DNA of 48,426 nt from Pseudomonadota bacterium (lineage in GTDB: Bacteria > Desulfobacterota > Desulfobacteria > Desulfobacterales > Desulfobacteraceae), in contig JAHJLN010000282.1 in assembly GCA_018821715.1 (NCBI GenBank), forward strand, positions 1 through 48,426, in the 5' to 3' direction. Below, piece after piece: positions 1 to 48,426 of this stretch (position 1 is its first letter; each line of letters opens with the position of its first letter). Under the pieces are notes generated by a model. That model worked only from the letters and a program-made list of their open reading frames with translations. It was not told the origin of the DNA and ran no database searches. The translations under genes and the position numbers were made by a program.

Positions 1-257
1 CCTCCTTTGAAAAGAATAATTCGTTGATATGATAAATCTTTGACTTTGTAAATAAATCAACCTAAAACAACTATGAATTATAATGGCATTAATACAAACA
101 TTGTTAATCTTTGTATTAAGATCAAAATATTCATTTTCAAATTTTGGATTAAAAAAATTTAATTTTCCAGGCTAAAATTATTTTTATGGAGAGGACTACT
201 TGCAGAACGAGCTCCGTTTTTTAGGTGAATGAGTACCTAAGATTTCCCCTGTAACTC
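1..257. other. AT-rich left edge without a gene
   Basis: No convincing coding region is seen here. The sequence is strongly AT-rich up to about position 190. The first eight bases, CCTCCTTT, read AAAGGAGG on the minus strand. That is a perfect Shine-Dalgarno sequence, so a leftward gene probably starts just outside the window and its promoter would lie in this stretch. This is inference from one motif at the edge. Confidence 0.4.
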
Positions 258-425
258 ATGCCCGAAAAATCATTACGCTTTAAAAAAAACTTGAGCAGTA
301 GACCGGCTCAGTAAATCGAGGAGATAGACCTAATTTCTGATCTCCTGGGTCATTCTTCGACCACGAACACAGAAATTCACCTAAAGGCCATGGAAGCCCA
401 AACAAAAATGGAAATGTCTGGGGAT
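258..425 (+). pseudogene. remnant of a tyrosine recombinase (integrase) C-terminus
   Basis: Translating from 258 gives SLRFKKNLSSRPAQ, an in-frame stop at 312-314, then EEIDLISDLLGHSSTTNTEI and HLKAMEAQ. This resembles the end of phage-type integrases: a degraded HxLRxTFASRL box, the L-L-G-H-S-S box, and the T-x-T-E-I-Y-x-K-A box that holds the catalytic tyrosine. Here the tyrosine position is His (codon 378-380). With no N-terminus, an internal stop and no nucleophile, the gene is dead. It suggests that a mobile element once ended beside the vapBC pair. The match is from memory of the family, and the upstream half (258-311) is the weaker part. Confidence 0.5.
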
Positions 426-447
426 AAACCATATGTTAAAAGAATAA

Positions 448-488
448 TGCTATATACTCTTGCTAAATACATACCTGTGCTATATACT
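448..488 (+). promoter_or_regulatory. repeated TGCTATATACT boxes upstream of vapBC
   Basis: An exact 11-base direct repeat, TGCTATATACT, occurs at 448-458 and 478-488, 30 bp apart (about three helical turns). A related copy, TGCTAAATAC, sits between them at 461-470. The boxes lie 37-77 bp before the vapB start, where VapB-family antitoxins usually bind to repress their own operon. The TATA-rich boxes could also supply the -10 element. The operator role is inferred from position. Confidence 0.4.
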
Positions 489-524
489 TCATATATAACA
501 AATTTGGATATAGGAGATTGAGTT

Positions 525-758
525 ATGGATGTAGGAACCGTCTTTGTAAATAATAGAACTCAAGCGGTAAGATTGCCTGTTGACAGCAGGTTTCCTGAAA
601 ATGTGAAAAAAGTTGTTGTACGTATTATCGGTAAAGACCGTATACTTTCACCAGTAGAAAATACATGGGATAGCTTTTTTCTTTCCAAAGATGGGGTGTC
701 TGATGATTTTATGACGGAACGTGCTTCACAAGAACAATCTGAAAGGGAATCCTTTTGA
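525..758 (+). CDS. vapB: VapB-type antitoxin
   Basis: This 77-residue protein would be the antitoxin of a type II pair: it binds and neutralises the VapC ribonuclease and represses its own operon. The N-terminus carries the AbrB/SpoVT-like VapB signature, with FVNNRTQAVRLPVDSRFPE near residues 7-25, and the acidic C-terminal tail (from about residue 55) is the likely toxin-binding part. The ATG at 525 has an AGGAG at 512-516 with suitable spacing. The stop TGA at 756-758 shares its last base with the vapC ATG, so the two are translationally coupled. The length is usual for the family. Confidence 0.85.
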   Translation: MDVGTVFVNNRTQAVRLPVDSRFPENVKKVVVRIIGKDRILSPVENTWDSFFLSKDGVSDDFMTERASQEQSERESF

Positions 759-1165
759 TGTTAAAGTATATGTTGGACACCAATATTGTTATTTATGTGA
801 TTAAGCGTCGTCCAATTGAAGTATTAGACATTTTTAACGCCCATGCAGGACAGATGTGTATTAGTTCAATCACGTTGGCAGAATTATTACATGGTGCTGA
901 AAAAAGCTCTATGGTGTCTCACAACCTACGCAAAGTTGAGGACTTTGTATCCCGTTTGGAGGTCTTGCCCTATGACGATAATGCCGCTGCCCATTATGGA
1001 AATGTCAGAGCGGATTTAGAAAAGAAAGGCACTCCTGTCGGGGTCAATGATTTGCACATTGCCGGGCATGCCCGAAGTGAATCTTTGATCCTGGTCACCA
1101 ACAACATGCGTGAGTTTGTGAGAGTCGAGGGCTTGCGGTTGGAAAATTGGATTGAAACAGAATAG
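758..1165 (+). CDS. vapC: VapC-type PIN-domain ribonuclease toxin
   Basis: A PIN-domain endoribonuclease of 135 residues. VapC toxins of this subgroup cut tRNA or rRNA and stop translation when the antitoxin is lost. The acidic metal-binding residues are visible: YMLDTNIVIY at the N-terminus (first Asp), TLAELLHGAE (conserved Glu near 43), NDLHIAGHA (Asp near 100) and VTNNMREF near 115-122. The overlapping TGATG junction with vapB fixes the ATG at 758; a TTG three bases upstream is less likely. The gene converges on glgA with only 34 bp between them. It appears intact, unlike the recombinase fragment on its other side. Confidence 0.88.
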   Translation: MLKYMLDTNIVIYVIKRRPIEVLDIFNAHAGQMCISSITLAELLHGAEKSSMVSHNLRKVEDFVSRLEVLPYDDNAAAHYGNVRADLEKKGTPVGVNDLHIAGHARSESLILVTNNMREFVRVEGLRLENWIETE

Positions 1166-1199
1166 GGATAGGGGATTCCAAAGCGATCAAACTGTTTAT

Positions 1200-2654
1200 T
1201 TATTCAAAGGCCTCATGATAGAGCGCTTCATATTCTGCTGCACACATATCCCAGGTAAACAGCTGGCCCATGGCAGTCTGCTGGAGCCTGTCATAAACCG
1301 CTTTGTGGTTGTTGAATAACGCCATGGCCCGGTGAATCGCCTCACTGCAGTGATATGTATCCGGGGCGTTAAAATCAATTCCGGTTGCCTGGTCGGCATT
1401 GCTGAAATCATGCGAAAGGGCCACAACCGTATCCTTCAAACCTCCGGTGCTTCGAATGACGGGCAATGTTCCGTAAGCAAGGCTGTAAAGCTGATTCAAC
1501 CCGCAGGGCTCAAAAAGCGACGGCATCATGAAAAAATCAGAGCCGGCTTCAATCAAATGAGACAATGCAACATCATATCCGTTTACAAAACTCATTTTTT
1601 CCCGGTGTCTGTTCTGCAGATGATGAAGTCTGGAGGCGTAAACAGGATTTCCTGAACCCAACAGGACAAACTGAACGGCAGAACCTTGATTTAACACCTG
1701 TTCCATGGCAGGAATCAGATAGTCGAATCCTTTTTGATCCGTCAGCCTGCTGATCATGCCGAAAATCGGAACTTCTTTTCTTTGGGGAAGTCCCATTCGC
1801 TGCTGCAGGTTTTTTTTACACAAATGTTTGCCTTTCAGGTTATCTGCTGAAAACCTATGGGGAAGATAGGGGTCTTTTTCAGGATTCCACATGGTGTAAT
1901 CGCATCCATTCAAAATGCCGGTAAAATCATGATGCCGTGCCGTGTAACAATACCAGAGTTCGTGGGAGGAGGCTTTTGCCAGGAGTTCTTTGGCATAGCC
2001 GGGACTTACCGCGTTAATTTTGTCAGCAGACAGGATGCCGGATTTCAGCAGGTTGACAAGTCCGTTATGTTCTACCTGCCCGCCTGCAAACCGATCCCAG
2101 GAGATGCCCAGGCCATCCAGCCATTTTGCTTCGGTTTTTCCCTGGAAGGCGCCATTGTGGACTGTCAGAACGGATCGGGTATGTTTCAGGACCGGATCAT
2201 GGGGGTAATGTTCCTTTAAATAGTATGCTGCAAGGGCGGTCTGCCAGTCGTTGCAATGGACAATATCAGGTGCCCATCCTTCCTGCAGGCATTGTTCCAG
2301 CGCAGCCTTGCACAAAAAGGCAAACCGAAGGGCATTATCGGGATAAGCGGTATAACCGTTATCATAGAGGCCGTCACGGCTGAAAAAGTCGTGATGTTCA
2401 ATCAACCTCAGGGGAATCCCGTCATGACGTGCATGGAAAACCAGGCATCCGTAACGGGTGGCGTGATTCAACAGAAAAGAAAGGGGCCAAGAACCCTCCA
2501 GGCCGGGATATTGGACAGCCCTGTATTTCGGCATCACCACCCGGACATCATGGTGCATTTTTTTCAGTGCCCAGGGCAATGCCCGTGCAAAATCTGCAAG
2601 CCCGCCTGTTTTGACGATGCCTTCGATTTCAGAAACAATAAAAAGAATTTTCAT
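1200..2654 (-). CDS. glgA: glycogen synthase, GT5 family
   Basis: It transfers glucose from ADP-glucose to the growing alpha-1,4-glucan in the cytoplasm. The protein (484 residues) has the full GT5 layout. The N-terminal lobe opens with ILFIVSE and the KTGGLAD loop near residues 15-21 that binds ADP-glucose. The C-terminal lobe contains GMISRLTDQKG near 300 and the E-x7-E region PSLFEPCGLNQLYSLAYG near 380, followed by STGGLKDTV. The start ATG overlaps the end of glgC by four bases (ATGA), so the two form one operon making ADP-glucose and then glycogen. No branching enzyme or phosphorylase is seen in the window. Confidence 0.93.
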   Translation of the reverse strand: MKILFIVSEIEGIVKTGGLADFARALPWALKKMHHDVRVVMPKYRAVQYPGLEGSWPLSFLLNHATRYGCLVFHARHDGIPLRLIEHHDFFSRDGLYDNGYTAYPDNALRFAFLCKAALEQCLQEGWAPDIVHCNDWQTALAAYYLKEHYPHDPVLKHTRSVLTVHNGAFQGKTEAKWLDGLGISWDRFAGGQVEHNGLVNLLKSGILSADKINAVSPGYAKELLAKASSHELWYCYTARHHDFTGILNGCDYTMWNPEKDPYLPHRFSADNLKGKHLCKKNLQQRMGLPQRKEVPIFGMISRLTDQKGFDYLIPAMEQVLNQGSAVQFVLLGSGNPVYASRLHHLQNRHREKMSFVNGYDVALSHLIEAGSDFFMMPSLFEPCGLNQLYSLAYGTLPVIRSTGGLKDTVVALSHDFSNADQATGIDFNAPDTYHCSEAIHRAMALFNNHKAVYDRLQQTAMGQLFTWDMCAAEYEALYHEAFE

Positions 2655-3886
2655 TCATTAAACCCGATGCGTGATCCCTTTGGTATGACAACAATCCCTC
2701 CCTCAGACACTTGAAATCGTTTTTTGTCCTCAACCGGATCTTCTCCTATAGCCGTATCCGGCGCGACGGTTACATCCTTGTCAAGAATAGCTTTTTTAAT
2801 TCTGCACCCACTTCCGATGTCGGTATTTCCCATGATCACACAGTTATCGACATAGGCATGGCTGTGAACATGGACACGGTATCCCAGGACGCTCCGGTTG
2901 ACAACGGCACCGCTGATGATGCAGCCCGATGAGATCGAAGAGCTGATGGCCTGTCCTGTCCTGTTTGCATAGTCATGGACAAATTTTGCCGGCGGAACTG
3001 CCGGATGATAGCTTCTCAGCGGCCAGTAGCGGTTATACAAGTCAAAGGGAGGGGAGACGGCGATCAGATCCATATTGGCATTATAGTAGGAATCAATGGT
3101 CCCCACATCACGCCAATACCCTTGTGAGGTTTCAGGCTCACCCCTGATCTGGTTCAGTGAAAAGTCATAAACATATACATCACCGCCCGGTACCAGCATC
3201 GGCATGATATTATGGCCGAAATCGTGCAATGAATTTTTGTCTTCTGCTTCTTCTTTCAAACAGTCAACCAGTGTGGCGGAATCAAAAACATAATTGCCCA
3301 TGGAGGCAAGAACATGGTCCGGGCGGCCCGGGATTGTTTTTGGACTGTGTTTTGGCTTTTCCTCAAATCCCACCATTTTCCCATTCTCGTCCATTTCAAT
3401 AATACCGAAATCGCCTGCCTGATCCACTGGAACAGGAATGGCAGCCACCGTAAGGCGTGCGCCTCTGTCCCTGTGGTAATCAATCATCTGTCTGACATCC
3501 ATTTTGTAGATATGATCACCACCAAACACACAGACAATTTCAGGATCCAATCCTTCAATAAGGTTTAAATTCTGATAAATGGCGTCTGCTGTTCCCTGAT
3601 ACCAGTGCTTTCCGGTTCTCATCTGGGCCGGTATGGGATCGATAAACCGTCCGGTCAAGCCTGTCACCCGCCATGCCTGGCTCAGATGTTTCATCAATGA
3701 GTGTGATTTAAACTGGGTCAGGACAAAAATTTGAAGCAAATCAGAATTTACAAAGTTATTCAGCACAAAATCAATGATACGATAGCTCCCGCCAAAAGGG
3801 ACGGCAGGTTTTGCTCTTAAACTGGTAAAGGGGGACAGACGGGTCCCTTCACCGCCTGCCAGAATCATGGTAAGGACACCTGACAT
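2651..3886 (-). CDS. glgC: glucose-1-phosphate adenylyltransferase
   Basis: It makes ADP-glucose from ATP and glucose-1-phosphate, the committed step of bacterial glycogen synthesis. The 411-residue protein begins with the nucleotidyltransferase loop ILAGGEGTRLSPFT (about 8-21), followed by RAKPAVPFGGSYRIIDFVLN (about 24-43) and VCFGGDHIYKMD-like metal-binding residues near 117-128. The C-terminal part has hexapeptide repeats of the left-handed beta-helix fold (ISSGCIISGAVV, IGSGCRIKKAIL). A GGAGG lies eight bases before the ATG. It is the first gene of the glgC-glgA operon, and about 150 bp separate it from the next gene upstream. Confidence 0.94.
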   Translation of the reverse strand: MSGVLTMILAGGEGTRLSPFTSLRAKPAVPFGGSYRIIDFVLNNFVNSDLLQIFVLTQFKSHSLMKHLSQAWRVTGLTGRFIDPIPAQMRTGKHWYQGTADAIYQNLNLIEGLDPEIVCVFGGDHIYKMDVRQMIDYHRDRGARLTVAAIPVPVDQAGDFGIIEMDENGKMVGFEEKPKHSPKTIPGRPDHVLASMGNYVFDSATLVDCLKEEAEDKNSLHDFGHNIMPMLVPGGDVYVYDFSLNQIRGEPETSQGYWRDVGTIDSYYNANMDLIAVSPPFDLYNRYWPLRSYHPAVPPAKFVHDYANRTGQAISSSISSGCIISGAVVNRSVLGYRVHVHSHAYVDNCVIMGNTDIGSGCRIKKAILDKDVTVAPDTAIGEDPVEDKKRFQVSEGGIVVIPKGSRIGFNE

Positions 3887-4036
3887 AATTAAGCCTCCAA
3901 CCTGTCACAACAATTCAACGGATAAAAACCGATCTGCCTGTTTGAATCAATCATAGGTCATACGTACTTGAACCTGTCCCATATGTCAATGTCTGCAGAT
4001 TTCCGGCCGATAAGAAAGTCCAGACTCAGATACAGA

Positions 4037-4450
4037 TTATGTATCCTTTTCCATTAAGAAATCCAGATCCGGGATAGGCATCAGTTTTTTATTGGGACCG
4101 AGGCAGACAAGTTCCAGGGTGCAGGTGACTGCCGGTTTTGTTGCGTCCGGCCGCCAGGCTTCGTGAAAAAAGATAATCCGGTAAGCCCCTTCTTTTTCCC
4201 AGGTTGTTTTTATATCCAGAAGATCTCCGAAAACAGCGCCGTCGTGAAAGCCTAAGGTTGCTTTATAGACGGCAAACCCGATGCCTTTTTGATGCCACAT
4301 GTCGGAAAGGGCGCTGATGCCGATGATATCTTCCCTTGCCCGTTCAAAAAATTTTAAATAGTTTGCATGGTAAACCACCCCGGAATGGTCGGTATCTTCA
4401 TAATAAACCCGGGCTAAAAAAAGATGTGTTTTCCTGTTTTTTTCATTCAT
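4037..4450 (-). CDS. YbgC/4HBT-type acyl-CoA thioesterase
   Basis: A single hotdog-fold domain of 137 residues that should hydrolyse acyl-CoA thioesters. The family signature YYEDTDHSGVVYHANYLKFF (about 17-36) contains the catalytic Asp and the conserved His-Tyr of the YbgC group, and ERARED follows it. YbgC proteins usually sit with tol-pal, which is absent here, so the physiological role is open. It is leftward like glgC and the DUF190/crcB pair, with gaps of about 150 and 80 bp, and may be transcribed alone. Confidence 0.82.
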   Translation of the reverse strand: MNEKNRKTHLFLARVYYEDTDHSGVVYHANYLKFFERAREDIIGISALSDMWHQKGIGFAVYKATLGFHDGAVFGDLLDIKTTWEKEGAYRIIFFHEAWRPDATKPAVTCTLELVCLGPNKKLMPIPDLDFLMEKDT

Positions 4451-4532
4451 ATGCCGTATCCTGTAAGGTTGTCATCTGGCAGGGGTTTATATCGCGGACA
4501 GCAGATTTTTTCAAGGGATCATCAGGCTTGTT

Positions 4533-4865
4533 TCAACTTGTCCGATAAAACCGGATGGTAATTTCTTCGATAATGGCCAGTCCCTCTGTAATGGTGTGGT
4601 CAATGATGGGCAGAAAATTATCTATTTTTTCCAGGGTATCGACAATTTCTATCACCATGGGCATATCTTCTGAAAGCCTTAAAATTTTGGTGGTATGAAT
4701 CCTTGAATGGGCTCCGAACCCCAGGACGCCGCGAGTGACGGTGGCGCCTGCCAGGCCCTGTTCCCTTGCTTTTTTAACGATCCATTCATAAAGCGGAGCC
4801 CCGTCTTTTTTATCGGTTTCACCGATAAAGATCCTGAGCAAATGTCCTTTTTTCGGAAGAACCAT
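4533..4865 (-). CDS. DUF190 protein, partner of CrcB
   Basis: A small (110 residues) protein of the DUF190 family, whose members have a PII-like alpha/beta fold and are often encoded beside fluoride channels. Recognisable parts are LRIFIGETDKKDGAPLYEWI at the start, GLAGATVTRGVLGFGAHSRI near 40-59, and PMVIEIVDTLEKIDNFLP near 72-89. The ATG at 4865 is chosen because AAGGAGG lies nine bases upstream; a longer reading to 4946 would run into crcB. The gene starts 14 bases after the crcB stop. Its exact function is not known; a regulatory or ligand-sensing role for the channel is a guess. Confidence 0.8.
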   Translation of the reverse strand: MVLPKKGHLLRIFIGETDKKDGAPLYEWIVKKAREQGLAGATVTRGVLGFGAHSRIHTTKILRLSEDMPMVIEIVDTLEKIDNFLPIIDHTITEGLAIIEEITIRFYRTS

Positions 4866-4878
4866 ATCGTAACCTCCT

Positions 4879-5256
4879 TTATAAAAGTTTGGACAAAGAA
4901 AAGCCAAGCCAGACGGAACCGAATCCAAGAATAAGGTGGAGCACAAGGTTTGTCATTGCCGATGCCATCTGCCCGTCCCGGGCAACCGTAAAGATTTCAT
5001 ATCCAAGGGTTGAAAAGGTTGTAAATCCTCCCAGAAAGCCAATCAGAACCAATGCCCGGATTTCAGGAGTAAAGAGTTGTCTTGTTTCAGACACTCCGCC
5101 CAAAAGGCCGATTAAAAGACACCCGATAACATTGACCGTCAGGGTTCCATAGGGAAAAAAAGGGTTGTTGAACAGCCTTTGGGATACATCACTGATAATA
5201 TACCGGCAGATGGATCCTGCAAAGCCTCCCATTCCAACCAGTAACAGTTTGATCAT
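4879..5256 (-). CDS. crcB: fluoride channel CrcB/FluC
   Basis: A 125-residue membrane protein with four predicted helices, working as a dual-topology dimer that lets fluoride leave the cytoplasm. The N-terminal GGFAGSICRYI, the pore segment TVNVIGCLLIG and the polar-track motif GFLGGFTTFSTLGYE (about 74-88) are all present. It is the first gene of a two-gene unit with the DUF190 protein. I looked for a crcB fluoride riboswitch in the 112 bp upstream and did not see its conserved core. GGAG lies before the ATG. Confidence 0.9.
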   Translation of the reverse strand: MIKLLLVGMGGFAGSICRYIISDVSQRLFNNPFFPYGTLTVNVIGCLLIGLLGGVSETRQLFTPEIRALVLIGFLGGFTTFSTLGYEIFTVARDGQMASAMTNLVLHLILGFGSVWLGFSLSKLL

Positions 5257-5368
5257 ATGTGTCTCCGGGAAATTTAGTATTTCTGCTCATGTCTATCATC
5301 CGGGAGTTTAAATAGAAATGGAAACAAAAGCCATAATTAATTTAATCTGCCGGCTATTTTTTAATTTT

Positions 5369-6196
5369 TTAGGGCAGTTCACCGGTTATTGACAATCTAT
5401 CTTTGCTGATTCCAAGGGCGGCACCTAAAATCTGGGTAAATAGAAGGGAAGTCAGATGATATTTGTTTGGCAGGTTTTCAAATTTTAAAACTTCATATTG
5501 AATCTGGCAATGTGTGCAGGCCGTGCAGATATAATCTGCACCGGATTCTGATGCACTTTTCATTTTATTGTTCAGCAGTTTTAATGACAATTCCCTGTTT
5601 CCTTTAAAAACAGGGCTTCCGCAGCACTCAGTGCTTTTTGACCACTCAATTGGTTTAAAGCCGGTAACCGCCATGAGGTTCTCAAAAATTTTCGGGGCAT
5701 AAGGGTTGTCAAACCCGGTGATTGAAAACGGCCTCAAGGCGTGGCAACCGTATTGGACAGCAATTTTTTTATCCGGCAGTTTTTCTTGTATTTTTTTTTG
5801 CAGTTCACCAATGCCGAAATCGTCATGGAGAAAAGACAGAAAATGTTTGATTCGCGTGTTCCCATCCCAATACAGGTTTTCCTGAGCCAGAAGATGATCT
5901 ATTTTATCTTTCAGTTCTTTGTTCTGAAAATACCAGAAAGCAGCGTGTTTAAACTGGCCAAAACAGCATTTGCAGGGCGTGATGATGTCAAGATCATATT
6001 TGCGGGCCAGGGCGAAATTTTTTATTGAAGACAGGATTGAAATCTCAAAATTCCTGCTCCTTGAAGGATACCCGCAGCAATTAAACGGGAGTTCGACAAG
6101 TTCGACCGAAAGCTTTTTCATCACAGCTTCAAAGGAAATGCCGTAATCTTTCATATAAAACGGGATTTTGCAGCCTGGAAAATAAGCAAATTTCAT
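5369..6196 (-). CDS. HdrB-like CCG-domain protein, probable GlpC C-terminal half
   Basis: A cytoplasmic protein (275 residues) with two cysteine-rich CCG domains like those of heterodisulfide reductase HdrB and of the C-terminal half of GlpC. The cysteine groups are FPGCKIP (residue 9), FNCCGYPS (about 39-40), TPCKCCFGQ (about 74-78), QYGCHAL (about 149), TECCGSPVF (about 189-190) and CTACTHCQ (about 224-230). Such domains bind [4Fe-4S] centres and take up electrons from ferredoxin-type subunits. It is the last gene of the glpA operon, three bases after the membrane subunit. I infer that it takes over the GlpC CCG part in an anaerobic glycerol-3-phosphate dehydrogenase. No heterodisulfide-type substrate is implied. 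Confidence 0.75.
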   Translation of the reverse strand: MKFAYFPGCKIPFYMKDYGISFEAVMKKLSVELVELPFNCCGYPSRSRNFEISILSSIKNFALARKYDLDIITPCKCCFGQFKHAAFWYFQNKELKDKIDHLLAQENLYWDGNTRIKHFLSFLHDDFGIGELQKKIQEKLPDKKIAVQYGCHALRPFSITGFDNPYAPKIFENLMAVTGFKPIEWSKSTECCGSPVFKGNRELSLKLLNNKMKSASESGADYICTACTHCQIQYEVLKFENLPNKYHLTSLLFTQILGAALGISKDRLSITGELP

Positions 6197-6199
6197 TTA

Positions 6200-7813
6200 T
6201 CAGGTTCCCTTGTCTATTGATGGATTAAGGTTGATCCTGTCAGCCATCAGGTTTCCGTTGTTTCTAAGCTCTAAAAGGATATCTGCGACCTTGATCTGCT
6301 CTGGGCAGTGTTCCTGGCATGAATAGCAGGTCAGGCAGTTCCACACCATCCGTGTTCCTGTTGCCAGATGCTTTTTGCCCAGTCTTAAAAGATTCATGAT
6401 CTGCTGGGGTGTCATGTCATTATGATTTGAATCATATTCCACAACAGGGCAGACATTTGTGCATATGGTGCACTGAACGCAGTTTTCAAACGCATCAATT
6501 TTATCTGCAAGGTTTGTGGTCAACACTTTTTGGAAGCTTAATGTTTCATTTTCTTTTTTTGTCCAGAAACCAGGGGAAGCATTCTTAACAAAGTGGTAAT
6601 TGTCAATATATCCCATTGCAACAAGCTGTTCGTCAAGGAAAGCCCATACGCCTTGAAGGTCAATATTGGACGGACAGATATCCGTGCACTTACGGCAAAA
6701 GGTACACTCAGCATTACCGGATTTTAGACGGTTTAAATTTAATGCAAAAGGGTTATTTATCATGGCTTTAACAGATTCTATTTTTGAATGGGGCAGAATA
6801 TCGTGATTCCCGGTAATTTGAAAGTTGGGAAAAACACTGCAAACCTGGGAACAATAACCGCAGTTTGTACAGGCATACAAGGTGGCGGTATGAATAAAGG
6901 CGATGTTTTTTTGAAAATTTTCTGTATTCGTATGTGACACGCTGCTTGCAAAGGGAATTAATACCATATGGAAAAGCCTTGAAAACGGCAGGCTTGCAAG
7001 CATTAAAAAGCTGAGCAGATAATGCATCACATAAAGAGATCCATCAGCTCGATAATGATTCAGGATTTTTCCCATGGGTCTGAATTTTTTTGCAAGGCTG
7101 CCTGATATAAAAGCTGATTTTACATTTGAGTGACACGAAAGGCAGTATTCTTCATTTAAGTTGCGCCCATTTTCAAGTTTATCTTCTGTAGCCAAAAGGT
7201 CATTTGTAAAGACCACATGATAATTTTTTTCCCAGAAAAGTTTGAGATCCAAAAGCTCTGATGCTTCAGCAAGATCGGAATACTCCTCAACCATTTCCAT
7301 GAAAACAGGCTCAGATATAATTTTAGCTGTTTCAAGCAAAAAGCCTGAACCTATAACCAGTACGATCAGGAGGATTGAAAATATCCCTTTATACTTGATT
7401 TTATTCTCCTGATGAATTTTTGTTTTAAGCACTCTTCGATATAAAAAAGTGACACAACCTATCAAAATAAAACCTCCGGCAAGGTTTCTCAAAAATTGGT
7501 AGGGATCAATTGTGGGCTCATAATTGTTCAGGAAAACATGGGATGTCACATCATCAAGGGCGTGGAAAAAGACAAGGTATAAAAAACTTAAAAAAACAAG
7601 AAAATGAATACCCCATCTCATGCCCCCGGCTTTTAAAAGCTTTATCTGGAAAACCGTATTGAATACGATTCCTTTGAGATTAAAAGCAGTTTTGTTCCCA
7701 TTAAATTTTTTATTCTTTTTAAAGAACAGGTTTTTCTTTTTAAACCGGCAGACCTGATAAAGAAATCCTGAGATAGAAATGACAAGGGCTGTATACAGGG
7801 TGAACTGAAACAT
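6200..7813 (-). CDS. membrane NarI-like / multi-ferredoxin electron-transfer subunit (GlpC replacement)
   Basis: A 537-residue fusion. The N-terminal half has about five hydrophobic helices (roughly 3-23, 63-86, 109-128, 142-161, 263-290) with His residues, resembling NarI/HdrE/DsrM cytochrome b subunits. Before the last helix, the extra-membrane loop holds CLSCH near residue 221, a CxxCH c-type haem motif. The C-terminal half carries four CxxCxxCxxxC groups (near 312, 368, 445, 492), enough for several [4Fe-4S] clusters. The ATG overlaps the glpB stop (TAATG). By position it replaces GlpC and would carry electrons from GlpAB to the membrane quinone pool. DsrMK-, Hmc- and Tmc-like complexes are the nearest relatives I can name. 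Confidence 0.72.
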   Translation of the reverse strand: MFQFTLYTALVISISGFLYQVCRFKKKNLFFKKNKKFNGNKTAFNLKGIVFNTVFQIKLLKAGGMRWGIHFLVFLSFLYLVFFHALDDVTSHVFLNNYEPTIDPYQFLRNLAGGFILIGCVTFLYRRVLKTKIHQENKIKYKGIFSILLIVLVIGSGFLLETAKIISEPVFMEMVEEYSDLAEASELLDLKLFWEKNYHVVFTNDLLATEDKLENGRNLNEEYCLSCHSNVKSAFISGSLAKKFRPMGKILNHYRADGSLYVMHYLLSFLMLASLPFSRLFHMVLIPFASSVSHTNTENFQKNIAFIHTATLYACTNCGYCSQVCSVFPNFQITGNHDILPHSKIESVKAMINNPFALNLNRLKSGNAECTFCRKCTDICPSNIDLQGVWAFLDEQLVAMGYIDNYHFVKNASPGFWTKKENETLSFQKVLTTNLADKIDAFENCVQCTICTNVCPVVEYDSNHNDMTPQQIMNLLRLGKKHLATGTRMVWNCLTCYSCQEHCPEQIKVADILLELRNNGNLMADRINLNPSIDKGT

Positions 7814-9099
7814 TAATGCCCCCTGGATGCGTTATGATAAAAATCGTTAACAGCAGTACAGGCAGTCACACAGGAAACGCCGGAACCTGATTTAAGTCTG
7901 ACCCAGTCGTTATGCGCCAGGAGGGTGCCGATGGCATATAGATTTTCAAATATTGGATTTCTGTTTGTATCCACAGGTCTGTAAGAAGCGTCGGTTTCAA
8001 GTCCTGCAGTGTTTATGGAATGGCCTTTTGGATCAAAAAAGTTTAACTTGTGCCACAAATTTCTTTGTTCTGGTTGATAAACCGGCAGGTTGAACACGGT
8101 TTCCGTTATCTGATCTCTTTTTGCATGAAGGCCGCCGCCTGGAAACCTGCCTGTCGCAAGGATCACTCCTTTGGCAGTAATCGTGAATTTTGTATTCTGA
8201 TTTGCAGCCGTTAAGATAAAGTGATGATCTTCAAAGGTGTGGGCGGTTATTTTCGAGTTGCTTAAAAAGATGACATTGTTTTGAGACAGTTTTTTTTCAA
8301 ATGCATTTTTTAACCGTAACCCGGGAACTGAAGGCGGCAGCCCCGGGATCTCAAAAAAATCAAGGCCGGTCATTTTCTCCAGGGTCGTCAGGATGTCTAA
8401 GCTTTTATGGATGCCGCACACCGCAGGAATCCCTACAAGATCTGTTTTATCTGAAAAAGGGATAATTTTTTTTGAAAAGAAGTCTAAAAATTCCGAATCT
8501 TCAAACAAACCGGCCAGTTGGACTGGATTGAGTCCCCCATAGGTATCCGGCAGTTCAATGGTCAAGATGGAGGTGTCAATCCCTGTATTATGGATAACAT
8601 TGGCAATCTGTTTTGCAGAAAATTCTCTTAAGCCTTTAAAATTCACAAATAAAACCCTTTTACGTGCTTCTTTGATCTGGCAGCCTTTAACAAAGGTTTG
8701 GGGTACCATAAAGGTGGGTTTAAACGTGCCTGCAGATGTCAGGATAAAAGTGTTTTTATTGCCGGATGAATGATATTTCAAACCAGCGGATTCTAAAAAC
8801 TGCTTAAGAAATTCAAAGCTTTTAATGATATTTTCATAACTGGTTTTTGAATAGGGGTGGTCCGGTATGTCCGCCTGCAGTTTTTTTAATCCTTCCCCGG
8901 GATTTTTGATGATAGAAGATGGATCAGTGGGATATACACCTAAAAGATCAAACAATCCGCTTGCCAGAAACAGTTCTGAAGAATTTCCGACCTGGACCGT
9001 GTTTAATCCAAGGCTTGACGAACAAGCTGCAGCAACCATTCCGGCAAAACCAGCACCAATGATTAATAGATCACAAGTTATATTCTGCTTATCCTTCAT
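7813..9099 (-). CDS. glpB: anaerobic glycerol-3-phosphate dehydrogenase subunit B
   Basis: A flavoprotein subunit of 428 residues that works with GlpA in the oxidation of glycerol-3-phosphate to dihydroxyacetone phosphate. The N-terminal dinucleotide fold CDLLIIGAGFAGMVAAACSSSLG (split across residues 9-31) and the GlpB-typical SGLFDLLGVYP near 47-57 support the call, as does VILATGRFPGGGL near 309-321. The C-terminus has NLYAIGTLLAHNDW. The stop overlaps the start of the membrane subunit by one base, and glpA ends 26 bp upstream, so all four genes (glpA, glpB, membrane subunit, HdrB-like) form one operon. E. coli GlpB is of similar length. Confidence 0.87.
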   Translation of the reverse strand: MKDKQNITCDLLIIGAGFAGMVAAACSSSLGLNTVQVGNSSELFLASGLFDLLGVYPTDPSSIIKNPGEGLKKLQADIPDHPYSKTSYENIIKSFEFLKQFLESAGLKYHSSGNKNTFILTSAGTFKPTFMVPQTFVKGCQIKEARKRVLFVNFKGLREFSAKQIANVIHNTGIDTSILTIELPDTYGGLNPVQLAGLFEDSEFLDFFSKKIIPFSDKTDLVGIPAVCGIHKSLDILTTLEKMTGLDFFEIPGLPPSVPGLRLKNAFEKKLSQNNVIFLSNSKITAHTFEDHHFILTAANQNTKFTITAKGVILATGRFPGGGLHAKRDQITETVFNLPVYQPEQRNLWHKLNFFDPKGHSINTAGLETDASYRPVDTNRNPIFENLYAIGTLLAHNDWVRLKSGSGVSCVTACTAVNDFYHNASRGH

Positions 9100-9125
9100 C
9101 TTGCAAAAAACCGTTTAAAGGGTAT

Positions 9126-10682
9126 TTAAGTTTCAAGCTCAAGCCCGAACAAGCCGCAATGTATGATTTCTTTCAATGACGACTGAACAAGGGCCTGATC
9201 CCATAATAAAGACTGCTCACCTTTCCATCTCTCGTTTAAAAAATCCTTTAGATCATTAATCCCGGTACGATGGGTTAATTCATCTGTGTTATACATGTGA
9301 GACAATATCCTGACACTGCAAAAAGCGCCTTGACACGGTCCCTTCCCAACCCTGCTTCTAAGTGCAATGGATGTCAGATCCGGTCTGCCCTTACTCTTTT
9401 TTATGGCATCGATGATGGTATCCACCGCACTTAAGGGTACCATTTCACATTCACAAAGAATGGTATCGTCCATTTTCCCCGGTTTAAACGGCTCATTGAC
9501 AAGAACACCGGGTTCTGACCATTCACCGCTTTTGGTTGAAGGCAAGGCAAGAACTCTTGTCCGGCACGCCAGGGAACATCCGAGTTTTTTGCAGGCCATA
9601 TCAGAGGCTTTTTCCGCCATTAACCTATAAGTGGACAGTTTTCCGCCTGTTATGGTAATCAAATTATCAACGCCGTCTTTTTTATGATCAATAAGGGCAA
9701 ATCCTCTGCTGACGTTCCTGTCATCATGCTCTCCTTCGCCCACAAGCGGGCGGACACCGCAATACGCTCTGATATAGCGGCAGGTTTTGAGCGCAGGGAT
9801 CATTTTTTCACCTTCACTGATAATATAATCAACTTCATCCACTGTGGGGAAAATCTTATCCGGGGAGTCGATTCTTAAAGATGTGGTTCCCAGAATTGAA
9901 ACCACACCGCCGGGTACCAGAATATCGCCGTCAGTGGCTTTTCTTAACCGGTTTATCACTCGTCTGGCAATCCGTCTGCTGGTGACAAGAAGGCTGCCTT
10001 TTGACAGCACCATATCGATATGAATACCGGCCATGGCAGCAATATTGCCGGCCCAGGCACCCGAAGCATTTAAATAGATATCTGCTTTGATATAAAAAAT
10101 TTCATTGCTGAGCTGGTTTAAAATTATTGCATGGCATATTTTTTTGTTTTCAATTTTAAAGCTTTCAACTTTGCTGTAGCTGAAAAATTGCCCCTCCCTT
10201 GAAATGGAATCGTTCATATTTTCAATGGAAAGCTTAAAGGGATTGATGGCGGCATCATTTACTTCATACACAGCAATGGTGTCATCTGATAATTCAGGTT
10301 CCATTTCTTTGGCATCTGCCGGGTCTATTTTTTTAAAAGGGATTTTGGCGGCATCGCACATGCCCGGAAAATCAGCGATATAGTTTTCATCATCTCCCTT
10401 AACGGCAACAAAGAGGCCCCCGGTTTCTTCAATACAATGACCGGCAGTTTTCTTCAGGATCTCAAGTTCGTTCTTGCATTCAACCGCAGCCCCCGGGTCG
10501 GAACAAATATATCTGGCGCCACTGTGAAGTAATCCGTGATTCCCACCCGATGCTCCTGCATTCAGGTCCTGTTTTTCAATAAGGATGACGTTGAGTCCGC
10601 GTAACGAAAGATCCCTGGCGATTCCTGTTCCGGTGACGCCGCCGCCGATAACAAGGACCTGGGTTTCTATCATTTTTTTCAT
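9126..10682 (-). CDS. glpA: anaerobic glycerol-3-phosphate dehydrogenase subunit A
   Basis: The catalytic FAD subunit (518 residues). It has the N-terminal FAD loop VLVIGGGVTGTGIARDLSLRG (about 6-26), the GlpA/GlpD signature GASGGNHGLLHSGARYI (about 44-60), the GGKLSTYRLMAE segment near 350, and a C-terminal BFD-like [2Fe-2S] domain with CECEM and GPCQGAFC. That domain marks GlpA rather than aerobic GlpD. The ATG at 10682 has AAGG upstream; an in-frame TTG at 10688 is possible. The gene is the first of the leftward operon and diverges from glpK. Its promoter overlaps the GlpR-like operator at 10735-10792. Confidence 0.92.
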   Translation of the reverse strand: MKKMIETQVLVIGGGVTGTGIARDLSLRGLNVILIEKQDLNAGASGGNHGLLHSGARYICSDPGAAVECKNELEILKKTAGHCIEETGGLFVAVKGDDENYIADFPGMCDAAKIPFKKIDPADAKEMEPELSDDTIAVYEVNDAAINPFKLSIENMNDSISREGQFFSYSKVESFKIENKKICHAIILNQLSNEIFYIKADIYLNASGAWAGNIAAMAGIHIDMVLSKGSLLVTSRRIARRVINRLRKATDGDILVPGGVVSILGTTSLRIDSPDKIFPTVDEVDYIISEGEKMIPALKTCRYIRAYCGVRPLVGEGEHDDRNVSRGFALIDHKKDGVDNLITITGGKLSTYRLMAEKASDMACKKLGCSLACRTRVLALPSTKSGEWSEPGVLVNEPFKPGKMDDTILCECEMVPLSAVDTIIDAIKKSKGRPDLTSIALRSRVGKGPCQGAFCSVRILSHMYNTDELTHRTGINDLKDFLNERWKGEQSLLWDQALVQSSLKEIIHCGLFGLELET

Positions 10683-10734
10683 GGACAAAAGCCTTTTTTA
10701 AACTCTTTTGGATTATTTCTGCAATTTAAGGTTA

Positions 10735-10792
10735 TATGTTCGAAAATGCAAATATCACATATTTAATACTTCCGCAAGTGAAAAAAACGAAT
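10735..10792 (-). promoter_or_regulatory. glpA promoter with GlpR-like operator
   Basis: Read on the plus strand, TATGTTCGAAAATGCAAATA (10735-10754) contains the TATGTTCG half-site of the E. coli GlpR operator. On the minus strand a promoter can be read as TTGCGG, a 17-base spacer, then TATTTG, with the operator covering the -10 and the likely start. The same arrangement recurs upstream of the ABC importer (19576-19633): the first 20 and last 24 bases are identical, and all five differences fall in the 14 bases between, within the promoter spacer. That pattern supports function. Confidence 0.75.
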
Positions 10793-10982
10793 CATAAGTG
10801 AAAATATTATAGTATTTTTATGGTATTAAGTTACGAATTCTTCTAACAATAGGGTTTAATGATAAAAAAATGAAAATTTTATGGATTATATGTATTAAAT
10901 ATAACATTTAAATGGTATGGTATCCTCCAGATAAAAATACTATTTGTGGATTATATTGTTTATTAAATCGGGAGATAATGCC
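10793..10982 (+). promoter_or_regulatory. glpK upstream region
   Basis: AT-rich DNA between the shared operator and glpK. A degenerate dyad, TATGTATTAAATATAACATT (10889-10908), ends match the TATGT/ACATT ends of GlpR sites but lacks the TTCG core, so it is only a weak operator candidate. TATGGT at about 10915-10920 could be a -10 element. GGAG at 10971-10974 serves glpK. Nothing else was recognised. Confidence 0.35.
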
Positions 10983-12491
10983 ATGACTAAGTATGTTGGA
11001 GCCATTGATCTTGGGACGACCAGCAACAGATTCATCCTATTCGACAAACAGGGAAATATTTTCGATTTCGCACAGAAAGAACATAAACAAATCTTTCCGC
11101 GACCCGGGTGGGTAGAACATGATCCCGTTGAAATCTGGGAAAATACCTGTTTTGTTATCAAACAGGTTATGATGAAGACCGGTATCCTGGCAGATCAGAT
11201 TGATTCAATCGGCATTACCAACCAGAGGGAGACCAGTGTTGTCTGGAACAAAAAGACCGGAAAACCCTATTACAATGCCATTGTCTGGCAATGCACCCGG
11301 ACGGATGAATTGTGCAAACATCTTGTTAAAGCGTTTGGCCAAGATTTTTTTCATGAAAAAACAGGACTTCCGGTAGCCAGCTATTTTTCAGGGCCCAAGG
11401 TAAAATGGATTCTTGACAATGTTCTGGATGCAAAAAAAGACTGTGAAAAAGGAGAGGTTCTGTTCGGCACTATTGAGACCTGGATTATCTGGTGGCTGAC
11501 AGGCGGACCTGGCAAGGGATCCCATGTAACCGATGTTTCAAATGCAAGCAGAACCATGCTGCTCAATCTTGAGACCCTGGAATGGGACAAAGACCTGCTT
11601 GATGCTGTTGGTATCCATTCTTCACTGCTGCCCGCAATAAAACCTTCCGTTGATTCCAGAACATGGGGTGCGACCTTAAAAGATGGGCCGTTTGCAGGCA
11701 GGATTCCCGTATGCGGCGCCCTTGGGGATCAACAGGCAGCACTCTTCGGCCAGACCTGCTTTTTAAAAGGAGAGGCCAAAAATACCTATGGCACCGGCTG
11801 CTTTTTGCTGTTGAATACCGGAAACAAAATGGTCAGATCAACCCATGGTCTTTTGACAACCGTCGGGTATAAGATCAACGATGAAAAACCGGTGTATTGC
11901 CTGGAAGGTTCCATTGCCATTGCAGGAGCCCTGGTTCAATGGATGAGGGACAATCTTGGTATCATTGAGACGGCATCCGAGATAGAAGCACTTGCAAAAA
12001 CCGTCAAAGACAATGGGGATGTATATTTTGTACCTGCTTTTTCAGGTTTGTTTGCCCCATACTGGCGTTCCGATGCCCGTGGAGTGATGGCAGGATTGAC
12101 AAGATTTGCCAACAAAGGTCACATTGCAAGGGCAGCACTTGAGGCCTGTGCCTATCAAACCCGGGACATAACCCTTGCAATGGAAAAAGATTCCAACATA
12201 GGGTTAAAACAGTTGAAGGTTGATGGTGGAATGGTTCTCAATGAAGTGTTAATGCAGTTTCAGTCAGATATCCTTGACGTGCCCATCATCAGACCCAACG
12301 TCATAGAAACAACAGCCCTGGGTGCGGCCTATGCAGCAGGGCTTGCCACTGGGTTCTGGAACAGTACTGAGGAATTAAAAAATAACTGGTCAGAGAGTAA
12401 AAGATGGGAGCCGTCTATGACCGGGGAGCATCAGCAAAAATTGTACGCAAGTTGGAAAAAGGCCATTGAAAAGTCTTTAAACTGGATATAA
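10983..12491 (+). CDS. glpK: glycerol kinase
   Basis: It phosphorylates glycerol with ATP to sn-glycerol-3-phosphate. The protein is 502 residues, the usual FGGY-family length. It opens with [18 protein letters not shown] (phosphate-binding loop), followed by PGWVEHDP near 41-48, the glycerol-kinase segment [12 protein letters not shown] near 81-92, and [13 protein letters not shown] and [10 protein letters not shown] near 245-280. C-terminal ADP-binding motifs [19 protein letters not shown] and [17 protein letters not shown] are present. The ATG at 10983 is chosen for its GGAG eight bases upstream; a TTG at 10944 would add residues unlike the family. It heads a rightward operon with glpR. 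Confidence 0.95.
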
Positions 12492-12572
12492 GGCTATAAA
12501 AGAATGGCGTTTAAAAAAGCTATTTTGCGAAATCTCACAATACTTTGAAATAAGGCAGGTGGATTAACGCTT

Positions 12573-13346
12573 ATGATAAATAAAAGAAAGACCATTAACA
12601 ACCGGCAAGAAGAAATTATTTCACTGATTAAAAACAATGGATTTGTTACAGTGGAAGAAATGGCAAACCTGTATAATGTGACACCGCAAACCATCAGAAG
12701 GGATATTAATTTTCTTGACAAAGAGGGGTTTGTCTCAAGATACCATGGTGGTGCGGGGCATTCTGTAAGTACGGAAAATGTGGCATACCGGCATCGAAAA
12801 GAAATTCTTCTTAACGAAAAAAAGAAAATAGCCCAAACCGTTTCCGCCATGATACAGGACCATTCTTCTCTTTTTATTAATATCGGGACAACCACAGAGC
12901 TTGTGGCAAGTGAATTGATGAATCACAATAAATTAAGGATTATCACCAATAATCTGAATGTTGCCGTCATAATGAGCAGAAAAGAGGATTTTGAGGTGAT
13001 CGTTACCGGTGGTATTGTCAGAAGCAAGGATTGCGGGGTTACCGGTGAGGCTGCGGTCAAATTTATCCGCCAGTTCAAGGTGGATATCGGTATTATCGGC
13101 ATCAGCGGTATTGACCTTGACGGCACATTGCTTGATTTTGATTTCAGGGAAGTCTATGTGGCAAGAACCATTATTGAGAACTCAAGAAAAGTCTATCTGG
13201 TTACCGACCATTCAAAGTTTGGCAGAAACGCCATGGTCAAGCTGGGCAGTATTACAGAGATTGATACCCTGATTACAGATAAAAAACCGCCGAAACAACT
13301 CATGGATGTAATTTCCAGCAACGGCATCAACCTGGTCATCAGCTGA
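12573..13346 (+). CDS. glpR: GlpR, DeoR-family repressor
   Basis: A DeoR-type transcription repressor of 257 residues. The N-terminal winged helix-turn-helix spans NNRQEEIISLIKNNGFVTVE and MANLYNVTPQTIRRDINFL (about 8-48), ending in the family hallmark SRYHGGA near 54-60. The C-terminal DeoRC sensor domain contains INIGTTTELVAS near 99-110, TGGIVRSKDCGVTGEAA near 143-159 and VTDHSKFGRNA near 209-219. In GlpR this domain binds glycerol-3-phosphate. It lies 81 bp after glpK and faces two operons that share a GlpR-like operator, so it is the likely regulator of the island. A GGCAGGTGG lies before the ATG. Confidence 0.88.
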   Translation: MINKRKTINNRQEEIISLIKNNGFVTVEEMANLYNVTPQTIRRDINFLDKEGFVSRYHGGAGHSVSTENVAYRHRKEILLNEKKKIAQTVSAMIQDHSSLFINIGTTTELVASELMNHNKLRIITNNLNVAVIMSRKEDFEVIVTGGIVRSKDCGVTGEAAVKFIRQFKVDIGIIGISGIDLDGTLLDFDFREVYVARTIIENSRKVYLVTDHSKFGRNAMVKLGSITEIDTLITDKKPPKQLMDVISSNGINLVIS

Positions 13347-13410
13347 TTTTTCAGGCAAAAGTCCGGGGTATGAAGATTGGTTATATTTTTTTGCGGGCTT
13401 AGGATAAAAA

Positions 13411-13462
13411 CAAAAAAGGGTGTTTTCAGCTGATGATTGCTTCAAACACCCTTTTTTGTTTT
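13411..13462. terminator. bidirectional intrinsic terminator between glpR and the ABC operon
   Basis: An inverted repeat pairs CAAAAAAGGGTGTTT (13411-13425) with AAACACCCTTTTTTG (13444-13458), with an 18-base loop. The A-tract on one flank and the T-tract on the other make it a rho-independent terminator for both strands. It sits between the convergent glpKR and glp ABC importer units. Confidence 0.88.
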
Positions 13463-13488
13463 GACTCACAGGTTATGATAAATAAAAA

Positions 13489-15240
13489 TTATTTTACCCT
13501 TCCTTGTTTCCATGCCTGGAGGAGTTTGTCGTAATCAAGAGTTTCTCCCTGGGGTTTTTCATTGGCAAGTTTTGGTTTGGGTGATCCCGGCTGATTCAGC
13601 CAGTAGGATTCATCCTTTATCGGGTTCAATTTGGGTCCTTTGTCTCCCTGAACACCGGAGCGCTCGAGACGTTCAAGAATTTTATCCTGTTCTTTTGCAA
13701 GGTTGTCCATGGCTGTTGAAACCGTCACTTCCCCTGCAACTGCTTCACCAATATTCTGCCACCACAGCTGGGCAAGTTTCGGATAATCCGGCACATTGGT
13801 TCCAGTAGGTGTCCAGGCAACTTTGGCAGGACTTCTGTAAAATTCTACAAGACCACCGAGTTTTGGTGCACGGTCTGTAAAGGATTGATCATTTAAATCA
13901 CTGGCACGAATGGGAGTGAGTCCTACATGGGCTTTCTTAAGAGAAGTGGTTTTGGCAACACAGAACTGGGCATACAGCCAGGCTGCTTTTCTTCTGTCCA
14001 CAGGTGTGCTTTTCATGAGTGTCCAGGAACCGCAATCCTGATACCCCAGTTTCATGCCTTCTTCCCAGTACGGACCATGGGGAGAGGGCGCCATTCTCCA
14101 TTTCGGGGTACCGTCGTCATTCACAACCGGAGTCCCTACTTTTACCATATCAGCGGTAAAAGCCGTATACCAGAAGATCTGCTGAGCCACATTGCCTTTG
14201 GCAAGACTTGGAAGGGATTGATAAAAATCCATTCCCAAAGCACCTGGAGGCGCATATTTTCTTAACCAGTCCATGTATTTTGTCAAGGCATATTTAGCGG
14301 CAGGACCATTGGCAGCACCGCCTCTTGAAACAGAAGATCCTACGGGACGGTCGTTCTCATCAACACGGATTCCCCATTCATCAACCGGTTTTCCATTGGG
14401 AATTCCTTTGTCGCCTGCACCTGCCATGGAAAGCCATGCATCGGTAAACCGCCATCCAAGATCCGGCGCTTTCTTTCCATAATCCATATGACCGTAAATC
14501 GCTTTTCCATCGATTTCTTTTACGTCCTCACTGAAGAATTCCGCGATATCTTCATAGGCAGACCAGTTTACAGGAACGCCTAATTCATATCCATATCGCG
14601 CTTTGAATTTCTGTTTAAAATCAGGGCGGCTGAACCAGTCATAACGGAACCAGTAAAGGTTGGCAAACTGTTGATCCGGAAGCTGGTACAGTTTTCCATC
14701 AGGGCCGGTTGTAAAGGATTTTCCAATAAAATCATCCACGTCCAGGGTTGGTAGTGTGACATCTTTTCCTTCGCCTGCCATCCAGTCGGTTAAATTCACA
14801 ACATGTCCATACCGGGAGTGGGTTCCGATAAGATCAGAGTCATTTACATAGGCATCAAAAACATTTTTCCCGGACTGCATTTGAATCTGCAGTTTTTCAA
14901 TCACGTCGCCTTCCTGGATCAGATCATGGGTGACTTCAATTCCGGTGATTTCCGCAAATGCTTTTGTGAGTACTTTAGATTCATACTCATGGGTGGGAAT
15001 TGTTTCGGAAACAACCTTGATTTTCATGCCTTTAAAAGGAGCGGCAGCTTTGATAAACCATTCCATTTCTTTTAGCTGATCTGTCTTAGACAATGTCGAT
15101 GGTTGAAACTCGTCATCAATCCATTTTTTAGCAGCTGCCGTGTCTGCACTCGCAGGAACCACTGCAAGTAAGAACAAAACAGTCATAATCAATCCCAGGA
15201 CTGCCATTCCGGAACCGTTTTTAAACAACGTTTTTTTCAT
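13489..15240 (-). CDS. glpV: glycerol ABC transporter substrate-binding protein (GlpV type)
   Basis: A periplasmic binding protein of 583 residues, unusually long for sugar-type binding proteins but matching the GlpV/DUF2160-associated group. A signal peptide is visible: MKKTLFKN, a hydrophobic stretch AVLGLIMTVLFLLAV, and a cleavage site after PASA. The ATG at 15240 is set by GGAGGGG just upstream; an upstream extension to 15315 would precede the signal peptide. The body contains ITGIEVTHDLIQEGDVIEKL and the Trp/Tyr-rich LYWFRYDWFSRPDF. It is the last gene of a leftward unit with two ATPases, two permeases and a DUF2160 protein. The glycerol substrate is inferred from neighbours and from the rhizobial GlpSTPQV system; the symbol follows that system. 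Confidence 0.8.
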   Translation of the reverse strand: MKKTLFKNGSGMAVLGLIMTVLFLLAVVPASADTAAAKKWIDDEFQPSTLSKTDQLKEMEWFIKAAAPFKGMKIKVVSETIPTHEYESKVLTKAFAEITGIEVTHDLIQEGDVIEKLQIQMQSGKNVFDAYVNDSDLIGTHSRYGHVVNLTDWMAGEGKDVTLPTLDVDDFIGKSFTTGPDGKLYQLPDQQFANLYWFRYDWFSRPDFKQKFKARYGYELGVPVNWSAYEDIAEFFSEDVKEIDGKAIYGHMDYGKKAPDLGWRFTDAWLSMAGAGDKGIPNGKPVDEWGIRVDENDRPVGSSVSRGGAANGPAAKYALTKYMDWLRKYAPPGALGMDFYQSLPSLAKGNVAQQIFWYTAFTADMVKVGTPVVNDDGTPKWRMAPSPHGPYWEEGMKLGYQDCGSWTLMKSTPVDRRKAAWLYAQFCVAKTTSLKKAHVGLTPIRASDLNDQSFTDRAPKLGGLVEFYRSPAKVAWTPTGTNVPDYPKLAQLWWQNIGEAVAGEVTVSTAMDNLAKEQDKILERLERSGVQGDKGPKLNPIKDESYWLNQPGSPKPKLANEKPQGETLDYDKLLQAWKQGRVK

Positions 15241-15342
15241 GTCATCCCCTCCGTTTGCCTTCGTTATTTTTATCCCTAAAGGGGATATATTGCAGATGTG
15301 AAGGCTGTTTGACACCTGTAATATGTTTAAAAAAAACCTAAA

Positions 15343-15621
15343 TTATCCCCACCGCATGACAACCACCATCCATACAAGCGCAATGGCAAATCCAAACCAG
15401 ATTGTCAGGTCTGACAAACCCACCCAGGCAAGATGGATAAAGGCACTGCCCAGAAGACCGATGAAAAGACGATCTCCCCGGGTGGTGGAAAGCGGTAGAA
15501 AACCTCTTCGCTCAATGGTTGGTGAAACAACCTCCCAGACGGTCATACTGATCAAAATGATTGCAATTGTGATGAAAAAGGTTGCAGTGGGGATTGTCCA
15601 CGCCATCCATTCTAAATTCAT
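15343..15621 (-). CDS. DUF2160 small membrane protein
   Basis: A 92-residue protein with three hydrophobic segments (about 6-26, 52-66, 70-88). It matches the DUF2160 family, found inside glycerol ABC operons of the GlpSTPQV type. Typical features are the N-terminal EWMAWTIPTATFF and the RRGFLP-TTRGDRLFIGLLG segment. The role in the transporter is not known; an accessory subunit is the natural guess. The ATG at 15621 has AAGGAG five bases upstream; a GTG at 15627 overlaps that site and is less likely. It begins 14 bases after glpQ ends. Confidence 0.78.
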   Translation of the reverse strand: MNLEWMAWTIPTATFFITIAIILISMTVWEVVSPTIERRGFLPLSTTRGDRLFIGLLGSAFIHLAWVGLSDLTIWFGFAIALVWMVVVMRWG

Positions 15622-15635
15622 GGTCACTCCTTTAT

Positions 15636-16433
15636 TTAAACTCGTCCCATGGCAAACCCCTTGGCCAGGTTGTTCCGTACAAACCAGATCACAAGGGCAC
15701 CGGGAACAATGGTCAGAATTCCTGCCGCAGCAAGAAGTCCCCAGTCAAGGCCTGATGCGCTTACCGTCCGGGTCATGGTTGCGGCAATGGGTTTGGCAAC
15801 CGTTGTGGTCAAGGTCCTTGCAAGCAAAAGTTCTACCCAGGAAAACATGAAACAGAAAAATGCGGTGACGCCAATACCGGATCGGATCAGGGGAAGAAAG
15901 ATGGTTAAAAAGAACCGCGGAAATTTGTATCCGTCAATAAACGCTGTTTCATCAATCTCACGGGGGACGCCTGACATAAACCCTTCCAGAATCCAGACGG
16001 CCAGAGGGACATTAAACAGGCAATGGGCAAGAGCAACTGCAATATGGGTGTCGATAAGGCCGAAGGTAGAATACAGCTGGAAAAAAGGAAGCAGGAAAAC
16101 CGCAGCAGGCGACATGCGGTTGGTCAGAAGCCAGAAGAACATTTGCCTGTCTCCGATAAATCGGTACCGTGAAAAAGCATAGGCTGCCGGCAATGCAGTG
16201 ACAAGGGAGATAACCGTGTTCATGGTGACATATATAATGGAGTTAATATACCCGTTGTACCAGGAGGAATCTGTAAAGATCTTCATGTAGTTGGAAAATG
16301 TGATATTTTTTGGATACAGGGAAAATGACCCTAAAATATCGGCATTGGTTCTCAGGGACATGTTGAGCATCCAGTAAATGGGAAGCATGAGAAGACACAG
16401 GTAAATCATAAAGAATACGGTTCTTTTTTTCAT
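15636..16433 (-). CDS. glpQ: glycerol ABC transporter permease (GlpQ type)
   Basis: An inner-membrane permease of 265 residues with about six helices, of the MalG/UgpE type. The cytoplasmic coupling loop EIDETAFIDGYKFPRFFLTI (about 172-191) is the EAA motif that docks on an ATPase. Its start overlaps the end of the other permease by four bases, and together they would form the channel for glycerol. The symbol follows the Rhizobium GlpSTPQV naming and is not the E. coli phosphodiesterase GlpQ. Confidence 0.82.
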   Translation of the reverse strand: MKKRTVFFMIYLCLLMLPIYWMLNMSLRTNADILGSFSLYPKNITFSNYMKIFTDSSWYNGYINSIIYVTMNTVISLVTALPAAYAFSRYRFIGDRQMFFWLLTNRMSPAAVFLLPFFQLYSTFGLIDTHIAVALAHCLFNVPLAVWILEGFMSGVPREIDETAFIDGYKFPRFFLTIFLPLIRSGIGVTAFFCFMFSWVELLLARTLTTTVAKPIAATMTRTVSASGLDWGLLAAAGILTIVPGALVIWFVRNNLAKGFAMGRV

Positions 16434-17302
16434 GAGGTTTCTCCTTTCCCGACATTTTGCAGTACCTGATAAAACAACCAGCTGAACAAGAGGATGATTA
16501 AAAAGTACACCAGAGAGAAAGCTGCTGCCGGTCCCAGATCAAACTGACCCACGGCAACCTTTACAAGATAAATGGATAAGAAGGTCGTGGAATTCCCCGG
16601 TCCGCCTCCGGTGAGAACAAAGGGTTCAGCATAAATTAAAAAGCTGTCCATGAACCGCAGTAAAAGGGCAATGGTCAAAACCCCCCGCATTTTCGGCAGC
16701 TGGATATACCAGAAGGTGGCCCAGGTTGATGCACCGTCAATTTTAGCGGCCTGGAAATAGGCCTCAGGGATGGCCCGAAGACCGGCATATGCCAGGAGGG
16801 CAACCAGAGGTGTCCAGTGCCAGACCTCCATGAGCATCAATGTCACCCATGCATCTAGGGAACTTGCCGTATGGTCGAATCCGATCCCAAGGCCGTTTAT
16901 GGTTGCGCCTAGAAGGCCGATATCCGGCCGTGTGAAAATAATCCAGATGGTTCCGATGACATTCCAGGGAATCAGCAGGGGCAGGGCAATCAGCACCAGA
17001 CTGATGGAGGCTCCCCACCCTTTTTTGGGCATCATCAGGGCGATGAGGATGCCAAGGGGCATCTCAATCAGCAGCACCAGACCTGAAAAAAGCAACTGGC
17101 GCCACAAGGCTTCATGCAGCCGGACATCGGAAAGCACTTCCTTGAACCATTCCGTTCCCACAAAAACCCTTTGCCCCGGGCCAAAGATATCCTGAATGGA
17201 ATAATTGACCACCGTCATCAAGGGAATAACGGCACTGAAAGCAACGATTAAAAAAACCGGTAACACTAGAAACCATGCTTTGTTATCTTTCCATTTATCC
17301 AT
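16430..17302 (-). CDS. glpP: glycerol ABC transporter permease (GlpP type)
   Basis: The first of two permeases, 290 residues, of the MalF/UgpA type. Hydrophobic helices include AWFLVLPVFLIVAFSAVIPL at the N-terminus and LVLIALPLLIPWNVIGTIWI near 105-124. The EAA coupling loop is EAYFQAAKIDGASTWATFWY (about 180-199). It lies 40 bp after the glpT-like ATPase gene and overlaps glpQ by four bases. The role is inferred from operon context and family; the symbol follows the rhizobial system. Confidence 0.82.
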   Translation of the reverse strand: MDKWKDNKAWFLVLPVFLIVAFSAVIPLMTVVNYSIQDIFGPGQRVFVGTEWFKEVLSDVRLHEALWRQLLFSGLVLLIEMPLGILIALMMPKKGWGASISLVLIALPLLIPWNVIGTIWIIFTRPDIGLLGATINGLGIGFDHTASSLDAWVTLMLMEVWHWTPLVALLAYAGLRAIPEAYFQAAKIDGASTWATFWYIQLPKMRGVLTIALLLRFMDSFLIYAEPFVLTGGGPGNSTTFLSIYLVKVAVGQFDLGPAAAFSLVYFLIILLFSWLFYQVLQNVGKGETS

Positions 17303-17342
17303 ATTGGGGATGCTCCAATTTTAATTAATCATTTTTAATTGA

Positions 17343-18434
17343 TTATGGACGGGTTAATAATTTGTCGTTGGCAAATAACCGGATCCAGCTTTTGGGAAAT
17401 CTAAGCCATGCGTTTTCAGAAAACGTTTCTTTTCCTTCAGGCAGCCTGGCCCGCAAAATATTTCCTGACAAACTGGCGGTTATAATTTTATAAGTGCCCT
17501 GATCTTCAATTGATTTAACCAGCGCCGGAACACTGTTTTCAACTTCCTGGGGGTGTACCTCCAGATAAAGAGGGCGGATGCCGAGTTCAAGATTGCCATG
17601 ACTTTTGTGGCCTAAATCGGCTGTTTTATCATCCAGCTCAATTCCAATCCCGTTTATCATGGCTTTGTTGCCGTTTAATTTACAGGGCAGAAAATTCATG
17701 CCCGGGCTGCCGATAAAATATCCCACAAACTTGTGACTGGGATTTTCAAAAAGCTCCTGGGGCGTTCCGATCTGTACGATCGCACCTTCATACATGACAA
17801 TAACCTGATCGGCAAAGGTAAGGGCTTCCACCTGGTCATGGGTGACATAGATAAACGTAAGTTTTAATTGTTCGTGCACTTCCTTGAGTTTGCCCCTCAG
17901 CTGCCATTTTAAATGCGGGTCAATGACGGTGAGGGGTTCGTCAAACAGGATGGCTGCCACATCTTCCCTGACAAGCCCCCGTCCAAGAGATATTTTTTGT
18001 TTGGCATCTGCACTGAGCCGGGCGGCCTTTTTATTCAGGCTGTCGGTTAAATCAAGAATTTGTGCAACTTCAAGAACCCTTTTATTGATGTCTTCCTTGT
18101 TAAAACCTCTGTTTTTCAATGGAAATGCAAGGTTATTAAATACCGTCATGGTGTCGTACAGAACCGGGAACTGGAATACCTGGGCAATGTTCCGTTTTTC
18201 AGGCGGCAGATTTGTAACATCTTTGCCGTCAAACAATACCCGCCCTTTGCTGGGGACGAGCAATCCGGAAATGATGTTTAAGAGTGTTGTTTTTCCACAG
18301 CCCGAAGGTCCAAGCAAGGCATAAGCCCCCCCATCATCCCAGATGTTGTCGATGAGCCGTAAGGCATAGTCGGATTCATCTTTAGGGGTTGAGAGATAAC
18401 TGTGTGCAATATTATCCAATGTAATTTTTGCCAT
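17343..18434 (-). CDS. glpT: glycerol ABC transporter ATPase (GlpT type)
   Basis: An ATP-binding subunit of 363 residues with an ABC domain (about 1-235) and a C-terminal OB-like regulatory domain. The Walker A GPSGCGKTT (about 42-50), Walker B AAILFDEP (about 160-167) and switch His in YVTHDQVEAL are intact. The signature motif is altered: LSADAKQKISLGR instead of LSGGQQQR. Its partner GlpS has the reverse set of changes. The gene starts nine bases after glpS ends. The symbol follows the rhizobial GlpSTPQV system and is not the E. coli antiporter GlpT. Confidence 0.82.
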   Translation of the reverse strand: MAKITLDNIAHSYLSTPKDESDYALRLIDNIWDDGGAYALLGPSGCGKTTLLNIISGLLVPSKGRVLFDGKDVTNLPPEKRNIAQVFQFPVLYDTMTVFNNLAFPLKNRGFNKEDINKRVLEVAQILDLTDSLNKKAARLSADAKQKISLGRGLVREDVAAILFDEPLTVIDPHLKWQLRGKLKEVHEQLKLTFIYVTHDQVEALTFADQVIVMYEGAIVQIGTPQELFENPSHKFVGYFIGSPGMNFLPCKLNGNKAMINGIGIELDDKTADLGHKSHGNLELGIRPLYLEVHPQEVENSVPALVKSIEDQGTYKIITASLSGNILRARLPEGKETFSENAWLRFPKSWIRLFANDKLLTRP

Positions 18435-18443
18435 TTATATCTC

Positions 18444-19541
18444 CTATAATAATTTTTCAGGGGAACGATTATCCGGTGACAATATAAGTGATCCAGACTC
18501 TGAAAAAATAAACAGGTTGGACGGATCCAGATATATCATGATTGTTGAATCTATTTTCCGGGAATATACCCCCACCTCTTGAACCACCAGTTTCGTTGTC
18601 CCATAATCCACATGAATAAATGTTTCAGACCCATTTATTTCTGCTAGTTCAACAATGGTTTCAAGTTTAATATCGTTTTGGTTTTGACAATTCAAATACA
18701 GATGGTTGGAACGGATGCCGGCTATATAGTTGCCGGATGCCAATTGGCTTAAATGGCCCTTCAAAGGAATGGTAAGATTTTGTCCAAATTTTATTGAAGC
18801 ACCATCAACACTGCAGGAAAGCAGGTTAATGGGCGGGTCACTGAATACTTCCGCCACTTTTATGGAGGCAGGCTTGTGATAGACCTGGGAAGTTACGCCG
18901 GTTTGAATCATCCGTCCTTTATCAAGAACAGCAATATTTCCCCCCAGTTTTAAGGCTTCGGCAGGTTCTGTGGTGGTGTAAACAACGATGGCATCCCGCT
19001 GCTTGAAAATATCCTGCAGATCAATCTGCAGTTCTTCTCTGAGCTTATAATCAAGGTTTACCAATGGTTCGTCAAGCAAAAGAAGTGTTGAATCTTTTAC
19101 CAGGGCCCTGGCAATGGCACACCGCTGCTGCTGACCGCCTGAAAGTTCAGTAGGGATCCTGTCCAGCATTGATTCAAGATGAAGCATCTCGGCAACTTGT
19201 CTGACCCGGCGATCGATTTTGGTTTTATCCATTCCAAGAATTTTTAAGGGAGAAGCGATATTTTCATAAATGGTGAAAGAAGGATAGTTGATGAATTGCT
19301 GGTACACCATGGAGATATTTCGCTTTCGAACAGACACGCCGGTTACATCTTTACCGTTTACAAATATTCTGCCGCTGTCCGGCCGGTCCAATCCTGCCAT
19401 GATGCGCAAAAGTGATGTTTTGCCGGCCAGTGTTCTGCCAAGGAATATATTGGTGGACCCGGATTCAAAATCAAGAGAGATGTCCTTTAAATATATTTCC
19501 TCATTAACAGTCAGGTTAATATTTTTCATTGAAAGACTCAT
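18444..19541 (-). CDS. glpS: glycerol ABC transporter ATPase (GlpS type)
   Basis: The first gene of the importer operon encodes a 365-residue ATP-binding subunit. Walker A is GRTLAGKTS (about 35-43), the signature LSGGQQQR is canonical (about 138-145), and Walker B is LLLLDEP. The switch region reads YTTTEPAEAL, so the usual His (VTHDQ) is replaced by Thr. The C-terminal domain is of the OB/TOBE type. The heterodimer with GlpT would therefore have one complete and one degenerate ATP site. The operator-promoter at 19576-19633 lies 35 bp upstream of the ATG, so this unit is probably under GlpR. Confidence 0.82.
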   Translation of the reverse strand: MSLSMKNINLTVNEEIYLKDISLDFESGSTNIFLGRTLAGKTSLLRIMAGLDRPDSGRIFVNGKDVTGVSVRKRNISMVYQQFINYPSFTIYENIASPLKILGMDKTKIDRRVRQVAEMLHLESMLDRIPTELSGGQQQRCAIARALVKDSTLLLLDEPLVNLDYKLREELQIDLQDIFKQRDAIVVYTTTEPAEALKLGGNIAVLDKGRMIQTGVTSQVYHKPASIKVAEVFSDPPINLLSCSVDGASIKFGQNLTIPLKGHLSQLASGNYIAGIRSNHLYLNCQNQNDIKLETIVELAEINGSETFIHVDYGTTKLVVQEVGVYSRKIDSTIMIYLDPSNLFIFSESGSLILSPDNRSPEKLL

Positions 19542-19575
19542 TTTGATCTCCGAGTTATCGTGAATTCAAAAACTA

Positions 19576-19633
19576 TATGTTCGAAAATGCAAATAACATG
19601 TATTTATAACTTCCGCAAGTGAAAAAAACGAAT
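19576..19633 (-). promoter_or_regulatory. glp ABC importer promoter with GlpR-like operator
   Basis: This copy of the glpA promoter-operator lies just before glpS. TATGTTCGAAAATGCAAATA at 19576-19595 and the block CTTCCGCAAGTG with its AAAAAAACGAAT tail at 19610-19633 are identical to the glpA copy. The 14 bases between differ at five positions. On the minus strand it reads TTGCGG, 17 bases, TATTTG. Shared control by GlpR is the simplest explanation; binding has not been tested. Confidence 0.75.
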
Positions 19634-19712
19634 ATTTAACGAAAATTTAATTTTTTTTTAATCTGCTTGATTTTACACAGTTTTCAACACCTGTTTTCAA
19701 AAGGGTTAAATG

Positions 19713-20678
19713 TCATACCACTATTTCCCAGCAGTGATGGATCTGCTTTCTTTTGTTCAGATAATCTTCCGGAATGGTTTTTGATGTGATTTCTTTGATA
19801 TTCGTTACGGTTAAGGCCTTTGTTTTTAAATCAAAATTTTGATGATTCGTGGAAAAGAAGATAATCGCGCCTGGTTTCATCAGATCAAAAACCAAATTGA
19901 GCAGTTGAGGGTGATCTTTGGCAATATCAAAATGCTGGTTTGTAAATTGGGTGGTTGAATAGGATGGCGGATCTACAACAGCCAGATCAAAGTTTTGATA
20001 TTTGGATTTGGCTGTTGTGAGAAAATCAAGGGTATCTTCCTGGATCAGGATATGTTTCGGATCTGATAAATTGTTGAGCTCAAGGTTTTCTTTTACCCAG
20101 TTAATGGCTGTTTCCGAACGGTCCACGGATACGGTTCGGCAGGCGCCGCCTTTTGCTGCAGAGCAGGTGAATGCCCCGGTATAGCAATAAAGGTTTAAAA
20201 AATTTTTATCCAGAGCAAGGTCGCGGACCATCATTCGGGTATTCCTGTGATCTGAGAACAGCCCTGTATCCACATAATCGCTTGGGTTGATATAAAATTT
20301 GAGATCTCTTTCAGACACTGCAATTTTCTGGTTGGTATGGTTGATGCGGTCATACCTTTTTCCCTCCTTGATACCCGCATGCCTGATTTTCAGATGAAGA
20401 TTGTTAACAGGAATCCCAAGCGCAGTTGCAACCGCTTTACCCATTACAGGAAGCCAATCCGGATCAGTTTGTTTCCGGCTGTATTCGCCGATAACAAGAT
20501 GGCCGGCATACCAGTCCACAACAGCTCTGATTTCCGGGATATCCCAGTCGTAAAGCCTGAAGGCATCAAGATTTTGTTTTGCATAGCGTTTGTGTAAATG
20601 CTTGAATTTTTTTTTTACTTTATTGGCAAGCATTTGTGCCTGGCGGTTATATTTTTCCTGTAATGACCGGTTGTCCAT
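19713..20678 (-). CDS. RlmK-like 23S rRNA methyltransferase
   Basis: A SAM-dependent methyltransferase (321 residues) that resembles the C-terminal RlmK half of E. coli RlmKL, which makes m7G2069 in 23S rRNA. Characteristic parts are SDYVDTGLFSDHRNTR (about 132-147), the SAM-binding LNLYCYTGAFTCSAAKGGA (about 161-179), SVDRSETAINWVKENLELN (about 183-201) and the catalytic VVDPPSYSTTQ (about 234-244). The RlmL half is not attached but is found separately at 28614-29810. AGGAG precedes the ATG. The RlmI and RlmK families are close, so the target base is uncertain. It seems to be a single gene, divergent from the sulfite reductase. Confidence 0.75.
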   Translation of the reverse strand: MDNRSLQEKYNRQAQMLANKVKKKFKHLHKRYAKQNLDAFRLYDWDIPEIRAVVDWYAGHLVIGEYSRKQTDPDWLPVMGKAVATALGIPVNNLHLKIRHAGIKEGKRYDRINHTNQKIAVSERDLKFYINPSDYVDTGLFSDHRNTRMMVRDLALDKNFLNLYCYTGAFTCSAAKGGACRTVSVDRSETAINWVKENLELNNLSDPKHILIQEDTLDFLTTAKSKYQNFDLAVVDPPSYSTTQFTNQHFDIAKDHPQLLNLVFDLMKPGAIIFFSTNHQNFDLKTKALTVTNIKEITSKTIPEDYLNKRKQIHHCWEIVV

Positions 20679-20753
20679 ACACTCCTCATTGTTTCATGGA
20701 AAATAAAGTTTAATGCTTTAGTCTGGTCCTGATTTGTAAATCCCCTGATTTCC

Positions 20754-20782
20754 TTGACATATAGGGATATGGATAATAAAAA
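20754..20782 (+). promoter_or_regulatory. possible sigma-70 promoter for the small sulfite reductase
   Basis: A consensus -35 TTGACA at 20754-20759 is followed after 17 bases by TAAAAA (20777-20782), a poor -10. The start of transcription would leave an untranslated leader of about 95 bases that contains repeated TACC/GGTA half-sites (for example TACCA at 20797-20801 and TGGTA at 20811-20815), which may be regulatory. Confidence 0.35.
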
Positions 20783-20883
20783 GTACCCATGGTTTTTACC
20801 AATATTGTTATGGTATAAAGGTAAGGCAAGTGTAATTTTTTTATGCGGACCTGTAAATAAAGAAAATAATTCAGGAGTCTATT

Positions 20884-21549
20884 ATGCTCAAAGATGGTGA
20901 AAAAGGCGTTATTCGTCAACGAAGCGGAGAAAAGGAAACCTATGCCATTGCCCCGCATATCCCCTGCGGGATTGTAACCCCGGATCAGCTCAGAAAACTT
21001 GCCGATACAGCTCAAAAATATGATGTACCGGCCTTAAAGATTACCAGTGCCGCAAGAATTGCCCTTATCGGTATTACAGAAGAACAGGTGGAAGGCGTCT
21101 GGGAAGATCTGGGCATGGATCCGGGTCATGCAACAGGGCTGTGTGTCAGGAGTATCAAGGTTTGTCCCGGGATAACCTATTGCCGGCTGGCACAACAGGA
21201 CAGCCTTAAGATGGGAATGGAATTGGATGAAGCTTACCATGGAATGGTTCTTCCAAGTAAAATGAAGATCGGTGTCAGCGGCTGTAAAATTCAATGTGCG
21301 GAAAATTGCATCAAAGATATCTCCCTTTACGGTACCAAGGAGGGGTGGACCATGATGATCGGCGGTAATGGTTCGGCACGGCCGAGGCTTGCGGACATCC
21401 TGGCCGAAGAGTTGTCTTTTGAGGATGCAAGGGCCATGGTGGCAGCAATGATGACCTACTACAAAACATATTCAAAACGGGAACGCATGGGCAGAATGAT
21501 TGAAAGAATAGGACTTGATACCATTAAATCAGATCTAAAAATCAATTGA
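20884..21549 (+). CDS. small assimilatory-type sulfite reductase (sirohaem-[4Fe-4S])
   Basis: A compact nitrite/sulfite reductase domain of 221 residues. The length matches the 27-kDa low-spin sulfite reductase known from Desulfovibrio, which reduces sulfite to sulfide in the cytoplasm. The cluster ligands are CPGITYC (C-x5-C, about 99-105) and GCKIQCAENC (C-x3-C, about 137-146), the pattern that binds a [4Fe-4S] cluster coupled to sirohaem. The N-terminal half (IPCGIVTPDQLRKLADTAQK) is the ferredoxin-like half-domain. AGGAG lies before the ATG. It stands alone, so its electron donor is not shown by context, and a role other than sulfur assimilation cannot be excluded. Confidence 0.85.
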   Translation: MLKDGEKGVIRQRSGEKETYAIAPHIPCGIVTPDQLRKLADTAQKYDVPALKITSAARIALIGITEEQVEGVWEDLGMDPGHATGLCVRSIKVCPGITYCRLAQQDSLKMGMELDEAYHGMVLPSKMKIGVSGCKIQCAENCIKDISLYGTKEGWTMMIGGNGSARPRLADILAEELSFEDARAMVAAMMTYYKTYSKRERMGRMIERIGLDTIKSDLKIN

Positions 21550-21695
21550 CTTTACCCTATACCCGTTGTTTATATGGAGATTAAAAAAAGTATCTTAAGC
21601 GGTGTCGGTTTTTCCATATGATATTCGTATTTTTTATATTTTAAGGTATTTTGATTGTTTTTTTAAGTCTGTACTACAAATTAAAGGAGAAAACA

Positions 21696-23570
21696 TTGAA
21701 CACGCATCTTGGTATTGCAACAAAAATCAGCATACTTGTTTTAGCCGCAATATTATCAACCCTCCTGATTGTTTTTTTAAGCGCGTTCTTTTCCATATCC
21801 GAGATGAAAAAAGCCAATCAAGATGAACTGACCCGTATTATGCATGAAGAGAGAAAAGAAAAACTGGTTGAGCTGACGGACAATGCTTCCGCTGTCCTGG
21901 AAACCACCAATTTTCACAGTTATGCCGTTAATGCCATCACTGCCATGCGGTTTGGAAAACAAAAGAAAAATTATTTTTTTGTTATTGATGAGCAGGGCCG
22001 GTTTATTGTCCATCCGGAAAGGCCGGATTTTATTGGTACAAACCAGATGAACCTTCAATCAGAAGACGGGAAATTTTTTATTAAGGAAATGATTGAGAGA
22101 TCAAAAACTGAAACCCAGGGGTTTATCGCATATCAATGGGAAAAACCGCACCAAAAAGGGGTGATCGGCGAAAAACTGACCTATTTCAGAAGAATTCCCA
22201 AATGGCAGTGGATCATTGGAACCGGTATTTACAATGATGACATTAAAGATATCGCCCTTGAAAAGGAGGAACTATTACTTGAAAAAGTTAAAAAAGGAAT
22301 GGGAACTTTAGTGGGCAGTATTCTGTTCTTTTCCGTGTGTTTTATTATTCTATCGATTATGCTCACCCGGAAGCTGTTAAGCCCGGTTAAGCAAGTAGCT
22401 GATTTTGCCAGGGAAATCGGGGCTGGAAATCTGGCAGCAACATTGGCATATACAAGCAATGATGAGATTGGATTCATGGCAGAGTCCATGCGGGGGGGGG
22501 CAAAGGATCTTGGCAATTTAATTAAAAAATTAATTTTGACCTCCACAACTATTGCTGACGCAGCGTCTCGGTTGTTGACCATTGCATATGACTTAAAAGA
22601 TTCGTCCAAAGAGATGGAAAACAATTCGGAAAATGCAACAAGGGAAACCCTTAGCATTTCCAATCATATGAAAAATATTTTATCTGCAACAAATACCATC
22701 AATACCCAGCTGGAAAATATCGCAGGGTTTACAGAAAGTGTTTCAAATAATACCTCCTCGGTGGGTGTTAAGATTGATTCTGTGTCAAAATCAACAACAT
22801 CTGCAGCCTGTGCCATTGAACAGATGTATGCATCCTTTAATGAGACGGCCCAGAATTCAAGTAAAGGTGCCGGCGTTACGGAAAATGCCTCCAAGCAGGC
22901 CAAGGAAACATCTGTTATTATGAATCAGCTGGGTGAGTCTGCAAAAGAGATTGGCGAAATAATAGAAATTATCCAGACCATTGCATCCCAAACCCATCTT
23001 TTATCCTTAAATGCTGCCATAGAAGCTGCCGGTGCAGGCGATGCCGGGAAAGGGTTTTTTGTCGTTGCCAATGAAGTAAAGGAGCTGGCCAACCAGACAG
23101 AGACCTCTGCAAATATCATCCGTTCAAAAATTCTGGGAATGCAGGAACATACAAAAAAGGCGGTTGAGGTTATTCAGTCTATTGTAAAGGTGATTTCAGA
23201 TATTGATCAGATCATGTTTGCCATTGCCTCTTCAGTAGAAGAACAGACCACTGTGACCAATGATATTTCCTCAAACATCAGCGTAACTGCTGAAAATGCA
23301 AATGATCTGAATATCAAGGCAAAAGAAAATATTGATGCGATCCGTCAGGTGGCGATCAATATTGAGGCCACTTCAGCTGAATCCGAGCTCATACAAAAAG
23401 ATGTCACCACCACCACCATGGGCATCGAGGATGTCTTAACCTATGTGAACCGTGCCAATGAATCCGTGAAAACCTCTGCCTTAGGGATAGAAGAGATTCA
23501 GGTTCAGGCCGACGAGCTTTCAAGCCTTGCAAAAGATTTAAAACAGGCAATTCAAATATTTAAGGTTTAG
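21696..23570 (+). CDS. methyl-accepting chemotaxis protein with a Cache sensor
   Basis: A membrane chemoreceptor of 624 residues. The TTG at 21696 is chosen because AAGGAG lies six bases upstream. It has a first membrane helix (about 8-30), a periplasmic single-Cache domain with NYFFVIDEQGRFIVHPERPD and WQWIIGTGIYNDDI (about 90-195), a second helix (GSILFFSVCFIILSIMLTR, about 207-225), a HAMP domain, and a long cytoplasmic signalling coiled coil. The CheA/CheW hairpin tip is QTHLLSLNAAIEAAGAGDAG and KGFFVVANEVKELANQT. No C-terminal CheR-binding pentapeptide is seen. A nine-base G tract (22492-22500) lies in frame at the HAMP end. The ligand is unknown; Cache domains of this kind often bind small organic acids. 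Confidence 0.88.
   Translation: MNTHLGIATKISILVLAAILSTLLIVFLSAFFSISEMKKANQDELTRIMHEERKEKLVELTDNASAVLETTNFHSYAVNAITAMRFGKQKKNYFFVIDEQGRFIVHPERPDFIGTNQMNLQSEDGKFFIKEMIERSKTETQGFIAYQWEKPHQKGVIGEKLTYFRRIPKWQWIIGTGIYNDDIKDIALEKEELLLEKVKKGMGTLVGSILFFSVCFIILSIMLTRKLLSPVKQVADFAREIGAGNLAATLAYTSNDEIGFMAESMRGGAKDLGNLIKKLILTSTTIADAASRLLTIAYDLKDSSKEMENNSENATRETLSISNHMKNILSATNTINTQLENIAGFTESVSNNTSSVGVKIDSVSKSTTSAACAIEQMYASFNETAQNSSKGAGVTENASKQAKETSVIMNQLGESAKEIGEIIEIIQTIASQTHLLSLNAAIEAAGAGDAGKGFFVVANEVKELANQTETSANIIRSKILGMQEHTKKAVEVIQSIVKVISDIDQIMFAIASSVEEQTTVTNDISSNISVTAENANDLNIKAKENIDAIRQVAINIEATSAESELIQKDVTTTTMGIEDVLTYVNRANESVKTSALGIEEIQVQADELSSLAKDLKQAIQIFKV
22492..22500 (+). repeat. homopolymeric G9 tract inside the chemoreceptor gene
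   Basis: Nine consecutive G residues fall in the coding region just after the HAMP domain (codons for Arg-Gly-Gly). The reading frame is intact in this sequence. Such tracts slip easily in replication, so the gene could switch on and off, or the tract may be a sequencing weak point. Confidence 0.9.
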
Positions 23571-23591
23571 CAGACCTTGGAAAGGAGGAAG

Positions 23592-24512
23592 ATGGACAGG
23601 CGCAAATTTTTAAAACAATTGTCATTGTGGTCTGCCGGAGTCATCCTCACGCCGCCTGTGTTTAATCTCACACCAAACTTGTTTGGATCGCCATTGGAAG
23701 TATCTGACATCCTGGTTGCAAAAGGGGAGGATTATTCCGGCATGGTGCAAAAGATAGTTTCCTCCCTGGGCGGAATGCAGGCCTTTGTCAAAACCGGTGA
23801 TACGGTGGTGATTAAACCCAACATCGGGTGGGACAGAACGGTTGAACAGGGAGCCAATACTCATCCTGTTATTGTGGTCCAGCTGGCAAAGCTCTGTCTT
23901 GATGCCGGGGCATCAAAGGTATTGGTGTTTGACAGGACCTGCAATGAAGAGCGCCGATGCTATACCAATAGCGGGATAAAATCCGCGCTAAAAGAGATCG
24001 GAGATAACCGCATCCGGATGGATTATATTGATGACAGAAAATTTATCCCGGTTACCATAAAAAAAGGAATCGTTTTAAAAGAGTGGTCTTTTTATAAGGA
24101 TGCACTAAAAGCGGATTGCTATATCAATGTGCCGGTTGCCAAGCACCACAGCCTGTCCGGATTAAGCCTGGGGCTTAAAAATATTATGGGTGTTATTGGC
24201 GGCCGGCGGGGCAGGATTCATTATCAGCTTGGGGCCAAACTTGCAGATTTGAATATGGTCATCAAACCGGACCTCACCATTGTAGATGCCACCCGCGTCA
24301 TTGTAAGGAACGGTCCCCAGGGCGGAGATTTAAAGGATGTAAAAAAACTGGATACCATTGTCGGGTCCCTGGACCCGGTAGCCGTTGATGCTTATGCCAC
24401 AACCCTTTTCGGATTAAAACCCCATCAGGTTGAGGCAACGCTTGAAGCCTATAAAAGAGGATTGGGACAGATAGACCTGGATAAATGCAGCATCCGCTAT
24501 CTGAAGGCCTGA
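23592..24512 (+). CDS. DUF362 protein with a Tat signal
   Basis: A DUF362-family protein (306 residues) with an N-terminal twin-arginine signal, DRRKFLKQLSLWSAGVIL, suggesting export in folded form. Conserved parts are TGDTVVIKPNIGWDR (about 78-92), NVPVAKHHSLSGLSLGLKNI (about 183-202) with the MGVIGGRRGRIHYQ segment after it, and a DPVAVDAYA near 264-272. DUF362 proteins often precede NapH/NapG-like iron-sulfur genes, as here, where the next gene begins five bases after the stop. The start ATG at 23592 has AGGAGG very close (three bases); TTG at 23577 is an alternative. The function is not known. Confidence 0.78.
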   Translation: MDRRKFLKQLSLWSAGVILTPPVFNLTPNLFGSPLEVSDILVAKGEDYSGMVQKIVSSLGGMQAFVKTGDTVVIKPNIGWDRTVEQGANTHPVIVVQLAKLCLDAGASKVLVFDRTCNEERRCYTNSGIKSALKEIGDNRIRMDYIDDRKFIPVTIKKGIVLKEWSFYKDALKADCYINVPVAKHHSLSGLSLGLKNIMGVIGGRRGRIHYQLGAKLADLNMVIKPDLTIVDATRVIVRNGPQGGDLKDVKKLDTIVGSLDPVAVDAYATTLFGLKPHQVEATLEAYKRGLGQIDLDKCSIRYLKA

Positions 24513-24517
24513 TTTTT

Positions 24518-26068
24518 ATGAAAATAAAACCGTATTTAAAACAGGGGCGGCGAGCATCCCAGGTGATCTGCCTGCTGATTTTTTTATTTTTGTTCAGACA
24601 GACCGATTATTCAGGCCAAGATATCCTCCCCTATGCTGTCAATATTTTGTTCAGGCTTGATCCTCTGGTGTTTGCAGCGATAACGTTGGCCAAAAAGACG
24701 TTTATTACACTGCTGTGGCCTTCTTTTATCATCATCGGGTTGACCCTGGTGTTCGGCCGGGTATTCTGTTCCTGGATATGTCCTTTGGGCACCTTGATTG
24801 ATATATCCGGCCGTTTCATCAAGCCGGATAAAAAAAATCATCTTCATCTGCCGTATTTAAAATATATCCTTCTGGCCATCGTATTGGTCTCTTCTGTTTT
24901 CGGTGTGCAGTTGTTGGGATTTGTGGATCCTTTTTCACTCCTTGTCAGGGGAATGGTGTTCAGTATTGATCCTATGTTCCATTACCTTGTCTCAGGATTT
25001 TTTAATGGGGTTTATTCTTCCGGGCCTCCCCTGCTTTCAGATATGACCGAGCCGTTATATGGCTTTTTAAAAACATATCTTCTTCCCTATAAACAAAGTT
25101 TTTTTTATCTGTCCTTTCTGTCATTTTTCCTGCTGGTCTTTGTTTTTTTAATGGAATTTTTTGCCAGGCGGTTCTGGTGCAGGAATCTTTGTCCTTTGGG
25201 CGGTCTTCTGGCCTTGATTTCAAAACTGTCCATATTCAAAAGAATTCCTGTCAAGGCCTGTAAAAACTGCGGCCTTTGTGAATCAGGATGCAGAATGAAT
25301 GCCTTTGACAAAGACAGGCGGTTTTTGTTTGAAGAGTGTACTCTCTGCATGGACTGCCTTGAATTCTGCCCGGACAGTATCGCTACGTTTAAAGTTTTTA
25401 CCTTGAAAACTCCGCCGGCCTTAAATATTCATAGACGGCAATGGATTGCCGCAGGGTTTATCGGATTGGCCCTGCCGGTTTTAAGCCGCACCAATGCCAT
25501 ATCAAGGATGTCGGAGGATGCATTGATCCGTCCGCCCGGCGCCCTTGAGGAAGACCAGTTTCTTGCAGTATGTGTGCGGTGCGGGGAATGTATGAAGGTC
25601 TGCATTAACAACGCACTGCAACCCTTGTTTCTGGAGAGGGGCCTGGAAGGCATGTTTACCCCCACCCTTGTTCCCAGGGTGGGATATTGTGAATTCAATT
25701 GTACACTCTGCTCCCAGGTGTGTCCCACAGGAGCGCTGCAAAAATTGAGTCTGGCCCAAAAGCATGAATTTGTTATCGGGAAGGCGTATTTTGATAAAAA
25801 CAAGTGCATGGTCTATGCACAGCACAACGCCTGTATTGTTTGTGAAGAACACTGTCCAACCTATGATAAGGCCATCAAGTTTACTGAAATTAACCTCAGG
25901 GATGTTGCGGAAAACAAGGTGGTGTTAAAGCAGCCTTATGTAGTGGAGGCGCTTTGCATTGGATGCGGTATCTGTGAGCAGGTCTGTCCGGTCCAGGGCA
26001 GGGCCGCCATTCGGGTGACGGGCAAAAGCAGTATCAGTACGTTAAAGTCAGGATATGGATCGTCATAG
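24518..26068 (+). CDS. NapH/NapG-like polyferredoxin membrane protein
   Basis: A 516-residue fusion. The N-terminal half resembles NapH: membrane helices (about 16-32, 55-83, 108-130, 190-213) and two FxCxxxCPxG motifs, FCSWICPLGTLID and FWCRNLCPLGGLL. After it come ferredoxin motifs CKNCGLCESGC and CTLCMDCLEFCP. The C-terminal half has a short hydrophobic segment and NapG-like clusters: CVRCGECMKVC, CEFNCTLCSQVCPTG, CIVCEEHCP and CIGCGICEQVCP. It could pass electrons from the quinol pool to an exported partner; the DUF362 protein directly upstream is the best candidate. The start is fixed by the ATG six bases after the previous stop. The substrate system is unknown. Confidence 0.78.
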   Translation: MKIKPYLKQGRRASQVICLLIFLFLFRQTDYSGQDILPYAVNILFRLDPLVFAAITLAKKTFITLLWPSFIIIGLTLVFGRVFCSWICPLGTLIDISGRFIKPDKKNHLHLPYLKYILLAIVLVSSVFGVQLLGFVDPFSLLVRGMVFSIDPMFHYLVSGFFNGVYSSGPPLLSDMTEPLYGFLKTYLLPYKQSFFYLSFLSFFLLVFVFLMEFFARRFWCRNLCPLGGLLALISKLSIFKRIPVKACKNCGLCESGCRMNAFDKDRRFLFEECTLCMDCLEFCPDSIATFKVFTLKTPPALNIHRRQWIAAGFIGLALPVLSRTNAISRMSEDALIRPPGALEEDQFLAVCVRCGECMKVCINNALQPLFLERGLEGMFTPTLVPRVGYCEFNCTLCSQVCPTGALQKLSLAQKHEFVIGKAYFDKNKCMVYAQHNACIVCEEHCPTYDKAIKFTEINLRDVAENKVVLKQPYVVEALCIGCGICEQVCPVQGRAAIRVTGKSSISTLKSGYGSS

Positions 26069-26158
26069 TGGGGTTGCAAAAGTAAAAACCATTGTTATTT
26101 TAATTGTTCAAAAAACCAAAAGTTGTTGAAAATTGAGAAGAACATCAAGGAGAAACGT

Positions 26159-26521
26159 TTGAAAGCATTGATTATTGCTGCCCATGGCAGCAGGAAAAAA
26201 GAATCGAATTTTGAAGTTGCATCACTCACCGAACGGCTGTCTCAAAAAGCCACAGGATCATTTGATATTGTTGATCATGCTTTTTTGCAGTTTGCCGAAC
26301 CGCTCCTTGAACATAAAATTGAAGAACTTGTGCAAAAGGGTGCAAAAAAAATTGTTGTATTTCCATTTTTTATCGCCAGCGGCAGTCATATCCTTGTTGA
26401 TATCCCTGAACTGATAAAAAAGATTAAAAAAACCAATCCTAATGTTGACTTCAAGGTCACAAGGCACCTGGGGAAAATTGATGCCATTGAAGATATCATT
26501 CTTCGCGAGGTGCTGGTTTAG
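26159..26521 (+). CDS. CbiX/SirB-like short chelatase
   Basis: A small protein (120 residues) of the short CbiX family, homodimeric chelatases that insert cobalt, nickel or iron into sirohydrochlorin-type tetrapyrroles. The N-terminus ALIIAAHGSRKKESN holds the metal-binding His, and the second His lies in FFIASGSHILVDIPE near 76-90. The TTG at 26159 is chosen because AAGGAG lies six bases upstream; a start at 26123 lacks a good ribosome site. In a sulfate reducer it may serve sirohaem synthesis for sulfite reductases. It precedes the amidotransferase by 15 bp. Confidence 0.78.
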   Translation: MKALIIAAHGSRKKESNFEVASLTERLSQKATGSFDIVDHAFLQFAEPLLEHKIEELVQKGAKKIVVFPFFIASGSHILVDIPELIKKIKKTNPNVDFKVTRHLGKIDAIEDIILREVLV

Positions 26522-26536
26522 CCGACTGGATTTAAC

Positions 26537-27247
26537 ATGAAAAAAGTGGTTATTATAAAAACAGGGAACACCTTTGGGGCTATTGCAAGGCAGCTGGGAG
26601 ATTTTGAGGACTGGATTTCCAAGGGTCTTGGCTTTGATAAAAAAGATGTTGAAATTGTGGATGTCCCTAAAGGAGACCTGCTGCCACGGGTTGAAACATG
26701 CAGGGGCGTTGTGATTGCAGGCTCCCACGCCATGGTGACCCAGAACCTTTCCTGGAGTCTGGCCATTGAGAAATGGGTTCCGGATCTTATCCAATCTAAA
26801 ATACCTGTTTTAGGCATCTGTTACGGTCATCAATTATTGGCCAGAGCTATGGGCGGGGCAGTGGATTATCACGCCGGCGGCATGGAAATCGGCACAACAA
26901 AGATTGAAATTTTGCAGGACGATGCATCAGATGCACTTTTCAAAGGATTGCCGAAAGCATTTTTCGCCCATGTCTGTCATTCTCAAACAATTGTTAAACT
27001 GCCGGATAATGCCGTTCGGATAGCTGAAAATTCGTTTGAACCCACGCATGCTTTCAGAATCGGGACATCTGCCTGGGGGGTTCAGTTTCATCCGGAATAT
27101 GATGAAACCATTATGGCAGCCTATGCCAGGAGCATGGAACCCACCATCAAAGAATCAGGACTGCACCTGTCCGAAATTCTGGAGAAGATCGAACCCACGA
27201 ACGTAGCGCTTTTGATCTTAAACCGGTTTGGAAACCTGGTTGGATAA
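26537..27247 (+). CDS. class I glutamine amidotransferase
   Basis: A stand-alone triad amidotransferase (236 residues) of the GuaA-N-like group. The nucleophile elbow is LGICYGHQLLARAMGG (Cys near 95) and the catalytic His-Glu lies in VQFHPEYDETI near 185-195. It would release ammonia from glutamine or hydrolyse gamma-glutamyl bonds; the acceptor is not evident. It lies directly after the CbiX-like gene, and co-transcription is likely. Confidence 0.78.
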   Translation: MKKVVIIKTGNTFGAIARQLGDFEDWISKGLGFDKKDVEIVDVPKGDLLPRVETCRGVVIAGSHAMVTQNLSWSLAIEKWVPDLIQSKIPVLGICYGHQLLARAMGGAVDYHAGGMEIGTTKIEILQDDASDALFKGLPKAFFAHVCHSQTIVKLPDNAVRIAENSFEPTHAFRIGTSAWGVQFHPEYDETIMAAYARSMEPTIKESGLHLSEILEKIEPTNVALLILNRFGNLVG

Positions 27248-27350
27248 AATTATGGCTGCCTGTTCAACGTCCATTCATGGTCAAGGCAATCGATTTCCTT
27301 GAATTGTGCTTATTGTTTTCTTTAAATTAATCCTGTGATATATTTTGTTC

Positions 27351-28613
27351 ATGAAAATTCTTCACATCATCAGCCAGTCTCCGGATTTTACCGGGAGTGG
27401 AAAATTTATCCAGGAAATCATCCGGCAAAGTGCAATAAACGGTCATGACAATTTTCTTGTTGCCGGTGTCCAGGCAGATTTTAAAATGCCAGGCGCTTTG
27501 ATTGACAAGGATCACTGCATTTTTGTAAGGTTTGACGGAAAGGACATTGACGCACCCATTCCGGGTATGAGTGATGTCATGCCCTATCAAAGTCGCATTT
27601 TTTCAAAATTGTGCGAAACAGAAATGATTGCGTATCAAAGGGCGTTTGAAAAAAAAATTAAACAGGCAGTTGACACCTTTCAACCCGATATTCTGCATAC
27701 CCATCATCTTTGGGTAGTGTCTGCCCTTGCAAGAAAGATTGCCCCCCAAATTCCCATGGTGACAACCTGTCACGGGACCTGCCTTCGGCAGCATTACCTG
27801 TGCCCAAACGTGGGCCGACAGATCACAAAAGATCTGCAAAAGATTGATCAGATCATTGCATTGAGTTGTGATCAGAAGCAGAATATTGTGAACACCATCC
27901 ATGCCGACCCTTTAACGATTAATGTGATCAGTGGCGGATATAATAAGGATTTCTTCTTTTATGAGCCCAAAACCTTTCATGGTGTCGTAGAATTGGTTTA
28001 TGCGGGTAAACTCAGTTCAGCCAAGGGCGTTCCCTGGCTTTTAAAGAGCCTGGAACGAATCAAAGATCTGCCTTTCAGGCTTCATATGGCCGGCACCAGC
28101 AGTGGCAGCCAAAAAGAAATGTGTCTTGCACTTGCAGGGGCGCTGGGATCAAAAGTGGTCTATCACGGCCCTTTAAGCCATGAAAAGTTAGGTGAGTTGA
28201 TGCGAAGATCCCATATATTTGTACTGCCGTCATTTTATGAAGGGCTGCCCCTTGTTTTGATGGAAGCTCTGGCCTGCGGCTGTAGAATTATTACAACTGC
28301 ATTGCCCGGGGTAAAAGAAATTTTTGGATCAGATCATGGATTTATGGTAAGGATGATCGAACTGCCAAAGCTTGAAACCATTGATACACCCTATGAAAAG
28401 GATAAAAATGATCTTGAAAATCGTCTTTCCGGGATACTGAAACAGGGCATCAAAGAGGTTATCCATACGGTTGCGCCGGATATGGAATATGTACGCTCAG
28501 CAACCTTTCAATTTGCCTGGAAAAAAATATTTTCAAGAATTGAAACGGTTTATGACAAGGTATTTTCTGAACACGCTAATCATATCCGGAAAAATGATTA
28601 CAAGACCCTATGA
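27351..28613 (+). CDS. glycosyltransferase family 4
   Basis: A GT-B type glycosyltransferase of 420 residues. The N-terminal lobe begins KILHIISQSPDFTGSGKFIQ and contains ILHTHHLWVVSALARK near 107-122. The C-terminal lobe has VYAGKLSSAKGVPWLLKSL near 217-235 and the E-x7-E motif in PSFYEGLPLVLMEALACG near 296-313, both typical for GT4. It would use a nucleotide-sugar donor to build a polysaccharide, glycolipid or small glycoside; the product cannot be told. The stop touches the stop of the convergent RlmL-like gene. The ribosome site for the ATG is weak. Confidence 0.82.
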   Translation: MKILHIISQSPDFTGSGKFIQEIIRQSAINGHDNFLVAGVQADFKMPGALIDKDHCIFVRFDGKDIDAPIPGMSDVMPYQSRIFSKLCETEMIAYQRAFEKKIKQAVDTFQPDILHTHHLWVVSALARKIAPQIPMVTTCHGTCLRQHYLCPNVGRQITKDLQKIDQIIALSCDQKQNIVNTIHADPLTINVISGGYNKDFFFYEPKTFHGVVELVYAGKLSSAKGVPWLLKSLERIKDLPFRLHMAGTSSGSQKEMCLALAGALGSKVVYHGPLSHEKLGELMRRSHIFVLPSFYEGLPLVLMEALACGCRIITTALPGVKEIFGSDHGFMVRMIELPKLETIDTPYEKDKNDLENRLSGILKQGIKEVIHTVAPDMEYVRSATFQFAWKKIFSRIETVYDKVFSEHANHIRKNDYKTL

Positions 28614-29810
28614 TCAGATCAATCCAATGCCGGCAAAAATATCAAGCCCTCCGTGATAGATGGGTTTTAGTTCAAGCTTTAATCCAAGATATGATTTGCA
28701 TTCTCGTAATGGAAGAATGACCCCGACACGCCATCCTTTAAAATCAGCTGCCAGCTTTTTGCCGATCTCACGGTAAAAGGATTGGGTATCACTTTTCCCC
28801 TCAAGTCTTTTCCCATAAGGCGGATTTAACATCACCACCCCTTTTTCCCCTGGGGATATCATGGAAGGGATGATGGAAAAAAAGTCTTTTTTTGAGACAT
28901 CTATGAGATCGCTGAACCCATGCTTTGAAGTATTTTGTTCCAGGCAGGTGATGGCGCTGTCATCAATGTCAGATGCAAAAATTTGTTTCTGTGAAATGGT
29001 AAGAATTTGTTCTTGAGTCTTTTTTTTTAGATGATCATATGCCTTGCGGCTGAAACCCGGCCAGGTTTCAAAGGCAAAGGATCTGAAAAATCCCGGTGGA
29101 CAATCTGTTTTCATCATGGCCCCTTCAAGGGAGAAGGTGCCGGATCCGCACATGGGATCAATCAATATATCCTCTTTTGAAAAACCGGCCCAGAACAGCA
29201 TGGCAAAGGCAAGATTTTCTCTTAATGGTGCGGTGGTGACCTTTTCTTTTATGCCGCGTTTAAATAAAAGTGTTCCTGTACTGTCTAAAGAGATCGTGAA
29301 CTCATTATGCTCCGCCAGGACGTAAATCGTCTGGTCTGGTTTTTTTTGATCCGCTAAAACAATAGTACCGGCCCCCCTTAATTGATTTGAAATCATCTTT
29401 TCACACCGCTGGGCAATGGCGTCAGAATGGTACAATCTTGATTTTCTGGTGGTCACTTTAAATTTGAGACAGCAATTTTGAGGCAGATAGAGTATCCAGT
29501 CAATGGCGTTTATTTTTTTCTCAAGCGTTTCAAAAGAATCTGCCTTGAACCGGCTGATCCGCATCAAAATTCTTAAAGGGCTTCTTAACCCAAGATTGAA
29601 CCCAATGCAATCCGCAAGTTTGCTTTTAAATTCAATTCCCCCGGAAGTGACCGTAAGATTTTCTTCAGGAAACCCGGAGTCAAGCATTTCATTGTGACAG
29701 ACCTGTTTTAATCCGGGCGAACAAACAGCAAAAAAATCATGTTCCCTGCCGATAATTCTTCTTTTTATTCTTTTTTGGAAGGAAGAATTATGATGGTTAT
29801 AATCTGTCAT
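28614..29810 (-). CDS. RlmL-like 23S rRNA guanine-N2 methyltransferase
   Basis: A THUMP-domain methyltransferase of 398 residues, resembling the N-terminal RlmL half of E. coli RlmKL (m2G2445). The N-terminus FFAVCSPGLKQVCHNEMLD is the ferredoxin-like part of the family, THUMP follows, then DPMCGSGTFSLEGAMM (about 217-232, SAM loop) and the catalytic VVMLNPPYGKRL near 310-321. The gene overlaps the 3' end of aroF by 14 bases and has no strong ribosome site, so it should be translationally coupled to aroF. The RlmK-like partner is at 19713-20678. Confidence 0.8.
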   Translation of the reverse strand: MTDYNHHNSSFQKRIKRRIIGREHDFFAVCSPGLKQVCHNEMLDSGFPEENLTVTSGGIEFKSKLADCIGFNLGLRSPLRILMRISRFKADSFETLEKKINAIDWILYLPQNCCLKFKVTTRKSRLYHSDAIAQRCEKMISNQLRGAGTIVLADQKKPDQTIYVLAEHNEFTISLDSTGTLLFKRGIKEKVTTAPLRENLAFAMLFWAGFSKEDILIDPMCGSGTFSLEGAMMKTDCPPGFFRSFAFETWPGFSRKAYDHLKKKTQEQILTISQKQIFASDIDDSAITCLEQNTSKHGFSDLIDVSKKDFFSIIPSMISPGEKGVVMLNPPYGKRLEGKSDTQSFYREIGKKLAADFKGWRVGVILPLRECKSYLGLKLELKPIYHGGLDIFAGIGLI

Positions 29811-30834
29811 AGGCACAACGGATCAGTCCTTTTGTGGTTTCCCAGGAGATGCATTCATCTGTAATGGAAACACCGTATTTAATCGCAGCCCTGTCACCCT
29901 GGCATTTCTGGCTGCCTTCACAAAGATTGCTTTCAAGCATTAATCCGATAATACTGGTATTGCCTTGAATTCTTTGATCCAGAACACTTTTGAATACAAA
30001 AGACTGACCTTTGAATTTCTGTCCTGAGTTGTCATGGGAACAATCTATCATTACTGCATCCAGAAGGTTTTTCTTTTTCAGCTCTTCCTGAACTCTTCCC
30101 ACGGAAATCGGATCGTAATTCGGGTGGGGACCGCCACGAAGGACAATATGCCCGAAGGGGTTTCCTTTAGTACTGACCACACAGGAATATCCTTGTGAGT
30201 CGATTCCGAGAAAATGCTGGGGGGCACCGGCTGCCGTCATGGCATTGATGGCGGCGGAAAGGCTGCCGTCGGTACTGTTTTTAAATCCAACCGGCATGGA
30301 AAGGCCGCTGGCCATTTCACGATGGGTCTGGGATTCTGTTGTCCTTGCACCAATGGCCACCCAGGTTAGAAGGCCGGCAATATATTGGGGTATGATGGGG
30401 TCAAGAATTTCCGTGGCAGTGGGAATTCCCATTTTGTTGATTTCAATCAACAGGGACCTTGCTTTTCTTAACCCTTCATCAATGTTATAGGACGCATCCA
30501 GAAAGGGATCATTAATCAACCCTTTCCATCCAACCGTTGTCCTGGGTTTTTCAAAATATACCCTCATGATCAGGTTGATTTTTCCTTTAACCTCTTTTCT
30601 TAATTGTTTCATTTTTCCGGCATATTCAAGGGCGGCATCCGTGTCATGGATTGAGCAGGGTCCGGCAATCACAAGAAGTCGGGTATCTTTTTTATGCAGG
30701 ATGTTTTCAATATCATGACGTCCGTCAATGACGGTTTTTGCAACCGCATCTGTTATCGGGAGCTCTTCTTTAATGGCTGCCGGTGAAATAAGGGGCTTGA
30801 ATTCTTTTACATTTACATCATGGGTCTGTTTCAT
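29797..30834 (-). CDS. aroF: DAHP synthase, type I (AroF/G/H)
   Basis: It condenses phosphoenolpyruvate and erythrose-4-phosphate to DAHP, the first step to aromatic amino acids. The 345-residue protein has VIAGPCSIHD near 57-66, MRVYFEKPRTTVGWKGLIND near 90-109, ARTTESQTHREMASGL near 165-180, GFKNSTDGSLSAA near 185-197 and DCSHDNSGQK near 264-273. The ATG at 30834 has AAAGGA upstream; another ATG at 30858 has none. The leader holds a Phe/Tyr-rich peptide (30933-31010) and an intrinsic terminator, so expression is very probably controlled by attenuation. Phe- or Tyr-feedback of the enzyme itself cannot be read with confidence. aroF-rlmL looks like one unit. Confidence 0.93.
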   Translation of the reverse strand: MKQTHDVNVKEFKPLISPAAIKEELPITDAVAKTVIDGRHDIENILHKKDTRLLVIAGPCSIHDTDAALEYAGKMKQLRKEVKGKINLIMRVYFEKPRTTVGWKGLINDPFLDASYNIDEGLRKARSLLIEINKMGIPTATEILDPIIPQYIAGLLTWVAIGARTTESQTHREMASGLSMPVGFKNSTDGSLSAAINAMTAAGAPQHFLGIDSQGYSCVVSTKGNPFGHIVLRGGPHPNYDPISVGRVQEELKKKNLLDAVMIDCSHDNSGQKFKGQSFVFKSVLDQRIQGNTSIIGLMLESNLCEGSQKCQGDRAAIKYGVSITDECISWETTKGLIRCAYDRL

Positions 30835-30875
30835 GGTCTTTTCCTTTGCAGTTTTCATCCAAAAGCCGGCAACCC

Positions 30876-30916
30876 AAAAACAAAAAAGCCGCAGGCTTTG
30901 GCTGCCTGCGGCTTTT
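30876..30916 (-). terminator. attenuator hairpin in the aroF leader
   Basis: On the minus strand a 13-bp stem (arms 30904-30916 and 30884-30896, core GCCGCAGGC/GCCTGCGGC) with a 7-base loop is followed by TTTTTTGTTTTT. It is a strong intrinsic terminator lying 42 bp before the aroF ATG and 16 bp after the leader-peptide stop. A competing pairing is available: leader GGTCTGCCTG (30953-30944) with CAGGCAGCC (30908-30900), a nine-pair helix with one bulged base, which breaks the terminator stem. Confidence 0.88.
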
Positions 30917-30932
30917 ATGTTAAAATTAAATG

Positions 30933-31010
30933 CTAGCGCAAAACAGGCAGACCGGTATAAAAATAATACCTAAAGTAAAAATAAAATCTGTCGGTTAAGC
31001 AAAAGTTCAT
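30933..31010 (-). CDS. aroF leader peptide, Phe/Tyr-rich
   Basis: A 25-residue open reading frame between the promoter region and the terminator. It starts with ATG at 31010 behind AAAAGGA, reads MNFCLTDR, then FYFYFRYYFY, then TGLPVLR, and stops at TAG (30935-30933). Ten of 25 residues are Phe or Tyr, nine of them within a run of ten. This is what attenuator leader peptides look like: scarcity of charged tRNA-Phe or tRNA-Tyr would stall the ribosome in the run, free the antiterminator segment and let aroF be transcribed. It is too short for most gene finders. The peptide is read from sequence; the mechanism is inferred from pheA, trp and similar systems. Confidence 0.85.
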   Translation of the reverse strand: MNFCLTDRFYFYFRYYFYTGLPVLR

Positions 31011-31033
31011 TTGTTTTTTCCTTTTAAAGCTCA

Positions 31034-31062
31034 AAGTAACCATATAATTTTTCTCAAGTCAA
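31034..31062 (-). promoter_or_regulatory. candidate aroF promoter
   Basis: On the minus strand TTGACT (31062-31057) is followed after 17 bases by TTACTT (31039-31034). The -35 is good and the -10 poor; TTGTCT with TATATG at about 15-bp spacing is an alternative. Transcription would start some 20 bp before the leader-peptide ATG. Confidence 0.4.
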
Positions 31063-31070
31063 GACAATAG

Positions 31071-31110
31071 ATGAATCTGATTCATTATCCTGATGAATAG
31101 TTGCAACTAT
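31071..31110. promoter_or_regulatory. two perfect palindromes upstream of the aroF promoter
   Basis: ATGAATCTGATTCAT (31071-31085, seven-base arms around a central T) and ATAGTTGCAACTAT (31097-31110, fourteen-base perfect palindrome) lie side by side between the end of the AOR gene and the aroF promoter. They could be operators for aroF or a stem at the end of the AOR transcript. Neither matches the TyrR box as I know it. Confidence 0.4.
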
Positions 31111-31139
31111 ATTTTTCATTTCAAGTATCGGAACCCCTC

Positions 31140-32858
31140 TTAAAAATTAAAGGTTGTATCCATTTCTTCATCAGAGATCAAAACGGTTTTATTATGCGGC
31201 GGCAGCGGTTCATTATAAAAAAATTCCGGCAGCCGGTCATCTTTATGGGTGAATCCGGCTTTCCGGTTGAATTCCAATTCCTCTTTTAACACCCGGATAC
31301 CCAGGGCTGGAATATCGTCCCCAACCAGGTGTGTGCCGAATCTGGCATTCATGGCGTTTAAAAATGCCATGCCGCCCTCCGGTGTTGTCAAAGGAAAGCT
31401 TGCCAGCAGGCACAGGCCGGTGCAATCAACCGAAGCCATTGCAATCTGCGTATTCCTGGATGCTTGTACCTGGCCTTCGGGCTTCAGGGGATCGAGAGCA
31501 CCGGTCATATACTCCCCAACGACGTTTCCGGCCGTATGATCCGCACCCATGGGTGAGGTGGCATAAGTGACGGCATTCCCCTGCATGGCACGAGGGTCAT
31601 ATGCTGCAATACTCTGGCCTTTGACGGTGGGAACACGTTTGTGATGAAGATGTGATCCAACTGCGTCAGGGCCGTTGCCTAAAATTTTTCCGAAATTTGT
31701 ACCTGCTGCAATTTGCTCGACCATCTCAATGGCAGCCGAACCATCGCCGAACTCAATTTTTCCGGCATCCATTGCAACAGCTATGCCCACACCGATGTTC
31801 ATGGTATCAACGCCGATATCATCACAAAGCCTGTCCAGTCTTGCGATTGTGTCCAGATCACTAATGCCGGTCATGCCCCCCATGGACCAGATGGTTTCAT
31901 ATTCAAGTGAAGAGGTTACATATTTTCCCTCTTTATCAACAAATTCGTTTGAACACCTTACCAAACACTGGGAACACCCCAGGTGCGATGTCTGGCCTCC
32001 CCGTTCCTGAATGAGTTTGGCAAGGGTTTCTCCACTGATTTTTTCCCAGTTGTCCATGGTTCCTTTTGTCGCATTGAGACTTGGGAAAGCACCCATGGAA
32101 TTGACAGGAGCCACAAGTCCGGCCGTCCCTAATGCCGGCAACATCTGACCGGTCATTGGATGGGCTTTCAGCGCTTGAACAAACGCTTTTGCCGCTTTTT
32201 TAAACCCTTCCGGATCTGCAATGGCATCGGCATTCTTGCCCTGTTGATCGATGACAATCGCTTTAAGTCCCTTGGCGCCCATGACGGCTCCCATCCCTCC
32301 GCGGCCTGCAGCCCGGCAGGGGCGGCCATCCACATCAGACGCCTGAATGGATGCCGACGTCAGTTGGTGTTCGCCCGCAGGCCCAATGACCAGGATAGAA
32401 TTTTTCTCACCATATTGGTCAAGCAGTTTCTCTGTGGCTGAATAAGTTTTCATTTTCTTATACTCATTTGCCGGAACAAGAACAGCCTCTCCTTGTCCAT
32501 CAATTTTCAAAACAAAAAGGCCATCCCCAGATGCCTGTCCGCTGATGACAATGGCTGTGATACCCAATCGCCCTAAAGAAGCGCCCATAGTCCCCCCGGC
32601 ATTGCTTTCCTTGATTGTACCGGTCAACGGGCTTTTGGCACCAATGGACACCCTGCTGGTATTCGGGAAGCTTGTTCCGCTCAGGGCACCCGGAGCAACA
32701 ATAAGAAGGTTTTCAGGGCCGAGGGGATCGCATGTCGGCGGAACCTGTGCATTGATCATAACCGATGTAAGGCCTCTGCCGCCAAGGCCCATATACTGCT
32801 CTGGAACCTGCGAAACCGTGATTGATTTTTTTGTCATATCGACATTGATAAATTTCAT
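31140..32858 (-). CDS. tungsten-type aldehyde:ferredoxin oxidoreductase
   Basis: An AOR-family enzyme of 572 residues that oxidises aldehydes to acids and reduces ferredoxin, using a tungsto-bis-pterin cofactor. N-terminal domain features are YMGLGGRGLTSVMI (about 22-35), GALSGTSFPNTSRVSIGAKS (about 57-76) and the pterin-binding GRPCRAAGRGGMGAVMGAKG near 180-199. The [4Fe-4S] ligands are GCSQCLVRC near 293-302 and DCTGLC near 480. The ATG at 32858 has AGGAG six bases upstream; the ATG at 32864 abuts the site. It is the last gene of the leftward aminotransferase-TRAP series. The substrate is inferred to be the aldehyde made by that aminotransferase. Confidence 0.87.
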   Translation of the reverse strand: MKFINVDMTKKSITVSQVPEQYMGLGGRGLTSVMINAQVPPTCDPLGPENLLIVAPGALSGTSFPNTSRVSIGAKSPLTGTIKESNAGGTMGASLGRLGITAIVISGQASGDGLFVLKIDGQGEAVLVPANEYKKMKTYSATEKLLDQYGEKNSILVIGPAGEHQLTSASIQASDVDGRPCRAAGRGGMGAVMGAKGLKAIVIDQQGKNADAIADPEGFKKAAKAFVQALKAHPMTGQMLPALGTAGLVAPVNSMGAFPSLNATKGTMDNWEKISGETLAKLIQERGGQTSHLGCSQCLVRCSNEFVDKEGKYVTSSLEYETIWSMGGMTGISDLDTIARLDRLCDDIGVDTMNIGVGIAVAMDAGKIEFGDGSAAIEMVEQIAAGTNFGKILGNGPDAVGSHLHHKRVPTVKGQSIAAYDPRAMQGNAVTYATSPMGADHTAGNVVGEYMTGALDPLKPEGQVQASRNTQIAMASVDCTGLCLLASFPLTTPEGGMAFLNAMNARFGTHLVGDDIPALGIRVLKEELEFNRKAGFTHKDDRLPEFFYNEPLPPHNKTVLISDEEMDTTFNF

Positions 32859-32998
32859 ACCCATCTCCTTTCAGTATTTAATTGATTATAAAATTGACCC
32901 TTTACCATTTTGGAATTTACTGTCTTCCCTTAATATTATTACAGGCTTGGTGTTACCCGGTTTGTTTTTTGTTATGTTGGATGCAAAACCACTTGTCT

Positions 32999-34300
32999 TT
33001 AGAAGGCTATGTTGGGCAACCAGGTTGCAATTTCAGGAAAAATCATCACCAGGATCAATACAAATAACTGGATGAGAACAAACGGCGGCACAGACCGCCA
33101 GATATCCTCGGTTGATACATCCGCAGGAACCACGCCTTTCATCATGATCAGGGCCCAGCCAAAGGGTGGTGTCAAATATGCCATCTGCATATTTAAAATA
33201 AATAAAATAGAGAACCAGATCGGATCAAACCCAAGCATTCGGGCAATGGGAAGCATGATCGGCGCGCAGATGGTCACCACTGCATAATCGTCCATAAACA
33301 TGCCGAAGATAAGAAGGATTCCCTGCATACAGATCAGCACAAGATAGCGGTTAACCTCAAGGGATTCTATTAATTCCATGATCATGTCCTGGGCCCCGGC
33401 CGTGGCATAAAATACACCGAATAAAGTGGCCGGGATCAGAATCCAGAGCGCCATCCCTGTTATCTTCAACGTCTGGGTACACGAATCCATAATAACCCTT
33501 AAGGTCAGCTTGCGGTGAATCGCACAGATAATCATTGATCCCAGTGCACCCACACCCGCCGCCTCCGTTGGCGTTGCAGCACCAATGAAGATGGAGCCTA
33601 GGACAAGCACCACCAGCATGCAGGGCATAAATATTTCACCAAGGGCTTTCCAGCGCATTCCCCAGGAAACCGTTATGTCCGGTTTAGGCAGGTCCTGGGG
33701 CCTGATGATACCAATGAAAATAATGTAGCAGATATATAACAAAGCCAGGATAAAACCGGGCACAATGCCCCCAAAAAACAATTTACCGATGGAAATCCTG
33801 GCGATAAAGGCAAAAATAATCATGATAATGGCCGGTGGAATTATTTCGCCTAAAACACCGCCTGCCATCACCGATCCCAGTGCAATGGATTTACTGTAAT
33901 TGTGCTTTAACATGGCCGGAACGGCAACCAGGCCCATGGTCAGGATACCGGGACCAAATCCCCCGCACATGGCCAACGCCACACAAACCCCGATGGAAAC
34001 AATTGCAAGTCCCCCGCGGACCCCGGACAGCCAATAGCTTAACCCATTATACATTCTTTCCGATATGCCGGATTCCACCAAAAAGTTACCCATGATCAAA
34101 AAAAGCGGAATCGTCATTAAAGTAGGGCTGGTCATCTGTTGATAGGTTGTTGTGGCAACGGTGTAAACCGCATCCGGCCCGTCAAAAAGAAAGGTTAACA
34201 ACACCGTGATACCCCCCAGTGCAAAAGAGACCGGGATTCCAAGCGCCAGAAGCAGCAAGAGTCCGCCAAACAAAACAATTGTAATCAGTTCAATACTCAT
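32999..34300 (-). CDS. dctM: TRAP transporter large membrane subunit (DctM)
   Basis: A 433-residue integral membrane protein with about 12 hydrophobic segments, the channel part of a tripartite ATP-independent periplasmic transporter. It begins IVLFGGLLLLLALGIPVSFA and has family segments MTIPLFLIMGNFLVESGI near 57-74, GGFGPGILTMGLVAVPAMLK near 112-131 and PTEAAGVGALG near 237-247. The C-terminus has FGMFMDDYAVVTICAPIMLP and AYLTPPFGWALIMMKG. It lies 33 bp after dctQ. Transport would be driven by an ion gradient, usually Na+. Confidence 0.9.
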   Translation of the reverse strand: MSIELITIVLFGGLLLLLALGIPVSFALGGITVLLTFLFDGPDAVYTVATTTYQQMTSPTLMTIPLFLIMGNFLVESGISERMYNGLSYWLSGVRGGLAIVSIGVCVALAMCGGFGPGILTMGLVAVPAMLKHNYSKSIALGSVMAGGVLGEIIPPAIIMIIFAFIARISIGKLFFGGIVPGFILALLYICYIIFIGIIRPQDLPKPDITVSWGMRWKALGEIFMPCMLVVLVLGSIFIGAATPTEAAGVGALGSMIICAIHRKLTLRVIMDSCTQTLKITGMALWILIPATLFGVFYATAGAQDMIMELIESLEVNRYLVLICMQGILLIFGMFMDDYAVVTICAPIMLPIARMLGFDPIWFSILFILNMQMAYLTPPFGWALIMMKGVVPADVSTEDIWRSVPPFVLIQLFVLILVMIFPEIATWLPNIAF

Positions 34301-34333
34301 TGATCAGTTTTCCTAATTTAACATGGTAAGGCG

Positions 34334-34807
34334 CTATTTTTTTTTACCGTAAACCGCAATGCACCCCAGAATGAAAAGGGCAATACTGAACGGCATGAAC
34401 ATTTTCAAAGGATACAGGGGCAGTTTAAAAACGCCTGTTGCCTTTTCACCCACCTTCAAGGCAACCATTCCCATAATGGCACTCTTCCACAACAAGCCGC
34501 CCAGAAAGCAAAGGGCTGCAGCAAGCGTAAGCCAGCGAACGAAGGTCTTCATGGTTTTTGGAAAATGGTCATATAGCATTTCAATTTGTATGTGACTTTT
34601 GTGAATCAGTGCATAACTTCCGCCAATCAGGACAAACACACCAAAGAGCTGCTTATTGATCAGCCAGGCCCAGGATGTCGGCGCATTAAAGGCATACCGT
34701 GAAATGACTTCAAAACTCACAATGGCCATGATTAACAAAATTAGTATGCTGCTGATCCGGCCCGCTGTTTCAATAATGGCTTTGATGGTTTTTGAGAAAG
34801 CTTCCAT
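34334..34807 (-). CDS. dctQ: TRAP transporter small membrane subunit (DctQ)
   Basis: A 157-residue protein with four helices (about 17-35, 49-66, 88-105, 132-152). The DctQ-type FEVISRYAFNAPTSWAWLIN near 28-47 is clear. It joins the binding protein's membrane complex with DctM. It lies between dctP and dctM, and an 11-bp hairpin separates it from dctP. Confidence 0.85.
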   Translation of the reverse strand: MEAFSKTIKAIIETAGRISSILILLIMAIVSFEVISRYAFNAPTSWAWLINKQLFGVFVLIGGSYALIHKSHIQIEMLYDHFPKTMKTFVRWLTLAAALCFLGGLLWKSAIMGMVALKVGEKATGVFKLPLYPLKMFMPFSIALFILGCIAVYGKKK

Positions 34808-34827
34808 AAAAAAAGTCCCGTTATAAG

Positions 34828-34858
34828 GCGGAACAGCCCGGTAATGAGGCTGTTCCGC
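34828..34858 (-). repeat. stable hairpin between dctP and dctQ
   Basis: GCGGAACAGCC (34828-34838) pairs perfectly with GGCTGTTCCGC (34848-34858) around a 9-base loop. It follows the dctP stop by some 30 bases. A U-run (TTTTTTT) is present only about 13 bases further on, so it is more likely an RNA-stabilising or partial-termination hairpin that raises the ratio of binding protein to membrane subunits. Confidence 0.7.
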
Positions 34859-34890
34859 ACATATTGGTGCAAAAATAAATAGAACAGCGG

Positions 34891-35949
34891 TTATTTGATA
34901 CCACGCCAGGATTTTATCATTTTGATGGCTTGGGCACTAGCATCATCCTGTTTGGCCATCTCATCCCACATCTCGTATGCAGCTTTTCTGTACTGCTCCC
35001 GGCAGGCCTCATCCAGCATAATCTCTGTTACTTTTCCTTGTTTCACCAATCCTTTGACAACCTCAATCTCATTTTCATAGGCAGTTACAGTGGCATACCA
35101 ATAATCTTCAGCAGCCTTATGAAGCGCTGCTTTAAGATCGTCTGAAAGCGCATCCCATTTTTTCATATTCACAAGAATATGGCCGGTGGTGTGATCACAT
35201 TCCATTCCCCGGATCCAGTAAGGTGCCACTTCATGCCATTTTAAACCGGTAACGGCAGAGACATCCCATTCCGCCGCATCTATGGTTCCCAGCTTTAATG
35301 ACATATACGTTTCCGTCGGAGAAACTGCAGTACCCTGCATCCCCACTGCACCATGAAAGGCCAGGTTGCCGCCTTCGGCCTTAATCCTCATGCCTTTTAA
35401 ATCAGCACAGGAAGCGACAGGTTTTGTGGAAAGCACAAAGGGGACAGGACCATAGGTATGAATATCCAGCAAATAAAGATCATGTTTGGCATATTCCTTA
35501 CGGAGCAGATCCATAAAACCGTTATTCAGATAAAAATCCCTGACAGCCTGGGCTTTTTCTTCAAATGTATCTTTTTCATCTATTCGAAATGCCAGCGGCA
35601 GGTTGAATTCCACATATCCTATGGGAACTATACCGCCGGACATGCCGCCCATGCTGTGCAGCATATCCACAACGCCCAGCTGTGTACCGCCGAACAACTG
35701 GTCACCCGGCATAATTTCAGGCTCTGCAAATATCTTGATATTCAATTGGCCGTTGCTGTATTTTTCAGCAGAGTCGGCAAATACTTTCAGGGTTTCCATG
35801 GACAAATCCCCACGGGGAAACGCCGACTGAATTTTGAGTTTATAAACTTTTTTTTCTGCTGATACCTGTGAGATAAAAACAGCTGATAAAAACAATAAAC
35901 TGAATACAAACAGACCCAACACCCTTTTACTGCGAATCATCTTGGACAT
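34891..35949 (-). CDS. dctP: TRAP transporter periplasmic binding protein (DctP family)
   Basis: A periplasmic solute receptor of 352 residues. The signal peptide is RSKRVLGLFVFSLLFLSAVF with cleavage after QVSA. The mature part has KIQSAFPRGDLSMETLKVFA, DLKGMRIKAEGGN (the conserved Arg that binds a carboxylate, near 185) and LGTIDAAEWDVSAVTGLKWH near 216-235. AAGGAG lies six bases before the ATG. Conservation of the Arg suggests a carboxylate-bearing ligand, for example an amino acid or amino sulfonate-like compound; the ligand cannot be named. It lies 66 bp after the aminotransferase gene and belongs to that operon. Confidence 0.88.
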   Translation of the reverse strand: MSKMIRSKRVLGLFVFSLLFLSAVFISQVSAEKKVYKLKIQSAFPRGDLSMETLKVFADSAEKYSNGQLNIKIFAEPEIMPGDQLFGGTQLGVVDMLHSMGGMSGGIVPIGYVEFNLPLAFRIDEKDTFEEKAQAVRDFYLNNGFMDLLRKEYAKHDLYLLDIHTYGPVPFVLSTKPVASCADLKGMRIKAEGGNLAFHGAVGMQGTAVSPTETYMSLKLGTIDAAEWDVSAVTGLKWHEVAPYWIRGMECDHTTGHILVNMKKWDALSDDLKAALHKAAEDYWYATVTAYENEIEVVKGLVKQGKVTEIMLDEACREQYRKAAYEMWDEMAKQDDASAQAIKMIKSWRGIK

Positions 35950-36015
35950 GGTTTTCTCCTTTAAAAATTCTTCATTTATATTAACAAAAACAGTTCCTCT
36001 TTTTCAAAAATGGCC

Positions 36016-37401
36016 TTATCCTGAAACTTTTTTTGCAGTCTCAATGAGTATGTCCACAGCTTTTTGGGCATAATTTTTAGTGATGACCAGAGGCGGCATG
36101 AACCGGAAAACATTGCCGAACCTTCCGCAAGGCACCATGACCATGCCTTTTGACAGCATTCCGCCGATAATGGCGCCGACAGATTCCTGGTTGAGCGGCT
36201 GGCGGGTGTCTTTGTCTTCCACCATCTCAATACCAATCATCAGGCCCAGACCGCGAACATCTCCAATGATGCGAATGTCATTTCCCGCCTCTTTGATCCA
36301 GGTTTTTATCTGTTTCCCCAGAGTTCCGGCCCGTTTGATCAGCGCCAGGTCATTTTCAGTCAAAATATCGATATTGGTCATGCAGGCCACGCTGGAAACT
36401 CCGTTCCCTGCAAAGGTGTTCGGCTGGGAGTGGTCCTCGATCTTTTCGGCCAGATCCTTGCGCAGGGTAAGGCCGCCCATGGGAACATCACCGCCCATGC
36501 CCTTGCCCCATGTGATCATGTCCGGTTCAACATCCGAATGTTCAATGCACCACATCTTTCCGGTGCGGCCGGCTCCAGCCTGGACTTCATCAGAGATATA
36601 GAGGGCCCCGTGTTTTTCACAGGCCTTTTTTATGATTTCAAGATATCCCGGCGGTGGCGGAACATAACCGCCTTCACCCTGCTGGGCTTCAATGATCAGG
36701 GCACCCACATCATCGGCACCCGTATAGGGCGTGTTTAAGACATAATCCACATATTCGGCACACTGAAGCTTGCAGGAAGGATAGGTCAGCCCAAAGCAGC
36801 AGCGGTAACAATACGGGTAGGGCAGATGAATGACCCCGGGGATAAACGGGCCATATCCTTTCCTGTACTGGTCACCGGTCGTAAGAGAATTGCATCCAAA
36901 CCAGACCCCGTGATATGCACCATGAAAGGCAGCCACCTGGGTGCGCCCTGTTATTTTCCTGACAAATTTCAATGCGGTTTCAACCGCACCGCTGCCGGAC
37001 TGGGTAAAATAAGAAATACAATTGTTTTTTAACCCCTTTGGCATGATGCCGGCAACTTTTTGGGCAAGCTGTGTCCGCCGCACACTTGAAAAATCAATGG
37101 CATGCATCATGGTTCCCATCTGATCTTTCATGGCCTTTATCACGCGGGGATGACATCGACCCACGGCATTGACGGCAACACCCGCGGTAATATCGATCAA
37201 TAGATTTCCATCCAAATCTTTTATGGTTGCGCCTTTCCCCTCGGCCATGACAAGGGGAAACCGTCCGCCGCCTCTTGCCATGGATTCATTGTCAAAGGCA
37301 ATGTCAAGATATTCCCGGGTTTTTTCCCCGGGGAATGACGTGGTCACGATTTTCGGCGCCCCCTTATAGGATAATTTAGCCAGTTCTTTTTCATCAATCA
37401 T
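36016..37401 (-). CDS. class III pyridoxal-phosphate aminotransferase
   Basis: An omega-type aminotransferase (461 residues) that would move the amino group of a terminal-amino compound to a keto acid and leave an aldehyde or semialdehyde. Fold type I landmarks: DLDGNLLIDITAGVAVNAVG near 63-82, the cofactor-binding SGSGAVE near 134-140, FHGAYHG near 158-164, EAQQGEGGYVPPP and ISDEVQAGAGRTG near 270-282, and the lysine in TWGKGMGGD near 299-307. A cysteine-rich insertion, PYCYRCCFGLTYPSCKLQCA (about 197-216), resembles the archaeal GabT-like group. The ATG is preceded by AAGGAGGG. It is the first gene after the sigma-54 promoter at 37462-37477. Candidate substrates include taurine, beta-alanine, 4-aminobutyrate or polyamine products. 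Confidence 0.82.
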   Translation of the reverse strand: MIDEKELAKLSYKGAPKIVTTSFPGEKTREYLDIAFDNESMARGGGRFPLVMAEGKGATIKDLDGNLLIDITAGVAVNAVGRCHPRVIKAMKDQMGTMMHAIDFSSVRRTQLAQKVAGIMPKGLKNNCISYFTQSGSGAVETALKFVRKITGRTQVAAFHGAYHGVWFGCNSLTTGDQYRKGYGPFIPGVIHLPYPYCYRCCFGLTYPSCKLQCAEYVDYVLNTPYTGADDVGALIIEAQQGEGGYVPPPPGYLEIIKKACEKHGALYISDEVQAGAGRTGKMWCIEHSDVEPDMITWGKGMGGDVPMGGLTLRKDLAEKIEDHSQPNTFAGNGVSSVACMTNIDILTENDLALIKRAGTLGKQIKTWIKEAGNDIRIIGDVRGLGLMIGIEMVEDKDTRQPLNQESVGAIIGGMLSKGMVMVPCGRFGNVFRFMPPLVITKNYAQKAVDILIETAKKVSG

Positions 37402-37461
37402 TTTCTCTCCCTCCTTTGGATTCCATTTTTATCCCGCAAGAAAAACTATTTAACGGGTTAC

Positions 37462-37477
37462 TACAACATCTGTGCCA
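37462..37477 (-). promoter_or_regulatory. sigma-54 promoter of the aminotransferase operon
   Basis: On the minus strand TGGCAC (37477-37472), five bases (AGATG), then TTGTA (37466-37462) matches the -24/-12 consensus TGGCAC-N5-TTGCA at all but one base. It lies about 60 bp before the aminotransferase ATG and faces a sigma-54 activator gene on the other side, so the match is supported by context. Confidence 0.75.
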
Positions 37478-37571
37478 GTTGCGGATCACCCTTTTATGTT
37501 TGTTGAATTTTTCTTAAATTCCGGTCAGTTAAACATTATAACATTTTTAAGATTCTTCTTTTCAAAGCGAC

Positions 37572-37687
37572 TGGACCTTGTACCTGTCCAACCCGACTGG
37601 TCGGTCTCCTGCAATCCTGCACACATTGAAAAAATCATTGAAATAAATTGTGCAGCCTGATTGGACACAATCCAGTCATATTGGACA
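37572..37687. promoter_or_regulatory. repeated TGGAC half-sites, candidate enhancer for the sigma-54 regulator
   Basis: TGGAC at 37572-37576 faces GTCCA at 37586-37590 across nine bases. TTGGACA recurs at 37661-37667 and 37681-37687, exactly 20 bp apart, and the first of these forms TGGA-N5-TCCA. The sites lie about 95-225 bp upstream of the -24 element, the usual range for upstream activator binding. Binding by the neighbouring regulator is inferred. Confidence 0.5.
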
Positions 37688-37774
37688 GTTGATTTGTTCA
37701 TCATAAAGTATTATGGGGTCTAATCAGGGGCCTGCGCTTTTATTATTTTTCCTTTGCCAGGGAGAACGCAAAAG

Positions 37775-39196
37775 ATGACAAATATATTGATCATAGATGA
37801 TGATGACATTTTCAGCCGGCAGATGGGACTTTATATTGACCGGATGGGGTATGAATACAGGATAGCAGGGGACATGAAAACAGGGCTTGAGATGGCGGAC
37901 AGTTATTCCTTTGACCTTGTTTTCCTTGATGTTATCCTGCCCGATTCCAATGGCCTTGCCGGGATTAACCGACTAAAGGCATCGCCTTCCGGCCCTGAAG
38001 TTGTCATTATCACCGGAGACGGTGATATGGACGGCGCTGAAATCGCTCTGAACAACGGGGCATGGGATTATCTGGTTAAACCGCCGGCATACAATAAAAT
38101 AAAACTACTCATCCAGCGGATTTCTCAATTTAGAAATGAAAAAACAAAAGAAAAACAGCAGCTTATTTTCAACCGCCAGCCCATTATTGGAAACAGCCCT
38201 GCTTTGAATGATACGCTGGTAAAGGTCGCAAGGGCTTGTTTAAGCGATGGCAATGTCTTTATCACAGGAGAAACCGGGACCGGCAAAGAGCTTATTGCCA
38301 AGGTTCTCCACGAGAACAGCAACCGCCGGGACAATCCCTTTATTGTCGTGGACTGTACCAACCTGCCTGAAACACTTGCCGGAAACATCCTTTTCGGGCA
38401 TCGGAAAGGTACCTACACAGGTGCTGAACATGACAGGTCCGGCCTGGTAAAACAGGCTGACAGGGGCATCCTTTTTCTTGATGAAGTGGGCGATCTGTCC
38501 CCGGGAGTTCAAAAATCCCTTTTAAGGGTTCTCCAGGAAAAAAAAATCAGGCCCATTGGCGCAAAAGATGAAATCTCATGTGATTTCAGGGTGATTTGTG
38601 CCAGCAATAAGGATTTGAAAACCCTTGTGGATCAGGGCGTTTTCCGTAAAGACCTGTATTTCCGGCTGGTGGTATTCCACATTGATCTTCCACCGTTGCG
38701 GCAGCGCCAGGGAGATGTCAGGCAGTTGATCAACCATTATGTTCCGGATATCTGCCACCAGATGAACATCAATGTAAAGGGGATTTCAAATGATTTTGTT
38801 GAAACGCTTGAATGCTATGACTGGCCGGGCAATGTCAGGGAACTGATCAATCTTCTTCACCTCTCATTGACCAATGCATTTGACGAGCCCATGTTGTATC
38901 CTCATTTTTTACCAAGGGAATTTCGAATAAAAATCCTGCAAAAAAAAATTAAAATCAATACCGGCAATGATGATATCAAAGAAAAGGTTTTTCTCAACAT
39001 CAGCCAGGCCCCTTCAAACAACATGATCCAGTACAAAGAATTCCGCGACCATGTCAACAACCTGATGGAATCAAAATATATTGATTACCTGGCAGGCCTT
39101 TCCGTGAAAAATATCAGTGAACTCTGCCGGATGTCAGGGCTGTCAAGATCAAGAATCTACCAGCTTTTTGCCAAACACAAAAAGACCATCCGATAA
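37775..39196 (+). CDS. sigma-54-dependent response regulator (NtrC family)
   Basis: An activator of 473 residues. The receiver domain (about 1-115) begins NILIIDDDD and has the phospho-acceptor Asp52 in LVFLDVILPDS. The AAA+ domain (about 130-365) has Walker A GETGTGKEL, the sigma-54 contact loop as GTYTGA (usual GAFTGA; the Phe-to-Tyr change is tolerated, Ala-to-Thr is unusual), Walker B ILFLDEVGDL and the arginine finger region FRKDLYFRL. The C-terminus has a Fis-type HTH, VKNISELCRMSGLSRSRIYQ (about 442-461). The ATG at 37775 is chosen over a TTG at 37754 because the family begins with this short N-terminus. It is followed by the histidine kinase 19 bp later. Confidence 0.9.
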   Translation: MTNILIIDDDDIFSRQMGLYIDRMGYEYRIAGDMKTGLEMADSYSFDLVFLDVILPDSNGLAGINRLKASPSGPEVVIITGDGDMDGAEIALNNGAWDYLVKPPAYNKIKLLIQRISQFRNEKTKEKQQLIFNRQPIIGNSPALNDTLVKVARACLSDGNVFITGETGTGKELIAKVLHENSNRRDNPFIVVDCTNLPETLAGNILFGHRKGTYTGAEHDRSGLVKQADRGILFLDEVGDLSPGVQKSLLRVLQEKKIRPIGAKDEISCDFRVICASNKDLKTLVDQGVFRKDLYFRLVVFHIDLPPLRQRQGDVRQLINHYVPDICHQMNINVKGISNDFVETLECYDWPGNVRELINLLHLSLTNAFDEPMLYPHFLPREFRIKILQKKIKINTGNDDIKEKVFLNISQAPSNNMIQYKEFRDHVNNLMESKYIDYLAGLSVKNISELCRMSGLSRSRIYQLFAKHKKTIR

Positions 39197-39215
39197 GTTT
39201 GGGTAAGGAAACCAG

Positions 39216-42200
39216 ATGAAAGCAAAAAAAAGAATAACCATCAGGGTCCGGCTGTTTGTCATGTTTTCAATTATTTTCATTGCTTCCATAATTTTTCTGA
39301 CCTATATGGCCACAAAAATTGTGACCCAGTTCGGGGAATATTCCGCAGTTGAGAATGAAACAACCATTCGAAGCCAGGCAAGTTTTTTCCTGTCCCAGGT
39401 CACCCGTGAAAAAGCCATGCGATGTGAAAATATCTTTAACCGGATTGCAGTTTCTTCAGCTTATCTTGCAAAGCATGCATCAATTAACCTTGATATGGAA
39501 AAAATCCTCGGGGATTTTGCGCACAATTCTCCGGATATCTTGACAAAAGCGCCTCAAAGCAGGCTTTATTCAAATCATCCGACAGACCCTGTCATGGTCC
39601 TTTACTGGGGAGAAAAAGAACTGCATCCCGGTATCACAACCCATTTGAATGCCCTTTCCCATATGGATCCGCTTTTAAAAACAGTGATACAGGAAAATCC
39701 GGAAGCTGTTGCCTGCTTCATTACCTTTGAAAAGGCCACTACACGGTATTATCCCAATTTCCCTTCCATTATCCGGAATTTATCGGAAGAGGCCTATGAA
39801 ATAAGAGATTCTGCCTGGTATACTGCGGTGAAGCCAAAAAACAATCCCGGACACAGGACCATCTGGTCGGAAGTCTACCAGGATCCGGCTGGCCGGGGCT
39901 TGATGACCACGGCAGTGACACCGGTATATACTGCGGCCAAAGAATTTATCGGCGCCACAGGCGTTGATGTGACACTGACCAATATTACGGATAAAATTCT
40001 TGTCAGCACGGAAACAGATCATCCCATGCGCACAAAGGATATGTTCTCCTTTATCATCGACACCACGGGCAGAATCGTTGCTTTTCCAAGGGAATACCTT
40101 GCGCTTTTCGGTTTTGAAAAAATGACGAAACAAAAAAATATCGGATACAATGCCCTGTTTAATTTAAGGTTGACAGACTCTGAAAGCCCTTCCGTCAGGC
40201 AATTGTGGACAGAGTCCCTTTCGTCTGATATTCCTCAGCAAAAAAGGGTCATTGTCAATGATCAGCAGCTGCTGATTTCTTCTTATACCATGCCGTCCAC
40301 CGGGTGGCGCCTGGGAATTGCCGTACCGGAATCCAACCTTTTAAACTCCATCCAGGAAACCCGGAGTGCCATGAAATCAATGGTTAATACCATGATTTTC
40401 AAGTTCGGATTTTTTGCCCTGATCGTTATGGTGGTATCGATTGTCGGCTTTACCATCCTGTCATTCCGGTATTTTATTTCACCCCTGGACACATTGATAA
40501 AGGCTGCCATATCTGTAAAAGGCGGAGATCTTTCACAGCAGGTGAGGATAAAACGCGAAGATGAGATCGGAATTCTTGCCCAGACCTTTAACAGTATGGT
40601 TGCTGAATTGGAAAAGCTGAATATCAAAGAAAAAGAACATTCCAACCAGCTGCAGCAAAAAGTGAAAGAACGAACCCTGGAACTGGAGGAAAAAAGCCTT
40701 CAACAGGAAAAAACCCTGGACCGGCTGCAGCTTGAAATCAGGGAAAGAAAAGAAATCGAACTGCAGCTTATCAAATCCGAAGAAAAATACAGGGATATTT
40801 TCAACAACTCCGTCCAGGGGATATTCCAGTCTTCCCAGGACAACCAGGTGCTCAACGCCAATCCATCCATGGCCAGGCTCCTGGGCTATGATTCCATCCA
40901 GGATTTTTTATCCAGCATAAAGAACCTGTCCCAGCAGGTTTATGTCCAGCCTGAACAGCGAGAGATCTTTATCGATCTCCTCCAAAAAAACGATTTTGTT
41001 TCCGGGTTTGAAACTCAATTAAAGCGAAAAGACGGCTCCCAGGTATGGGTATCCATCTGCGGACGGGGGATCAAGGACAAAAAGGGCAATCTTTTGTATA
41101 TCCAGGGATCATTTGAGGATATTTCAGAAAGAAAGCATGCACAGGAGATTTTTAAGCAGGCCAAAGAAATGGCTGAGGATGCAAGCCTTGCCAAAAGCGA
41201 ATTTCTGACCATCATGAGCCATGAAATCAGAACACCTTTGAATGCCATCATCGGTATGACCCGCCTGACCCTTACCACTGATCTGAATGATACACAAAAA
41301 GAATACCTTGATGCGGTTCTGATTTCTTCGGATCACCTTCTGGCCCTGTTGAACAGCATCCTTGACTTTTCAAAAATCGAGGCTGGAAAATTTGTACTGG
41401 AGAACAAAGCCTTTGATATTAACAGTCTTTTAAATGACATGATGGTCATGTTCTCATATCAGGCAAAAAAAAAGAAACTTGACCTGAAGTATGCTATGCG
41501 CGGAATCCCGAGGTACGTGAAAGGAGACAGCCACCGACTCCGCCAGATCCTGGTCAATCTGGTGGGCAATGCCATTAAATTTACAAGTCAAGGTTCCATC
41601 ACCATTGATGTGGCTGTCTATGATGAAGACCATGACATTACAGGCCCCAATGATGTCACCCTTCTTTTCTCCATAAAAGATACCGGCATCGGCATTCCTG
41701 AGGATAAACTCACTGTTGTTTTTAATGATTTTACTCAGTTGAACGGTTCCAATACAATGGAATCGGGCGGCACAGGGCTTGGACTGACGATCACCCGGCA
41801 GCTGATTCATCTGATGGAAGGCGATATCTGGGTTGAAAGCCGTGAGGAAGAAGGCAGTGTCTTTTATTTTAAAATCCGGCTGACACATGCGTTGGCAGAG
41901 GAAATAGACGCAGTATCAAAAGAACTCCAGGCCCTGCCGGCTCCCGATAAAATGTATACCCCATTGACAATCCTTTTGGCAGAAGATTTTGAAGTCAACC
42001 AGAAATTAATCGTACCGTTTCTTGAACAATACGGCCACACCGTCATTACCGCCGCCAATGGGAAAGAAGCCCTTGACAGGCTGTCAGAGCAAAGGTTTGA
42101 TCTTATTCTTATGGACATCAAAATGCCGGTCATGGACGGGATAGAAACCACACAGCATATCCGGGCAGACAGTCATCCCGACATATCAACAATTCCCATT

Positions 42201-42713
42201 ATCGCCTTAACCGCCCATGCCATTAAAGGGGACAAGGAAAGGTTCATATCTGCTGGAATGGATGGATATATCTCAAAACCCATCCAAGGGGCCGAGCTTT
42301 TAGATCTTATGGAACAGTTTTCAAAGGGGAAGAGACCTGAACCCAAAACATTTCAGGACAAACCAGTCTGCAACCTTGATTATGCTTTAAAGCTCATGGG
42401 TGGAAACACCGATATTGTCCTGGAAATCTGCAAAACCATTATTATTAAATTTCCAGAGGCTGTTGAAAAAATAAAAACGGCTATTCTTCATAAAGATTTT
42501 AACACCATTGCCATTACAGCCCACGCCCTTAAGTCCGGCGCAAGAAGTATTGATGCCCATTTATTTTTAGCCCAGGTGGAATCCATGGAGGCTGCTGGAA
42601 AGGCCGGGGATCTGCAAAAGGCCCAAAGCCTTTCAGACGGTCTTGAATATTTATCAGATCAGATTGTCAGGGAATTAAAAAGGAAGAACAGCCTTAAATT
42701 TCCAGAAGCGTGA
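39216..42713 (+). CDS. hybrid sensor histidine kinase with Cache, HAMP, PAS, receiver and HPt domains
   Basis: A multi-domain kinase of 1165 residues. Order: membrane helix (about 10-32); large periplasmic Cache sensor (about 40-385, with SAWYTAVKPKNNPGHRTIWS and TGVDVTLTNIT); second helix (about 393-415); HAMP (SPLDTLIKAAISVKGGDLSQ); coiled coil; PAS (about 520-645, ending in SFEDISERKHA); HisKA with His669 in MSHEIRTPLNAIIG; HATPase (NLVGNAIKFTS, DTGIGIPED, GGTGLGLTI); receiver with Asp967 in LILMDIKMPVMDG; and a C-terminal HPt with His1103 in ITAHALKSGARS. It likely phosphorylates the upstream regulator by a relay through the HPt. The ligand would be outside the cytoplasm, plausibly the TRAP substrate. 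Confidence 0.9.
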   Translation: MKAKKRITIRVRLFVMFSIIFIASIIFLTYMATKIVTQFGEYSAVENETTIRSQASFFLSQVTREKAMRCENIFNRIAVSSAYLAKHASINLDMEKILGDFAHNSPDILTKAPQSRLYSNHPTDPVMVLYWGEKELHPGITTHLNALSHMDPLLKTVIQENPEAVACFITFEKATTRYYPNFPSIIRNLSEEAYEIRDSAWYTAVKPKNNPGHRTIWSEVYQDPAGRGLMTTAVTPVYTAAKEFIGATGVDVTLTNITDKILVSTETDHPMRTKDMFSFIIDTTGRIVAFPREYLALFGFEKMTKQKNIGYNALFNLRLTDSESPSVRQLWTESLSSDIPQQKRVIVNDQQLLISSYTMPSTGWRLGIAVPESNLLNSIQETRSAMKSMVNTMIFKFGFFALIVMVVSIVGFTILSFRYFISPLDTLIKAAISVKGGDLSQQVRIKREDEIGILAQTFNSMVAELEKLNIKEKEHSNQLQQKVKERTLELEEKSLQQEKTLDRLQLEIRERKEIELQLIKSEEKYRDIFNNSVQGIFQSSQDNQVLNANPSMARLLGYDSIQDFLSSIKNLSQQVYVQPEQREIFIDLLQKNDFVSGFETQLKRKDGSQVWVSICGRGIKDKKGNLLYIQGSFEDISERKHAQEIFKQAKEMAEDASLAKSEFLTIMSHEIRTPLNAIIGMTRLTLTTDLNDTQKEYLDAVLISSDHLLALLNSILDFSKIEAGKFVLENKAFDINSLLNDMMVMFSYQAKKKKLDLKYAMRGIPRYVKGDSHRLRQILVNLVGNAIKFTSQGSITIDVAVYDEDHDITGPNDVTLLFSIKDTGIGIPEDKLTVVFNDFTQLNGSNTMESGGTGLGLTITRQLIHLMEGDIWVESREEEGSVFYFKIRLTHALAEEIDAVSKELQALPAPDKMYTPLTILLAEDFEVNQKLIVPFLEQYGHTVITAANGKEALDRLSEQRFDLILMDIKMPVMDGIETTQHIRADSHPDISTIPIIALTAHAIKGDKERFISAGMDGYISKPIQGAELLDLMEQFSKGKRPEPKTFQDKPVCNLDYALKLMGGNTDIVLEICKTIIIKFPEAVEKIKTAILHKDFNTIAITAHALKSGARSIDAHLFLAQVESMEAAGKAGDLQKAQSLSDGLEYLSDQIVRELKRKNSLKFPEA

Positions 42714-43674
42714 TGGTCTGTTCTGTGGCGTTTAATTCAAGGGTTGAACCGATGGGCATGGTAAACATGGGATGGGTGTGACAGCAGTCCACTTCGGCCA
42801 GAAAAGGAAAGTCATAATTACCAATAATTTCTTCTAAAATCTGATACGGCTGTTTCCCGGTTTTCTGGTCATTGAACCGCTCATGTTTTCCAAGAATTAA
42901 ACCGCTGATTTTATCAAAGATATGATTAAGCTTTAAAAAGGCAAACAACCTTTCCATCATGGCAGCACTCTTCTGGGTATCTTCAATAAAAAGGATGTCG
43001 CCCTCCCTGATGTCAGGCATATACTGGCTTCCAAAGATTGAGGTGATGGTATTTAAGTTTCCGATAATCAGCCTTCCTGTTGCAACCCCTTTATTGCAGG
43101 TGATCCATTTGTTTTGGGTCCGGGTTTTGCTCCGGTCCTGGGTTTCCCAGTCCAGATCTTCCTCGGTCCAGAATTCAGGTGGTTGAAACCGGTATGGCAA
43201 ACAAGGGTCTATGCAGATATCACTGAAATATTGAAAGGTCATTTCATTATAGGGTTCCATCTCTCCGAAAGAAGCCACCAGGGCAGGTCCGTAATAGGTA
43301 TTGATGCCGGTCTTTGCATAAACCGCCAAGAGAATGGAAGAGATATCAGAATGCCCCATGAGTATTTTCGGGTGCTGTTTAAAGGCATCATAATCAATAT
43401 AGGGCAGAAGGGAATTTGAATTCATACCGCCAATGGTTGAAATAATGCAGTCAACGGTCGGATCATTGATCAGTTCATTGAGTTCGCCGGCCCGATCCAT
43501 TACTGATCCGGACCGGTACCCGTCCTGTTTCCCGGTCAGAAATCCCGGTTTTAAGTTAAACCCCTTTTGGGTGAGAAATGTTTTGGCCCTTTCAAACCGG
43601 GTCGGGCAGAAAAACGTGATAGGGGTTGAAGGTGAAAAAAAGCCGATGGTATCTTTTTCTTTTAGCGGTATCAT
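42694..43674 (-). CDS. S66-family LD-carboxypeptidase / MccF-like peptidase
   Basis: A serine peptidase of 326 residues related to LdcA (murein tetrapeptide carboxypeptidase) and MccF. The start region IGFFSPSTPITFFCPTRFER, the IISTIGGMNSNSLLPYIDYD segment, and the nucleophile Ser in LMGHSDISSILLAVY (about 105-119) are typical. The catalytic Glu is in DILFIEDT near 226-233 and the His in CCHTHPMFTMPIGS near 299-312. The substrate, peptidoglycan stem peptide or a peptide-nucleotide toxin, is not decided. The ATG at 43674 has AGGGA upstream; an ATG at 43698 is possible. The 3' end overlaps the kinase gene by 20 bp, tail to tail. Confidence 0.82.
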   Translation of the reverse strand: MIPLKEKDTIGFFSPSTPITFFCPTRFERAKTFLTQKGFNLKPGFLTGKQDGYRSGSVMDRAGELNELINDPTVDCIISTIGGMNSNSLLPYIDYDAFKQHPKILMGHSDISSILLAVYAKTGINTYYGPALVASFGEMEPYNEMTFQYFSDICIDPCLPYRFQPPEFWTEEDLDWETQDRSKTRTQNKWITCNKGVATGRLIIGNLNTITSIFGSQYMPDIREGDILFIEDTQKSAAMMERLFAFLKLNHIFDKISGLILGKHERFNDQKTGKQPYQILEEIIGNYDFPFLAEVDCCHTHPMFTMPIGSTLELNATEQTITLLEI

Positions 43675-43699
43675 GTGGTTTCCCTTTCTGTTATCCATA

Positions 43700-43727
43700 A
43701 AACTTTATATCTGAAGATATAAAGTTT
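43700..43727. repeat. 28-base inverted repeat before the LD-carboxypeptidase gene
   Basis: AAACTTTATATC (43700-43711) and GATATAAAGTTT (43716-43727) pair perfectly over 12 bases around TGAA. It lies only two bases beyond the outermost possible LD-carboxypeptidase start (26 bases from the chosen ATG), between the divergent LD-carboxypeptidase and AraC-type genes. An operator or a stem in the 5' untranslated region is equally possible. Confidence 0.7.
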
Positions 43728-43919
43728 GTCTATACCACATGCGCCAGCAGGGGGATAAACTCACAACAGAAAAAACCGGCAGCATAATGGTATTTATGTT
43801 GATTCAGGAAAACAATTGCACTGTTAATTTTTTGTAATTTGAAATATGACAGATTAAAAGTGAAGGTTAAACCTATTGAGCATAATTTCACTGCATCAGC
43901 TTAAAGAAAGGAGTACATA

Positions 43920-44918
43920 ATGAAAAAAGTAACCATTCTGGGACTTACAGATACGGCGTCGAGTTTAATATCCGGTCCTGCTGATATCTTTCGTAATGCA
44001 GGGCACCTTTGGAATTTTATATTCAAAAAACCTGAAGTCTCCTATTTTGATATTGAAATTGTATCCCCTGACGGGCAGCCGATAAAATGTGGTGGTAATC
44101 TAACAATCAATGCCCATAGCAGTATTGACTGCGTCCAAGAGACAGATCTGCTTATTATTCCTTCTATCAAAGATATTGAGGAGACAATGACAAAAGAAAA
44201 ACAGGTTATTCCATGGATAAAAAAAACATACGAACATGGTGCCCATGTGGCAGCTATTTGTACCGGTACATTTGTGCTGGCCGAAACAGGTCTCTTGGAT
44301 GGCAAGGTTGCAACCACTCACTGGGGGTTCATAGAATCTTTTCGCCAACGATATCCAAATGTTAAATTAAAACCGGAACGACTGATAACAGAGTCAGGAA
44401 ATATTTTTACCTCCGGAGGGTCCAATGCGTGTTATGATATTTCACTTTACCTGGTACGCAGGTACTGCGGGAATGATGTTGCCCGAAAACTTGCCAAGGC
44501 TTTTTTGCATGATTTGGACCGTGTATCCCAGGCGCCCTGGATTGAATTTCAGGGCCAGAGAGCCCATTCAGACAAAGAAATTCGCAATGCCCAGGAGCGG
44601 CTGGAAAATCAATATATTGACAGCTTTAATTTTGATAGGGTAGCGCAAGATTTTGGTATGAGCAGGCGAACCTTTGAGCGCCGTTTCAAAGCCACGACCG
44701 GCGACTCACCATTGCAATATTTACAGCGTGTAAGAGTCGAGGCGGCAAAACGAATTCTGGAAAATGAGAATAAAAGTTTTGATGAAGTTACCTATGCAGT
44801 CGGCTATGAAGACCCTGGTTTTTTCCGAAAGATCTTTACCCAGATATCCGGGATCAGTCCAAAGGAATATCGAATAAAATGGGGGACCCCTGTTAATTTT
44901 TCTATGCCGCTAAAGTAA
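43920..44918 (+). CDS. GlxA-like AraC-family regulator with a DJ-1/PfpI domain
   Basis: A transcription regulator of 332 residues. Residues about 1-190 form an amidotransferase-like DJ-1/PfpI domain (VTILGLTDTASSLISGPADI, HVAAICTGTFVLAETGLLDG with the Cys elbow, ATTHWGFIESF, FTSGGSNACYDISLYLV). Residues about 230-325 form an AraC HTH pair (FNFDRVAQDFGMSRRTFERR, FKATTGDSPLQYLQRVRVEA, AVGYEDPGFFRKIF, GISPKEYR). GAAAGGAG precedes the ATG. Members of this group sense small amines or metabolites in other bacteria; the target is not known. The 28-base palindrome lies between it and the divergent peptidase gene. Confidence 0.88.
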   Translation: MKKVTILGLTDTASSLISGPADIFRNAGHLWNFIFKKPEVSYFDIEIVSPDGQPIKCGGNLTINAHSSIDCVQETDLLIIPSIKDIEETMTKEKQVIPWIKKTYEHGAHVAAICTGTFVLAETGLLDGKVATTHWGFIESFRQRYPNVKLKPERLITESGNIFTSGGSNACYDISLYLVRRYCGNDVARKLAKAFLHDLDRVSQAPWIEFQGQRAHSDKEIRNAQERLENQYIDSFNFDRVAQDFGMSRRTFERRFKATTGDSPLQYLQRVRVEAAKRILENENKSFDEVTYAVGYEDPGFFRKIFTQISGISPKEYRIKWGTPVNFSMPLK

Positions 44919-45086
44919 CCCTGATGCAGTCTTGTCGGCGGTTTTCATCCATGACGCAATTCCTGTGTTTTTTGACGTTTATGCCTCTTTAATCTTAAAA
45001 AAGATTCACGTACAGTTAGTCCATGAATGATCATTCGATAAACTGCAGGGAAGCATAAATAAGTGGAGAAAAAGGAGGCAGCTGTA

Positions 45087-45656
45087 ATGGAGTGTAAGAT
45101 TAAACAAATTATAGGGGTTGATTCATTCTTTGCAAGGTCGTTCGTTTGGAAATGCATAATGGCAACTATTATGGTTGGAATTATAGTGTCTTTATCCTCT
45201 TGTCTTTTGTTAAGGGCACAGAATTATGGTGATGTTGTGGCTGAGGATGAATCCTTTATTCAATACTCAATTGGAATCGTTATTGATAAAAGAACTAACT
45301 TGATGTGGGCTCAGGCAGATAATGGGGACAAACTTTCTATTGAAGAAGCAAAAGTATATGCTATGAATTTCAATTTAGGCGGATATACTGATTGGCGGCT
45401 TCCTGATATTAAAGAATTAGAGAGTTTAATGGTTTATTATCAAAGGAATAAAACTGAACCAAGTGACGGATGTTCAGGAAATTATGTAATCCATCCATTT
45501 TTTGCTTTGACCTGCTGCTGTCCATGGGCGCTTCAGGACGATGGGAAAAGGCCTGCAAGTTATCCATTTATTAAGGGTATCGCCACAGGGAGCAGCTGGC
45601 ATCACAAATCACACACCATGGGCAACCGTGTGCTGCCGATAAGGAATATTAAATAG
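45087..45656 (+). CDS. DUF1566 lipoprotein
   Basis: A 189-residue protein. A hydrophobic N-terminal region (about 23-38) ends in a lipobox, SLSSC, so the mature protein would be lipid-anchored at Cys39. The rest is a DUF1566 (Lcl C-terminal-like) domain: VIDKRTNLMWAQADNG, AKVYAMNFNLGGYTDWRLPD and IKELESLM, ending in NRVLPIRNIK. A cysteine cluster, CSGNYVIHPFFALTCCCPWA, lies inside. The ATG at 45087 has AAGGAGG eight bases upstream, with a longer reading to 45063 rejected. The function of the domain is unknown; in other bacteria it occurs in surface or adhesin-like proteins. Confidence 0.72.
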   Translation: MECKIKQIIGVDSFFARSFVWKCIMATIMVGIIVSLSSCLLLRAQNYGDVVAEDESFIQYSIGIVIDKRTNLMWAQADNGDKLSIEEAKVYAMNFNLGGYTDWRLPDIKELESLMVYYQRNKTEPSDGCSGNYVIHPFFALTCCCPWALQDDGKRPASYPFIKGIATGSSWHHKSHTMGNRVLPIRNIK

Positions 45657-45775
45657 ATTTTCTAACTTTAGGGTTTTCAAAGCTCTGCCACAAATCCAAA
45701 ATTGAAGTAGAATAAAAAATCACATAGTACCACATTTTTTACATATTTTTATTACTTTTATTTCTCATTCCCCTT

Positions 45776-45794
45776 AATGATAATAATCATTATC
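45776..45794. promoter_or_regulatory. Fur-like box upstream of the GDSL hydrolase
   Basis: AATGATAATAATCATTATC matches the 19-base classical Fur consensus GATAATGATAATCATTATC at 16 positions. It ends 25 bases before the ATG at 45820 and would overlap the promoter. Regulation by iron is inferred from the match alone. Confidence 0.65.
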
Positions 45795-45819
45795 AAAGTT
45801 AATTATAAGGAACCGTATT

Positions 45820-46644
45820 ATGATGAAAAAGTTTTGCTTGTCAATCTTGTTATTGTTATGCTTTGCTTTACCACTTGGCCCATCTGCGTTTGCTACGACA
45901 TTCGACAATCTGGTTGTATTCGGAGACAGTCTTTCGGACAATGGAAATGTGGCCCGTTTTTCAGATGGGGATATTTGGGTTGAAAAGTTAGCCAACAGTA
46001 TGAAAGCCACTCTTTATGATTATGCCTATGGCGGCGCCACAACCGGATATGATAATCCGGCAATTGGAAGCTCCGGTACTGGGTTACAATGGCAGGTTGA
46101 CGGGGCTCTCAACATCGGTTATGGTCATACCACATTCGCCGGATCGACCATGGTAAGTGTTTGGGCCGGTGCGAATGATTTTTTACAAGGCAGACTTTAT
46201 AATGATGCTGCGAATAACATCGGTTTAGCCCTTGAATCACTCTATGTTGATGGGTTCCGTGATTTTTTAGTTCCCAATCTTCCGAACATCGGTTCAGCAC
46301 CTGCTTTTCAAGCTGGAGACCCTGTGGCAGCAGCATATGCATCTTTCTGGACAATGTCATTTAATACAGCATTGGCAGGGACAATCTCAACCTTTGCAAG
46401 TACCAAAAATGATGTCACATTGTATGATCTTGATATTTATAGTGCATTTAGTTCTTTTCAGGTTGGAAGTGCCGCCTGGGGTGAACTTTTCTGGGTGGAT
46501 GGTTTCCATCCATCCTCTGTTGGGCATGAACTTATTTATGGTTTAGCTGCCTCGGCTATCCCTGAACCTGCTACAGCCATACTGTTTGGTATCGGTCTTC
46601 TGGGAATCACTGGGGTCAGTCGCAAGAAAAGATTAACTGTATAA
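45820..46644 (+). CDS. GDSL/SGNH-family hydrolase with PEP-CTERM tail
   Basis: An exported esterase- or lipase-like protein of 274 residues. The signal peptide is MMKKFCLSILLLLCFALPLG with a cleavage near SAFA. SGNH blocks are visible: block I FGDSLSDNGN (nucleophile Ser near 37), block II GGATTG, block III WAGANDF, and block V DGFHPS with the catalytic Asp-His. The C-terminus IPEPATAILFGIGLLGITGV followed by SRKKR is a PEP-CTERM sorting signal, processed by an exosortase that is not in the window. AAGGA lies before the ATG. The substrate is unknown. The Fur-like box suggests expression under iron limitation. Confidence 0.87.
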   Translation: MMKKFCLSILLLLCFALPLGPSAFATTFDNLVVFGDSLSDNGNVARFSDGDIWVEKLANSMKATLYDYAYGGATTGYDNPAIGSSGTGLQWQVDGALNIGYGHTTFAGSTMVSVWAGANDFLQGRLYNDAANNIGLALESLYVDGFRDFLVPNLPNIGSAPAFQAGDPVAAAYASFWTMSFNTALAGTISTFASTKNDVTLYDLDIYSAFSSFQVGSAAWGELFWVDGFHPSSVGHELIYGLAASAIPEPATAILFGIGLLGITGVSRKKRLTV

Positions 46645-46665
46645 CCCACAAATATCTAATTCGAG

Positions 46666-46715
46666 AAGAAACCGCCAATAATAGAGCCTCTTTTCCAGAC
46701 GGTTTCTTTTCCTTT
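46666..46715 (+). terminator. intrinsic terminator after the GDSL hydrolase
   Basis: AAGAAACCG (46666-46674) pairs with CGGTTTCTT (46700-46708), followed by TTCCTTTTT. The loop is long (25 bases), so strength is uncertain. The remaining DNA up to the tRNA (46716-46923) shows nothing I recognise. Confidence 0.6.
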
Positions 46716-46923
46716 TTATCGATTGAATATTCAGATCCCATTCAACCTACTATATAAAGGGGAGCGGTTTTAGGTTGCTTCAATATCAGCACCAGCCGCC
46801 ATATATCGTTTTTATCAAAAACAGGGCATATTTTTTTTTGTTTATGGCAGTTTAGAGATGCTTGGTGCGTTTTGTTGATATGCTTATGAAACTCTGAGAA
46901 CCCTTTTTGGCAGGCCTTTCGGA

Positions 46924-46999
46924 TGGAGCCAATGTACGGATTCGAACCGTAGACCTGCTCATTACGAGTGAGCTGCTCTGCCACCTGAGCTACATTGGC
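46924..46999 (-). tRNA. tRNA-Thr (anticodon CGT)
   Basis: On the minus strand the 76 bases fold as a tRNA: acceptor GCCAATG/CATTGGC, D-arm GCTCAGGTGGCAGAGC, anticodon stem GCTCA/TGAGC with loop CTCGTAA (anticodon CGT), T-arm with GGTTCGAATCC, discriminator T, and encoded CCA. CGT reads the Thr codon ACG. Confidence 0.96.
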
Positions 47000-47281
47000 T
47001 TGCAGCGACCATACTATATTGAATTAAATTTTTCAAGCCGCTACTGATAAACTTGATGTAATTGTCATAAAAAAGCCCATTTTTTTTCTTTATTGTGGTA
47101 AGATCATCAGAAAGGATTTTTTTTTCATAAACAATATTTCTCATGCCGGAATATGGAGGAGGATGAACACCGTTTATTATTTGAATCCTTTTTCTTTTTT
47201 CTTGACAACAGATATGCTTAGAAAATAAGTAGGTATATAGATCGTTTCTTCAGGCCATTGAAAGCAAAAGGATTGTTTCAC

Positions 47282-48331
47282 ATGGATATGAAAAGGGATT
47301 ATTATGAGGATGTTCGGCTGTTTTCCTCGCCGGTTGTCATCTTCTGGTTTGTCATCTTGATCGGGGGACTTTATCTTTTTCCCATGGTTGCGGACAATTA
47401 TTATGTTTATGTGGCCAATTACATTGCCATTAACATTATTGTAGCGACAGGCCTTAACCTTCTGGTCGGATATACCGGTCAGATTTCCCTTGGCCATGCC
47501 GGTTTTTTTGCCATCGGTGCCTATGGTACGGTTATCCTCATGGCAAAGGCAGGATTCCCTTTCCTTCTGGCGCTGCCATGTGCAGCGTTTATCGCCGCAT
47601 GTTTTGGATTCTTGCTGGGGCTTCCCTCTCTTCGGCTTGAGGGACCCTATCTTGCCATTGCCACCCTGGGATTCGGATTGACCATTACCCAGATTATCGG
47701 GCGAATGGAGATATTTGGCGGCAGAGAAGGCCTTCATGCACCGAATATCACCATTGGTTCCTGGGTTCTGGATACAGACAGGGAATTTTATTATCTGTTG
47801 ATCACCCTGACGATTTTTCTGCTGCTGTTCATGCGCAACTTGATTAAAACCAGGGTGGGCCGGGCATTTATCGCCATCAGGGATGCAGACATCGCCGCCC
47901 AGACCATGGGGGTGAATATCGTGTACTATAAAACCCTTGCCTTTGCCGTGAGTGCATTTTATGCCGGTATGGCAGGGGGCTTGTATGCCTTTGTCTTAAA
48001 ATTTATTGAACCTGAAATTTTTACTCTGATGATGTCCATCATGTTTCTGGCCATGGTGGTGGTGGGGGGCTTAGGGTCCATGATGGGGTCTATTGCCGGG
48101 GCCACACTTCTTTGCTGGCTGGATTTAAAACTGCGGAATATTCTTGATATCCCCTATATCGGGGACTGGCTGGAACATCTTTCAAAAAACTGGTTTTCCA
48201 TCACCGGGGTCTCCAATATTCAATTTATCGTATTTGGTTCCATCATGATTTTGATTATGTTGTTTGAACCCATGGGACTCTATGGGATTTGGATTCGAAC
48301 AAAGAAATACTGGCGAACCTGGCCGTTTTAA
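47282..48331 (+). CDS. livM: branched-chain amino acid ABC transporter permease LivM
   Basis: A 349-residue inner-membrane permease with about eight or nine helices. LivM-family segments are clear: NLLVGYTGQISLGHAGFFAI with GAYG after it (about 59-82), LEGPYLAIATLGFGLTITQI (about 119-138), and the EAA-like loop RVGRAFIAIRDADIAAQTMG near 197-216. The ATG at 47282 has AAGGA nine bases upstream; a TTG at 47258 is less likely. The next gene encodes LivH. The permease pair would import leucine, isoleucine, valine or related amino acids with ATPases outside the window. Confidence 0.9.
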   Translation: MDMKRDYYEDVRLFSSPVVIFWFVILIGGLYLFPMVADNYYVYVANYIAINIIVATGLNLLVGYTGQISLGHAGFFAIGAYGTVILMAKAGFPFLLALPCAAFIAACFGFLLGLPSLRLEGPYLAIATLGFGLTITQIIGRMEIFGGREGLHAPNITIGSWVLDTDREFYYLLITLTIFLLLFMRNLIKTRVGRAFIAIRDADIAAQTMGVNIVYYKTLAFAVSAFYAGMAGGLYAFVLKFIEPEIFTLMMSIMFLAMVVVGGLGSMMGSIAGATLLCWLDLKLRNILDIPYIGDWLEHLSKNWFSITGVSNIQFIVFGSIMILIMLFEPMGLYGIWIRTKKYWRTWPF

Positions 48332-48344
48332 TATGGAGAGTTAG

Positions 48345-48426
48345 ATGATTGATTTTATCCAGATGGTTGTCAGCGGCGTTGCAGTGGGAAGCTCCTATGC
48401 CCTGATGGGGCTTGCCATGGTCATTA
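48345..48426 (+). CDS. livH: branched-chain amino acid ABC transporter permease LivH, 5' end only
   Basis: The window cuts this gene after 27 codons. The visible N-terminus, MIDFIQMVVSGVAVGSSYAL and then MGLAMVI, matches LivH, whose first helix has the G-x-x-x-G-S-x-Y-A-L-x-x-L-G pattern. The ATG follows GGAG and lies 13 bases after the livM stop. The order livM-livH is reversed relative to E. coli. Confidence 0.8.
   Translation, partial: MIDFIQMVVSGVAVGSSYALMGLAMVI

Follow-up and report, generated by a model that had tools for sequence, protein, structure and literature searches.

The stretch of DNA analysed here (48,426 nucleotides, hereafter the window) carries on its minus strand a short reading frame rich in Phe and Tyr codons, then a hairpin and then aroF, and this raises the question of whether the frame encodes a leader peptide through which the ribosome controls the transcription of aroF, or whether ORF and hairpin have another explanation. 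Attenuators of the pheL-pheA and trpL type combine a leader ORF, the 1:2, 2:3 and 3:4 logic of alternative helices, and an intrinsic terminator, and in the attenuator of the ilv operon one leader senses several products of one pathway. The window element shares its helix logic with pheL-pheA and trpL, which differ from it in the gene and in having sensor codons for a single amino acid; with the ilv type it shares a leader for several amino acids, branched-chain there, aromatic here. What the DNA itself displays is the ORF, its codon run, the pairings, their covariation, the geometry of stall sites and the conservation of the whole, and of the readings considered, one fits these features far better than the others and is, we think, very probably right: attenuation of aroF transcription mediated by the ribosome.

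The original prediction had described a 25-codon ORF with a ribosome site and a ten-residue run containing nine Phe or Tyr, a 13-bp terminator with a U-tract 16 bases past the ORF stop, a rival pairing of a leader segment with the terminator arm, a GGTAT/ATACC hairpin, and an aroF start 42 bases past the terminator. All of these are found where they had been placed (Table 1): the ORF, its ribosome site and its run are read directly, the small hairpin is present, the rival segments do pair, and the distance to aroF fits the ATG at 30834. The AGGA of the ribosome site (31022-31019) sits 8 nt 5' of the leader ATG, and the single non-aromatic residue of the run is Arg (AGG), one base away from TGG. 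The terminator hairpin, AAAAGCCGCAGGC-AGCCAAA-GCCTGCGGCTTTT (30916-30884, minus strand, 13 bp), is followed by the T tract, and its 5' arm begins 16 nt past the leader stop. The pairing of GGTCTGCCTG with CAGGCAGCC was confirmed by folding and is a perfect match short of one A. The 171-nt leader as a whole folds better than its shuffles (z = -2.74, with 2 of 200 shuffles equally stable). Rfam gave no match at its curated gathering score in ten loci that included the window element, and at a relaxed threshold nothing that explains the element (the best match in the window was STnc40, at 35.7 bits against a cut-off of 45).

Table 1. Features of the aroF leader region, in window coordinates, and what each rests on
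Feature	Position	Strand	Basis
Probable -35 element TTGACT of the leader promoter	31057..31062	minus	Recurrence of TTGAC across loci
Ribosome-binding site AAAAGGA of the leader ORF	31019..31025	minus	Read directly
Leader peptide ORF MNFCLTDRFYFYFRYYFYTGLPVLR, 25 codons and stop	31010-30933	minus	Read directly; conserved among aroF loci
Segment 1, CGACAGATT, pairs with segment 2 (1:2, anti-antiterminator), mismatches in the window	30985..30993	minus	Least supported helix
Sensor run FYFYFRYYFY, codons 9-18, Phe/Tyr 9/10	30986-30957	minus	Read directly; conservation
Small hairpin GGTAT/ATACC within the run	30970-30954	minus	Read directly; folding
Segment 2, GGTCTGCCTG, antiterminator strand inside the leader ORF	30953-30944	minus	Pairing tests; folding
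Intrinsic terminator 3:4, 13-bp stem, 7-nt loop, T tract	30916-30876	minus	Read directly; scans; covariation
Segment 3, CAGGCAGCC, comprising part of the 5' arm and loop of the terminator; partner of segment 2	30908-30900	minus	Covariation; folding
aroF ribosome site	30847-30842	minus	Outside the helices described
aroF, 3-deoxy-7-phosphoheptulonate synthase, aroFGH type, controlled gene	29797..30834	minus	NCBIfam NF009395 (499.5 bits), TIGR00034 (470.4 bits)

The product of aroF is, by its NCBIfam profiles, a type I-alpha DAHP synthase. Its first in-frame ATG lies at 30858, and an ATG with a ribosome site at 30834; we prefer the latter because of this ribosome site and because a stop codon immediately precedes the equivalent Met in two relatives (L163 and L179). 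In-frame stops in several aroF relatives were considered as selenocysteine sites, an idea that we rejected after checking 150 loci: the stops of L163 and L179 precede the real start, the gene of L167 is split by a frame shift, and no further locus among the 150 has a stop between the tblastn start and a point close to the end of the gene. The window genome has a single gene of the aroFGH type. Two further DAHP synthases, of the other type, score above the curated cut-off; one of them is a fusion with prephenate dehydratase and the other precedes a gene that, from its sequence, we take to be aroB. The ORF that follows aroF in the window encodes an RlmK/RlmL-like methyltransferase (28614-29816) and overlaps aroF by 20 nt (29797-29816), so that the attenuator may control the methyltransferase too.

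Conservation was assessed in 150 aroF loci, from the genome of the window and from genomes of its family and order, a leader being defined as an ORF of 8-60 codons, started by ATG, GTG or TTG, in which 6 or more of 9 residues are aromatic, located 400-40 nt upstream of aroF. The homologous leaders that the original prediction proposed to look for are indeed widespread, a short aromatic ORF being found at 134 of the 150 loci, against 19 of 1500 dinucleotide shuffles and none of 142 far-upstream stretches; at 7 aromatic residues in 9 the figures are 116 of 150, 2 of 1500 and 0 of 142 (these loci are related, and so do not amount to 150 independent cases). Among the 16 loci below the threshold, four (L169, L184, L198 and L222) combine a strong hairpin with a leader of 5 aromatic residues, L170 has both a hairpin and a leader-like ORF, though farther upstream, and nine have neither leader nor hairpin by scan. 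A hairpin kept after loss of the ORF, which had been named beforehand as evidence against attenuation, was found in at most two of the 150 (L175 and L207); in L109, the leader is altered and the terminator not clear. At a threshold of 5 in 9, leaders are found at 139 of the 150 loci and at 13 of 28 new loci from a search of the phylum, that is, at 152 loci in all. One scan finds a terminator in 151 of these 152, and in 148 the terminator starts 5-45 nt past the leader stop. The loci of the phylum search that go without a leader are 14 whose AroF is at most 55% identical to that of the window, and L246, which lacks upstream sequence. Matches to the AroF protein occur in 77 of 86 genomes of the family, 104 of 291 of the order and 77 of 395 of the phylum, some of them weak or due to other enzymes.

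These data bear on the idea that the hairpin merely ends transcription of the upstream gene, the ORF being a product of chance in T-rich DNA. The leader is T-rich, and in the window an aldehyde ferredoxin oxidoreductase-like gene does end upstream of it, at 31140 on the same strand; however, a relative of this gene precedes only one of 144 loci, which is the window itself, so that leader and hairpin co-occur without it. Such ORFs also seldom arise in shuffled DNA: when the window stretch 400-40 nt upstream of aroF was shuffled with its dinucleotides kept, none of 2000 shuffles reached the observed 8 aromatic residues in 9 within a short ORF, and 4 reached 7 in 9. Moreover, TTGAC is found 25-85 nt 5' of the leader start in 101 of 132 loci (84 of 1320 shuffles). 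We regard the chance reading as extremely improbable for the window, and as unlikely as a general account. Full sigma-70 matches (10 of 12 positions) occur at 17 of 132 loci, compared with 21 in 660 shuffles. In the window, a consensus promoter scan returned no site before the leader and no good -10. A search of the window genome by aromatic codon-run pattern was set aside, since it gave fewer matches (13 on one strand, 22 on the other) than did the same pattern reversed as a control (34 and 43).

The content of the run was examined in the 133 non-redundant loci that remain when 4 loci without a terminator at 5-45 nt and 15 that are more than 92% alike are taken from the 152. The most aromatic 9-residue windows of these leaders contain 568 Tyr, 375 Phe and 52 Trp among 1197 residues, and the aromatic residues number 995 in frame against 277 and 323 (each of 1197) in the other two frames, a contrast that is partly by construction, since the windows were chosen as the most aromatic in frame. 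Over whole leader peptides, Tyr is found in all 133, Phe and Tyr together in 128, and all three aromatic residues in 59. Of the 58 loci that fit a simple pattern, 17 have Trp as the mid-run residue, 14 have Arg and 7 have Gly. Within the run, Phe, Tyr and Trp interchange, i.e. the aromatic character is kept and the identity of the residue is not.

The helices were compared in an alignment of 60 of the 133 loci (about every second in list order), and it appears that terminator and antiterminator covary, the 1:2 helix more weakly so. For 3:4, 95.1% of cells are paired with 41 double-change cells, and none of 500 shuffles is as high on any of five measures. For 2:3, the values are 81.0% and 28 (0 of 500 shuffles), with the number of pairs showing a double change matched by 10 and the number of pair types by 13 of 500 shuffles; for 1:2, they are 79.7% and 21 (0 of 500), matched by 46 and 11 of 500, respectively. 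By the caveat of the covariation tool itself, related sequences may beat such shuffles even without structure. When the partners are slid by 1-3 columns, pairing falls to 28-56% in the three helices, with up to 10 (3:4), 14 (2:3) and 20 (1:2) double-change cells. This last value makes 1:2 a weakly supported helix: slid by two columns, it has 20 double-change cells against 21 and 19 pair types against 17, with far fewer paired cells. In terms of energy, segment 2 pairs over the 133 loci at a mean of -22.7 kcal/mol with its own arm, against -19.7 with the arm of another locus and -15.0 when segment 2 is shuffled; single loci beat 95% of their own shuffles in 88 of 133 cases for 2:3 and in 63 of 133 for 1:2.

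It could also be argued that the leader works as a nascent peptide, its conserved end GLPxVR jamming the ribosome in answer to a ligand in the manner of TnaC, rather than through slow decoding of Phe and Tyr codons, and the C-terminal sequences GLPVLR and GLPGVR do recur in many loci. Nevertheless, in several loci (L144, L236-L238, L240 and L242-L245) the RNA segment concerned (GTCTGCC, GTTTGCC or a sequence close to these) is read in another frame, which gives different peptides such as DRFAWGI (the frame tally is rough, as the motif also matches neighbouring bases), and one of them, L240, keeps the pairing with the terminator arm at -21.6 kcal/mol. Since the same segment encodes other residues in these loci, the GLP motif looks like RNA in disguise. 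The interchange of Phe, Tyr and Trp within the run speaks in the same direction, and we consider peptide arrest to be very unlikely, by comparison with an attenuator that reads its codons.

How stalled ribosomes would act on such an attenuator was modelled by masking 13 nt from the first base of the A-site codon, with segment 4 still unmade. In the window, 2:3 has a probability (mean over those of its pairs that remain exposed) of 0.99 with the A site at any of codons 1-16; the value falls to 0.71 at Phe17 and is 0.00 at Tyr18 and at all later codons, the stop included. The folding with and without ribosome cover that had been suggested thus gives the antiterminator as long as the stall lies at codon 17 or before, and no longer once the last Tyr of the run is reached. 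These values place the run (codons 9-18) at the downstream limit of the region where stalling would rescue transcription, and in the window the antiterminator is freed by stalls before codon 18 generally, the run not being required for this. In every one of the 133 loci, at least half of the codons of the run are positions at which a stall frees the antiterminator, whereas a ribosome at the stop frees it in 6 of 133 (8 with 11 nt masked, 5 with 15 nt masked). When the spacer between run and terminator is shuffled, 82 of 133 loci still pass the half-of-run test, with a mean fraction of 0.61 against 0.99, so that this test of geometry is weak by itself and partly reflects a G+C-rich arm finding some partner. 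The complete window leader always favours the terminator at equilibrium (probability 0.98), and the switch would then depend on kinetics, as expected of a kinetic switch. The window thus presents what is known from attenuators of the trp and phe type: a predicted ORF with its ribosome site, pathway codons, a terminator, an antiterminator that excludes it, and a suitable stall geometry (with the caveat of the shuffled spacers). The pheA/trp-like logic put forward in the original prediction gains support from the conservation of the run, the co-occurrence of ORF and hairpin, the covariation of the helices and, with a weak control, the geometry of stalling.

In the mechanism that we propose, RNA polymerase would transcribe the leader with a ribosome trailing through the 25-codon ORF. 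With charged tRNA-Phe and tRNA-Tyr both plentiful, the ribosome would reach the stop and cover segment 2, the terminator 3:4 would form and transcription would end before aroF. If either charged tRNA were short, the ribosome would stall within FYFYFRYYFY, leaving segment 2 free to pair with segment 3 before segment 4 is made; once 2:3 had formed there would be no terminator, and aroF would be transcribed. Transcription and translation of the leader, stalling, a role for both Phe and Tyr, and regulation itself are what we infer from these features, and the most likely consequence is that a sulfate reducer would make the AroF enzyme, at the first step of aromatic synthesis, only when Phe or Tyr is scarce. 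The same alternative helices could in principle work after transcription, on the translation of aroF or the decay of its mRNA, but the 3:4 hairpin ends in a T tract, like an intrinsic terminator, and the ribosome site of aroF lies outside the helices described; we find action at this later stage scarcely credible, and retain transcription termination as the step controlled.

The leader of aroF seems to belong to a wider family. A covariance model of the 60-locus alignment finds a match in 84 of the 86 genomes of the family at E-values up to 0.1 (values that are rough by the tool's own account). Among the matches listed, we analysed 60 secondary ones, i.e. not before aroF, whose genes were assigned by protein clustering and by NCBIfam on representatives (L339, L336, L323, L364 and L354, with L232 of the window genome for the group of DAHP synthases fused to prephenate dehydratase, or DAHPS-PDT). 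This set leaves out antisense self-hits, aroF hits, the own-genome hit at L232, two strong matches (G040:C351 and G051:C181), G040:C426, and one match each in G015, G034, G030 and G062. Aromatic genes follow 56 of the 60 matches: 44 precede chorismate mutase-prephenate dehydratase (CM-PDT) or DAHPS-PDT, 8 tyrS, 2 ADH synthase and 2 trpE (the trpE protein is truncated and reaches 508.3, the cut-off being 517.7). The four others are L354, before ilvD, and L362, L376 and L379. Codons were counted by class in the 10-residue stretch richest in aromatic residues, within whichever short ORF is the most aromatic, five unclassed loci and L379 being left out, and they follow the gene: 108 Phe and 1 Tyr at DAHPS-PDT (18 loci), 108 Phe, 48 Tyr and 6 Trp at CM-PDT (24 loci), 41 Tyr and nothing else at tyrS (7 loci), 8 Phe and 9 Tyr at ADH synthase (2 loci), and 7 Trp, 2 Phe and 1 Tyr at trpE (2 loci). 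As the model was built on runs of Phe and Tyr, the search favours leaders of this kind, and it is the match between codons and genes from one class to another that is telling.

The window genome itself contains a second attenuator of this family, a Phe leader (MNKMTLKNMVNFGPFFCFFRSVHPV) before the DAHPS-PDT fusion (G000:C422:7644-7786; L232, about 2693-2520, minus strand), with two hairpins followed by T tracts, as judged by eye; at the other locus for a DAHP synthase of this type (L231, which starts near a contig edge), the scan found no aromatic leader. Among 30 tyrS loci examined, Tyr leaders (e.g. YYYCGYYPYP) are found in 11 of 11 loci of one tyrS clade (L394-L404, from ten genomes of one genus and one of another in the same family) and in 0 of 19 others; seven of the genomes of this clade show a second tyrS match, some of them partial. 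Two hairpins in succession also occur at aroF: a second terminator hairpin lies 6-15 nt past the first in 33 of 133 aroF leaders (e.g. L118, L122, L125 and L235), against 0 of 152 other terminators with a second hairpin within 20 nt in a nearly identical scan of 148 loci; the aroF of the window has none. With 2:3 imposed, all 33 allow the 3' arm of the first hairpin to pair with the 5' arm of its neighbour, so that both terminators could be disarmed at once; covariation lends weak support to this pairing (-17.2 kcal/mol, against -16.0 with arms of other loci). On balance we favour the view of a lineage-wide regulon whose codons are set by the branch of the pathway, with Phe and Tyr (and Trp) at aroF and ADH synthase, Phe at DAHPS-PDT, mostly Phe at CM-PDT, Tyr alone at one tyrS clade and Trp at trpE, and in which some members would carry two terminators 6-15 nt apart with inner arms able to pair, one stall being able to disarm both. 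Two further leaders may be mentioned here: L323 and L326 read FYFYFRYYF before ADH synthase, the entry enzyme of an alternative aromatic route, and L354 has an Ile/Leu/Val-rich leader (ILSVLILVEVIIIT) before ilvD.

Attenuation of a DAHP synthase gene by a leader with Phe and Tyr codons is already in print, and the suggestion that such control is little described stands for the lineage, and not for the gene. In Corynebacterium glutamicum, the passages concerned describe the aroR leader of aroF as acting by ribosome-mediated attenuation through Phe-Tyr-Phe (PMC11802643, PMC4046766), with an effect of Phe limitation and none of Tyr limitation (PMC11802643). Like the window leader, aroR has both Phe and Tyr before a DAHP synthase gene; unlike it, and in another phylum, it has only these three residues where the window has 9 Phe/Tyr in 10. 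In Acholeplasma, uORFC-13-1 has been proposed as a Phe uORF before aroF, with 24 representatives from Acholeplasma and environmental sequences only (PMC8632094, in the part on this element). It resembles the window in being an upstream ORF beside a terminator before a 3-deoxy-7-phosphoheptulonate synthase gene, whereas its description stresses at least one Phe codon instead of a long mixed run. Attenuation of aroF in Escherichia coli (aroF-tyrA) had been hypothesised earlier (PMC8632094 and PMC2659441, both in passages citing Camakaris 1980), and a motif predicted before aroF of Shewanella is tabled as an attenuator sensing Tyr-tRNA (PMC2659441). These concern the same gene family as the window, but as a hypothesis and a computed motif, and the passages cited give no leader peptide. 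The pheL-pheA and trpL attenuators of E. coli are described, in the relevant passage, in PMC11802643. For Phe/Tyr operons of Actinobacteria, the section concerned reports no RNA element upstream; for tyrosine it points to T-boxes, while among genes of other aminoacyl-tRNA synthetases it gives trpS, leuS and pheST as having leader-peptide attenuators (PMC1262725). A Leu/Phe leader is listed in Lactococcus (PMC2864571, in the list concerned), and the main text of PMC2965389 mentions neither aroF nor Desulfo. Among the matches listed, our literature search gave, in the portions of the sources covered, no such leaders in Desulfobacterota and no leader-peptide attenuator at tyrS; earlier accounts from proteobacteria, if any, would most likely be in Vitreschak 2004 and Panina 2001, both cited in PMC1262725.

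Given the cases from C. glutamicum, Acholeplasma and E. coli, what is left as novel concerns the lineage and the wider regulon: apparently new, as far as these searches reach, are a lineage-wide family without an Rfam match at cut-off (in ten loci) and its programme of codons. This suggests that a large group of environmental sulfate reducers would set its aromatic supply by leader-peptide attenuation, a mode of control best known from a few model bacteria. As the leaders differ in their aromatic codons, the family is a natural experiment on how the choice of codons relates to what an attenuator senses, and it includes an apparently tyrosine-only sensor at tyrS.

Finally, a broader set of contigs, partly from the same organisms, provided 80 aroF loci, in which a looser scan found a leader in 12 of the best 13 (titled Desulfobacterales or Deltaproteobacteria); the same scan also flags 17 of the remaining 67, although few of these contain a genuine run. 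The one striking case among them comes from outside the phylum (L020, on a contig titled Latescibacterota), with an aromatic leader-like ORF (YRYFYFYFYY) 220-76 nt before aroF.
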